DNA from: Oscillospiraceae bacterium
Lineage (GTDB): Bacteria > Bacillota > Clostridia > Oscillospirales > JAAYXM01
Direction: 5' to 3'
Length of the DNA stretch: 37,423 bases
Assembly (NCBI GenBank): GCA_017439555.1
Contig: JAFSIZ010000049.1
Span: 1-37,423 of the forward strand
Part shown: piece by piece, positions 1 through 37,423 of the stretch
Position numbering within the stretch: position 1 is the first letter of the stretch
Layout: each line of letters starts with the position of its first letter
The notes under the pieces: generated by a model
Told to the model about the DNA's origin: nothing
The model's input: the letters and a program-made list of their open reading frames with translations, nothing else
Database searches by the model: none
Program-made: the position numbers and the translations under genes

Positions 1-1
1 A

Positions 2-85
2 GAGACAAAAACGCTTTCAAGGCTTTGCACGGTATTGGAATGCAGGTTGGAAGATATTGCGGAATTTATTCCGGATGAGGAATGA
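2..85 (+). CDS. C-terminal end of an XRE/Cro-CI-type DNA-binding regulator (5' cut by window edge)
   Basis: Only the last 27 codons are in the window. The frame reads KTLSRLC, VLECRLEDIAEF and IPDEE before a TGA stop. This matches the C-terminal end of small cytoplasmic XRE-type helix-turn-helix regulators, which typically finish with a segment like 'L..IC..L.C...DI.E..P'. The DNA-recognition helices themselves are outside the window. The gene is followed within 20 bases by a strong rho-independent terminator, which supports this being the true end of a transcription unit. Target genes cannot be inferred. The family call rests on a short fragment and is moderately sure. Confidence 0.6.
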   Translation, partial: ETKTLSRLCTVLECRLEDIAEFIPDEE

Positions 86-100
86 TCTGAAAATGGAGCA

Positions 101-139
101 ACACGGTGGATTCATCAATGAATCCACCGTGTATTTTTA
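101..139 (+). terminator. Rho-independent terminator of the XRE-type gene
   Basis: A perfect 15-bp inverted repeat (101-115 with 118-132, loop CA) is followed by ATTTTTA on the plus strand. It also lies just beyond the stop of the minus-strand peptidase gene, but on that strand it lacks a good T run, so it mainly serves the plus-strand gene. Confidence 0.85.
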
Positions 140-2005
140 TATCTCTTTTATACTAAGATATCCTGCGTCTGCGAGATAATAGATTGCATCGATATAATCG
201 TTTATAAGCTCGTCGCTCAGCGGCCGGAAGTGGCGCGAGGATTCAACGTTCTCGTCCGTTCCGAGTGCGAGCTTGTTTTCCCAAACGGCTTCAAGGATTA
301 TGTCGCGGAGGTTTTTTCTGCCATCCATCTTGGCTACGATAGTCGCAAACGCGCCGTAAATCATAGCGTTGGGGAGCGGGCGCCTCTCCTCATAAGGAAG
401 CCTTACAAGGTCAAACGGGAAGCCCTCGGTTGCTCTCTGCGGAATAATATTTGCGGCGCTGTCAAGAGCAGGTGAGGAAAATGCCCCTTCCGCCGTCGGC
501 GTGACAGAAAGCTCATCTGCTGCCTTCGCGATTTCCGGGCAGTCAACTGCGCGGAGAAAATCGAGGATAAGCGATTTTTCGCCCTCGAGGAAATATTCCA
601 TACGCGGCCGAGAATTATCTTCTTTTGCAAACGCGAGAAGCTTATTCTTTGCAATCTCGACGCATCCGGGCAAATATTTGCGGACGTTTTCTTCATCGAG
701 AAATGCAACGGTCGCTGTCCAGAGCGCGGCAAAGGAATATGAGCGGCGCACCTTGTCGGGATCGATGCGCTCGGGTATCCAATATGAGCTGTGCCAATGC
801 TTGCATTCTGCTTCTTCATAGTAAATCGTCGGGATTCCGATGGTCGGGTCGCCGAGAATCAGATCATCCCCAAACTCTGTCCGCGCAAACAAACAGCGCT
901 CTTTTCCCGGGAACACTTTCTCAAAAGCTTCTGCACAGAGAAGGAAGAGGTAGTTCCCGAAAAACGGTGAACAATATGGATTGAAGCGCGTTGAGAAATT
1001 CTTGTCGAAGGTATATGCAGGTATGCCATCAATATCGAGCGCACCGAGCACCTTGCCGCGAATCGTATCCTTATAGTGATCCCAAACGGCGGCGAGCCCA
1101 TAGGTCTCTGCGGAAAACACAAGGCGCAGTGAGAAGTTCGGCTGCCCGAGCTTTTTGATAGCCTTTGCGATTTCGATTGATACTATAACGCTTAAAGAGT
1201 TGTCTGTAAAAAACGGCTCAAAAAGATGGGCAACGAGCCATATTTCCTTTTCGCTTTTGCCCTTCACATAGCCGCATACGGCATTGATTTCGCCCTCATA
1301 GCGGCGGCCGTCGCTCTCGGCAAGAAGCTCGACCTCGCCCTTTGCGAGTGCCTCGCGAAGCTTGTCTGCAGTGCGCGGAGAGATGGAAAAGCCGAGAAAC
1401 GGCCTGTCCTCGCTCTGGACGTGCCAATGCGCGTGGTCATCCGTCGCGGCGTTGCACCACGTGATGCAATCAGGCGTTTCCTTTTCCATACCGCGCCCGA
1501 CGCACGAGCTGATAAAGCCTATTGCGCCGCGATCGAGCATCGGGGAGATTTTTGGTGAGCGGCAGACATCATCAGAGGGGAAAAGGATGATTGCGCCGTT
1601 TGCGTCTGCGCCGCCGAGCACCTGCTCCTCAGTCAGGAGACGCGCCTTTATTCCGCCTTCGGGCGCTGCTGTCGAGCCCTTGATAAGGTGGAAAGGGTGG
1701 CGTTCATAATCCGCGACAACAGGGTCATCAAACGGAATTTCCGATTTTACAACAGTGAGCCTGCCCATAGTTGCCTCCCAGGCGAGTGGCGTACGCAAGT
1801 CCTGATATGTCGTTTTGCCGTCTGCCGGGAAGGTGAGAAGCTCAGCGTCTATTCCTTCTCTTTTAAGAAGGCCATATGTATATTCCGCGGCTCTTTTATA
1901 TTCGCGGAAGGTCTGTTTGAATTCAATGTCTGTGAGCGTTGCGGTTTCTTTCATAAGAAAATCAATATCCGCGCCGTCATAGAGCTTTCTGAGAAGTTCC
2001 TGCAT
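137..2005 (-). CDS. M28-like (DUF4910-type) metallopeptidase/aminopeptidase
   Basis: A 622-residue soluble protein with no signal peptide. The family fold is a zinc-dependent exopeptidase with an inserted PA-like domain. A probable metal site is visible: His260 and Asp268 in HLFEPFFTDNS, Glu300 in FSAETYG, the acidic DIDG at 324-327, and a late His in KHWHSSYW. M28 enzymes usually carry two adjacent glutamates at the 300 position. Here the second is Thr, so the metal site may be altered or the protein may belong to the divergent aminopeptidase-like branch. The C-terminal ~150 residues look like an appended helical domain. The start ATG at 2005 has a good AGGAGGA upstream and a consensus promoter, so the gene is monocistronic. 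Cellular substrate unknown. Confidence 0.7.
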   Translation of the reverse strand: MQELLRKLYDGADIDFLMKETATLTDIEFKQTFREYKRAAEYTYGLLKREGIDAELLTFPADGKTTYQDLRTPLAWEATMGRLTVVKSEIPFDDPVVADYERHPFHLIKGSTAAPEGGIKARLLTEEQVLGGADANGAIILFPSDDVCRSPKISPMLDRGAIGFISSCVGRGMEKETPDCITWCNAATDDHAHWHVQSEDRPFLGFSISPRTADKLREALAKGEVELLAESDGRRYEGEINAVCGYVKGKSEKEIWLVAHLFEPFFTDNSLSVIVSIEIAKAIKKLGQPNFSLRLVFSAETYGLAAVWDHYKDTIRGKVLGALDIDGIPAYTFDKNFSTRFNPYCSPFFGNYLFLLCAEAFEKVFPGKERCLFARTEFGDDLILGDPTIGIPTIYYEEAECKHWHSSYWIPERIDPDKVRRSYSFAALWTATVAFLDEENVRKYLPGCVEIAKNKLLAFAKEDNSRPRMEYFLEGEKSLILDFLRAVDCPEIAKAADELSVTPTAEGAFSSPALDSAANIIPQRATEGFPFDLVRLPYEERRPLPNAMIYGAFATIVAKMDGRKNLRDIILEAVWENKLALGTDENVESSRHFRPLSDELINDYIDAIYYLADAGYLSIKEI

Positions 2006-2037
2006 TAAAAAAATCCTCCTGTATAAATTACACTCTA

Positions 2038-2066
2038 ATTATAGAATTGCGCATTATATTTGTCAA
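2038..2066 (-). promoter_or_regulatory. Consensus sigma-70/SigA promoter of the M28-like gene
   Basis: Read on the minus strand, TTGACA (2066-2061) and TATAAT (2043-2038) are separated by exactly 17 bases, 33 bases upstream of the start codon. AGGAGGA at 2020-2014 is the ribosome binding site. This is a perfect consensus housekeeping promoter. Confidence 0.85.
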
Positions 2067-2115
2067 GTGAATTGGAAAGCGATAAAACAGGTGCTGAACT
2101 GCAAAAAATATGACA

Positions 2116-2144
2116 TTGCGATGCTACGACGGATGTGTTATAAT
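2116..2144 (+). promoter_or_regulatory. Extended -10 promoter of thyA-folA
   Basis: TTGCGA (2116-2121), a 17-base spacer, and TATAAT (2139-2144) preceded by TGT, giving an extended -10 element. It lies 33 bases before the thyA start. Confidence 0.75.
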
Positions 2145-2176
2145 ATATTCATAGAAAAAATAAGAGGTGGTTACTT

Positions 2177-3007
2177 GTGAGTCTTGCGGATAAATTGTTT
2201 ATTGAAAATTGCAGAGACATTCTTGAAAACGGAGTCTGGGATAAGGACTATGACGTGCGACCGCGTTGGGAGGACGGCACTCCGGCATATACCATAAAGA
2301 AATTCGGTGTTGTCAACCGTTATGACTTATCAAAAGAGTTTCCCATATTGACAATACGCCGCACTGCGCTCAAATCCGCAGTTGACGAGCTTTTGTGGAT
2401 ATGGCAGAAAAAATCAAACCGCATTTCTGATCTGAAGAGCCATATCTGGGATTCCTGGGCAGACAGCGAGGGAACAATCGGCAAGGCATATGGATATCAG
2501 CTCGGCAAGAAGCATAAATATCGCGAGGGGATGTTCGATCAGGTTGACCGCGTGATATATGACCTCAAAAACAACCCGACAAGCCGCAGAATTATGACAA
2601 ATATATACAACCACGATGAGCTTTCCGAGATGATGCTCTATCCGTGTGCTTATAGCATGACCTTCAATGTGAGCGGAAAGAAGCTCAATGCAATACTCAA
2701 TCAGCGCTCACAGGATATGCTGACGGCAAACGGCTGGAACACCTGCCAGTATGCTGTTCTCGTTCATATGATGGCACACGTCAGCGGCCTTGAGCCGGGC
2801 GAGCTTGTCCACGTTATCGCGGATGCCCATATTTATGACAGGCATATTCCGCTTGTGGAAGAGCTTCTGAAGAATGAAACCTATGACGCGCCGAAGTTCG
2901 TTATGAACACAGAAAAGAAGGATTTCTATGAATTCACTGTGGATGATTTCAGGCTCGAGGGTTATCAATATAGCGAATTTGCCGGAAAAATTCCCGTTGC
3001 GATATAA
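2177..3007 (+). CDS. thyA: Thymidylate synthase (ThyA type)
   Basis: Cytoplasmic enzyme that methylates dUMP to dTMP using 5,10-methylene-tetrahydrofolate, producing dihydrofolate. It is 276 residues long, typical for the family. Key parts visible are the catalytic Cys157 in LYPCAYSM, the phosphate-binding pair SRRIM near 136-140, the QRSQDM segment, and ADAHIYDRH near the end. The C-terminus ends in PVAI, as in classical ThyA. The start is GTG, chosen because AGAGGTGG lies six bases upstream. The CAYS motif differs from the PCH of E. coli ThyA but keeps the nucleophile. It is followed by folA 34 bases later, a classical pairing in which FolA recycles the dihydrofolate that ThyA makes. Confidence 0.97.
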   Translation: MSLADKLFIENCRDILENGVWDKDYDVRPRWEDGTPAYTIKKFGVVNRYDLSKEFPILTIRRTALKSAVDELLWIWQKKSNRISDLKSHIWDSWADSEGTIGKAYGYQLGKKHKYREGMFDQVDRVIYDLKNNPTSRRIMTNIYNHDELSEMMLYPCAYSMTFNVSGKKLNAILNQRSQDMLTANGWNTCQYAVLVHMMAHVSGLEPGELVHVIADAHIYDRHIPLVEELLKNETYDAPKFVMNTEKKDFYEFTVDDFRLEGYQYSEFAGKIPVAI

Positions 3008-3041
3008 AAAGCATAATAAAAGATAACAGGGAGGAATCGTT

Positions 3042-3527
3042 GTGAATATCATAGCTGCGGCAGATCTCGGATGGGGAATAGGAAAAGAAGGCGCTCTGCT
3101 CTATAGCATTCCCGAGGATATGAGATTTTTCAGAGAGACCACAACAGGCAAAACCGTTATAATGGGAAGGACGACGCTCGAATCACTGCCGGGCGGAAAG
3201 CCGCTTCCGAAACGCAGAAATATCATCATGTCGCGCACACTTGAGGCTGTTGAAGGTGCGGAGGTCTGCAAGACACAGGAAGAGCTTCTTGCACTTGTTG
3301 AAAACGAAAACAGCGAGGATGTTTTTGTCATCGGCGGTGAGAGCATATACCGCGAGCTTCTGCCGCTCTGCGACACAGCGTATATCACACGCATTGAGAC
3401 AAAGCGCGATGCAGACAGGTTTCTTGTAAACCTCGATGAGGATGATGAATGGGAAATTGTCCGCCAATCTCCGATGTATGCAAGAGACGGTGTGTGCTTT
3501 AAATTTGTAACCTATAAAAGAAAATAG
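3042..3527 (+). CDS. folA: Dihydrofolate reductase
   Basis: A 161-residue NADPH-dependent enzyme that reduces dihydrofolate to tetrahydrofolate in the cytoplasm. The family signature is present: N-terminal IIAAADLGWGIGKEG, the active-site acid Asp26 in IPEDMRFF, the cofactor segment VIMGRTTLESLP, and the late VFVIGGESIYRELLP. The start is GTG with AGGGAGG upstream. It forms a two-gene operon with thyA and is closed by a terminator, so dTMP synthesis and folate recycling are coupled. Nothing in the active site suggests trimethoprim-insensitive variants, but that cannot be judged from sequence alone. Confidence 0.96.
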   Translation: MNIIAAADLGWGIGKEGALLYSIPEDMRFFRETTTGKTVIMGRTTLESLPGGKPLPKRRNIIMSRTLEAVEGAEVCKTQEELLALVENENSEDVFVIGGESIYRELLPLCDTAYITRIETKRDADRFLVNLDEDDEWEIVRQSPMYARDGVCFKFVTYKRK

Positions 3528-3541
3528 TTCTGAATACAGAG

Positions 3542-3582
3542 CACAAAAATCGGCAACACTTTATGTGAGCCGGTTTTTTGTG
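3542..3582 (+). terminator. Terminator after thyA-folA
   Basis: CACAAAAATCGGC pairs with GCCGGTTTTTTGTG around a 13-base loop, with the T run inside the descending arm. It separates folA from the flavodiiron gene. Confidence 0.8.
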
Positions 3583-3611
3583 ATTTTCCATAAAACTGTT
3601 GCAAATGTCAC

Positions 3612-3640
3612 TGTTTTTCGCGGCATAACTATGCAATAAT
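3612..3640 (+). promoter_or_regulatory. Probable promoter of the flavodiiron-rubredoxin pair
   Basis: An AATAAT -10 (3635-3640) lies 28 bases before the start codon. The -35 region (TGTTTT at 3612-3617) with 17-base spacing is weak, so position is approximate. Confidence 0.4.
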
Positions 3641-3668
3641 AGATACAGAAAGAAAGGAAGACTTTAAA

Positions 3669-4823
3669 ATGCAAATCACAAAAGACATCAGATATATAGG
3701 AGTAAACGATCACGACATTGACCTGTTTGAGGGGCAATATGTTGTGCCGAACGGAATATCATATAATTCATATGCAATAATTGATGAAAAGATTGCAATT
3801 ATGGATTCTGTCGATGCACGCTTTGGAGACGAATGGCTTGCAAACATTGAAAAAGAGCTTTCGGGGCGAAATCCCGATTATCTCATAGTTCAGCATATGG
3901 AGCCCGACCACTCTTCAAACATAGCGAGCTTCGTTGAGAAATATCCGAAGGCAAAGCTTGTTGCATCTGAGCGCGCCTTCGGTATGATGAAGAACTTTTT
4001 CTGCATAGAGCCGGGCGATAACAAAATCGTTGTTGGTGAGGGGGATACTCTGGAGCTCGGCTCACACATACTCACATTCGTAACCGCGCCGATGGTTCAC
4101 TGGCCTGAGGTTATCGTGACCTATGACAATGCGGATAAGGTTCTTTTCTCGGCAGACGGTTTCGGAAAGTTCGGGGCGCTCGATGTCGAAGAGGACTGGG
4201 CTTGTGAGGCAAGAAGATATTATATCGGCATCGTCGGGAAATACGGTGTGCAGGTGCAGGCACTTCTCAAAAAGGCCGCAGCGCTCGATATCGAAATGAT
4301 CTGTCCGCTTCATGGACCGGTGCTGTCGGAAAACCTCGGATATTATATCAATCTCTATGATACCTGGTCAGCCTACAGACCTGAGGAAGAGGGCGTCACA
4401 ATCGCATATACCTCGGTCTATGGCAACACGAAAAAAGCGGCGCTTGCGCTTGCCGAAAAGCTCCGCGCAAACGGATGCCCCAAGGTTGCCGTGAGCGATC
4501 TTGCGCGCTGTGATATGGCAGAGGCTGTTGAGGATGCGTTCCGCTACAGCAAGCTTGTTCTCGCAACGACAACATATAACGGCGATATGTTCCCGTTTAT
4601 GAAGACGTTTATCGATGCGCTCATCGAGCGCAATTTCCAGAACAGAACAGTTGCGTTTATCGAAAACGGAAGCTGGGCACCTGTCGCAGCAAAGAAGATG
4701 CGCGATATGTTTGAGAAGAGCAAGAATATAACCTTTGCGGAAAATTCTGTGAAGATTGTGTCTGCGCTCAATGAAGAAAGCGAAGCCGGGCTCGATGCTC
4801 TTGCAGCAGAGCTTTGCAAATAA
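3669..4823 (+). CDS. fprA: FprA-family flavodiiron protein (A-type flavoprotein)
   Basis: Cytoplasmic oxygen and/or nitric oxide reductase of anaerobes. It is 384 residues long. The N-terminal beta-lactamase-like domain carries a full diiron site: His76, Glu78, Asp80 and His81 in HMEPDH, His144 in MVHWPE, Asp163 in SADGFG and His215 in PLHGP. The C-terminal half from about residue 245 is a flavodoxin domain with the FMN loop TSVYGNT. Start ATG with AAGGAAG upstream. The rubredoxin gene 30 bases downstream is the expected electron donor. Whether O2 or NO is the preferred substrate cannot be read from the sequence. Confidence 0.95.
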   Translation: MQITKDIRYIGVNDHDIDLFEGQYVVPNGISYNSYAIIDEKIAIMDSVDARFGDEWLANIEKELSGRNPDYLIVQHMEPDHSSNIASFVEKYPKAKLVASERAFGMMKNFFCIEPGDNKIVVGEGDTLELGSHILTFVTAPMVHWPEVIVTYDNADKVLFSADGFGKFGALDVEEDWACEARRYYIGIVGKYGVQVQALLKKAAALDIEMICPLHGPVLSENLGYYINLYDTWSAYRPEEEGVTIAYTSVYGNTKKAALALAEKLRANGCPKVAVSDLARCDMAEAVEDAFRYSKLVLATTTYNGDMFPFMKTFIDALIERNFQNRTVAFIENGSWAPVAAKKMRDMFEKSKNITFAENSVKIVSALNEESEAGLDALAAELCK

Positions 4824-4853
4824 ATATAAAAAGAAAAAAGGAGAAAGTATGTT

Positions 4854-5009
4854 ATGAAATATGTATGCGATGTATGCGGATGGGTCTATGACGAGGCCGA
4901 GGGCGCACCTGATATGGGAATAGAGCCGGGAACAAAGTTTGCCGATCTTCCCGATGATTTTGAATGTCCTCTCTGCGGCGTCGGCAAAGACAGCTTCAGC
5001 GAAGAATAA
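4854..5009 (+). CDS. Rubredoxin
   Basis: A 51-residue small iron protein that carries single electrons. Two CxxC knuckles bind one iron: CDVCGW near residues 5-9 and CPLCGVGK near 38-45. The conserved YDEAEGAPD and [13 protein letters not shown] segments between them are typical. An ATG five bases earlier is out of frame and stops at once, so the start is 4854, after AAAGGAG. It sits directly behind the flavodiiron protein gene, and flavodiiron proteins of this type take electrons from rubredoxin. The pair is therefore likely an O2/NO scavenging module. Confidence 0.96.
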
Positions 5010-5018
5010 TGTAAACAT

Positions 5019-5048
5019 AAAAGCGGCTGCATACTGTAGCCGCTTTTT
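5019..5048 (+). terminator. Terminator after rubredoxin
   Basis: AAAAGCGGCT (5019-5028) pairs with AGCCGCTTTT (5038-5047), followed by another T. Confidence 0.85.
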
Positions 5049-5066
5049 GCAAAAGGATGTGTTTTT

Positions 5067-5819
5067 ATGAATATGGTATTGCTGACGGCAATCGGTGTCG
5101 GAGGGGCGACGGTTTTCGGCTCACTCATAGGCTTTGCATTCAAGAAAATATCACATAGATTTTCCGATATTGTTCTCTCGTTTGCGGCAGGGGTTATGCT
5201 TGCCGCCGCGGTGCTCGGGCTGATATTGCCGTCTCTTGAATATGGCGGAAGGTTCGGGATAATAATCACGGTTGCAGGCATATTCGCAGGCGCACTGTGT
5301 CTCAATTTCATTGACAAGCTTGTGCCTCATCTCCACAAGCTTGTCGGAGTTGAGGATGAAGAGCACAAAAACTCAAGCCTCAGCCGCGTGCTCCTGTTCG
5401 TTATGGCGATTGCAATACACAATCTGCCGGAGGGAATTGCGGCAGGTGTCGGCTTCGGCTCGGGTAACACGGCGCAGGCCCTTGTGATAGCAGGCGGCAT
5501 CGCGCTTCAGAACATGCCTGAGGGTATGGTCATCATAGGTCCGATGCTTGCGGCAGGTGTCAGCCCGAAGCGCACGTTTGTATGCGCGATGATGACAGGG
5601 CTTGTCGAGGTTGTCGGCACGCTTATAGGATATTTTGCAGTCAGCGTTTCTGAGGCGGTGCTTCCTTTTGCGCTTGCCTTTGCAGGCGGCACGATGCTCT
5701 ATGTCATAAGCGACGAAATGATACCGGAAACCCATGCCCACGGAAGCCAGCGCGGAGCTACATATGCACTGCTCGTCGGTTTCTGCGTTATGCTGATAAC
5801 CGATGTTTTGCTCGGATAA
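5067..5819 (+). CDS. ZIP-family divalent metal transporter
   Basis: A 250-residue integral membrane protein with about eight hydrophobic helices. It carries the two ZIP signatures in helices IV and V: HNLPEGIAAGVGFG near residue 115 and ALQNMPEGMVIIGP near 150. The His and Glu residues in these helices line the metal path. A short polar loop after residue 85 contains HLHK and EDEEH, typical metal-rich loop features. Substrate is probably zinc, iron or another divalent metal, imported to the cytoplasm, but sequence does not fix it. It is a single-gene unit bounded by terminators on both sides, with AAAAGGA before the start. Confidence 0.9.
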   Translation: MNMVLLTAIGVGGATVFGSLIGFAFKKISHRFSDIVLSFAAGVMLAAAVLGLILPSLEYGGRFGIIITVAGIFAGALCLNFIDKLVPHLHKLVGVEDEEHKNSSLSRVLLFVMAIAIHNLPEGIAAGVGFGSGNTAQALVIAGGIALQNMPEGMVIIGPMLAAGVSPKRTFVCAMMTGLVEVVGTLIGYFAVSVSEAVLPFALAFAGGTMLYVISDEMIPETHAHGSQRGATYALLVGFCVMLITDVLLG

Positions 5820-5840
5820 TGATAAAATGATTAATAATAA

Positions 5841-5873
5841 AAATACCGTCTGTTGAAAACAGACGGTATTTTG
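5841..5873. terminator. Bidirectional terminator between the ZIP transporter gene and upp
   Basis: AAATACCGTCTGTT (5841-5854) pairs perfectly with AACAGACGGTATTT (5858-5871) around a 3-base loop. It has A/T runs on both arms and serves two convergent genes. Confidence 0.9.
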
Positions 5874-5882
5874 CGTTTTGTA

Positions 5883-6512
5883 TTATTTCGTGCCGAATAT
5901 TCTGTCTCCGGCATCGCCGAGACCGGGAACGATATATGCGTTTTCGTTGAGCTTTTCATCAAGCGCGGCAACATAGATATCGACATCCGGGTGTGCCTCC
6001 TGAACAGCTTTGACGCCCTCGGGTGCGGCAACAAGGCACATGAGCTTTATCTGAGTGCAGCCCTTGTCCTTGAGCATCGAGATTGCATCCGTTGCACTGC
6101 CTCCTGTTGCGAGCATCGGATCGGTGACGATAACCATTCGGTTTTCAATGTCGCTCGGAAGCTTGCAATAATAGAATACAGGCTTGTGAGTCTCTTCGTT
6201 GCGATAGAGACCGATATGACCGACCTTTGCAACGGGGAGAAGTGTGAGCAGGCCGTCTACCATACCGATGCCTGCGCGGAGGATCGGAACGATTGCGAGC
6301 TTTTTACCTGCAACCTCCTTGGCTGTCATCTTACCCATAGGAGTTTCGATTTCAACATCGCGGAGAGGAATATCTCTCGTGATTTCATAGCCCATAAGAA
6401 GCGCAATCTCATTGAGAAGCTCGCGGAAGTCCTTTGAGCCTGTCTCCTTGTTACGCATAATTGTGAGCTTGTGCTGAATGAGAGGATGATCGATAATGTT
6501 AAGTTTTCCCAT
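5883..6512 (-). CDS. upp: Uracil phosphoribosyltransferase
   Basis: A 209-residue cytoplasmic salvage enzyme making UMP from uracil and PRPP. The PRPP-binding segment [12 protein letters not shown] is intact, and the C-terminal uracil-binding region with [13 protein letters not shown] is present. The frame extends to a GTG at 6521, but the purine-rich AAAAGGGAC site lies directly against that GTG. The ATG at 6512 has 9-base spacing and gives the family's usual MGKLN start and length, so 6512 is preferred. It is a single gene with its own promoter, transcribed convergently with the ZIP gene and divergently from the Rnf operon. Confidence 0.96.
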
Positions 6513-6545
6513 ATTTATCACGTCCCTTTTTCTGCTGTTTTCTTT

Positions 6546-6574
6546 ATTATACTACGCAATTTGCCGGATGACAA
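6546..6574 (-). promoter_or_regulatory. Promoter of upp
   Basis: On the minus strand TTGTCA (6574-6569), 17-base spacer, TATAAT (6551-6546). Confidence 0.8.
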
Positions 6575-6638
6575 CATAAAAATCAAAAAAGCAGATTGTA
6601 AATTTTCTCATAACTTTCGTCTATATTCACAAGAAAGC

Positions 6639-6667
6639 TTGCAAGTTGAGGGCATTTGTTGTAAAAT
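6639..6667 (+). promoter_or_regulatory. Promoter of the rnf operon
   Basis: TTGCAA (6639-6644), 17-base spacer, TAAAAT (6662-6667). The leader to rnfC is about 60 bases, AT rich, with no hairpin strong enough to call. Confidence 0.65.
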
Positions 6668-6734
6668 AATATATGTATAAATATATCAAAACACAAAAAG
6701 GTGAAATAAAAATATGTTATGAGAGGTGAAGTGA

Positions 6735-8066
6735 ATGGCGGTGAATTTTAAAGGCGGATGCCATCCGGACGCTAAAAAGAATGCAACCTATAAAAAACCT
6801 ATAGATGAAATGAAGTCTGCGGCAGAGCTTGTATTTCCGATGCTTATGCACAAGGGCTCACCTTGCGGGCCGATAGTTGAGGTCGGGCAGCGTGTGCTTG
6901 TCGGGCAGAAGATTGCGGAATCGACAGCGGAGGATTCCGCGCCGATACATTCCTCGGTTTCGGGAACGGTAAAGGCGATAGAGCCGCGCATTAATATAGA
7001 CGGAGAGAAAATTCTCTCGGTTGTGATTGAAAACGATTTTGCAGATGAGGAGACAGAGCCTGCGGCCGACTATGACAGATTTCGCACGCTTTCGGCAAAA
7101 GAGCTTGCAAGCCTTGTGCGTGAGGCAGGCATCGTCGGGCTCGGCGGCTCGGCGCGTCCTCTTTCTCAGAAGATTCTTGCCGCTGAAGGCAGAGTTGACA
7201 CGCTTATTATCAACGGCGCCGAGTGTGAGCCATATGTAACTGCAGACAACAGAATGATGGTCGAATACAGTGAAGAGCTTTATGACGGTGCGATGCTGAT
7301 AGCAAAGGCTCTTGAAATCCGGGATATAACGCTTGCCATCGAATCGGACAAGTCTCACGCGATAGCGGAGATGCACCGCGTCTTTGCAAAGAAGACGGGC
7401 ATAAAGCTTTGCGTTGTCCACACGAAATATCCCCAGGGGGCAGAGCGCCAGGTGATAAAATCCGTCACGCGGCGCGAGGTACCGCCGGACGGTACGCCTT
7501 ATGACATCGGAGTTATAACCGTCAATGTTTCGACAGCCGTTGCCGTTTCGCGCGCAGTGCGCGAGGGAAAGCCGCTTACGACACGCATTATAACGGTTTC
7601 CGGCTCTGCTGTTGCCAATCCCAAAAACCTTATAGTCAAGCTCGGCACGCCGATCGGGGATCTCATTGAGGCGTGCGGAGGTTTTCTCGAGCATCCCGAG
7701 CGCGTAATTGCAGGCGGCCCGATGATGGGTAAAACGCAATATTCGCTTGATGCTCCCGTTGTGAAGGGTACAAATGCCGTTCTGGCATTTTGTCGCGGCG
7801 AGGACAAGACAGAGCCTGAGGGCGTGTGTATACATTGCGGAAAATGCGTCGGCGTCTGCCCGATGCAGCTTATGCCGGTCTATATCTACCGCGCTTATAA
7901 GGCTGATAAGCTTTCTGAATGTGTAAAGCTCAATGTGAGCGATTGCACGGAGTGTGGCTGCTGTGCATATATATGCCCGGCGAGGATTTCGCTTGTTTCT
8001 GCGTTCCGCGCCGTCAAGAAAAAGATTGAAGACGTAAAGAAGGAGGAAAAGGTCGATGAAGCTTGA
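6735..8066 (+). CDS. rnfC: RnfC subunit of Rnf-type ion-translocating ferredoxin:NAD oxidoreductase
   Basis: Peripheral cytoplasmic subunit that binds NADH and FMN, 443 residues, first gene of the operon. The N-terminal barrel-sandwich domain and the SLBB-like middle are recognisable. AECEPYVTADNRMM near 165-180 matches the family. The two C-terminal ferredoxin clusters are complete: Cys365, 368, 371, 375 and Cys404, 407, 410, 414. The glycine-rich nucleotide/flavin loop near residue 135 reads GLGGSARPLSQK, where the family normally has GLGGAxFPTxxK. The Phe-Pro is replaced by Arg-Pro, an unusual change next to the flavin. Start ATG follows GAGAGGTGA. It overlaps rnfD by 11 bases. Confidence 0.93.
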   Translation: MAVNFKGGCHPDAKKNATYKKPIDEMKSAAELVFPMLMHKGSPCGPIVEVGQRVLVGQKIAESTAEDSAPIHSSVSGTVKAIEPRINIDGEKILSVVIENDFADEETEPAADYDRFRTLSAKELASLVREAGIVGLGGSARPLSQKILAAEGRVDTLIINGAECEPYVTADNRMMVEYSEELYDGAMLIAKALEIRDITLAIESDKSHAIAEMHRVFAKKTGIKLCVVHTKYPQGAERQVIKSVTRREVPPDGTPYDIGVITVNVSTAVAVSRAVREGKPLTTRIITVSGSAVANPKNLIVKLGTPIGDLIEACGGFLEHPERVIAGGPMMGKTQYSLDAPVVKGTNAVLAFCRGEDKTEPEGVCIHCGKCVGVCPMQLMPVYIYRAYKADKLSECVKLNVSDCTECGCCAYICPARISLVSAFRAVKKKIEDVKKEEKVDEA

Positions 8067-9135
8067 TAAGAAACGTCTGCTTATGTCCTCCTCTCCACAC
8101 GTGCAGACAGAGGAAAACACGCGCTCGATTATGATGGATGTTATAATTGCGCTACTGTTTCCGCTGATTATGGCAGTATACTTTTTCGGTTGGCGCGCGG
8201 CAGCGCTCACGGTTGTTTCCGTTGCGTCAAGTGTTTTCGCTGAATGGCTTTATTGCCGCATTGCGAAAAAGCCGCATACGATCGGGGATTTTTCGGCTGC
8301 GGTAACAGGCATGCTTATCGCGATGTGCCTTCCTGTATCTGTGCCGATGTGGATTCCCGTTGTCGGTTCGTTTTTTGCCATCGTTGTTGTAAAACAGCTC
8401 TATGGCGGCCTTGGAAAGAATTTCCTGAACCCTGCGCTCACGGCGCGTGCGTTTCTCTATTGCTGGCCGTCGCTTATCTCAGTGTGGATAAAGCCGAACC
8501 TCGGAGAAAATGCACTCGGCATATTCAGCAGCGTGAGCCGCTCATCCCTTTCGCCCGATGTTATCGCATCGGTGACGCCGCTTGCAAAGATGAAGCTCGG
8601 CTATCTTCCGGGCGTTGCGATGGGTAAGATTGATGTGATATCGGGCCTTCGCGATGTTGTTGTCGGAAATGTTGCAGGCTGCATAGGCGAGGTGTCCGCG
8701 GTGGTAATCATCGCCGCGGCAATATATCTCATCATACGCCGCGTCATAACGATTCATATTCCGCTTGCATATGTCGGAACGGTCGCTGTTCTGACGTTCC
8801 TGTTCCCTCGCGGCGGAAATGCGTCGTGGCAGTGGATGATATACAGCGTTTGCTCGGGCGGGCTTCTGTTTGCTGCAGTATTTATGGCGACGGATTATGC
8901 AACGAGCCCCGTAACAGCGCGCGGCAGAGTGATATATGGAATCGGCTGTGGCGTGCTGACTGTGCTTATAAGATATTTCGGCACGTATAATGAGGGCGTT
9001 ACCTATGCGATCCTCATTATGAACTGTTGCGCGTGCTTTATGGATCGCGTGGTACGTCCGCGCCGTTTCGGAGTTATGAAGAAAAAGGGAAAGGCGGTGA
9101 GTGTGGATGAAAGCAAAGATTCAGGAGAAGCTTAA
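8056..9135 (+). CDS. rnfD: RnfD subunit (flavin-bearing membrane protein)
   Basis: An integral membrane subunit of 359 residues with about nine or ten hydrophobic helices. In RnfD/NqrB a covalent FMN is attached to Thr of an SGAT-type motif. Here the aligned stretch is IASVTPLAKMK, so Thr174 and the following PLA are kept, but SGA is replaced by ASV. Other family landmarks are present: KNFLNPALTARAFL near 121-133 and TDYATSPVTARGR in the C-terminal half, ending with a MDRVVRPRRFG tail. Start ATG has AAGGAGG nine bases upstream, inside rnfC. It overlaps rnfG by 29 bases, indicating translational coupling. Flavin attachment would need an ApbE transferase, which is not in this window. Confidence 0.92.
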   Translation: MKLDKKRLLMSSSPHVQTEENTRSIMMDVIIALLFPLIMAVYFFGWRAAALTVVSVASSVFAEWLYCRIAKKPHTIGDFSAAVTGMLIAMCLPVSVPMWIPVVGSFFAIVVVKQLYGGLGKNFLNPALTARAFLYCWPSLISVWIKPNLGENALGIFSSVSRSSLSPDVIASVTPLAKMKLGYLPGVAMGKIDVISGLRDVVVGNVAGCIGEVSAVVIIAAAIYLIIRRVITIHIPLAYVGTVAVLTFLFPRGGNASWQWMIYSVCSGGLLFAAVFMATDYATSPVTARGRVIYGIGCGVLTVLIRYFGTYNEGVTYAILIMNCCACFMDRVVRPRRFGVMKKKGKAVSVDESKDSGEA

Positions 9136-9742
9136 GGCAGCTTTCACACTTCCGTCTCTTTCGGCGGAACAGAAGAAAGAGCTTTTGCGCTCGTCTCTTA
9201 TCCTGCTCGCGATATGCGCTTCGTGCGCACTGCTTCTCTCGGGCGTCTATTCGCTTGTCGAGGGCTTTATTGAAGACAACCGCGAAGCACCGATTCTTGC
9301 GGCGGCTGCGCGCACGCTCCCTGCTGACAGCCATATCCGCGCCGATTTTGACACGGATGAGGTGAATAACGTTTCCGCTGTCTATGAGGCAAGGACGGGT
9401 GACGAGCTCATAGGTCATTGTGTCCACGCAACTGCAGAGGACTATGACGGCGAGATGACAGTCGTTGTGGCTGTGGATAAAGAGGGCGCGGTTGTCGCTG
9501 TGGAGGTCGTTTCGATGCCTGAGGGTGTCGGCACGAAGGTCCGTGATACTTCGTTCCTTTCCCAGTTTGTTTCGAAGACGGGCAAGGTTGAGTGTGTCGG
9601 TGAAATCACCGATGAGGGGCAGGTTGTCGCCGTTTCGGGTGCAACTGCTTCATCCGATGCCGTTACAGAATGTGTGAACGGCGCTTTGGCCGCGGTTTCC
9701 CAGATCTATGCAGAAAAGGCAAAGGAGGCGGCTGTCGGATGA
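9107..9742 (+). CDS. rnfG: RnfG subunit (covalent-FMN electron carrier)
   Basis: A single-pass membrane protein of 211 residues. The helix at about 28-48 is followed by an extracytoplasmic FMN_bind domain. The covalent-FMN motif SGAT is fully conserved, with Thr at about residue 180 in VSGATASSDAV. EGVGTKVRD is the family's second landmark. The frame can be read from GTG 9101, but GGCGGTGA is better spaced for ATG 9107. It lies between rnfD and rnfE, overlapping both, as in standard rnfCDGEAB operons. In contrast to several partners, this subunit looks entirely canonical. Confidence 0.92.
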   Translation: MKAKIQEKLKAAFTLPSLSAEQKKELLRSSLILLAICASCALLLSGVYSLVEGFIEDNREAPILAAAARTLPADSHIRADFDTDEVNNVSAVYEARTGDELIGHCVHATAEDYDGEMTVVVAVDKEGAVVAVEVVSMPEGVGTKVRDTSFLSQFVSKTGKVECVGEITDEGQVVAVSGATASSDAVTECVNGALAAVSQIYAEKAKEAAVG

Positions 9743-10347
9743 AAAAGCTTCTTGGATATATCAAACAAAGTGTTGTTGACAAAAACTCGGCACTCGTGCT
9801 TCTGCTCGGGCTGTGTCCGCTTCTGATGATGTCCTCCTCGCTACTGACGGGGCTTGTCTCGGGCGCGGCTGCGATGATTGTGCTCGTGCTTTCGGGTGTG
9901 GTGATTTCGCTGCTCGGGCGCGTTATTCCTAATGGAATCAAAGATGTTTCATATATGGTCATAACTGCATTTTTCGTTGCAATATGCGAGCTTTTGCTCT
10001 TTGCGTTTCTGCCATCATTGCGCACAGCCCTTGGCATATACCTGCCGCTTATAACGGTCAGTGGGCTTGCGTTTGCCGCGGCAGAGCGCGCAGACAACGC
10101 CACGGTAGGTGCGGCGGCGCTTGGCGGCTTATCGCTCGGGCTCGGATATTTTGCGGTGATATTCATAATGTCATTTATCCGTGAGCTGTTTGGAAACGGA
10201 ACGCTTTTCGGATTCCGCATAATCCCTGAGGAATATGCGATAAGGCTCATAACAACGCCGTTCGGAGCACTGTTTTTGTTCGGTATTTTCGTGGCAGTGT
10301 TCCGTGCTGTCGCTTTGCGTGCGGAGAAAGGGGAGGTTGAAAAATGA
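9739..10347 (+). CDS. rnfE: RnfE subunit (membrane), missing one of two cluster cysteines
   Basis: A six-helix membrane protein of 202 residues. In Rnf/Nqr, RnfA and RnfE each give two cysteines to a [2Fe-2S] cluster in the middle of the membrane. The first is present here: Cys26 in LLGLCPLL. The second normally lies in a 'PLIxxNCxxxGRAEA' stretch, but here the aligned residues read PLITVSGLAFAAAE, so Cys is replaced by Gly109 and the preceding Asn by Ser. The rest aligns well, including FIRELFGNGTLFG. AAAGGAGG precedes the ATG at 9739. The frame is open further upstream, but that part has no family similarity. ATGA overlaps at both ends couple it to rnfG and rnfA. Confidence 0.92.
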   Translation: MKKLLGYIKQSVVDKNSALVLLLGLCPLLMMSSSLLTGLVSGAAAMIVLVLSGVVISLLGRVIPNGIKDVSYMVITAFFVAICELLLFAFLPSLRTALGIYLPLITVSGLAFAAAERADNATVGAAALGGLSLGLGYFAVIFIMSFIRELFGNGTLFGFRIIPEEYAIRLITTPFGALFLFGIFVAVFRAVALRAEKGEVEK

Positions 10348-10931
10348 GGCTTTTAAGTCTGCTTTCGATTGCGGCAGGGGCTGTTCTTGCCGAAAATATA
10401 ATCTTTTCAAACCTTCTCGGAATAACTCCGTTCCTCAAGGAGAGCCGCGGCATTCGCCCGGCTTTGAGACAAGGTGTGACAACTGCGTTTGCTTCTGTTT
10501 TTGCATCACTTCTTTCGTGGCTTTTAGACACGCTTATCATTCGCCCTGCAGGGATTGAATATCTGAGAAGCGTTGTGTTTGTGCTTGTCGCGGTCAGCGG
10601 TGTTAAGCTCGCGGAGGTTATGATTTCAAAAAGATTCCCGAAGCTTTCCGAAAAGCTCGACATTTCATTTTCTCTCGTCGCGGCAAACACGGCACTTCTG
10701 GGCGTTATGCTTCTTGCATCAGAGCGCAGCTACACCTTTTTTGAGTCGCTGTTTTTCGGTGTGTTCGCAGGGCTTGGATATCTCGCTGTCTGCGTTTTGT
10801 TCGCGTCAGTGAGGGAGAAGCTTGAATATTCGGACACTCCCGGGTTTCTTGAGGGGTTGCCGATTGCGCTTATCACGGCGGCGCTTGTAGCGCTTGCGTT
10901 TTCCGGTTTTGCCGGTATAAAGTTTATATAG
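10344..10931 (+). CDS. rnfA: RnfA subunit (membrane), lacking both cluster cysteines
   Basis: A six-helix membrane protein of 195 residues and homologous to RnfE, with which it forms the pseudo-symmetric core of the complex. In the family, Cys in FLGLCPF and Cys in TTNCAVLGV bind the intramembrane [2Fe-2S] cluster. Here the same positions read LLGITPFL (Thr28) and AANTALLGV (Thr116), so both ligands are Thr. The remainder follows the family closely, including ITAALVALAFSGFAG at the C-terminus. Cysteines elsewhere, such as the one in LAVCVLFA, are not at ligand positions. The frame is intact and overlaps rnfE by four bases. See the finding on the missing cluster. Confidence 0.92.
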   Translation: MRLLSLLSIAAGAVLAENIIFSNLLGITPFLKESRGIRPALRQGVTTAFASVFASLLSWLLDTLIIRPAGIEYLRSVVFVLVAVSGVKLAEVMISKRFPKLSEKLDISFSLVAANTALLGVMLLASERSYTFFESLFFGVFAGLGYLAVCVLFASVREKLEYSDTPGFLEGLPIALITAALVALAFSGFAGIKFI

Positions 10932-10943
10932 GAGAGCATAGCT

Positions 10944-11711
10944 ATGGATATTGTTTTGAATATTCTCCTTGCGCTCGGCATACTTTCGGCGCTCGGCGTT
11001 ATTGCAGGCGCAGTATGCGCCCTTGCCGCAATAAAGCTCGGGGCAGGAAAGGAAGATGCCGATAAGGTAAAGGCGGAAACGGAAGAAGCTGTGTGTGCTG
11101 AGGATAAAGAAAACGCGCGTACCGTGGCGTTTGTGAAATGCCGCGGCAATGAAGCTGAGTTTAAGTATACCTATGCAGGTGAGCGCGATTGCTTTTCTGC
11201 AAACCTTCTTGCCGGAGGTGCAAAGGCCTGCGGATATTCCTGCCTCGGGCTCGGCTCGTGTGCGGCGGTTTGCCCGAACGGTGCGATATCTGTAGAAAAC
11301 GGAGTTGCGTTTGTCAATGAAGAAAAATGCGACGGCTGCGGCAGATGTGCTGCCGCCTGTCCTCGCGGCGTCATTGCGCTTGTTCCGCAGAATTCTGCAT
11401 ATAAGGTTGCCTGCTCAAATTGCGAGCTTGGCTCAAAAACGCGCAAAAATTGCGAGGTCGGATGCATAGGATGCCTCGCCTGCGCAAAGAATTGTAAATA
11501 TGATGCCGTCATAATAGCCGACAACCTTGCAACTATCGATTATTCAAAGTGTGTGGGCTGCGGAGAATGTGCGGAGGCTTGTCCTCGCGGCATAATAACT
11601 GCTCCGCCTGTGCCTGAGGTTGAAGAGGAGTTTGACGAATCTGAATATTTTTCTCTGCAGGTAGACGGTGCAGAGGGCGAGGAAAAGGAAGAAATAGCTT
11701 CTGAGGAATAG
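10944..11711 (+). CDS. rnfB: RnfB subunit lacking the N-terminal PF04060-type Fe-S domain
   Basis: The ferredoxin-accepting subunit, 255 residues, with an N-terminal membrane helix (about 7-31). It carries several 4Fe-4S sets: Cys96/100/106/110, Cys129/132/135/139, the run Cys157-Cys184, and Cys203/206/209/213. In usual RnfB the helix is followed by a domain with a CGxCGxxGC motif that binds the membrane-proximal cluster. Here the helix is joined by a charged linker of about 30 residues, with a lone Cys51, directly to the VAFVKCRGN segment. That first domain is absent. The C-terminal 35 residues are acidic. Start ATG after GGAGAG. Last gene of the rnf set; the next gene follows 12 bases later. 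Confidence 0.9.
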   Translation: MDIVLNILLALGILSALGVIAGAVCALAAIKLGAGKEDADKVKAETEEAVCAEDKENARTVAFVKCRGNEAEFKYTYAGERDCFSANLLAGGAKACGYSCLGLGSCAAVCPNGAISVENGVAFVNEEKCDGCGRCAAACPRGVIALVPQNSAYKVACSNCELGSKTRKNCEVGCIGCLACAKNCKYDAVIIADNLATIDYSKCVGCGECAEACPRGIITAPPVPEVEEEFDESEYFSLQVDGAEGEEKEEIASEE

Positions 11712-11723
11712 GAGAGTGAACAG

Positions 11724-12818
11724 GTGAGAAGAACACGCAGAGCATCAAGAAGATACAGAGGCTCGCGCGGCGGAATAGGTATAGTGATTCCGTTGCTCAT
11801 TGTGTTGTGTATCATTGCCGCAGGTGTTTTGTATTTTGTGAATGAAAATATGGCTTTCACAAAGGACGGAACGTTGTTTGAAGCCTGGGGTGCAAAAAAA
11901 GAACCTGAGATTGTGGATGCAAACCTCGTAATAGAGGAGGATGCAGGCGAAGAAGACAAGACCGCGGAAGACGGGGCCGAGGGAATTGAGACGGAGGCTT
12001 CCGAGGAAACGGAGGCGCCCGTTGCGCCGCCTGCCGATGCGGTCAGAGCGCGATTTTTGCCGATAGGCACAGTCAAGAGCACAGAGCTGTTTAATGCCGC
12101 TATCGCGGAAATACCTGCGGATGAGAAGATAAACACGCTTGTGCTTGAGGTCAAGGCTGAGGACGGCACGCTTGCTTTCGGAAGTGAACACGAGTTTGTG
12201 GCTGATAAGCAGATCGTCGGAGATGACAGTGTGCTCTCGCAGGTGATAGAAAAGGCGAAGAGTGCAGGCTACAGAGTATCGCTCTTTATGTCGTGCTTCA
12301 AAGACAACGGCGCGGCGAGGAACAACTTCAAGCATTCCGTGTTGGCCAAGGGCGGAGGTGTCTGGCGTGATGAATTTGAAACGCGCTGGCTTTCACCGTA
12401 TTCAGAAGAGGCAAGGCTGTACCTCACAGATATAATAAAGAAGCTTGCAGCGCTTGGACCAAACGAAATAATCCTGTCAAATATCTCGTTCCCTGTTGCA
12501 GGAAGAACGGATATGATTGATTACGGCGAAGGAGTCAGCTCAAAACCAGAGGCGCTTTCAGTCTTTATAAGCGAAGCGCAGAGCGCGGCAGGAAACGTTG
12601 CTGTCTCAGCGGTATATGAGAATTACAATGAAGCTTACAGTCCTTTGGGCGGTCAGAAGCCTGAACTGTTTCAGGATTTTGCAAGGATATATATATACGC
12701 CAAAGATTCTCAGGCTCTGCGCTCCTTCGAGGAAGGCAAAGCTTTGTTTGGTGATATGAATGTGAGCATTATTCCTGTCGGGAAAGCCGCAGTAGATGAA
12801 CAGTTTGTTATAAAATAA
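11724..12818 (+). CDS. Membrane-anchored DUF4015-like putative glycoside hydrolase
   Basis: A 364-residue protein with a very basic N-terminus (RRTRRASRRYRGSR), one membrane helix at about 18-40, then an acidic Glu/Asp/Thr-rich linker at about 60-105. The rest is an extracytoplasmic domain resembling PF13200 (putative glycosyl hydrolase, TIM-barrel-like). Landmarks are NTLVLEVKAEDGTL, a strand YRVSLFMSCFKD, GGGVWRDEFETRWLSPYSEEAR and NEIILSNISFP. The family's usual FDYIRFP strand is replaced by SNISFP, so the acidic residue expected there is missing. No activity is established for this family. GTG start, with GGAGAG upstream. It follows rnfB by 12 bases, so it is probably transcribed with the Rnf operon, though no link is known. 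Confidence 0.65.
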   Translation: MRRTRRASRRYRGSRGGIGIVIPLLIVLCIIAAGVLYFVNENMAFTKDGTLFEAWGAKKEPEIVDANLVIEEDAGEEDKTAEDGAEGIETEASEETEAPVAPPADAVRARFLPIGTVKSTELFNAAIAEIPADEKINTLVLEVKAEDGTLAFGSEHEFVADKQIVGDDSVLSQVIEKAKSAGYRVSLFMSCFKDNGAARNNFKHSVLAKGGGVWRDEFETRWLSPYSEEARLYLTDIIKKLAALGPNEIILSNISFPVAGRTDMIDYGEGVSSKPEALSVFISEAQSAAGNVAVSAVYENYNEAYSPLGGQKPELFQDFARIYIYAKDSQALRSFEEGKALFGDMNVSIIPVGKAAVDEQFVIK

Positions 12819-12842
12819 GGAAAAAATACCGTTCGTAATCGC

Positions 12843-12895
12843 AATATGCACCTCAAGAAGCCTATAGCTTTTGTGGTGCATATTATTTGAAAGAA
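12843..12895 (+). terminator. Hairpin after the DUF4015-like gene, possible terminator
   Basis: AATATGCACC (12843-12852) pairs with GGTGCATATT (12875-12884), with an inner AGC/GCT stem. The following bases are T-rich only after an interruption, so termination is likely but not certain. Confidence 0.5.
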
Positions 12896-12920
12896 TTTTT
12901 GGGAAAATTTTATTTTAACA

Positions 12921-12946
12921 AAACTATTTGTCTGTCACAGTTGTCT
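12921..12946 (+). promoter_or_regulatory. Candidate ECF-type promoter of the sigma/anti-sigma pair
   Basis: AAAC at 12921-12924 and TGTC at 12942-12945, separated by 17 bases, resemble the AAC / CGTC elements of ECF-sigma promoters. The spacing puts the transcript start about 20 bases before the start codon, just upstream of the AGGAG site. This would be an autoregulatory promoter. No good TTGACA/TATAAT pair was seen here. Confidence 0.45.
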
Positions 12947-12969
12947 ATGCATACGAAGGAGTGAGAGAA

Positions 12970-13461
12970 ATGAATGCTGCAGCAAAAGAAAAGCTTTTTG
13001 AAATCTATATAACGGAAAACCTTGACTCTGCATACAGGTTTGCATATACGTATATGAAAAACCGTCACGATGCCGAGGATGTTGTCAGCGAGAGTGTCGT
13101 GCGTGCGCTCGACGCAATATCAACGCTTCGGAATCCGCAATACATAAAGGTATGGTTTTACCGCATCATAGCAAACACTGCTCTCACTGCGCTGAAGAAG
13201 CAAAGCAGATATGTAAGCGTTGACTTTACGGAAAACGCAGTTGAAGCGGAGCCGGGACAGGATGACTATTCCGACTTATATTTAAACGACATACTGCAAG
13301 AGCTGCCGGAAAAATACCGTGCACCCGTCATCATGAAGATCTGTGAGGGGATGACTCTCGCTGAGATTGCAAAGGTGCTCGGAATAAACGAGAACACAGC
13401 GAAAACACGGCTATATACGGCTTTTGGCATTCTTCGCAAGAAAAAGGAGGAACTGGTATGA
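12970..13461 (+). CDS. ECF-type RNA polymerase sigma factor (SigV-like)
   Basis: A 163-residue cytoplasmic sigma factor. Region 2 spans about 15-75, with YRFAYTYMKNRHDAEDVVSE as the core-binding and -10 recognition part. Region 4 spans about 105-160, with LPEKYRAPVIMK and a helix-turn-helix LAEIAKVLGINENTAKTRL. There is no region 3, as expected for ECF factors. The frame opens at 12928, but GAAGGAG is placed for the ATG at 12970 and the extra N-terminus has no family similarity. The stop overlaps the anti-sigma start by four bases, so the two are made together. The pairing suggests an extracytoplasmic stress response, by analogy with SigV. Confidence 0.9.
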   Translation: MNAAAKEKLFEIYITENLDSAYRFAYTYMKNRHDAEDVVSESVVRALDAISTLRNPQYIKVWFYRIIANTALTALKKQSRYVSVDFTENAVEAEPGQDDYSDLYLNDILQELPEKYRAPVIMKICEGMTLAEIAKVLGINENTAKTRLYTAFGILRKKKEELV

Positions 13462-14306
13462 GTAATCTGAAAAATGAGTATAACGAAATGCAGGCGAGCG
13501 ATGAGCTTCGGGAAAGGGTAGGTAAAATTATGGCAGAAAAAAGAAAGAGAAGGATATCGCCGATAAAAGCGGTGCTTGGTGCTGCGGCGTGCTTTGCGGT
13601 TGCAACCGTTGCGGTGTTCAACCTCTCACCGGGGCTTGCCGCGGCGGCAAGTGATATCCCGGTTATCGGGGATATCGTTCGCGTGATAACCTTTGGAAGA
13701 TATGAATACAGCGAAGGCTATTATGAGGCGAATATTATAACGCCGAAGGTTGAGGGGCTCGGAAACCGCGAGCTTGAGGACAGCATAAACGCGATGCTGA
13801 AGGCGGATGCGGAGAAGATTATCGAGCGCTTTGAGACCGATATTGCGGAGTTCAGGCGAGAGAACGGCGATGCTGAGATTCACTGGGGAGTCGATTCTGA
13901 TTATGAGATAAGAACGGATAACGAAAGCATAATAGTTCTTGATGTCCGCTTCACGACAACGGCGGCGACATCGACCACGGTGCATAAGTTCTATAATATC
14001 GACAAGAAAAACGGCGAACTGATAACTCTTCCGTCTCTCTTCCGTGACGGCGCGGATTATATAACACCGATAAGTGAGTATATATCTGCCGAGATGGCAA
14101 GACAGAATGAAACAGGCGATAGAATGTACTGGAGCGAAGGAGACGGCGTGGATTACTTTACGGAAATTGATGCAAATCAGAAGTTCTATATAAACAGCGA
14201 TGGCAATATCGTTATAGGCTTTGAAAAATATGAGGTTGCTCCCGGTGCGGCGGGAAATCCCGAATTTGAAATTCCGGCACACATCGTTGAGGGAATAAGA
14301 AAGTAA
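13458..14306 (+). CDS. RsiV-like anti-sigma factor (DUF3298 family)
   Basis: A 282-residue single-pass membrane protein. The cytoplasmic N-terminus (1-33) should hold the sigma factor. A membrane helix (about 35-56) is followed by AAAAASD, a plausible signal-peptidase site. The external part contains a DUF4163/DUF3298-like domain (about 75-280) with TPKVEGLG, a TTTAATSTTVHKFYNIDKKNGE stretch and a C-terminal EVAPGAAGNPEFEIP close to the end. In Bacillus and Clostridioides, RsiV of this layout binds lysozyme and is then cleaved to free SigV. Whether this protein senses lysozyme is inference. AAGGAGG precedes the ATG. Confidence 0.85.
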   Translation: MSNLKNEYNEMQASDELRERVGKIMAEKRKRRISPIKAVLGAAACFAVATVAVFNLSPGLAAAASDIPVIGDIVRVITFGRYEYSEGYYEANIITPKVEGLGNRELEDSINAMLKADAEKIIERFETDIAEFRRENGDAEIHWGVDSDYEIRTDNESIIVLDVRFTTTAATSTTVHKFYNIDKKNGELITLPSLFRDGADYITPISEYISAEMARQNETGDRMYWSEGDGVDYFTEIDANQKFYINSDGNIVIGFEKYEVAPGAAGNPEFEIPAHIVEGIRK

Positions 14307-14312
14307 GAGAGA

Positions 14313-14346
14313 AACAGCCCTGATTTTGGTCAGGGCTGTTGTTTTG
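14313..14346 (+). terminator. Terminator after the anti-sigma gene
   Basis: AACAGCCCTGA (14313-14323) pairs with TCAGGGCTGTT (14330-14340) and is followed by GTTTTG. Confidence 0.85.
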
Positions 14347-14413
14347 TGGAAGAAAAGCAAATATATGTTTAAAACACAGCAATATGCGGAAGAATTAAAA
14401 CAGGTGGTTTGTT

Positions 14414-14968
14414 ATGAGGCGTCTTGCTTTGATTTTTTTGTGTGTGCTGGCAGTGAGGTGTATGGTGCTTGCGCGCCCTGTCATTCCTGTGGATTTCTAT
14501 CTGAACGACGGCCGCATCATCGACGAAAACGAAACAGTGGTTGCGAATATTCTGCCGAACACGTTGCGGCTTAAGCTGTCTCCCGGAGAGCAGACAGAGC
14601 TCTTTGCAGAGGTGCTTCCAGAGGGTGCAGCGGTCTCAGAGCTTATCTGGAACGGCGAAGGCTGCCGCGCAATAGCCGATATATACCCGAAAGGTGACAG
14701 ATGCATGGTTATCGCAGTTTCCGAAGGTGAGGGGAGCGTCAGGATATCCGCGCCGGGCGGCGCTGAAAGAATCGTTGGCATAAGTATAGAAAAAACGCCT
14801 GAGATAAGCGTGAGGACATTTGACTATGAGGGAAGCATCCCCTCCGCTACGGGATTTGCTTCAACAGCGATGACGGCGATTGTGCGCGTCCTTGCGGTGT
14901 GCGGAGCGCTGATGACGGTGCTTTCGACGGCTGCGGCTTTGAAAAGGAGAAAAGAAATTGAAGGATGA
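14414..14968 (+). CDS. Hypothetical membrane protein with a Big_2-like extracellular domain
   Basis: A 184-residue protein, not recognised as a named family. It has an N-terminal signal or anchor helix (about 3-20) and a C-terminal helix (about 150-172) ending in KRRKE, so the central part should lie outside the cell. The central part (about 50-125) resembles a bacterial Ig-like (Big_2) domain: LSPGEQTELFAEVLPEGA, a single W in LIWNG, then VIAVSEGEGSVRIS. Such domains usually mediate adhesion or structural packing. AGGTGG precedes the ATG. It overlaps the next gene by 11 bases, so it is probably co-transcribed with the TauE/SafE halves. Confidence 0.55.
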   Translation: MRRLALIFLCVLAVRCMVLARPVIPVDFYLNDGRIIDENETVVANILPNTLRLKLSPGEQTELFAEVLPEGAAVSELIWNGEGCRAIADIYPKGDRCMVIAVSEGEGSVRISAPGGAERIVGISIEKTPEISVRTFDYEGSIPSATGFASTAMTAIVRVLAVCGALMTVLSTAAALKRRKEIEG

Positions 14969-15317
14969 AATGAAATATGCCGTGAGCGGAGCTCTGGCAG
15001 GTGTTGCAAACGGGCTTTTCGGAGCTGGCGGAGGGATGTTTCTCGTTCCGCTCTTCTGCCGATGGGTGAAGATGGAAGAAAAAAAGGCTTTTGCAACCTC
15101 GCTCGCTGTGGTTATGCCGCTTTCTGTCATATCCGCGATAGTATATTTTCTAAAGGACGGAATAGATTTGAAAGCAACGTTTCCGTTTCTTGCAGGAGGG
15201 CTTCTTGGCGGAATCATCGGCGGCACCGTGTTTAAAAGGATGTCGGCAAAGCTTTTGCGGCGAGCGCTGGCTCTCTTTATAATATATGGCGGAATACGTG
15301 CGCTTTTTGCAATATGA
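14958..15317 (+). CDS. Half-size TauE/SafE (DUF81) membrane transporter subunit, first of two
   Basis: A 119-residue hydrophobic protein with about four membrane helices. The glycine-rich N-terminal motif NGLFGAGGGMFLVPL is the hallmark of the TauE/SafE family, whose full-length members (about 240-260 residues) contain two such halves. A TTG start at 14958 fits the GGAG at 14946. The ATG at 14970, with GAAGGA before it, is a possible alternative. It is followed 11 bases later by a second half-size gene, and the two presumably form a heterodimer. Family members export sulfur-containing or organic anions, but the substrate here is unknown. Confidence 0.85.
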   Translation: MKDEMKYAVSGALAGVANGLFGAGGGMFLVPLFCRWVKMEEKKAFATSLAVVMPLSVISAIVYFLKDGIDLKATFPFLAGGLLGGIIGGTVFKRMSAKLLRRALALFIIYGGIRALFAI

Positions 15318-15328
15318 GGTGAAGGAGT

Positions 15329-15691
15329 ATGCAATTTTTTCTTGATGTCCTTGCAGGTGCTGTGACGGGGATAATAACGGGCTTCGGGATAGGCGGAGGA
15401 ACTCTTCTCATATTATATCTGACATCGTTCCGCGGCGTGTCACAGCTTGAGGCACAAGGGATAAATCTTCTCTATTTTATGCCGACGGCTGCTTCCGCGC
15501 TTGTATCTCATATAAAAAACAGGCGTGTTGTGTGGCGCGCCGTCATCTTTGCGGCGTGTGCAGGCTCTGCGACAACGGCAATAGCCGCCTTTTTTGCCGC
15601 AGGGCTGAATACAGAGCTTTTGCGCCGCCTGTTCGGAGGTTTTTTGCTCGCTGTCGGGATAAGTGAGCTGTTTTGGAAAAAGGATAATTAA
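15329..15691 (+). CDS. Half-size TauE/SafE (DUF81) membrane transporter subunit, second of two
   Basis: A 120-residue protein with about four membrane helices, similar in plan to the preceding gene but clearly diverged. It opens with GIITGFGIGGGTLLILYLT, equivalent to the glycine motif of the first half, and continues with QGINLLYFMPTAASALVSHIKNRRV. GAAGGAG lies upstream of the ATG. A terminator follows, so the unit is the Big_2-like gene plus this pair. Together the halves add up to one normal TauE/SafE transporter. The two glycine motifs differ from each other, so this is not a recent duplication. Confidence 0.85.
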   Translation: MQFFLDVLAGAVTGIITGFGIGGGTLLILYLTSFRGVSQLEAQGINLLYFMPTAASALVSHIKNRRVVWRAVIFAACAGSATTAIAAFFAAGLNTELLRRLFGGFLLAVGISELFWKKDN

Positions 15692-15692
15692 A

Positions 15693-15723
15693 AAAAGCAT
15701 TCCGCCTGTTGCGGAATGCTTTT
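15693..15723. terminator. Bidirectional terminator between the TauE/SafE unit and the LysR gene
   Basis: AAAAGCATTCCGC (15693-15705) pairs perfectly with GCGGAATGCTTTT (15711-15723), loop CTGTT. Confidence 0.9.
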
Positions 15724-15730
15724 GTCAAAA

Positions 15731-16603
15731 TTAAAGATGGGAATGCTTTGCGTAATCTATGAATTTCATAACATCGCTTGACATATGCCTTTCCTTGCTC
15801 CATATAAGAATAACCTTTGAGGTTATGGGCTCGCTTAAAGGAATGCTGACTATGTTGGGGATGTTTTCGGCAATGTCGCGGAACATAAAGCCGCAGGCAA
15901 AGCCTGATGAAATGAATTCCTTTATCATATAGAGCTGTGATGAAAGGTGGACGATATTCGGCTCGATGCCTGCCGCCGCGAATGCAGAGGTTATGACATC
16001 ATATTGGATAAAGCCCTTGTCGAATAGGATAAGAGGCTCGCCGCGGAGCGAGCGTATGTCTATTGTCTTTTCGGTTGCAAGCCTGTGACCCTCGGGCACG
16101 CAGAAAACCGTTTCAACCTCACCGAGGTCGAGCGATGAAAAGCGCGCGTGGTCAACTACGTTTGTCGGGATTATTGCGAGATCTATAGAATCATCCTTGA
16201 GCGATGCAAGAAGGCTGTTTCCGCCAAACTCATGGGTTGAAATCTTGATGTCGGGGTGAAGGGCGAGAAAACCGCGATAGAGCTTCGGCAGCTGTGATAT
16301 ACCCGTCATCGGGGGGATACCTATGCGTATGGAGTTGTTTTCAGGGCCTCTGTCAGTCATGATTTTCGTGATGCGCTCGGCGTGTTGAAGAAGCTCCTGA
16401 GCGTGGCGCAGAAGCGTCTCACCCTCGCGTGTGAGGGTAAAGCCCTTTTTGAGGCGCTTGAAGAGGATGACACCGAATTCGGCCTCGAGCTCTTTTATGG
16501 CATTGGATATCGAGGGCTGGGATATATGCAGCTCCTCCGATGCACGTGTTATGTTGTTGTATTTGCACGCTGTGCAGAAATATTGCAGCTGTAAAAGCTT
16601 CAT
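15731..16603 (-). CDS. LysR-family transcriptional regulator
   Basis: A 290-residue DNA-binding regulator. The N-terminal winged helix-turn-helix (about 1-60) shows ITRASEELHISQPSISNAIKELEAEFG and LFKRLKKGFTLTREGE. The C-terminal part is a periplasmic-binding-like effector domain. The frame can be read from TTG 16615, but that codon touches the GGAGG, so ATG 16603 is the better start. It is divergent from the CofE-like gene across a 166-base spacer containing an inverted repeat. By the usual LysR pattern it probably controls that gene and itself. The effector is unknown. Confidence 0.92.
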   Translation of the reverse strand: MKLLQLQYFCTACKYNNITRASEELHISQPSISNAIKELEAEFGVILFKRLKKGFTLTREGETLLRHAQELLQHAERITKIMTDRGPENNSIRIGIPPMTGISQLPKLYRGFLALHPDIKISTHEFGGNSLLASLKDDSIDLAIIPTNVVDHARFSSLDLGEVETVFCVPEGHRLATEKTIDIRSLRGEPLILFDKGFIQYDVITSAFAAAGIEPNIVHLSSQLYMIKEFISSGFACGFMFRDIAENIPNIVSIPLSEPITSKVILIWSKERHMSSDVMKFIDYAKHSHL

Positions 16604-16675
16604 AAAAAGACACAACCTCCTTTTTTCTATTATATAGCTTAAAACAAAAAGGCAAAAAAATCAAGAACAAATCTC

Positions 16676-16702
16676 AATTATATGATGTATATACGAATAA
16701 TT
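16676..16702. promoter_or_regulatory. Candidate LysR operator in the divergent spacer
   Basis: AATTAT (16676-16681) and ATAATT (16697-16702) form an inverted repeat with 15 bases between, ending five bases before the -35 of the CofE-like gene. Position and dyad form suit a LysR activation site. The AT-rich composition raises the chance of coincidence. Confidence 0.4.
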
Positions 16703-16707
16703 TATAC

Positions 16708-16736
16708 TTGTAAGCAGTGTTTGTTTGTGCTATAAT
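16708..16736 (+). promoter_or_regulatory. Promoter of the CofE-like gene
   Basis: TTGTAA (16708-16713), 17-base spacer, TATAAT (16731-16736) preceded by TGC (extended -10). Confidence 0.75.
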
Positions 16737-16769
16737 AATAAAATGATAAAATATAAAGGAGTCCTGAAT

Positions 16770-17468
16770 ATGTCAGAGCTTTGCGCAAATGAAGGCAAAA
16801 GCACAGTTATAACCGTAGACGGCAAGGATTATATGCGCCTTCCGATAAAAACTCATGTAGTTACAGAGAACGATAAAATTGCAGATGTTGCAGAAAAATA
16901 TGCGAAAGAGCATATGCAGGAGGGAGACATTCTTTTCATTTCAGAAAAGTGTGTTGCCTGCTCGCAGAAGCGCGCGGTTCCGCTCACGGAAATTCATCCG
17001 CGTCCGCTTGCAAAGTTCCTTTGCAAGTTTGTCTATAAATCCCCCTATGGAATCGGGCTCGGCATCCCCGAAACGATGGAGATGGCGCTCCGCGAATGCG
17101 GCACACCGAGACTTCTCTTTGCGGCATTTATTTCCGCAATAGGCAAGCTTCTTGGAAAGCGTGGCTGGTTCTATAAGGTAGCCGGCTACCGTGCAGAATC
17201 CATCGACGGGCCCACGCCGTATACGCTTCCACCGTATAACAAGTGTGTTGTTCTCGGGCCTGAAAACCCCGATAAGGTTGCGGCTGAGATTGCTGCAAAA
17301 ATCGGTTTCCGCGTTGCGATTGTCGATGTAAACGATCTCACGGGAAAGATTCTCGGCGCATCGGATGAAACGCTCGACCGTGAGCTTCTTCCGAGAATCC
17401 TCCGCGATAATCCTCTCGGTCAGAGCGCACAGCAGACACCGATGGGAATCATCCGCGAGGCAAAATAA
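16770..17468 (+). CDS. Coenzyme F420-0:glutamate ligase-like protein (CofE family)
   Basis: A 232-residue cytoplasmic protein resembling PF01996 (F420_ligase). Recognisable parts are LPIKTHVVTENDKIADV, GDILFISEKCVACSQ and a C-terminal region with VVLGPENPDKVAAEIA and FRVAIVDVNDL. In methanogens and actinobacteria CofE adds glutamate to F420, but no other F420 gene is present here, and most gut Clostridia are not known to make F420. A related amide-forming ligase reaction on another substrate is therefore more likely. Start ATG at 16770 after AAAGGAG; the longer frame from 16725 would begin upstream of the -10 box and is rejected. Single gene with its own promoter and terminator. Confidence 0.75.
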   Translation: MSELCANEGKSTVITVDGKDYMRLPIKTHVVTENDKIADVAEKYAKEHMQEGDILFISEKCVACSQKRAVPLTEIHPRPLAKFLCKFVYKSPYGIGLGIPETMEMALRECGTPRLLFAAFISAIGKLLGKRGWFYKVAGYRAESIDGPTPYTLPPYNKCVVLGPENPDKVAAEIAAKIGFRVAIVDVNDLTGKILGASDETLDRELLPRILRDNPLGQSAQQTPMGIIREAK

Positions 17469-17473
17469 AAAAC

Positions 17474-17511
17474 AACTCTCCTGCTCTGTGTTCCGGGGCA
17501 GGAGAGTTTTA
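17474..17511 (+). terminator. Terminator after the CofE-like gene
   Basis: AACTCTCCTGC (17474-17484) pairs with GCAGGAGAGTT (17498-17508), followed by TTT. Confidence 0.88.
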
Positions 17512-17559
17512 TGTCTGCGCGAAAAAAGCTGTTTTGTCCATAAAAATATATATTATGAA

Positions 17560-17588
17560 TTGACCTTTGCGTTCGGGCGTGGTAATAT
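17560..17588 (+). promoter_or_regulatory. Promoter of the tandem deacetylase-like pair
   Basis: TTGACC (17560-17565), 17-base spacer, TAATAT (17583-17588), 28 bases before the first start codon. Confidence 0.75.
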
Positions 17589-17615
17589 AAAATAAATTGA
17601 AAAGGAGTTGGATTT

Positions 17616-18545
17616 ATGGCTAAAAAAGCATATTTCTTTATTGATGATGTTATCTGGACCTTGCGCGATATCACGAGGCAGCGCCCGAAGTCTCTTTTTG
17701 ACAATCCGTTTCTGAAGCTTTTAAAAACCGCACATGAGAGATACGGACTGAAGGTGCAGCTCAATCTTTTCTGGAGAACAGACTATTATTACGGAAACGA
17801 TGAGTTCACTCTTGCAGAGGTTACCGATGCATATAAGGCAGAGTGGGAAGCGGCGTCGGATTGGCTGAAGCTTTCTTTCCACGCAAAGCAGGAGTTTCCC
17901 GATTATCCCCACATCAATGCTACATATGAAGATGTAAAGACTATTTTTGAAAACATCCGCCGTGAGGTTATACGTTTTGCAGGAGAAAAGAGCTTCACCT
18001 ATGGTGTAACTCCCCACTGGGGGCCTATGAGCCTTGCAGGTGTGCAGGCGCTTTATGACTGCGGTGTAAGGATTATCTGGTGCTCCGACGGTGAGAAGTA
18101 TGAGTATAACGGCGATCCGAACTCACTTCCTTACGGTCACGCGATGCGCCTTCTCAACAACCGTCAGCCTGAGACGGGGCTCTACTCACGCGGAAGCCGT
18201 AATGTTGCAATAAACAACTCTCTTGCAGGTCACAACCACGTTACTACAGAGCAGAGGGAATGGATGAAGGGGACATTCAGATACGTTATCGATGAAAAGA
18301 CAGGTATGGGCTTCAAAGAAGTCTGCACAATCAGCCCTCTCGATACAATTCCCTATGAAGAAATTGAAAACGATATGCGGCCTCATCTTGATAATGAATA
18401 CTTCTGTATAGCAACACACGAGCAGTATTTCTATCCGGACTATCTTGCATATCAGCCGGAATATTCCGATAAGATATTCAGAATGAGCGAGATATTCAAG
18501 GAAAACGGATATGAATTTTTCTATCTTGAAGAAATTGTAAAGTAA
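17616..18545 (+). CDS. Polysaccharide-deacetylase-like protein, tandem copy 1
   Basis: A 309-residue protein with no signal peptide or membrane helix, hence cytoplasmic. I do not recognise a named family, but the plan suggests the glycoside hydrolase/deacetylase (NodB-like) barrel. An early acidic pair follows a strand (FFIDDV, Asp10-Asp11), His89 and Glu93 lie in SFHAKQEFPDYP, His134 in GVTPHWGP, and His268-Glu269 in THEQYFYPDY. All of these are conserved in the neighbouring copy and could bind a metal. Sugar deacetylation is inference only. It has its own promoter and AAAGGAG. The second copy starts 14 bases after its stop, so both are on one transcript. Confidence 0.55.
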   Translation: MAKKAYFFIDDVIWTLRDITRQRPKSLFDNPFLKLLKTAHERYGLKVQLNLFWRTDYYYGNDEFTLAEVTDAYKAEWEAASDWLKLSFHAKQEFPDYPHINATYEDVKTIFENIRREVIRFAGEKSFTYGVTPHWGPMSLAGVQALYDCGVRIIWCSDGEKYEYNGDPNSLPYGHAMRLLNNRQPETGLYSRGSRNVAINNSLAGHNHVTTEQREWMKGTFRYVIDEKTGMGFKEVCTISPLDTIPYEEIENDMRPHLDNEYFCIATHEQYFYPDYLAYQPEYSDKIFRMSEIFKENGYEFFYLEEIVK

Positions 18546-18559
18546 AGGAGCGTTTTGAA

Positions 18560-19489
18560 ATGGCAAAGAAAGTGTATTTTTTTATTGACGATGTAATCTG
18601 GACCTTGCGCGACCTCACAAGAGAAAAGCCGAAGTCTCTTTTTGACAACCCGTTCCTCGGTATGCTCAAGACGGCGCACGACCGCTATGGCCTCAAGACT
18701 CAGCTCAACCTCTTCTGGAGAACAGACTATTTCTATGGCAACGATGAGTTCACTCTCGCTGATGTTACAGACGCATACAAGGCGGAATGGGAAGAAGCGT
18801 CTGATTGGCTCAAGCTTGCATTCCACGCAAAACAGGAATTTCCCGATTATCCCCATGTAAATGTAAAATATGAGGATATGAAGGCGATTTTTGAGAACAT
18901 CAAAAAAGAGGTTATCCGCTTCGCCGGAGAGAAGAGCTTTACATATGGCGTAACACCTCACTGGGGTCCTGTCAGCTATGATGGCGTCCGTGCTCTTTAT
19001 GATTGCGGAGTCCGCATTCTGTGGTGCACCTGCGGAGACAAATATGAATACAACGGCGACCCGAACTCACTTCCCTATGGCCACGCGATGCGCCTTCTCA
19101 ACAACCGCCAGCCTGATGCAGGCGTATATTCGCGCGGAAGCCGTGATGTTGCAATAAACAACTCCATCGCTTGCTACAACCACCTCACGACTGAGCAGAC
19201 AGAATGGATGCGCGGAAGCTTCAGATATGTTGTTGATGAAAAGACAGGTATGGGCTTCAAACAATTCGGTTCAATAAGCGCGCTCAATCTTATCCCATAT
19301 GATGAAATCGCCGACGAGCTTGCTCCGTGTCTTGAGGATGAATACCTCTGCATCGGAAATCACGAGCAATATTTCTATCCGGACTATCTTGCATATCAGC
19401 CGGACTATGCCGAGAAGATCTACAAAATGGCAGAAATAGTCCACGAGAACGGATATGAAAACTTCTTCATTGACGAGCTTGTAAAATAA
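18560..19489 (+). CDS. Polysaccharide-deacetylase-like protein, tandem copy 2
   Basis: Also 309 residues, aligning with the preceding gene without a single gap. A hand count gives about 71 differences, so roughly 77% identity. Differences are concentrated in the last third (residues 233-309), while the first third is nearly invariant. All candidate metal ligands (Asp10, Asp11, His89, Glu93, His134, His268, Glu269) are kept. Among changed positions are Asp to Cys at 158, His to Tyr at 206 and His to Cys at 257, which could alter substrate choice. AAAGGAG precedes the ATG. A strong terminator follows. The gap-free alignment with a retained site points to an older duplication held by selection. 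Confidence 0.55.
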   Translation: MAKKVYFFIDDVIWTLRDLTREKPKSLFDNPFLGMLKTAHDRYGLKTQLNLFWRTDYFYGNDEFTLADVTDAYKAEWEEASDWLKLAFHAKQEFPDYPHVNVKYEDMKAIFENIKKEVIRFAGEKSFTYGVTPHWGPVSYDGVRALYDCGVRILWCTCGDKYEYNGDPNSLPYGHAMRLLNNRQPDAGVYSRGSRDVAINNSIACYNHLTTEQTEWMRGSFRYVVDEKTGMGFKQFGSISALNLIPYDEIADELAPCLEDEYLCIGNHEQYFYPDYLAYQPDYAEKIYKMAEIVHENGYENFFIDELVK

Positions 19490-19494
19490 TCAAC

Positions 19495-19534
19495 AAAACG
19501 GGCTGTAAAAACTTGAGTTTTTACAGCTCGTTTT
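19495..19534 (+). terminator. Terminator after the deacetylase-like pair
   Basis: AAAACGGGCTGTAAAAACT (19495-19513) pairs with AGTTTTTACAGCTCGTTTT (19516-19534) with a G-T pair and a 2-base loop. Confidence 0.88.
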
Positions 19535-19545
19535 ATGCAGAACGA

Positions 19546-19588
19546 AAAGCACAAACGGACCGGCTTTTGACCGATCCGCTTGTGCTTT
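19546..19588. terminator. Second hairpin, possible additional terminator
   Basis: AAAGCACAA and TTGTGCTTT arms with inner CGGACCGG/CCGATCCG, loop CTTTTGA. It lies just after the first terminator and ahead of the frameshifted LysR gene. It may be a second terminator reading either way. Confidence 0.55.
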
Positions 19589-19651
19589 GTATATATAGGG
19601 GGATTAGAAGGTGACTGATTTATTGTTTTACAACATCGATTTCCTGATTTA

Positions 19652-19660
19652 TGTTATAAT
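19652..19660 (+). promoter_or_regulatory. Extended -10 element upstream of the frameshifted LysR gene
   Basis: TGTTATAAT (TATAAT at 19655-19660 with TGT before it). No convincing -35 is at the right distance. A second TATAAT at 19684-19689 with TTTACC 17 bases upstream is an alternative. Confidence 0.4.
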
Positions 19661-19708
19661 TTTACCATTGATTTTCTGTTTTGTATAATATATAATTATT
19701 ATATTAGC

Positions 19709-19725
19709 CATAACTTTTAGTTATG
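19709..19725. promoter_or_regulatory. Palindromic candidate operator before the frameshifted LysR gene
   Basis: CATAACT (19709-19715) and AGTTATG (19719-19725) around TTT. A perfect 7-bp dyad just upstream of the AGGAGG and downstream of both candidate -10 boxes, placed where it could serve autoregulation. Confidence 0.45.
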
Positions 19726-19753
19726 ACGTTTTTCGCAGGAGGTTTCAGCGGAT

Positions 19754-20687
19754 ATGAACACAACTCAATTGAAATATGCACTTGAAATACAGAAAACAGG
19801 GTCTATAACGGCTGCGGCTCAGAACCTGTATCTCAGCCAGCCGAATCTTAGCAAGGCGATAAAGGAGCTTGAGGCTGAGATAAATATGAAAATCTTTCAG
19901 AGAAGCTCAAAGGGCGTTGTTCCGACGCGTGAGGGAAAAACTTTTCTTGAAAACGCAGCTGTTATATATGAGCAGATGATGAACTTTGATGCTATGTATA
20001 CTGCAAAGCGCGGCGACGACGTCAACCTGACGCTGTGTATACCGCGTGCGATATATAAGCATGGCGTTTACAGACTTTTTGAACACGATAACAGACCGCC
20101 GCAGAATAAATATAAGCATCAGAGAGCGAAGCGCACGCGATTCGATAGATTATGTCGCGTCAGGCGAGGCAAACCTCGGAATAATCAGATATCAGGATGT
20201 GCACGAGGACTATATCCTCTCATCTCTCAAGGAAAGAGGGCTCGAGATGCTGAGACTTCTGGAGTTTGAGCCGTTACTTGTTATGTCGAGAAACCATCCT
20301 CTTGCGCAGAAGGAAGAGATAACGGCAGAGGACCTCTCGGACTATATAGAGCTGATTCACGGCGACACGGACGACGAATATTCGGCACACCGCCATATAG
20401 AGCGCGGTTTGCTTGCGCAGACGCCGAACAAGCGCATATATCTCTATGAGCGCGGTAGTCAGGGCGATATTCTTGCAAATGTCAAGGGAACATATATGTG
20501 GGTGTCCAATATGCCTGAAACCGTTCTCCGCGCAGGAAACCTTATGATGAGAAGCTGCCCGTCGCGAAAGGTCATAAACCGTGACATACTCATCTACAGG
20601 CGCGGCCATATTTTCAGCAACGATGAAAAGACATTTCTTGAATGTATCAGAAAACGCATAGAGACTCTCGAACGCAAAGAGGGATAA
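19754..20687 (+). pseudogene. LysR-family regulator interrupted by a frameshift
   Basis: The first frame encodes a normal LysR winged helix-turn-helix: GSITAAAQNLYLSQPNLSKAIKEL, then FQRSSKGVVPTREG. Around 20051 the similarity moves to another frame. The first frame runs to ...LTLCIPRA and becomes nonsense ending at 20269. The second continues Y-ISMAFTDFLNTIT...DSIDYVASGEANLGIIRYQ and on to a full effector domain ending at 20687. A net +1 base (or -2) near GCGATATATAAGC explains it. Joined, the protein would be about 310 residues, normal for the family. Upstream AGGAGG, a palindrome and promoter-like boxes remain. It is either a recent pseudogene, an assembly error or, less likely, a programmed shift. 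Confidence 0.85.
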
Positions 20688-20690
20688 ATA

Positions 20691-20728
20691 AATGAGCTGT
20701 AAAACTCCGGTTTTACAGCTCATTTTTA
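20691..20728. terminator. Bidirectional terminator between the LysR pseudogene and the AraC gene
   Basis: AATGAGCTGTAAAAC (20691-20705) pairs with GTTTTACAGCTCATT (20710-20724), loop TCCG, followed by TTT. It overlaps the last codons of the convergent AraC gene. Confidence 0.9.
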
Positions 20729-21565
20729 TTGATGTGTGTGCAGCTTGCGGTATTGCATAACCGTCGTGCCGAATTTCTTTTTAAAGCGCTTCATGAAATG
20801 TGAGGTGTCTGAAAAGCCTGCGCAGGCGCAGAGCTCTTTGACGGACATATTCCCTTCCCTGAGAATTTCAGCCGCATAATTCAAGCGTATGTCGATGAGA
20901 TAGGTAACCGGGCTTATGCCGATGACCTCCTTGAACACCCTCGACATCTGGCCGTGGCTGAGATAGAGCATCTCGGCCGCGTGGGCAACGGAGAAATCGG
21001 GGTTTTTGAAATTGATGTCAATAATCTGCTTTGCGTTTTCCGCAAGCTCCTTGTGGCGCACTGTCGAGACATCGGTTCCGCTCTTTGAGAACTCGGCTGC
21101 GAGAATCTGCATAAGCGCGGAAAGCGCGTTGAAATAGACCTCTGCAGTTGCGGATTTTGCCTCGAGAAGAGAATCGAATATCCATTCCACACGCTGCGGA
21201 AACTTTGCGGCACGGGCGTATTCGCCGTCACCGAAGCCGAGGATTTCTCTTATTTCGTTTGCATAGTCAGCATTGAAGGCAATCCAATAATATTCCCAGG
21301 CATCGTTTTCGTCAAAATGGATATTCCAGGGCTCATTCGGCGTGATGAAGAACATATCACCGTGTTTGACCGCGTGGCTTTTTCCGCGTATTAAAACGCT
21401 GCCGTTGCCGTTGCGGATGAAATAGAGTGCGTTCCATTGATTGACGCAGAAAAAATCACTTGTTGTGTTGTTTGTGTGGTTATTATAACCGATGCTGCAG
21501 ATTTTAAGGAACTTATAATCATTTTCGCGGAAAGCAAGCGACTTTCTTTCCTTCGGAGCGGACAT
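20726..21565 (-). CDS. AraC-family transcriptional regulator
   Basis: A 279-residue regulator. The N-terminal 140 residues form a cupin-like ligand pocket (NALYFIRNGNGSVLIRGKSH, HGDMFFITPNEPW). The C-terminal ~100 residues carry the two AraC helix-turn-helix motifs, with DFSVAHAAEMLYLSHGQMSRVFKEV and VKELCACAGFSDTSHFMKRFKKKFG. Sugar-responsive AraC proteins of gut Clostridia have this layout, but no sugar genes lie next to it, so its target is unknown. The ATG at 21565 is eight bases after GGGAGG and is preferred over a GTG nine bases upstream. A TTGCTT-N17-TATGCT promoter lies at 21620-21592. Confidence 0.93.
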   Translation of the reverse strand: MSAPKERKSLAFRENDYKFLKICSIGYNNHTNNTTSDFFCVNQWNALYFIRNGNGSVLIRGKSHAVKHGDMFFITPNEPWNIHFDENDAWEYYWIAFNADYANEIREILGFGDGEYARAAKFPQRVEWIFDSLLEAKSATAEVYFNALSALMQILAAEFSKSGTDVSTVRHKELAENAKQIIDINFKNPDFSVAHAAEMLYLSHGQMSRVFKEVIGISPVTYLIDIRLNYAAEILREGNMSVKELCACAGFSDTSHFMKRFKKKFGTTVMQYRKLHTHQ

Positions 21566-21591
21566 ATACCCCACCTCCCATTGTCCTTTTC

Positions 21592-21620
21592 AGCATATCA
21601 CTTATTGTCTAAAAAAGCAA
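21592..21620 (-). promoter_or_regulatory. Promoter of the AraC-family gene
   Basis: On the minus strand TTGCTT (21620-21615), 17-base spacer, TATGCT (21597-21592). Confidence 0.65.
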
Positions 21621-21673
21621 GAGAGAATCAAAAAAACACATATAAAAGCGCGCTTTCAAAAGATGGCAAAAAG

Positions 21674-21706
21674 TTGGCGTGCCAAAAAATAAATCTGTGG
21701 TATAAT
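21674..21706 (+). promoter_or_regulatory. Orphan extended -10 promoter with an adjacent palindrome
   Basis: TATAAT at 21701-21706 preceded by TGG is an extended -10. TTGGC-GT-GCCAA (21674-21685) is a perfect 12-base palindrome where the -35 region would be. No plus-strand gene follows, so this may be the surviving promoter of a lost gene, or drive an antisense transcript into the membrane-protein gene. Confidence 0.4.
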
Positions 21707-21766
21707 CGCTTTAATGCTGCATTGAGCGCGCAAATGCGGAACAGTACTTGCGAATTGTAACAGACC

Positions 21767-22528
21767 CTAAATATAAGTTTCTGTGGCGTTCTTAATGCAG
21801 ACATATGACGAAATGAGCGGTAATGAAAAGATGAAGAACAGGGCAACTATTGGCATATATCTTGCATATGAAAGCTGCTTTTCACTTGGCCATTCAGAAA
21901 ATATACTGAATTCCGAAAGAAAGTATTGCTCTGTAAAATAAGGCACGGAAAAAAACAAAGCTATATTCAGCAAAAATGTTTCAACAAAAAGCGCCTTTTG
22001 CCTAAGAAAAAGAAAGAAAAGCGATGTTTTCAAGGTTTTTTCTAAAGTTGATTCAGTGATGATAAATGCTGTTCTGAACAACGTAATTTGGAAAAAGCTA
22101 AAAAGCAATATGGGAAAAAAGATTTTGAAGAGAGAAGCATGTTCCGGATATTTCCGGAGGAGAAAAACGAAAACAGAAAAAAGAACACCATGTACCAATG
22201 CCCATTGAAGTGAATTCATCGAAATTCTGTTCCAGGCAAGTTTTTTTTGCGAGGATGTTTTTCTGCGATGTACAGACGCGATAAACGGAGCATACAGAAG
22301 GTTTGAGGAAATAAATGCTCCGGCAGATATAAGCACTGCACAGATGTGTAATGGAGCATTATTATGCAACAGCACAAAGTGAAGATACGGAAACAACATC
22401 ATAAACACAGAAAACAACAGTGCGGTTGCTGCGTTTTTTCCATACAGCTTAATTGCTTCATATAAAATCCATGGTTCGTTTTGCGGAAGACGGGAATCTA
22501 TCATTTTTCGAAAAACAGATCTCAACAT
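21767..22528 (-). CDS. Unrecognised multi-helix membrane protein (AT rich)
   Basis: A 253-residue integral membrane protein with about six hydrophobic helices, mostly Phe/Leu-rich, with short charged loops (HRRKTSSQKK, SEWPSEKQ). I do not recognise the family. In plan it resembles the DUF624/YesL type of small membrane proteins, but no motif supports that. Codon use is more AT rich than the surrounding metabolic genes, as in the next membrane gene at 22954. The ATG at 22528 follows GGAGGAAAGG; a longer frame from 22567 would begin upstream of this site. A consensus promoter lies immediately upstream. Foreign origin is possible. Confidence 0.6.
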   Translation of the reverse strand: MLRSVFRKMIDSRLPQNEPWILYEAIKLYGKNAATALLFSVFMMLFPYLHFVLLHNNAPLHICAVLISAGAFISSNLLYAPFIASVHRRKTSSQKKLAWNRISMNSLQWALVHGVLFSVFVFLLRKYPEHASLFKIFFPILLFSFFQITLFRTAFIITESTLEKTLKTSLFFLFLRQKALFVETFLLNIALFFSVPYFTEQYFLSEFSIFSEWPSEKQLSYARYMPIVALFFIFSLPLISSYVCIKNATETYI

Positions 22529-22556
22529 AAGTCCTTTCCTCCTGACTGTTGGATTC

Positions 22557-22585
22557 ATTATAATCATTCACGAAGTTATTGTCAA
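22557..22585 (-). promoter_or_regulatory. Consensus promoter of the membrane protein gene
   Basis: On the minus strand TTGACA (22585-22580), 17-base spacer, TATAAT (22562-22557). It is a perfect consensus pair and lies directly against the ankyrin remnant. Confidence 0.82.
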
Positions 22586-22598
22586 TCGTGTGTGATGA

Positions 22599-22808
22599 AA
22601 AAGTCAGCGGTTATTTGTATATCTGTGTTGCCGCGATTTTGACAAATACTCATATGAGACATTTGAGCTTATGCTGCAAAATGGAGCAGACCCGTATGCA
22701 AAGGATGAGAATGGAGAATGTGCCATTGATTACCTGAAGGAAAGCTCCGCTCCCGAATGGGCGGAGACAGTTGCGGAAATGGCAAAGGAATATGGGTTTG
22801 AAGGATAA
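22599..22808 (+). pseudogene. 3' remnant of an ankyrin-repeat protein gene
   Basis: The plus strand is open for 69 codons after a TGA at 22596, and has no start codon or ribosome binding site. It reads ...DKYSYETFELMLQNGADPYA, then KDENGECAIDYLKE, ending with AEMAKEYGFEG and a TAA. The ELMLQNGADPYAKDENGE pattern is typical of an ankyrin repeat, followed by the terminal helix of such a protein. The 5' part is missing, replaced by the promoter of the minus-strand gene. This is a decayed gene fragment, the remnant of an earlier gene replaced by other DNA. The remaining stretch up to 22932 holds no gene I can support. Confidence 0.7.
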
Positions 22809-22932
22809 CCTGTAAATCCCGGAGACCGGCAATAGGTTATAAGCTAAAACCACCTGGAGGGCTGTGTTTTATAGCAAAAAGAGGGATGCCGGAATTCGTG
22901 AAGCAATGAAGAATTATTAAGGGTTTACAACA

Positions 22933-22972
22933 AAAAAGCACCTGCGAGTTTTATTACTTGCAGGTGTTTTTC
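22933..22972. terminator. Hairpin terminator at the end of the second membrane-protein gene
   Basis: AAAAAGCACCTGC pairs with GCAGGTGTTTTT around a loop containing the gene's stop codon. On the minus strand the stem is followed by TTTTTTG. Confidence 0.82.
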
Positions 22973-23640
22973 GATGAAACGGATATATAATAGCAACAAG
23001 TTCTTATAACAAAATACGGAGAAAGAAGCGTCTGAATAAATCCGAATATCATAAGGAATAATTCTCCTGAAATTCCAGAGAATCGTGAGAAAAGAAGCAG
23101 CAATAGGGAAAGGATTAATCCAAGAATTACGCCGATGCCCCCAAAAATTATTTCTTCTATTATGTAAATCTTAACCAGTAACCAAATGCTTTTGATGGGG
23201 GCATCGAGAAAGGTTTGAAAAGAATTACGCACTGCATCTTTTATGCCTGAATTGTTTTTTATCATTTCTATCCATATAAAATGAAGCCAAAGTGTCATCG
23301 GAAGCATAACAACATCATTAAAGTTGGAATTTAAAGGCGTTAGATTGATAGCGGTTAACGCTCCGGCATATATTAGCGCAGTGAACAGAAACGATGCTGC
23401 TCTTCTCGGAATAATGGGTTGCGGACTTTTGGGCGAAAAAATTCGGAAAAATACAACAAAAAGAGGGATATCGACAAAAAGGAGTTGGAGAAATAATATG
23501 ATAAAAATGAAGGCCCAGTGGTTATTTTTTACAAAAGTTCCCAAAAGAGATATCAAGAAAGCAATGAAACAAAAAAGAATGTAGCGGTTTAAATCTATTT
23601 TTAGTAATCTGAATGAATCCTTTACAATTTGCCATGCCAT
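22954..23640 (-). CDS. Unrecognised membrane protein (AT rich, second of this type)
   Basis: A 228-residue integral membrane protein with about five or six hydrophobic helices. Its first 20 residues are amphipathic (WQIVKDSFRLLKIDLNRY), and a central helix-rich segment (WIEMIKNNSGIKDAVRNSFQTFLD) is followed by long Leu/Ile helices. No family is recognised with confidence. GGAGGG is one base from ATG 23646 but seven from ATG 23640, so 23640 is preferred. It starts 31 bases after the DMT transporter gene on the same strand and probably shares its transcript. Together with the gene at 21767 it forms an AT-rich, helix-rich patch unlike neighbouring genes. Confidence 0.6.
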   Translation of the reverse strand: MAWQIVKDSFRLLKIDLNRYILFCFIAFLISLLGTFVKNNHWAFIFIILFLQLLFVDIPLFVVFFRIFSPKSPQPIIPRRAASFLFTALIYAGALTAINLTPLNSNFNDVVMLPMTLWLHFIWIEMIKNNSGIKDAVRNSFQTFLDAPIKSIWLLVKIYIIEEIIFGGIGVILGLILSLLLLLFSRFSGISGELFLMIFGFIQTLLSPYFVIRTCCYYISVSSKNTCK

Positions 23641-23671
23641 TTTCATCCCTCCATTGTGGTTAAAGCAGTTT

Positions 23672-24571
23672 TCATCCTATTCCGAGCAGGCACATCGCGC
23701 CGATTATTGCGGCGATGCATATCCAGCCGGCCTTGCCGATTTTTTCCTTGAAGAAAACAATTCCGATGATAACTCCCAGAACGATAGCTGAGCCCTTGTC
23801 TATGGGATAATGAAGCGCGCTCGGGAGATAGTTAGGAAGTATTGCCGTCGGCGTGAGCTGTGTTGCAAGCGAGGCTGCGACGCAGGCGGCAGGAAGAATG
23901 AGCGGTTTCGGGGAAATCCTTTTCTTGACGCCTCCGGAGCATATAAAGAAAATGAAAGCTATGGCGGCGGCGAAAACATATGCGAGCACAAAGAATGAGT
24001 TGCGAGGAGTTTCGGGCGCAAGGCGCGTGTTTGCGCGTATGAAGAAGCTCAGAAGCCCGTTTGCGATGAACATAAACAGCGCAAACAGCATCCATTTTGC
24101 ATTCATATGCCTGTCCTGAGTGCCGCGGCTTCGCGATATTGTAAGCACGATGCACGAGGATATTATAACAGCGAGCCCGATAATTTGCCAGAGCGAGATT
24201 GTCTCGCCGAGGAATATGCGGCTGTATAAAATCGGCATAAAGGAGCTCAGGTTCAGAAGAATTGCCGTTATTGTATACGGGCCGCAGGCGAGCGCAACGA
24301 GATAGAAGTAGGCCGCGACGGCATAGCAGGTGCCGAGCGCAAGTGAAAATATGATGCTGAGCCTGTTCGGGAAAGCGATTCCGCCATCAAAGCAGAATGC
24401 CATAACCGCATAGACGAGCGCAATGAAAAGCGCCGCAAATGAGGACATAAGAGGCGGAGAAGAAATTGCATCCACAGTCCTTTTCGAGCCGAGCTTATAT
24501 GAAAGATTCAGCGCCTGACCCGAGCAGGTGGACAGGACGACGAGAAAGATGATATATAACGTTTCGTGCAT
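23672..24571 (-). CDS. DMT-superfamily (EamA-like) transporter
   Basis: A 299-residue integral membrane protein with ten predicted helices arranged as two EamA-like halves. A conserved first-half pattern ends with LLNLSSFMPILYSRIFLGETISLWQ, and the second half has the matching DKGSAIVLGVIIGIVFFKEKIGKAG. Members export or import amino acids, sugars or drugs; substrate is not readable here. The ATG at 24571 has only a weak AGGGATC upstream. The promoter is a strong TTGACT-N17-TATAAT, and the leader of about 60 bases contains two consecutive palindromes, so the gene is probably regulated. Likely cotranscribed with the membrane gene at 22954. Confidence 0.88.
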   Translation of the reverse strand: MHETLYIIFLVVLSTCSGQALNLSYKLGSKRTVDAISSPPLMSSFAALFIALVYAVMAFCFDGGIAFPNRLSIIFSLALGTCYAVAAYFYLVALACGPYTITAILLNLSSFMPILYSRIFLGETISLWQIIGLAVIISSCIVLTISRSRGTQDRHMNAKWMLFALFMFIANGLLSFFIRANTRLAPETPRNSFFVLAYVFAAAIAFIFFICSGGVKKRISPKPLILPAACVAASLATQLTPTAILPNYLPSALHYPIDKGSAIVLGVIIGIVFFKEKIGKAGWICIAAIIGAMCLLGIG

Positions 24572-24608
24572 AATAAAGCAGATCCCTACATTTCATATTT
24601 TGGTTTGT

Positions 24609-24632
24609 GGGGGAATCCCCCTCGGTTTACCG
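24609..24632. promoter_or_regulatory. Two adjacent palindromes in the DMT transporter leader, probable operator
   Basis: GGGGGAATCCCCC (24609-24621) and CGGTTTACCG (24623-24632) lie just downstream of the -10 of the minus-strand promoter, at about +1 to +22. G/C-rich blocks of this kind stand out sharply in the AT-rich spacer. A half-copy, GGGGGAAT, recurs at 24708-24715 between the -35 and -10 of the divergent thiI promoter. Confidence 0.5.
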
Positions 24633-24636
24633 CACA

Positions 24637-24665
24637 ATTATAACAACCGATGTGTGAAAAGTCAA
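24637..24665 (-). promoter_or_regulatory. Promoter of the DMT transporter gene
   Basis: On the minus strand TTGACT (24665-24660), 17-base spacer, TATAAT (24642-24637). Confidence 0.82.
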
Positions 24666-24696
24666 ATAAAAATTATATTTATAAACAGTGTTGCTA

Positions 24697-24725
24697 TTGT
24701 TTATTTCGGGGGAATGTTGTATAAT
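24697..24725 (+). promoter_or_regulatory. Promoter of thiI-cinA-NUDIX
   Basis: TTGTTT (24697-24702), 17-base spacer, TATAAT (24720-24725), 35 bases before the start. The spacer contains the GGGGGAAT block. Confidence 0.7.
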
Positions 24726-24759
24726 TAATATGTATAATTATCGAAAGGTGAGCGTTAAG

Positions 24760-25920
24760 TTGAAAGAGATATTGTTGTTGAAGCTCGGTGAGCTTGTACT
24801 TAAAGGATTGAACCGCAGTCATTTTGAAAAAAGGCTTATGAAAAACCTCGCTTGGAGGATAAGGCATTTTGGAGAATTCAAAATATACTGTATGCAGTCC
24901 ACCATCTATGTTGAGCCGCAGTCTGACGATTGCGACATAGATGCGGCGTGTGATGCGGCGACGAAGGTTTTCGGCGTCGTCAACATTTCGCGTGCGGCAG
25001 AATGTGAGAAGGACATTGCGACGATTATTTCAGTTGCAAAGGAATATCTTGCGTCTTCGCTCAGCTCTGCAAAAACCTTCAAGGTTGAGGCGAAGCGCTC
25101 TGATAAGTCGTTTCCGTATAAATCCCCCGAAATATGCTTTGAGGTCGGCGGCGCGCTCCACGATGCGTTTGAAAACCTTGAGGTCGATGTTAAAAATCCT
25201 GAGGTGTGCGTGCGCGTTGAGGTGCGTGACCGCGCGGCATATGTCCACGCCAACCCGATCCCGGGCGCAGGTGGGCTTCCTGTCGGCATAAACGGAAAGG
25301 CAGGAATACTTCTCTCCGGCGGTATCGACAGCCCTGTTGCGGCATATATGATGGCAAAGCGCGGCGTTGAGCTTTTCGGAATCCATTTCTTCTCATACCC
25401 ATATACATCGGAGCGCGCAAAGGAAAAGGTTATAGAGCTTGCGCGTCTCGTCGGCGTGTATGCCGGTAACATAAAGATTGCAATGGTGCCGTTTACGAAA
25501 ATTCAGGAGGAAATCCGCGCACATTGCAAGGAAGAATATTTCACGATAATCATGCGCCGCTTTATGATGCGCATTGCAGAGCGTGTTGCGCTGGAAAAAG
25601 GCTGCGGCGCACTCATAACGGGAGAGAGTCTCGGCCAGGTCGCGAGCCAGACGATGGAGGCGCTCGGCGTTACGGAAAACGGAATCGATCTTCCTGTGCT
25701 GCGCCCTGTTATCGGAATGGACAAAGAGGAAATCGTGACGATTGCCCGCCGTATAAATACGTTTGAAACGTCAATACTTCCGTATGAGGACTGTTGCACG
25801 GTCTTCACGCCAAAGCATCCGCGCACGAAGCCGAAGCTTGAATATATCATCGAGGAAGAAAAGAAGCTTGCGTTTGACTCGCTTTGCGACGAAGCTATTG
25901 AAAACATTGAAATAATATAG
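24760..25920 (+). CDS. thiI: tRNA 4-thiouridine synthase ThiI without a rhodanese domain
   Basis: A 386-residue cytoplasmic enzyme that adenylates tRNA uridine 8 and replaces its oxygen with sulfur. In order it shows an N-terminal ferredoxin-like part, a THUMP domain (about 60-165), and the PP-loop ATPase with the signature LLSGGIDSPVA near 185 and GESLGQVASQT near 290. The C-terminal rhodanese domain of E. coli ThiI is absent, as usual in Firmicutes, where sulfur comes straight from a cysteine desulfurase. A TTG start at 24760 fits AAAGGTGA; the longer frame from 24688 overlaps the promoter and is rejected. cinA begins 16 bases downstream. Confidence 0.94.
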   Translation: MKEILLLKLGELVLKGLNRSHFEKRLMKNLAWRIRHFGEFKIYCMQSTIYVEPQSDDCDIDAACDAATKVFGVVNISRAAECEKDIATIISVAKEYLASSLSSAKTFKVEAKRSDKSFPYKSPEICFEVGGALHDAFENLEVDVKNPEVCVRVEVRDRAAYVHANPIPGAGGLPVGINGKAGILLSGGIDSPVAAYMMAKRGVELFGIHFFSYPYTSERAKEKVIELARLVGVYAGNIKIAMVPFTKIQEEIRAHCKEEYFTIIMRRFMMRIAERVALEKGCGALITGESLGQVASQTMEALGVTENGIDLPVLRPVIGMDKEEIVTIARRINTFETSILPYEDCCTVFTPKHPRTKPKLEYIIEEEKKLAFDSLCDEAIENIEII

Positions 25921-25936
25921 AAAGAAGGATATCTCC

Positions 25937-27178
25937 TTGAGCTTGTCAGCTGAAATTATCGCCGTCGGAACGGAAATCCTGCTCGGCGAGATAACAAATA
26001 CAGATGCCGTAACCGTCGCACAGGCGCTTTCGGAGCTTGGAATCAACGCCTATTATCAGACTGTTGTCGGCGACAATCCCGAAAGGCTTCGCGAATGTAT
26101 ACTCGCGGCGAAGAAGCGCGCGGATATCATCATAACAACAGGAGGACTCGGGCCGACGTTTGATGACCTCACAAAGCAGGTCGCGGCGGAGGCGTTCGGG
26201 AAAAAGCTCGTGCTGAGCGAAGAGGCGCTCAAAAAGATTGAGGGCTATTTCGAGCAGCTCGGCAGAAAAATGACAGACAACAATGCCCGTCAGGCATATC
26301 TGCCCGAGGGCTGCACACTGCTTGAAAACGATTGGGGAACGGCGCCCGGCTGCGCAATAGAGGACGGCGGAAAGATTCTCATAATGCTGCCCGGCCCTCC
26401 GCGTGAGTGTATACCGATGGTCAAATATCGGATGATGCCATATCTTCAGAAGCTTTCCGATTCACAGCTCGTGTCTCATGGCATCCATATCTACGGAATG
26501 GGTGAAAGCGAGGTCGAGAGCAAAATAAGCTCGTTTGCGGAGACGATGGAAAACCCGACGCTTGCGCCATATGCAAAGGACGGCGAGGTGCTTTTGCGCG
26601 TCACGGGAAAGGCGCAGACTGAGAAGGAGGCAGATGCGATAACACGCCCCGTTATTGCAAAGGTAGAGGAAATTCTCGGTGATGTGGTCTATGGAGTTGA
26701 TGTGCCGTCGCTTCATGCCGCGGCGTTTGAGGTGCTTCGCGAAAAGAAGCTCACGCTATCGACTGCCGAGTCGTGCACAGGTGGGCTCTGCGCAAAGCTG
26801 ATAACCGATATTCCGGGCTCATCAGAGGTGTTTTTCGGCGGTATTTGCGCATATCAGAACGAAATAAAGACAAGGCTTCTCGGAATTGCTCCGTCGCTTA
26901 TTGAAGAACACGGAGTGGTGAGCCGTGAGGTGGCAGAGGCGCTTGCTCGCGCTGCCTGCGAAAAATTCGGCACGGATGCAGGCATCGGAGTAACAGGCTA
27001 TGCCGACCCATCGAGCGGTGATGAGAAAAATCCGGGCGGAACCGTATATGTTGCAGTGACGCTTTGCGGAAAAACGGTAAGCTCGAAAATATACCAGCCA
27101 AGAGGCCGCGAGCTTGCAAAGAGCCGCGCGGCGCAGGAGGCGTTCAATCTGCTCCGCCGTGAGGCGCGAAAGCTTTGA
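25937..27178 (+). CDS. cinA: CinA-family protein (MoaB/MogA-like plus NMN deamidase domain)
   Basis: A 413-residue two-domain cytoplasmic protein. The N-terminal half is the COG1058 MoaB-like domain with AEIIAVGTEILLGEITNTDA and TTGGLGPTFDDLT. The C-terminal ~160 residues are the PncC-type nicotinamide mononucleotide deamidase with ESCTGGLCAKLIT and GTDAGIGVTGYADPS. In the family this last segment is usually GVTGIAGP followed by GG; here it reads GYADPSSGDEKNPGG, a small departure. The domains recycle pyridine nucleotides. The start is TTG after AAGAAGGA. The next gene encodes a NUDIX hydrolase of ADP-ribose type, which fits a shared role in NAD by-product clean-up. Confidence 0.93.
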   Translation: MSLSAEIIAVGTEILLGEITNTDAVTVAQALSELGINAYYQTVVGDNPERLRECILAAKKRADIIITTGGLGPTFDDLTKQVAAEAFGKKLVLSEEALKKIEGYFEQLGRKMTDNNARQAYLPEGCTLLENDWGTAPGCAIEDGGKILIMLPGPPRECIPMVKYRMMPYLQKLSDSQLVSHGIHIYGMGESEVESKISSFAETMENPTLAPYAKDGEVLLRVTGKAQTEKEADAITRPVIAKVEEILGDVVYGVDVPSLHAAAFEVLREKKLTLSTAESCTGGLCAKLITDIPGSSEVFFGGICAYQNEIKTRLLGIAPSLIEEHGVVSREVAEALARAACEKFGTDAGIGVTGYADPSSGDEKNPGGTVYVAVTLCGKTVSSKIYQPRGRELAKSRAAQEAFNLLRREARKL

Positions 27179-27198
27179 GAATTGGGGGAGAATGACAA

Positions 27199-27732
27199 AT
27201 GGACGGAATTGAAAAGACATTAAGCAGCAAATATCATTTCAAGGGAAAGATAATGAATCTGCGTGAGGATCAGGTCGAGGTGCTCGGCAGAAAGACAACA
27301 CGCGAGGTGTGTGAGCATTGCGACGGCGTTGCTGTGCTCCCGATAACGGATGACGGAGAGGTTATCCTTGTATCTCAATACAGATATCCGTTCGGGCTTG
27401 AGATTCTCGAGGCTCCTGCAGGTAAGGTAGAGCCGGGCGAGCCGCATTTCGATTGCGGAGTTCGCGAGCTTTCGGAGGAGACGGGCTATAGCGCCGATGA
27501 TATGCAATATCTCGGCTTTGTATATCCGTCGCCCGGTTGTATGACAGAGAGAATTCACCTCTATCTTGCGCGCTCGCTCCACGAGGGAGAGTCGCATCCT
27601 GATGAGGGAGAGGTCGTTCAGGTCAGAAAATATAAGCTTTCAGATGCGTTGAAAATGTGTGATGAGGGAAAAATAGACGATGCAAAGACTGCTGTGTTGC
27701 TTCTGCGCGCGGCAAGGATTCTGGGCATATAA
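27199..27732 (+). CDS. NUDIX hydrolase, ADP-ribose pyrophosphatase-like
   Basis: A 177-residue cytoplasmic hydrolase of nucleoside diphosphates linked to another moiety. The Nudix box is complete (residues about 74-96, GKVEPGEP...RELSEETGY), with the glycine, glutamates and REUxEE core. The upstream strand segment FGLEILEAPAGK and the downstream VYPSPGCMTERIHLY match ADP-ribose pyrophosphatases, which hydrolyse ADP-ribose to AMP and ribose 5-phosphate. GGGGGAG precedes the ATG, 20 bases after cinA. Exact substrate is not proven by sequence. Third gene of the thiI-cinA unit. Confidence 0.92.
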   Translation: MDGIEKTLSSKYHFKGKIMNLREDQVEVLGRKTTREVCEHCDGVAVLPITDDGEVILVSQYRYPFGLEILEAPAGKVEPGEPHFDCGVRELSEETGYSADDMQYLGFVYPSPGCMTERIHLYLARSLHEGESHPDEGEVVQVRKYKLSDALKMCDEGKIDDAKTAVLLLRAARILGI

Positions 27733-27767
27733 AAAATATATACCTGAATTTTCGGGAGGAAAATCAG

Positions 27768-28466
27768 ATGGACAAGAAAATACTCGTTGTTGAGGATGAA
27801 AAGGCGATTGCCGACATTCTCGATTTCAATTTGAAGAAGGAAGGCTACACGGTTGTGTGTGCCTATGACGGTGAGGAGGGCCTGCGCGCTGCTCTTGAGG
27901 ATAAGCCCGATCTCATTCTGCTCGACGTTATGCTTCCGAAGCTCGATGGCTTTGAGGTTTGCAAGTCGGTCAGAAAGACCTCGAATGTGCCGATAATAAT
28001 GCTCACGGCGCGTGAGGAAGAGGTTGACAAGATTCTCGGCCTCGAGCTCGGTGCTGACGATTATATCACAAAGCCGTTCTCAATGCGCGAGCTTATGGCG
28101 AGAATAAAGGCGAATGTGCGCCGCGGTGCTGCTCCGGTTGCTGAGGTACAGGAGCAGTCTGATGAGAACAGGCTTGTTTTCGGCAACATTGTCATAAATC
28201 TCAGGAGCCTGGATGTCAGCAAGAACGGAACAAAGCTCGAGCTTACTCCGCGCGAGTTTGATCTCATAAAATTTCTGGCAACACAGCCGAATCAGGTGTT
28301 CTCGCGTGAGGTGCTTATGGAAAATGTCTGGAAGTATGACTACTACGGCGATCTCCGCACTGTTGACGTAACGGTTCGCCGTCTCCGCGAAAAGCTTGAG
28401 GACGATCCGGCAAATCCGGTCAGAATAGTTACGCGCCGCGGCGCAGGATATATGTTTGCAGATTGA
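27768..28466 (+). CDS. walR: OmpR/PhoB-type response regulator WalR (YycF/VicR)
   Basis: A 232-residue two-domain regulator. The receiver domain has the acidic pocket (VVEDE, 8-12), the phospho-acceptor Asp53 in LLDVMLP, the Thr in LTAREEE and the Lys in DYITKPFSM. The C-terminal winged helix (about 135-230) includes ELTPREFDLIKFLATQPNQVFSREVLMENVW and the RTVDVTVRRLREKL recognition helix. It is the first gene of the walRKHI set, so the name is well supported by synteny. In Firmicutes WalR controls cell-wall hydrolases and is usually essential. GGGAGGAAA precedes the ATG. Confidence 0.94.
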   Translation: MDKKILVVEDEKAIADILDFNLKKEGYTVVCAYDGEEGLRAALEDKPDLILLDVMLPKLDGFEVCKSVRKTSNVPIIMLTAREEEVDKILGLELGADDYITKPFSMRELMARIKANVRRGAAPVAEVQEQSDENRLVFGNIVINLRSLDVSKNGTKLELTPREFDLIKFLATQPNQVFSREVLMENVWKYDYYGDLRTVDVTVRRLREKLEDDPANPVRIVTRRGAGYMFAD

Positions 28467-28495
28467 TTCTATAACTTTTTGAGGGGTTGATTGGC

Positions 28496-30250
28496 TTGCG
28501 TTCGCTTCAGATGCGCCTGGTGTTTGTGCTTGTGCTGCTTATAGTTTCCGTTATGGTCATAGTCGGCACATTTATGCTCAATCAGGTTTCTGTTTACTAT
28601 TTCAATGATTTTACAGAGCAGATGAACTCGGTTTTCAATGCCGAGCTTTTTGCCATGCTCAAAAATGAGGCTCAGGCAGAAAACGGCGCAGAGCGGCTTG
28701 ATGCCGCGCTCGAGGCATATTCGTCTTCAATGAGGATAAGCAGCTATCGCAACTATTACATACTCGACGGAAAAACAGGCAGCACGCTGTTCGGATCGAA
28801 TGATGAAAAGGTCGTGAGGACGCCTGCGATAATATCTGCACTCAGCGGAAAGATAGGTCAGGAAAAGCGTGTGTCAAGCAGATATATAGACCGCGCAAAC
28901 CCGATAATTGTCGACGATGAGGTCAGATATATCGTCTATATCAAGGATACAAAGCAGGATCAGCAGCGGCTTACATCCTCGATGTTTACGATAATTCTCC
29001 GCACGATGATGTTTGCACTTCTCTTTGCGGTACTCCTGAGCTTTGTCTTTGCAAAAACCATAACAACACCGATTGAAAATATCACAAAGGGTGCAAAAAA
29101 GCTTTCTATGGGAGAGCTTGACACGAAGCTTGTTGTGCAGACGAACGACGAAATAGGAACGCTCACAGAGACGTTCAACGATATGGCGGCGGCATTGAAT
29201 GCGACGCTTGCAAAGGTCGAAGGCGAGCGCAATAAGCTTGATACAATGTTCCTCTATATGACAGACGGAGTAACCGCATTTTCCAGAAACGGAGAGCTGA
29301 TACATTTCAACCCTGCGGCGGTTGAGATGCTGAGCTTTGACGCAAATGCCGCAACCTCGTTTGCGGAGGTATTCAAAGATTGTGGAATAGAGCTTGATGA
29401 CGTGCTCAATATGGAAGGAAGCTTTGAGGAATACAACATCGAGACGGGCGAAAAAACGCTGAAGATAAGCTTTGCGCTGTTCGGAAAGGCAGAGGAAGAG
29501 CGCGGAATCATCGCAATCATCCATGACTTCACGGCGCAGCAGAAGCTTGAGAATTCGCGCCGCGAGTTTGTTGCAAATGTATCGCACGAGCTGCGCACAC
29601 CTCTCACGAATGTCAAGAGCTACACGGAAACACTTGCGGAATCCCCGGACGCGCCGGATGAGATGAAGGAGAGGTTCTACAGCGTCATACTCAATGAAAC
29701 AGACCGTATGACACGCATCGTCAAGGATCTGCTTACGCTCTCAAGGCTTGATTCTGCAAAGATGGACTGGAAAAACGAGATGTTCTCACTCAAAAAGAGT
29801 GTCGAAAACGCTTATCGCGCGATGGAGATGGAGGCGCGCCGACACGGGCACAAGCTTACGCTGTCTGTGGACGAATCGCTGCCGAGCTTCTATGGAGACC
29901 GCGAGAGAATAGAGCAGGTGTTTATAAACCTGCTTTCGAATGCCGTCAAATATACAACGAAGGACGGAAAAATCGATTTCTCGGCAGAGGATTATGACGA
30001 ATATATAAAGATTACGGTAAAGGACAACGGCATCGGCATTCCCGAAAAGGATCAGTCGAGACTGTTTGAGAGATTCTATCGCGTAGACAAGGCACGCAGC
30101 CGTGAGATGGGAGGAACAGGCCTCGGGCTTGCGATTGCAAAGGAGATTGTCGAGCACTATGGCGGCGAGATAAAGCTCGAAAGCGTATATGGCAGCGGAA
30201 CAACAATATGGGTGATTCTGCCGAAGAATCCGGAGGGTGAAGCCGTATGA
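28496..30250 (+). CDS. walK: Sensor histidine kinase WalK (YycG/VicK)
   Basis: A 584-residue membrane sensor. TM1 at about 7-28, an external sensing domain of about 130 residues, TM2 at about 163-186, HAMP (TPIENITKGAKKLSMGEL, DEIGTLTETFNDM), PAS (LYMTDGVTAFSRNGEL), HisKA with the phosphorylated His364 in VANVSHELRTP, then an ATPase domain with N, G1 (DNGIGIP), F (LFERFYRVD) and G2 (GGTGLGLAIAKEIV) boxes. The longer frame begins at TTG 28487, touching the GAGGGG; TTG 28496 has nine-base spacing and is preferred. It phosphorylates WalR. Its stop overlaps the next start by four bases. Confidence 0.94.
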   Translation: MRSLQMRLVFVLVLLIVSVMVIVGTFMLNQVSVYYFNDFTEQMNSVFNAELFAMLKNEAQAENGAERLDAALEAYSSSMRISSYRNYYILDGKTGSTLFGSNDEKVVRTPAIISALSGKIGQEKRVSSRYIDRANPIIVDDEVRYIVYIKDTKQDQQRLTSSMFTIILRTMMFALLFAVLLSFVFAKTITTPIENITKGAKKLSMGELDTKLVVQTNDEIGTLTETFNDMAAALNATLAKVEGERNKLDTMFLYMTDGVTAFSRNGELIHFNPAAVEMLSFDANAATSFAEVFKDCGIELDDVLNMEGSFEEYNIETGEKTLKISFALFGKAEEERGIIAIIHDFTAQQKLENSRREFVANVSHELRTPLTNVKSYTETLAESPDAPDEMKERFYSVILNETDRMTRIVKDLLTLSRLDSAKMDWKNEMFSLKKSVENAYRAMEMEARRHGHKLTLSVDESLPSFYGDRERIEQVFINLLSNAVKYTTKDGKIDFSAEDYDEYIKITVKDNGIGIPEKDQSRLFERFYRVDKARSREMGGTGLGLAIAKEIVEHYGGEIKLESVYGSGTTIWVILPKNPEGEAV

Positions 30251-31608
30251 ACCCGACAAACGAAAAAATAAAAAACGTTTTCATTTGTGTATTGCTTGCC
30301 GGGATGCTCTATCTCACATATTCCGTGTGGTTTTTCGACAGCCCTTTTGAAACTGCGGACACAGACGGGCTTTTCGGGATATCGCAGAACAACCCGGTTT
30401 CGGACGCGGCAGAGGGAAAAGACCTCGATGCATTTGGTATCCGTCCGCTCGGAGTGCTTGTGCGAAACGGAGAAATCTTGCGCGGTGCAATCTATAACAG
30501 CGCAAAGTGTGATGAGATATATAAACAACTACGCAAAGATATAGCCGGTGTTATGGAAGGTGCGAAGGCGACCGAAACTGTCGATGAGGCCGAATGGGAG
30601 CGCGCACTTTCGGAAGACGGAGTGTTTCTGGATTACTATGGAAATATCCCCGTTGAGGCGATGAAGCTGTGGTTGGGCGGCACTGCGGCATCGGGAAGCG
30701 CCTGTGGGCGGTATTATATGTTTTCGACAGCAGAGAAAAACGTTACGGTATATGTAAAAAACAGCCTGACGGATGCTGTCTACAGAATAAGTACATCCTC
30801 AAATTCGGAGGAGTTTGCAAAGCTCCTTTCCGAAATTTCGGCCGATCCGGCTTCTCTTGCTGTCGAGCGCGAAGAAGAGGATTTTCGCGCGCTTTTGAAG
30901 GAAACTATTGTTGTGGATGGAGCAATAAGACTTCCGGCGATTGCGGCTCATAACCTTTATGAAAATTTCAGGACAAGCATTGAAAAGGTTTGTCTTGAGG
31001 CTTTCGGCCTCTATGATGTTTCACCGAGCACCTATTCCGAGGCTGACGGAACGGCTGTCTATATCGCTGATATGGTAACGCTCAAGATATCTCCGTCGGG
31101 AATCGCCACATATAGTGATCCGCGCGGTTTTGCAGATGAAACACTCGGGCTTTCCGTTGATTCGCAAGGAGAACTGCCGACGCTTGCGGAGAAGGTCGAG
31201 AGTGCCCGTTCTCTCTGTGAAAGCATTGCAAAGCCCCTCCCGGGAAGTGGCGGCATTTATATAATGAGCATCGGTGAAACCGGAGGAAGGACGGAAATCC
31301 TTTTCGGGCGTCATGTCGGAGGTGTGCCTGTAAATATGAACGGAAGCGTGTGCTTTGCGCGTGTTGAAATCAAGGACAGCTATATCCGTTCGGCAAATGT
31401 GAATTTCCGCGGCTATGACGTAACGGCGCAGAACACCGATGTGCTCTCTGTGCGTATTGCTGCAGCTGCGGTAAACGGCGCGAAAAAGACGGGTGATATG
31501 CGGCTTTGTTACAACGATGATGGGGCAGAGGCAATCTCTCCTGTATGGTTTATAAATGAGAAAGCTGCGGATGGCAAGGAGGATGGCGATGAATTGGTCG
31601 AGAGCTAA
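30247..31608 (+). CDS. yycH: YycH-family WalK regulator
   Basis: A 453-residue protein with one N-terminal membrane helix (about 8-28) and a large extracytoplasmic part. YycH/YycI proteins bind WalK across the membrane and tune its activity. Direct motifs are few because the family evolves fast. The assignment rests on position behind walK, matching length, single N-terminal anchor and a C-terminal pattern of extended beta repeats. Alpha-helical stretches appear near 95-110 and 190-235. It overlaps walK by four bases and the following gene by 20 bases, so all four genes are translationally linked. Confidence 0.75.
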   Translation: MNPTNEKIKNVFICVLLAGMLYLTYSVWFFDSPFETADTDGLFGISQNNPVSDAAEGKDLDAFGIRPLGVLVRNGEILRGAIYNSAKCDEIYKQLRKDIAGVMEGAKATETVDEAEWERALSEDGVFLDYYGNIPVEAMKLWLGGTAASGSACGRYYMFSTAEKNVTVYVKNSLTDAVYRISTSSNSEEFAKLLSEISADPASLAVEREEEDFRALLKETIVVDGAIRLPAIAAHNLYENFRTSIEKVCLEAFGLYDVSPSTYSEADGTAVYIADMVTLKISPSGIATYSDPRGFADETLGLSVDSQGELPTLAEKVESARSLCESIAKPLPGSGGIYIMSIGETGGRTEILFGRHVGGVPVNMNGSVCFARVEIKDSYIRSANVNFRGYDVTAQNTDVLSVRIAAAAVNGAKKTGDMRLCYNDDGAEAISPVWFINEKAADGKEDGDELVES

Positions 31609-32410
31609 AACGGTGCTTATAGTTCTGCTTCTTGCCGTCGATATTTTTCTGCTTGTGACATATATAACGCGCGAAAACAGCGTAAGGCGCGATGAGCTGC
31701 AGGTGCGCGGTGATGTGTGCGGGATTTTGTCTGCGCAAGGAATATATGTGGATGAGGAGACAATACCGCTTGATTCTGTGAAGATAAGGCCTGCGGTCAT
31801 TGTTGAGAGCGCGGATATGAAAAAGCCTGCCGAGCGCATTTTCGGTGCGGTGACAGAAAGTGAAAACGATGGAAATGTCGCATATTTCGGAGAGGGCGGA
31901 AGCATAATGCTTTCGGGAGATTCCTTTTCGCTTGTATATGAATCGGGAAAGGAAATTATGAGCGATGCAGATGCGCTGCGCCTTGCAGGAAGCATAGCCT
32001 CAAAGCTTTATGTATCGACCTCTGCGAGCGAGCTTATATGCGAGGGAACCGACGGCGGATATATCGTGCGTGTTCCGCGGTTTATTTCCGGTGTTCCTGT
32101 GTTTGATTGCGGCGTTGAAGTCAAGATTTCGCAGAGTGGAAGTGTTATCGCATCGGGCAAATTTATCGGCAAGGGCAAGCTGCGCGAGAGTGCAGGCGAG
32201 GTTATGAGAACCTCTGCGCTGATGCTTGAATTTGCTGACAGGATTAAAGCTATAGGCCACACAGAGCTCAGGGTGTCGGATATGAAAATAGGATATATAT
32301 CCAAAATCCCTGCGTCAGGTCATGCTACGCTCGTTCCTGCACTTATGGTTGAGACCGATGCAGCCGTGTTCTATGTGGATATGCAGACGGGCAATTTACT
32401 TAAAGTTTAA
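31589..32410 (+). CDS. yycI: YycI-family WalK regulator
   Basis: A 273-residue protein with one N-terminal membrane helix (about 5-26) in SRAKTVLIVLLLAVDIFLLVTYI, a sequence close to that of other YycI proteins, followed by an extracytoplasmic domain with beta-rich segments. Like YycH it is predicted to associate with WalK. The frame opens at 31556, but AAGGAGG fits the ATG at 31589, and only that start places the hydrophobic helix at the N-terminus as in the family. Last gene of the walRKHI set before the murA promoter. Confidence 0.75.
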   Translation: MNWSRAKTVLIVLLLAVDIFLLVTYITRENSVRRDELQVRGDVCGILSAQGIYVDEETIPLDSVKIRPAVIVESADMKKPAERIFGAVTESENDGNVAYFGEGGSIMLSGDSFSLVYESGKEIMSDADALRLAGSIASKLYVSTSASELICEGTDGGYIVRVPRFISGVPVFDCGVEVKISQSGSVIASGKFIGKGKLRESAGEVMRTSALMLEFADRIKAIGHTELRVSDMKIGYISKIPASGHATLVPALMVETDAAVFYVDMQTGNLLKV

Positions 32411-32437
32411 AAAATTTTCAGAAAACGTAAATAATCT

Positions 32438-32466
32438 TTGCATTTTGCAAAGAAGTCTGCTATAAT
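32438..32466 (+). promoter_or_regulatory. Promoter of murA with a dyad over the -35
   Basis: TTGCAT (32438-32443), 17-base spacer, TATAAT (32461-32466) preceded by TGC. The -35 is inside a perfect dyad, CTTTGCA-TTT-TGCAAAG (32436-32452), a possible operator. Confidence 0.75.
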
Positions 32467-32484
32467 TTACTTTGGTGGATATCG

Positions 32485-32521
32485 AGCATATTATTTTATG
32501 CTTTTGCGGTTTAAAACCGCA
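32485..32521 (+). promoter_or_regulatory. Two hairpins in the murA leader
   Basis: AGCATA/TATGCT (32485-32502) and a perfect TGCGGTTT-A-AAACCGCA (32505-32521) stand back to back in the roughly 100-base leader. Neither is followed by a T run, so they are not terminators as they stand. Confidence 0.5.
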
Positions 32522-32574
32522 CTTTCAAGCTATAATTATAAAAGAGAGTAAAAGAGAGAAGAGGGTGCAAGTCC

Positions 32575-33861
32575 TTGACTAAATTTGTTATAGACGGCGG
32601 AGTTCCGCTTCGCGGTGAAATTACAATCAGCGGCGCAAAAAATGCAGCCGTTGCAATAATACCTGCAGCCCTCCTTGTAGACGGAATCTGCAGAATCGAG
32701 AATATCCCGGAAATCCGCGATGTAACGCTTATGCTGAATATTCTTCGTGATATCGGCGCGGATGTCCGTCTTATAAACCGCAACTGTGTTGAGATAAACG
32801 CATCGAAAATCCGCACAACGCGTGCAGATTATGATATGGCGCGCAAAATCCGCGCCTCCTATTATCTCATCGGCGCTCTGCTGGGGCGCTTTGGTTCAGC
32901 TCAGGTTGCGCTTCCCGGCGGCTGCAATTTCGGTGACCGCCCGATAGACCAGCATACAAAGGCGTTCAAGATTCTCGGCGCAAATGTCGATGTGCAGAAC
33001 GGATACGTTATGGCGGAGTCTGAGGGAAGGCTAACTGCCGCAAACATATATTTCGATGTGGTTTCCGTCGGCGCAACGATGAATGCGATGCTCGCAGCCG
33101 TTCTTGCCGATGGAACAACGGTTATTGAAAATGCCGCGAAGGAGCCGCACATCGTTGACCTTGCAAACTTCCTGAACTCAATGGGTGCAAACGTGAGCGG
33201 CGCAGGCACAGACGTCATCAAGGTGCGCGGTGTCAAGAAGCTCGAGGGAGGTATGTATACGATCATCCCGGATCAGATAGAAGCCGGGACATATATGGCT
33301 GCCGTTGCCGCGACAGGCGGCGAAGTGCTCATCAAAAACATTATCCCCAAACATCTTGACTGCATCACATCAAAGCTCGTGGAAATGGGCCTCGAGGTGA
33401 CAGAGCACGACGATGCGCTTCTCATAAAGCGCTCCGCTCCGCTGAAGAATACAAATATAAAGACGATGCCTTATCCCGGCTTCCCGACGGATATGCAGCC
33501 GCAGGCGACTGTTGTGCTCTCCGTTGCGAGCGGTATGAGCATAGTTACAGAGGGTGTTTGGGACAGCAGATATCAATATGTTGAAGAGCTTCGACGTATG
33601 GGTGCGAAGATTCAGGTCGATGGAAAGACGGCTGTCGTCGAGGGTGTTGAAAGCCTTATGGGTGCACCGGTGCGCGCGTGTGATCTGCGTGCAGGCGCAG
33701 CTATGGTAATCGCAGGCCTTGCCGCAAAGGGGACGACAGAGGTTGAGGACGTCATCCATATAGAGCGCGGCTATGAGCTCATAGTCGAAAAGCTGACTGC
33801 AGTCGGAGCACGTATCCGCCGCGTTGAAGAGGAAGACAACGTTATTCAGAAAGCACAATAA
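32575..33861 (+). CDS. murA: UDP-N-acetylglucosamine 1-carboxyvinyltransferase
   Basis: A 428-residue cytoplasmic enzyme for the first committed step of peptidoglycan synthesis: enolpyruvyl transfer from phosphoenolpyruvate to UDP-GlcNAc. The active-site Cys117 lies in LPGGCNFGDRP and Lys22 in GAKNAA. The loop with PDQIEAGTYMAA and the C-terminal RAGAAMVIAGLA are typical. Cys rather than Asp at 117 predicts fosfomycin sensitivity. The start is TTG, with GAGGG about ten bases upstream. It lies between yycI and walJ, with its own promoter, so peptidoglycan precursor synthesis sits inside the cell-wall stress operon block. Confidence 0.95.
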   Translation: MTKFVIDGGVPLRGEITISGAKNAAVAIIPAALLVDGICRIENIPEIRDVTLMLNILRDIGADVRLINRNCVEINASKIRTTRADYDMARKIRASYYLIGALLGRFGSAQVALPGGCNFGDRPIDQHTKAFKILGANVDVQNGYVMAESEGRLTAANIYFDVVSVGATMNAMLAAVLADGTTVIENAAKEPHIVDLANFLNSMGANVSGAGTDVIKVRGVKKLEGGMYTIIPDQIEAGTYMAAVAATGGEVLIKNIIPKHLDCITSKLVEMGLEVTEHDDALLIKRSAPLKNTNIKTMPYPGFPTDMQPQATVVLSVASGMSIVTEGVWDSRYQYVEELRRMGAKIQVDGKTAVVEGVESLMGAPVRACDLRAGAAMVIAGLAAKGTTEVEDVIHIERGYELIVEKLTAVGARIRRVEEEDNVIQKAQ

Positions 33862-33871
33862 ATGTATTATC

Positions 33872-33906
33872 AAAGGAACGGAATTGCAATCCGTTCCTTT
33901 ATAGTA
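33872..33906 (+). terminator. Terminator after murA
   Basis: AAAGGAACGGA (33872-33882) pairs with TCCGTTCCTTT (33890-33900), loop ATTGCAA. Confidence 0.82.
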
Positions 33907-33937
33907 TTTTGATATATAGCATTTTGATATATAAGAT
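33906..33937 (+). promoter_or_regulatory. Short direct repeat carrying the walJ promoter
   Basis: ATTTTGATATATA occurs twice, 15 bases apart (33906-33918, 33921-33933). Within it TTGATA (33909-33914) and TAAGAT (33932-33937) with 17-base spacing make a plausible promoter for walJ. Confidence 0.5.
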
Positions 33938-33958
33938 TTTTGTTTAAGGAAGACGAAT

Positions 33959-34753
33959 ATGCTGAAAATATGTCCGCTTGCAAGCGGCTCGAACGGAAAT
34001 TGCATTTACATATCAGACGGGAACACGAATATACTTATAGATGCAGGTATATCGGCAACCCGCATCATACGTGAGCTTTCGATGCTTAAAATCGGCGTTT
34101 CGGCGCTCGATGCCGTTTTTATAACCCACGAGCACACAGATCATATATGCGGCCTTGAAAAGCTGCTCCTTCGCGCTGAGGTTCCCGTGTTTGCCTCGTG
34201 CGGAACGGCGAGAGGAATCGGCGAGAGGATAGAGAACCTCTATGGGAAGGTTTCCTGCATATCGCCGGGAGCGGCGATAACCGTCGGCGGTCTTTCTGTC
34301 GAGGCGTTCCACACGCCACACGATACCTATGAGAGCACAGGCTATCGCGTCTGCTCAGCGGATGAATGTGCCATCGTCGCGACGGATATCGGTCATATTG
34401 ACGATGAAATTCTCCCGAAGCTTCTCGGAGGAGATGTTCTTCTTGTGGAGTGTAATTATGATGAGCAGAGGCTTCGATGCTGCAGATATCCTGTGTTCCT
34501 AAAGAGAAGAATCGTGAGCGATGTGGGGCATCTGTCAAACAAGGATTGTGCACAGCTTGTCGTGAGGGCGGTCAGAGAGGGTACGAAGAATGTTATTCTC
34601 GGGCATCTCAGCGCAGAGAGCAACACGCCCAAGGAGGCGTATACGGCGGTGCACGCAGCGCTCACACAGAACGGAATAATTCCGGGCGTTGATATGATGC
34701 TCTATGTTGCGCCGCGCGGTGAGCGCGGTCAGGTGATAACTGTCGGGGAGTGA
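33959..34753 (+). CDS. walJ: WalJ (YycJ) metallo-beta-lactamase-fold hydrolase
   Basis: A 264-residue cytoplasmic protein with the metallo-beta-lactamase fold. The dinuclear metal site is complete in ITHEHTDH (His57, His59, Asp61, His62), with a further His in AFHTPHDT and GHLS near the C-terminus. The N-terminal LASGSNGNC is the family's opening. WalJ is a putative nuclease or DNA-end processing protein linked to cell-wall and replication timing in Firmicutes, though its true substrate is unsettled. AAGGAAGAC precedes the ATG. RlmH follows eight bases later, the usual order. Confidence 0.92.
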   Translation: MLKICPLASGSNGNCIYISDGNTNILIDAGISATRIIRELSMLKIGVSALDAVFITHEHTDHICGLEKLLLRAEVPVFASCGTARGIGERIENLYGKVSCISPGAAITVGGLSVEAFHTPHDTYESTGYRVCSADECAIVATDIGHIDDEILPKLLGGDVLLVECNYDEQRLRCCRYPVFLKRRIVSDVGHLSNKDCAQLVVRAVREGTKNVILGHLSAESNTPKEAYTAVHAALTQNGIIPGVDMMLYVAPRGERGQVITVGE

Positions 34754-34760
34754 GCTTATC

Positions 34761-35234
34761 GTGCTTAATATCGATATTATCTGTGTCGGAAAGCTGAAGG
34801 AAAAATTCTTTGCCGCGGCGTGTGATGAATATAAAAAGAGGCTTGGTGCATATTGCAGGCTCAATATATGTGAGCTTGCCGAAACTCCTGCCTCAGGAGC
34901 GGGCGAAGTTGCGAGGGCTCTCGCGGAAGAGGGTGCGCGCATATCGGCGAAGATTCCGAAGGATGCATATCTCATATGTATGTGTATCGAGGGCTCAGAG
35001 CTTTCGAGCGAGGAGCTTTCAAAAAAACTCGAGGGGCTCAAATGCTCGGGCAGAAGCAGGCTGTGCTTTGTTATCGGCGGCTCAAACGGAATTGACGAAA
35101 CGGTAAAGAGCCGCGCCGATCTGAAGCTTTCGATGTCAAGGATGACTTTCCCTCATCATCTTGCGCGCGTTATGGTGCTTGAACAGATATACCGCGCATT
35201 CAAGATTGAAGAGGGTTCGGGATATCATAAATAG
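34761..35234 (+). CDS. rlmH: 23S rRNA (pseudouridine1915-N3)-methyltransferase
   Basis: A 157-residue SPOUT-family methyltransferase acting on helix 69 of 23S rRNA in assembled ribosomes, using S-adenosylmethionine. The knotted SAM site is visible in FVIGGSNGID, and the C-terminal RMTFPHHLARVMVLEQIYRAFKI is strongly conserved in the family. The N-terminal IDIICVGKLKEKF is typical. A GTG start at 34761 is preceded by a GGGAG 11 bases away. Placement directly after walJ is the standard synteny in Firmicutes. Confidence 0.96.
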   Translation: MLNIDIICVGKLKEKFFAAACDEYKKRLGAYCRLNICELAETPASGAGEVARALAEEGARISAKIPKDAYLICMCIEGSELSSEELSKKLEGLKCSGRSRLCFVIGGSNGIDETVKSRADLKLSMSRMTFPHHLARVMVLEQIYRAFKIEEGSGYHK

Positions 35235-35246
35235 GGAGGACTTTTT

Positions 35247-36950
35247 ATGGATTACAGAGCAGAATATGAAAGATGGCTTGCGGCAGAATGCCTCACAGCC
35301 GAAGAACGGGCAGAACTCGAAGCAATAAGAAACAATGAGGCGGAGATTGAAGACCGCTTTTTCTCGCCGCTCAAATTCGGCACAGCAGGTCTTCGCGGTG
35401 TGCTCGGTATGGGCATCAACCGTATGAACGTCTACACAGTGCGCCAGGCAACACAGGGGCTTGCCGCGCTTATTTGCGGAATGGGCAAAAAGGTTATGGA
35501 GCGCGGCGTTGCAGTGTGTATGGATTGCCGCAACGGCAGTGATGTTTTCGCGCGTGAAGCGGCGTGTGTGCTTGCGGCAAACGGAATCCGCGTTTATCTG
35601 TTTGAAGAGCTCAGGCCGACTCCGGAGCTTTCGTTTGCGGTGCGCGCGCTTGAATGTATCGCAGGCATAAACATAACCGCAAGCCACAATCCGAAGGAAT
35701 ATAACGGCTATAAGGCATATTGGGAGGACGGCGCACAGCTTCCGCCGAAGGAGGCTGATGTGGTGCTTGCGGAAATCGAAAAGACAGACATATTCACAGG
35801 TGTCAGAACGATGGACTTCGACGAGGCTGTCGGGCGTGAGCTCATAATCCTTATGGGCGAAGAGGTCGATGAGGCATTTCTTGTCCACGTCATCGGCTGT
35901 GCGATAAACCGCGATGCTCCGCGCGAGGTGGGTGACAGCTTCAAAATTGTCTACACGCCGTTCCACGGCACAGGATATAAGCTTGTGCCGGAAATACTCT
36001 CAAGAATCGGGCTTACAAACGTCATAAGCGTGCCGGAGCAGAGCACACCGGACGGCAACTTCCCGACGGTCAAGAGCCCGAATCCGGAAAACCGCGAGGG
36101 CTTCGCTCTTGCCATTGAGCTTGCAAAGCGCGAGGATGTCGATCTCATAATCGGAACCGACCCGGACGCTGACCGCGTCGGCGTCGTTGTGCGCGATGAT
36201 TCGGGCGAGTATGTAACGATAACAGGAAACCAGATGGGCGTGCTCCTTCTCGATTATATCATCGGTGCGCTCCGCCGTGAGGGCAGGCTCGGGGAAAATG
36301 CTTATGCAGTCAAGACGATTGTCACGACAGAGATGGCGCGCCGCGTTTGTGAGATGAACAACGTCAGGATGTATGAAACCTTCACAGGCTTCAAATTCAT
36401 CGCAGAGCAGATTGAAAAAGTCGGAAGCGACGGGTTCCTTCTTGGTTATGAAGAGTCATATGGCTATCTTATGGGCGATTTCTGCCGTGACAAGGATGCC
36501 GTTACGGCATCTATGATGATTGCCGAGATGGCATCATATTACAGAACACAGGGGCTCAACCTCTATGAGGCGATGCAGAAGCTCTATGAAAAATACGGCG
36601 CATATGCAGAGCGTACTGTAAATGTCGTGCTGCCCGGTGTCTCCGGGCTTTCGAAAATGCGCTCGATTATGGAGGGGCTTCGCAGCAATCCCCCGGCTGA
36701 GCTTGCCGGAGGCCGCGTTGTGCGCGTACGCGATTATCTCACAGGAAAAACAAACGATGGAAAAGAGCTTGAGCTCTCCGGAAGCAATGTCCTCTATTTT
36801 GAAATGGAGGACGGAACGAGCTTCATAATCCGTCCGTCCGGTACAGAGCCGAAAATAAAGGTCTATGTGCTTGCAAAGGGAGACACTATGGAAAAGGCAG
36901 AAGAAACAGCAGAAAAATTCGCCAAAGCCGCAGAAGATATAGCAAAGTAG
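35247..36950 (+). CDS. Alpha-D-phosphohexomutase (phosphoglucomutase/phosphomannomutase)
   Basis: A 567-residue cytoplasmic enzyme that moves phosphate between C1 and C6 of glucose or mannose. Active-site Ser146 lies in TASHNPKEYNGYK, the metal loop in GTDPDADRVG (about 310), the sugar-binding loop in GYEESYGYL (about 400), and the phosphate-binding loop in RPSGTEPKIK (about 530). The length fits the larger PgcA-like subgroup of Firmicutes. TAGGGAGGAC precedes the ATG, 12 bases after rlmH, so it is likely part of the walJ-rlmH transcript. Substrate choice among glucose, mannose or other hexoses is not settled by sequence. Confidence 0.93.
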   Translation: MDYRAEYERWLAAECLTAEERAELEAIRNNEAEIEDRFFSPLKFGTAGLRGVLGMGINRMNVYTVRQATQGLAALICGMGKKVMERGVAVCMDCRNGSDVFAREAACVLAANGIRVYLFEELRPTPELSFAVRALECIAGINITASHNPKEYNGYKAYWEDGAQLPPKEADVVLAEIEKTDIFTGVRTMDFDEAVGRELIILMGEEVDEAFLVHVIGCAINRDAPREVGDSFKIVYTPFHGTGYKLVPEILSRIGLTNVISVPEQSTPDGNFPTVKSPNPENREGFALAIELAKREDVDLIIGTDPDADRVGVVVRDDSGEYVTITGNQMGVLLLDYIIGALRREGRLGENAYAVKTIVTTEMARRVCEMNNVRMYETFTGFKFIAEQIEKVGSDGFLLGYEESYGYLMGDFCRDKDAVTASMMIAEMASYYRTQGLNLYEAMQKLYEKYGAYAERTVNVVLPGVSGLSKMRSIMEGLRSNPPAELAGGRVVRVRDYLTGKTNDGKELELSGSNVLYFEMEDGTSFIIRPSGTEPKIKVYVLAKGDTMEKAEETAEKFAKAAEDIAK

Positions 36951-36955
36951 AAAAT

Positions 36956-36992
36956 CAGAACTGCAGTGAGTAAACTGCAGTTCTTCTTGTTC
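36956..36992 (+). terminator. Terminator after the phosphohexomutase gene
   Basis: AGAACTGCAGT (36956-36966) pairs with ACTGCAGTTCT (36973-36983), followed by TCTTGTT. Confidence 0.82.
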
Positions 36993-37010
36993 AAATGAGT
37001 ATATAATACA

Positions 37011-37040
37011 GTTGATTTTTTCTTCCTCGTGTGGTAACAT
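37011..37040 (+). promoter_or_regulatory. Candidate promoter of the YgjV-like gene
   Basis: TTGATT (37011-37016), 18-base spacer, TAACAT (37035-37040) preceded by TGG. Confidence 0.45.
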
Positions 37041-37074
37041 ACTATAGATTGTTCAAAAGCGAGGATGAAATTTA

Positions 37075-37423
37075 ATGGCGGAATACATTTCATATGCGCT
37101 GTCGGGCGCTGCAACCGTGCTTGGCTTAATTGAGCCTTTTAATAAAAAAATGAGTGTAATTTTGTTCTTTAGCTTGGTTGGAAATCTGCTTGTAGCTGCA
37201 AGCTATGCGTTTGCAGGAACGGAGGCAATGACAGGTGCGCTTATCTGTGCAGTTGCTTGCGTTGAACTTATAATAAACTTTCTTTTGAAGAAAAAAGAAA
37301 AAAAGATTCCTGCCTGGCTTCTTGTTATATATTCGCTTGCGTTTGTTGGTGTAAACCTTATAGGCGGAATAAACGCGTGGTTTGACATTTTGGCGCTTCT
37401 TGCTGCACTTTGTTTTGTGTTTA
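37075..37423 (+). CDS. YgjV-like inner membrane protein (3' end outside window)
   Basis: The first 116 residues are visible and the frame is open to the window edge. There are at least four hydrophobic helices separated by short basic loops (NFLLKKKEKKIPAW). It resembles the Imp-YgjV family of small membrane proteins, whose function is unknown, through an opening helix with SGAATVLGLIEPFNKK, a second helix with VGNLLVAASYAFAG and a helix bearing FDILALLAALCFVF. Start ATG at 37075 is preceded by GAGGATGAAA. Its complete length and the following genes cannot be seen. Confidence 0.6.
   Translation, partial: MAEYISYALSGAATVLGLIEPFNKKMSVILFFSLVGNLLVAASYAFAGTEAMTGALICAVACVELIINFLLKKKEKKIPAWLLVIYSLAFVGVNLIGGINAWFDILALLAALCFVF

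Follow-up and report, generated by a model that had tools for sequence, protein, structure and literature searches.

What can an Rnf complex still do when the metal site in its membrane core has lost most of its ligands? Cys25 and Cys113 of RnfA and Cys26 and Cys109 of RnfE are described as invariant ligands of a buried metal site (PMC9588780), and the RnfA/E cluster has been proposed to be central to ion pumping (PMC11889175). The question is raised by a contig of an Oscillospiraceae bacterium (JAFSIZ010000049.1; 37,423 nucleotides, here called the window) from a MAG of 2.68 Mb and 84% completeness (G000). Profile matches identify six homologous Rnf subunits encoded in the gene order CDGEAB (Table 1). 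A reading of the window made from the sequence only had claimed that three of the four cysteines are missing from intact and tightly overlapping genes, and indeed all six rnf frames are open, with the complete rnfE and rnfA frames overlapping by 4 bases. Upstream of rnfC, the window encodes a flavodiiron-type protein (FprA-like; 3669-4823), a possible redox partner, while just downstream of the rnf-DUF4015 operon a sigma-70 family factor overlaps a DUF3298 protein (12928-14306), possibly as an anti-sigma/sensor pair. The surroundings of the operon yielded no candidate for an extracytoplasmic reductase partner.

Table 1 Features of the rnf operon and the adjoining DUF4015 gene in the window.
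Feature	Positions	Strand	Basis or content
rnfC	6735..8066	+	TIGR01945, 504 bits vs cut-off 246
rnfD	8056..9135	+	TIGR01946, 304 bits vs cut-off 207; site alignment
rnfG	9101..9742	+	Membrane anchor and FMN_bind domain (PF04205)
rnfE	9739..10347	+	Complete open frame; Cys26 kept, second ligand position Gly109
RnfE codon 26 (Cys), sole remaining ligand cysteine	9814..9816	+	
RnfE codon 109, Gly where Cys expected	10063..10065	+	
rnfA	10344..10931	+	Complete open frame; ligand positions Thr28 and Thr116
RnfA codon 28, Thr where Cys expected	10425..10427	+	
RnfA codon 116, Thr where Cys expected	10689..10691	+	
rnfB	10944..11711	+	Anchor fused to RnfC-interface/FdII/FdIII core; without FdI (CxxCxxxxC, PF04060)
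DUF4015 gene (PF13200)	11724..12818	+	Putative, glycosyl-hydrolase-like; N-terminal hydrophobic segment

Alignment of RnfA and RnfE to the solved RnfA/RnfE and NqrE/NqrD chains (9ERI, 7ZC6, 8AHX, and 7XK3) places T28 and T116 of RnfA and G109 of RnfE in cysteine columns, with C26 of RnfE retained, exactly as had been proposed. The loss extends across the genus, as each of the five sampled species keeps none or one of the four ligand cysteines (order RnfA,RnfA/RnfE,RnfE: T,T/C,G in three species including that of the window, A,S/C,G in G003, and P,S/A,G in G004). In the family's other genera, all four of the species sampled (G005-G008) show C,C/C,C. Sequencing error or a MAG artefact can be ruled out, as the five species of the genus are concordant, none of them having the normal cysteines that would expose miscalled bases, and the frames are intact. 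The accompanying claim that the surrounding residues align with the family was overstated, since across all five species only 15/55 (27%) of the near-invariant canonical columns are kept in RnfA and 9/30 (30%) in RnfE. No second rnf copy, canonical or otherwise, was found in the 84%-complete MAG, where both of the two PF02508 matches lie in the window. Conceivably, another set of ligands, or the Thr and Cys residues themselves, could still hold a [2Fe-2S] cluster or other cofactor in RnfA/E, leaving a classical Rnf, and Cys26 of RnfE is kept in four of the five species. Yet the first RnfA ligand column varies (T, T, T, A, P), the five-species alignment contains no replacement cysteine common to the genus in RnfA or RnfE, and the site has also lost its sole known electron donor, making a classical Rnf extremely improbable.

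That donor is FdI, which spans residues 40-90 of Clostridium tetanomorphum RnfB, equals B8 in Acetobacterium woodii, and passes electrons to the RnfA/E cluster (PMC9588780, PMC11889175). In RnfB of the window, the membrane helix at the start leads directly into the RnfC-interface/FdII/FdIII core and FdI is missing, and a conserved-column comparison restricts the losses in RnfB almost wholly to this domain. The core keeps 20 cysteines, and those of FdII, FdIII, and the fifth cluster align with the RnfB of 7ZC6. A separate FdI protein was not found either, as no PF04060 domain occurs elsewhere in the 84%-complete genome. The two losses go together among about 60 loci of the order, where the loci are related and the counts hence not independent: FdI is present in 33/33 four-cysteine loci with RnfB in hand, whereas FdI or RnfB is missing in 22/22 loci with at most one ligand cysteine (L043 and L044, the two ends of one locus, being counted once). 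The single in-between locus has two cysteines and keeps FdI. This locus (L048, G025:C9) is a second rnf copy with G/C in RnfA and C/G in RnfE, and it may represent an early step or a two-ligand variant. Judged from these alignments, the loss of the cysteines and the loss of FdI are coordinated, and the outward electron step has lost both of its halves. Comparison across the genus further shows that, as far as alignments can date such events, the RnfA/RnfE cysteines and FdI of RnfB were lost together at or before its base. The relatives and the missing FdI bear out the sequence-only reading that a normal cluster cannot form, and support its view that electrons take another route or that the complex does something else. 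The same reading overlooked the loss of FdI, as well as the graded reductions in sister species, the co-loss of ApbE, and the DUF4015 neighbour described below.

Because the cysteines and FdI are lost, the path from ferredoxin through RnfB, FdI, and the [2Fe-2S] cluster to RnfG has lost both of its membrane-crossing relay centres. In A. woodii, mutating the AE1 or B8 cysteines abolishes growth on H2+CO2 and ferredoxin-dependent NAD+ reduction (PMC11889175). As these mutants are inactive, the sequence rules out, within its limits, a pump of the known type: we infer that the window complex cannot act as an ion pump driven by ferredoxin:NAD+ oxidoreduction, and by analogy with the mutants, ferredoxin:NAD+ activity coupled to ion pumping is expected to be absent. 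The genus groups with the canonical family f1 (support 100/99 in the RnfD tree and 100 in the RnfC+D tree), which makes the operon an orthologue of canonical rnf and its loss of cysteines a derived state. It is a true descendant of canonical rnfCDGEAB from which the outward leg of a U-shaped electron circuit has disappeared.

The other leg of the circuit retains its sites, cofactor presence being read here from motifs only. RnfC contains both [4Fe-4S] motifs (CIHCGKC and CTECGCC), with all eight cluster cysteines and ECEPY kept; RnfD keeps the flavinylated Thr (T153 column), the riboflavin Asn/Asp (N124 and D248 columns), and the E185 column; and RnfG keeps the flavinylation motif SGATASS, including its Thr. 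No FMN_bind protein other than RnfG was found in the genome, and ApbE is nonetheless present, as it is in the two other species where the flavin site of RnfG is kept (G001 and G002). In the genome of the window, the ApbE gene lies next to that of a membrane pyrophosphatase, in divergent orientation (G000:C41 16159-19437; L078). The retained flavin leg together with ApbE favours a non-pumping, one-way flavin conduit, which is our leading reading of the window complex, although we give it slightly less than an even chance. Electrons would enter at the iron-sulfur centres of RnfC on the cytoplasmic side, probably fed by ferredoxin directly or via the RnfB core, and leave at the extracytoplasmic FMN of RnfG, with RnfA/E serving as a cofactor-free scaffold. 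The conduit may itself be one stage of a route taken repeatedly, where the next losses would be those of RnfG, ApbE, and RnfB and the end point would be an RnfD-E-A membrane module, with or without RnfC and usually beside DUF4015.

Passage of electrons from the RnfB core to RnfC would need a rearrangement, since the iron-sulfur centres of RnfB and RnfC are >30 Å apart in A. woodii (PMC11889175). The same distance weighs against an uncoupled, soluble-type ferredoxin:NAD+ oxidoreductase, with direct electron transfer from the RnfB core to RnfC at the cytoplasmic surface and only an anchoring role for the membrane part. The retained RnfB core cysteines, RnfC-interface segment, and RnfC clusters are consistent with such an enzyme, yet none of the five species has the Phe of the GxGGxxFP loop in RnfC (F141 column; R, R, V, A, and R instead, with Arg in the window). 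In complex I, the matching Phe stacks on NADH. NADH binding by RnfC is doubtful because this loop Phe is lost, which suggests that binding has been weakened. The oxidoreductase would also leave the retention of the RnfG Thr and ApbE unexplained, and the sister species G003 is without any RnfB domains, so that we consider it improbable.

The operon may instead be a decaying relic that has no present function, its pump role having been lost once other pumps and hydrogenases had replaced it, followed by slow erosion under weak selection. Relative to RnfD, RnfA/E evolve several-fold faster than in canonical relatives: RnfA is the most conserved subunit in canonical pairs, with 78% at 70-71% for RnfD, and reaches 51% at 75% for RnfD in this genus. 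In addition, domains are lost piecemeal, a stop interrupts one distant copy (L047), rnf is missing from some genomes of the order, and G020 keeps only DUF4015. The membrane pyrophosphatase and an [FeFe]-hydrogenase show that there would be other ways to energise the membrane and to reoxidise ferredoxin. However, frames in the sister species are intact save for specified deletions, as are the six open frames of the window. The genes are under purifying selection by the dN/dS estimates, which are far below 1 wherever computable, with dS saturated (about 0.1 for RnfC and RnfD, and 0.13-0.28 for RnfA and RnfE). All five species retain 62/71 near-invariant columns in RnfC and, for RnfD, 45/56 in one count and 56/67 in another, and stripped loci span several families with the RnfC cluster cysteines and the RnfD Asn/Asp still present. 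Taken together, a relic appears unlikely.

A conduit is challenged by two sister species with deletions in an otherwise complete operon. In G003, rnfB is cut to an anchor stub of ~57 codons (L035, about 6660-6840, - strand) and the flavin Thr of RnfG is changed to Asp; in G004, rnfG is cut to a membrane-anchor stub of ~77 codons (L036, about 7766-8010, - strand). The stubs were identified by alignment to the window protein, with 0/500 shuffles as good. ApbE was not detected in either of these species, an absence that could partly be missing sequence in genus genomes that are MAGs of 85-87% completeness. A test of one versus two events of flavin loss in these species favoured neither (p 0.31). 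As both have lost the extracytoplasmic flavin, electron export is not a genus-wide function, and the sister species suggest that a lasting role, if any, would sit in the membrane core. The core may be a repurposed membrane module, in which RnfD/E/A with RnfB/RnfG anchors would fulfil a second role that is independent of redox chemistry and linked to the envelope protein DUF4015, e.g., as a scaffold or transporter, electron transfer being discarded since only that role is selected. In line with this, the redox domains of RnfB and RnfG were deleted while their membrane anchors are still in the operon, and loci of families f26 and f22 are also without RnfC, leaving RnfD-E-A and DUF4015.

The DUF4015 gene, which has a profile match to 4S1A, a solved but uncharacterised protein, lies after rnf in this genus as well as in canonical relatives in f1, f6, f10, and f11. 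It is adjacent in 19/22 cysteine-poor compared to 8/33 canonical loci, again related loci that are not independent, and in f1 and f6 the stripping occurred in rnf loci already carrying it, as would suit a module. Yet its presence beside canonical rnf weakens the case for a special link to stripping, and three stripped loci are without it (L046, L085, and L086; f23). A single clade of all DUF4015-linked rnf is disfavoured (p 0.028). For the window itself, a purely non-redox role would need none of what is kept, namely ApbE, the RnfG Thr, the 20 core RnfB cysteines, and the RnfC and RnfD sites. We rank the repurposed module as a tentative second, behind the one-way conduit and ahead of the relic.

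Similar changes are seen outside the genus. Within one genus of family f6, G213 has canonical rnf and ApbE, while G239, G013, G036, and G054 are stripped and without ApbE; the DUF4015 neighbours of G213 and its stripped congeners are 56% identical, compared to 32-38% between G213 and other genera. A single origin of all cysteine-poor rnf, with this genus and the divergent class in one clade, was rejected in a quick RnfC+D tree (p-AU 0.016), which together with the change within the f6 genus indicates at least two origins of cysteine loss. An older class (most of L037-L047, and L082-L089 in part) keeps RnfD-E-A, some members also being without RnfC. RnfB or RnfG genes were not detected in this class and the flavin Thr of RnfD is lost in many members; the RnfC cluster cysteines are kept where RnfC is present, and the RnfD Asn/Asp in all but L047. 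Several genomes carry the older type as a paralogue beside canonical rnf. In L045, L084, L087, L088, and L089 (families including f26) as well as L047 (f22), RnfD-E-A and DUF4015 were found and RnfC, RnfB, and RnfG were not detected, and some genomes with such RnfD-E-A-only loci carry canonical rnf elsewhere. A MecA-like gene and a ribulose-phosphate epimerase lie upstream of RnfD-E-A in L045 and L047. In L047 (7395-8006, - strand), RnfE is split by TGA and RnfD is without the riboflavin Asp, which looks like a decaying copy. RnfE of L039 (5836-7371, + strand) and of relatives in genus g9 has a charged, low-complexity N-terminal extension of ~300 residues. Finally, G020 keeps an rnf-type DUF4015 gene (L077 7656-8732, - strand), yet there is no PF02508 match in the genome. 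It is possible, if rather doubtful, that within this one order of anaerobes the Rnf core, once a redox ion pump, repeatedly became a cofactor-poor, non-pumping RnfD-E-A module linked to DUF4015, passing through forms with bare RnfB/RnfG anchors, with the window as an intermediate that still has its flavin leg.

The RnfA/E cysteines are regarded as invariant in both Rnf and NQR (PMC9588780). The natural complexes described here have lost them, along with the electron donor of the cluster. Their graded losses offer natural tests to tell pumping parts from those that only conduct, and to see what the membrane core does alone. Furthermore, annotation by counts of rnf genes would wrongly assign an Rnf pump to these bacteria. 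Among open-licence papers, we found no description of cysteine-poor RnfA/E and nothing on point for cysteine-less or partial Rnf or for DUF4015 with Rnf; the closest published ideas are partial NQR/RNF-like systems (PMC8238504) and a proposed loss of RnfB in the evolution of NQR.

Compared with the Rnf complexes of C. tetanomorphum (7ZC6) and A. woodii (9ERI), the window encodes the same six subunits, with closely similar RnfC and RnfD and a homologous RnfG and FdII+FdIII core of RnfB. It differs from both in being without three of the four intramembrane cysteines, FdI/B8, and the RnfC loop Phe. The older stripped class shares with the window the cysteine-poor RnfA/E, the absence of FdI, and usually the DUF4015 neighbour, but differs in the undetected RnfB and RnfG, the often lost flavin Thr of RnfD, and the missing RnfC of some members. 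Na+-NQR (NqrABCDEF) has a homologous membrane core and is a precedent for an Rnf-derived complex with a changed input module and lost RnfC cofactors. However, Na+-NQR keeps the four NqrD/E cysteines and has NqrF, while RnfC of the window keeps its clusters and no NqrF-like input is seen in the operon, where the input is RnfB-type. The partial NQR/RNF-like systems are likewise half circuits, with a proposed one-way flow to an extracytoplasmic FMN domain (PMC8238504). These systems are NqrB-NqrF fusions found mainly in Actinobacteria and CPR, whereas the window has six rnf genes, an RnfD with PF03116 as its only domain and no NqrF-type NAD-binding fusion, and an RnfA/E pair that would be cofactor-free.

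Follow-up and report, generated by a model that had tools for sequence, protein, structure and literature searches.

An rnf operon of the Oscillospirales without the one-cluster domain of RnfB and with most ligands of the buried [2Fe-2S] cluster replaced

The closest described systems to the one considered here are the Rnf complexes of C. tetanomorphum (7zc6) and A. woodii (9eri). The U-shaped path of electrons through Rnf is known from few structures and point mutants. It involves a mobile domain of RnfB with a single cluster, the PF04060 domain, which is called FdI or B8 in the solved structures and is reported to span residues 35-95 in C. tetanomorphum (PMC9588780) or residues 30-100 (PMC11889175). 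It also involves the buried [2Fe-2S] cluster AE1, for which the ligands in A. woodii are given as RnfA C25/C113 and RnfE C25/C108 (PMC11889175). Cysteine mutants of either AE1 or B8 are reported not to grow in A. woodii, and the purified AE1 or B8 variants to show no ferredoxin-dependent NAD+ reduction (PMC11889175).

The window (the whole stretch of DNA analysed, 37,423 nucleotides) carries an rnf operon that shares with both systems the six subunits, the cofactor residues of RnfC, RnfD and RnfG, and an RnfB with membrane helix and polyferredoxin. Both complexes have the mobile FdI/B8 domain and that of A. woodii has four AE1 cysteines, whereas the domain and three of these cysteines are missing from the operon of the window. 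Searches of the open-licence PMC literature brought up no report of an RnfB lacking B8 or of a cysteine-less RnfA.

The operon of the window

The operon has homologues of RnfC, D, G, E, A and B, encoded in the order rnfC-D-G-E-A-B, in one direction, at 6735-11711, with all six ORFs intact. Its features, together with the gene that follows, are:

6735-8066, + strand: RnfC (TIGR01945 rnfC, E 2.9e-151), with intact NADH/FMN domain and two intact [4Fe-4S] motifs
8056-9135, + strand: RnfD (TIGR01946 rnfD, E 1.4e-90; alignment to solved RnfD)
9107-9742, + strand: RnfG (PF04205, E 3.3e-11; alignment to solved RnfG)
9739-10347, + strand: RnfE (PF02508; alignments)
10344-10931, + strand: RnfA (PF02508; alignments; model matched to PDB)
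10944-11711, + strand: RnfB without the PF04060/FdI/B8 domain (Pfam, structure alignment)
10947-11042, + strand: membrane helix of RnfB, residues 2-33 (predicted helix)
11043-11126, + strand: linker of RnfB, residues 34-61, at the expected place of the one-cluster domain (family-mate alignment)
11127-11600, + strand: polyferredoxin of RnfB, residues 62-219 (Pfam Fer4 matches; genus alignment)
11724-12818, + strand: DUF4015 membrane-anchored protein (PF13200), a synteny marker

The DUF4015 gene is the next after rnfB, or the next after rnfA where rnfB is lost. NCBIfam cut-offs are passed only by RnfC (503.9 vs 245.95) and RnfD (304 vs 207.05), the scores of RnfG, RnfE, RnfA and RnfB lying below theirs. 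An identity as Na+-NQR is rejected, the RnfC that scores 503.9 for rnfC reaching only 67 for nqrA (cut-off 321.05); a Pfam search for NqrF among the genes of the operon found none. Elsewhere in the window, a flavodiiron-type protein (ODP beta-lactamase fold plus flavodoxin) is encoded upstream of the operon at 3669-4823, and 17616-18545 and 18560-19489 hold a tandem pair of homologous 309-aa proteins that have no Pfam match.

RnfB is an intact ORF of 255 amino acids that runs unbroken through the junction between helix and polyferredoxin. The first-pass annotation had described about 30 charged residues with a single cysteine after the helix and then directly the ferredoxin region, and the description is accurate: the helix, which carries C25, is followed by a charged linker of 28 residues (34-61, AGKEDADKVKAETEEAVCAEDKENARTV) with C51 as its single cysteine, and this leads straight into the polyferredoxin. 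Its principal claim, the absence of the PF04060 domain, is likewise borne out. In a Pfam search to E<=10, in which HMMER filters remove most matches above about E 0.1, RnfB matched 17 families, all of ferredoxin type, and PF04060 was not among them. Alignment starts at residue 60 against residue 99 of C. tetanomorphum RnfB and at residue 45 against residue 85 of A. woodii RnfB, and the one-cluster domain is therefore missing. The annotation had also considered that the domain might be encoded elsewhere in the operon. Profile searches ruled this out for operon and genome alike, PF04060 being absent from the 84%-complete assembly (5 of 14 control genomes gave a match), in which no second RnfB was found either. 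The polyferredoxin has 20 cysteines, invariant in four members of the genus and enough for five [4Fe-4S] clusters, and five is also the number reported outside FdI in C. tetanomorphum RnfB (PMC9588780). An AlphaFold model of RnfB gives a helix at 2-33 (block pLDDT 74, 70, 56), the remainder being unusable (mean 43).

The companion claim, that the ligands of the buried cluster are lost from RnfA and RnfE, holds for three of the four, as scored by alignment columns. RnfA has threonines at both positions, T28 (10425-10427) and T116 (10689-10691), where canonical copies have C/C, and RnfE has G109 (10063-10065) in place of its second ligand but keeps the first, C26 (9814-9816), which is present in four of the five sampled genus members. 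The fold of RnfA is predicted to be unchanged despite the replacements (mean pLDDT 69.8, which is moderate, and pTM 0.65; TM 0.67 to 9eri_A and 0.69 to 8ahx_A), and another metal site may exist at AE1.

The NADH side is kept. RnfC has all 8 cluster cysteines, with the same motifs in 21 of 21 aligned operons; RnfD has the riboflavin-site residues N122 and D280 and the covalent-FMN threonine T174 (codon 8575-8577), in a motif that reads SVTPL, against SATPL in the family mate L067; RnfG has the SGAT motif with T180 (codon 9644-9646) and the FMN-pocket tyrosine Y113. One ApbE, the transferase that goes with RnfG's flavin site (E 5.4e-72), is encoded in the genome of the window (G000), where a search for a second FMN_bind protein returned RnfG as the sole match. 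Presence of ApbE and of the RnfG flavin site agree in 22 of 24 genomes, where for G027, G106, G262 and G337 the site was scored solely by an FMN_bind match. The two disagreements are G307, which has the motif but lacks ApbE, and G198, which has ApbE but no RnfG. Judging from the retained SGAT motif of RnfG and from ApbE, the flavin side is probably alive in the window.

Distribution and history of the losses

PF04060 is missing in 5 of 5 sampled genomes of the window's genus and present in 4 of 4 sampled family mates of other genera, the two of these with operons inspected being canonical. Of the four AE1 cysteines, none of the five genus members keeps more than one, and some keep 0. The window and three congeners, all separate genomes, have a B8-less RnfB, while the fourth congener, G120 (L066), has at the expected place of rnfB an ORF of 57 aa with helix and tail only. 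In G046 and G080 the operon resembles that of the window, with the SGAT motif of RnfG and ApbE both kept; in G093 RnfG is cut to 80 aa and its flavin domain is gone; in G120 SGAT has become VGSD. Within the genus ApbE is missing from exactly these last two genomes. The members show steps of decay. Constraint has shifted: mean identity inside the genus is 0.65 for RnfC and 0.67 for RnfD but 0.41 for RnfE and 0.42 for RnfA, unlike the canonical family pair (one pair only), where it is 0.64 for C, 0.71 for D, 0.72 for E and 0.78 for A.

In a sample of 394 genomes of the order, PF02508 was found in 333 and PF04060 in 342. Among genomes with weak PF02508 (best E above 1e-50, a cut chosen after viewing the list), 15 of 18 are without PF04060, against 2 of 315 of the others (counted by eye); of these two, G189 has a B8-less RnfB and G065 is only 75% complete. 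The survey that the first-pass annotation had proposed was carried out on 120 operons, a set targeted by low PF02508 score, kinship, a second PF02508 pair or an RnfB-pattern scan, not a random one. The B8 domain is present in 85 of the 86 operons with all four AE1 cysteines, in 4 of the 6 with two or three, and in 0 of the 28 with none or one. Among the last, B8-less RnfB occurs in the window, L063, L064, L065 and L234, and the other 23 have no RnfB in the fetched stretch, whole genomes being searched as well for first-copy losers but not for second copies; they include L229, whose match is a ferredoxin-like protein of 38 bits about 3.4 kb from rnfA. Since L084-L162 came from the RnfB-pattern scan, they cannot show absence of RnfB. 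The count leaves out 17 operons unscorable at all four positions, L083 as a duplicate of L064, and G065; G368 and G189 are counted as L216 and L213, and one locus set contributed only 13 operons so that none was entered twice.

Loss of B8 and loss of the RnfA/RnfE ligands co-occur far beyond chance (Fisher test, with relatives treated as independent). The coordinated loss proposed earlier stands in this correlated form, over the 120 operons and the 394 genomes, but strict coordination is ruled out: G189 has no B8 yet all four AE1 cysteines, its RnfG having also lost SGAT, while B8 is kept with one or two ligands changed in L215 (the second copy of G018), L220 (G187), L212 (G241) and L151. In L212 and L151 VFA replaces VNC at the second ligand of RnfE, while B8 is retained along with the three remaining cysteines. 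Nor is the loss confined to a contiguous electron-transfer segment, as had been supposed, for relatives also lose the RnfG flavin site, ApbE, the whole of RnfB and the whole of RnfG, and RnfC is missing from some second copies. A check on hydrogenase (PF02906 in 18 of 20 genomes) was not informative on the cause of loss.

In evolutionary terms, the suggestion that these operons define a distinct Rnf subclass is contradicted by the tree of RnfC plus RnfD, on which the losses are scattered, as expected from convergent reduction and not from one subclass. With 47 rows the losers need 6 changes, 4 of them forced by well-supported branches; with 70 rows, including second copies but omitting L078, they need 7, with 6 so forced. 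The genus of the window and the two family mates with canonical operons form a group with an SH-aLRT support of 99%, and the losers of the genus coded f6g9 group at 100% with L069, which is canonical and carries the same genus code. The placement of several other losers, which have long branches, is unsure. A single clade of cluster-less Rnf was rejected (AU p 4e-39, by a quick method on the 47-row tree with long branches present). An independent-pairs sign test had 4 usable pairs, too few for 0.05, and, the trait being compared with itself, gave a count of pairs only.

Among four close f6g9 genomes (dS 0.1-0.5), dN/dS is 0.09-0.15 for RnfC and 0.06-0.12 for RnfD, and, over six pairs, 0.11-0.14 for the ligand-less RnfA, with 0.23-0.33 for the core of RnfE. 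The f6g9 RnfA that lacks both ligands is thus under purifying selection. Saturation of dS within the genus of the window makes dN/dS there, under 0.36 where computable, weak evidence.

Three or four PF02508 matches were found in 28 genomes, and in 19 of these a divergent second pair is present, complete or in part. Six of the second-copy loci (L218, L223, L225, L226, L233 and L219) hold rnfD, rnfE and rnfA side by side, without any rnfC, rnfG or rnfB being found there, and in five of the six (not L219) a ribulose-phosphate-epimerase-like gene lies upstream, confirmed by Pfam in L218 and L226. A gene of the latter kind also precedes rnfC in L078. Where a second copy includes RnfC, it retains the two cluster motifs.

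Other unusual forms were met along the way. L076, L077, L214 and L229, from three families of the order, are related RnfB-less, cluster-less operons in which RnfG is very long (its ORFs have 411-451 aa; SGAT twice in L214, once in L076), and G368 has such a long-RnfG, RnfB-less operon beside canonical Rnf in the same genome. RnfG is replaced in L081 (6476-7225, - strand) and L082 (4937-5878, + strand) by a helix followed by low-complexity Pro/Thr/Asp/Glu-rich repeats; in L072-L075 no RnfG gene was found, and RnfE has a low-complexity N-terminal extension of ~290 residues. The f13 second copies L224, L227 and L230 have RnfD ORFs of 562-634 aa and no separate RnfE was found there, these ORFs possibly being RnfD-RnfE fusions.

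What the reduced complex may do

What remains of an Rnf in which two clusters on the ferredoxin side have gone? The parts lost sit between ferredoxin and the outside flavin and those kept lead from NADH to the flavins, and the simplest explanation, towards which we incline somewhat, is an Rnf without its ferredoxin-to-membrane limb, the remainder of which would be an NADH-side module for electron export. The limb would comprise the mobile FdI/B8 shuttle of RnfB and the buried [2Fe-2S] AE1 of RnfA/RnfE, and the complex of the window should then be unable to run the U-shaped path from ferredoxin to NAD+ or to couple that path to ion pumping. Less surely, electrons might pass from NADH to the FMN and two [4Fe-4S] of RnfC, on to the riboflavin/FMN of RnfD, and then to the FMN that RnfG binds covalently outside the membrane, before reaching some extracytosolic acceptor. 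The role left to RnfA, RnfE and the docked RnfB polyferredoxin would be that of a less constrained scaffold. Reduction has progressed further in relatives, where RnfG flavin and ApbE are lost and RnfB is cut to its helix or deleted.

Several observations stand against this reading: G093 and G120, of the same genus, have lost the RnfG flavin site and ApbE; RnfG is the only FMN_bind match in G000, with no candidate for a downstream acceptor; and G189 lost B8 while its AE1 ligands stayed. The 20 cysteines of RnfB and the persistence of RnfE C26 also seem more than a mere scaffold would need.

The main rival is that the membrane core is now non-redox, serving in transport, sensing or as an assembly platform, while the other redox parts slowly decay. 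The stages that lead down to rnfD-E-A alone argue that the core in the membrane can still be of use when its redox partners are absent, five of the six such loci lying downstream of the epimerase-like gene; the selection on ligand-less f6g9 RnfA and on the core of RnfE and the ability of RnfG and RnfB to shrink to their helices point the same way. In the window and its genus, however, conservation is highest in RnfC and RnfD, whose cofactor residues are retained, and we consider this rival unlikely there, if deserving of attention.

A short circuit is more improbable still. The RnfB polyferredoxin, docked on RnfC, would feed it directly, making the complex a non-pumping ferredoxin:NAD+ oxidoreductase; the invariance of the RnfB cysteines would suit this, as would the firm association of RnfB and RnfC reported for C. 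tetanomorphum, with nearest carriers 25 A apart (PMC9588780). Yet 25 to over 30 A, the distances given in the structural reports, is too far without rearrangement (PMC9588780, PMC11889175), an RnfB of this kind is missing altogether from G120 and from most of the other operons poor in ligands, and the flavins of RnfG and RnfD, with ApbE, would be useless. Simple pseudogene decay of a non-functional operon might be read from the faster change of RnfA, RnfE and RnfG and the truncated RnfG and RnfB of congeners, but it is very improbable in view of the six intact ORFs of the window, the unsaturated f6g9 dN/dS well under 1, the genus values (limited by saturated dS) and the retention of the same parts in several lineages. 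An assembly or frame artefact, for which only the draft state of the genome (200 contigs) would speak, is negligible given the intact rnfB of the window and its counterparts in the separate genomes of congeners.

The series as a whole invites a broader proposal, which we advance tentatively and regard as falling short of probable. Rnf cores without ion-pump wiring would form a widespread, repeatedly evolved class in the order, ranging from NADH-only complexes (C-D-G-E-A, with RnfB B8-less or absent) to D-E-A alone, in which the stripped core would perform NADH-driven electron export or plain membrane transport and not redox pumping. The series would then present living stages of the rnfB-loss step proposed on the way to Na+-NQR, a proposal that we take to be that of Reyes-Prieto et al.

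Whatever the function, the operons amount to a natural and repeated deletion in which two clusters said to exchange electrons vanish together while the NADH side stays, and this co-loss supports the U-shaped path independently. They also provide natural complexes for testing the role of the RnfA/RnfE core without its cluster. Furthermore, annotation of an 'Rnf complex' from gene names in gut Clostridia can overstate who conserves energy with ferredoxin.

Comparison with other Rnf-like systems

A shortened RnfB is also reported for Thermotoga maritima, where the protein is said to be FdI only (PMC9588780); the situation is the converse, the shuttle alone being kept there and all except the shuttle here. 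The core of Na+-NQR is described as homologous to RnfA/D/E/G, and its evolution, according to one proposal, started when a duplicated rnf operon lost rnfB (PMC4014512). The second copies found here look like that proposed state, though their RnfC, where present, keeps its two cluster motifs. Na+-NQR gained NqrF and, as reported, keeps the buried [2Fe-2S] (PMC12174285), whereas the complex of the window keeps the RnfC clusters and has lost most of the buried ligands. Finally, the NQR/RNF-like two-subunit clusters of Meheust et al. 2021 are described as an RnfD fused to PF00175 with an RnfG-like subunit (PMC8238504, PMC10979944). The window differs in having RnfC as its NADH subunit, in keeping RnfA and RnfE and in an RnfD that matches PF03116 only; with those clusters it would share the one-way route from NAD(P)H to an extracytosolic flavin that is proposed here for the window.
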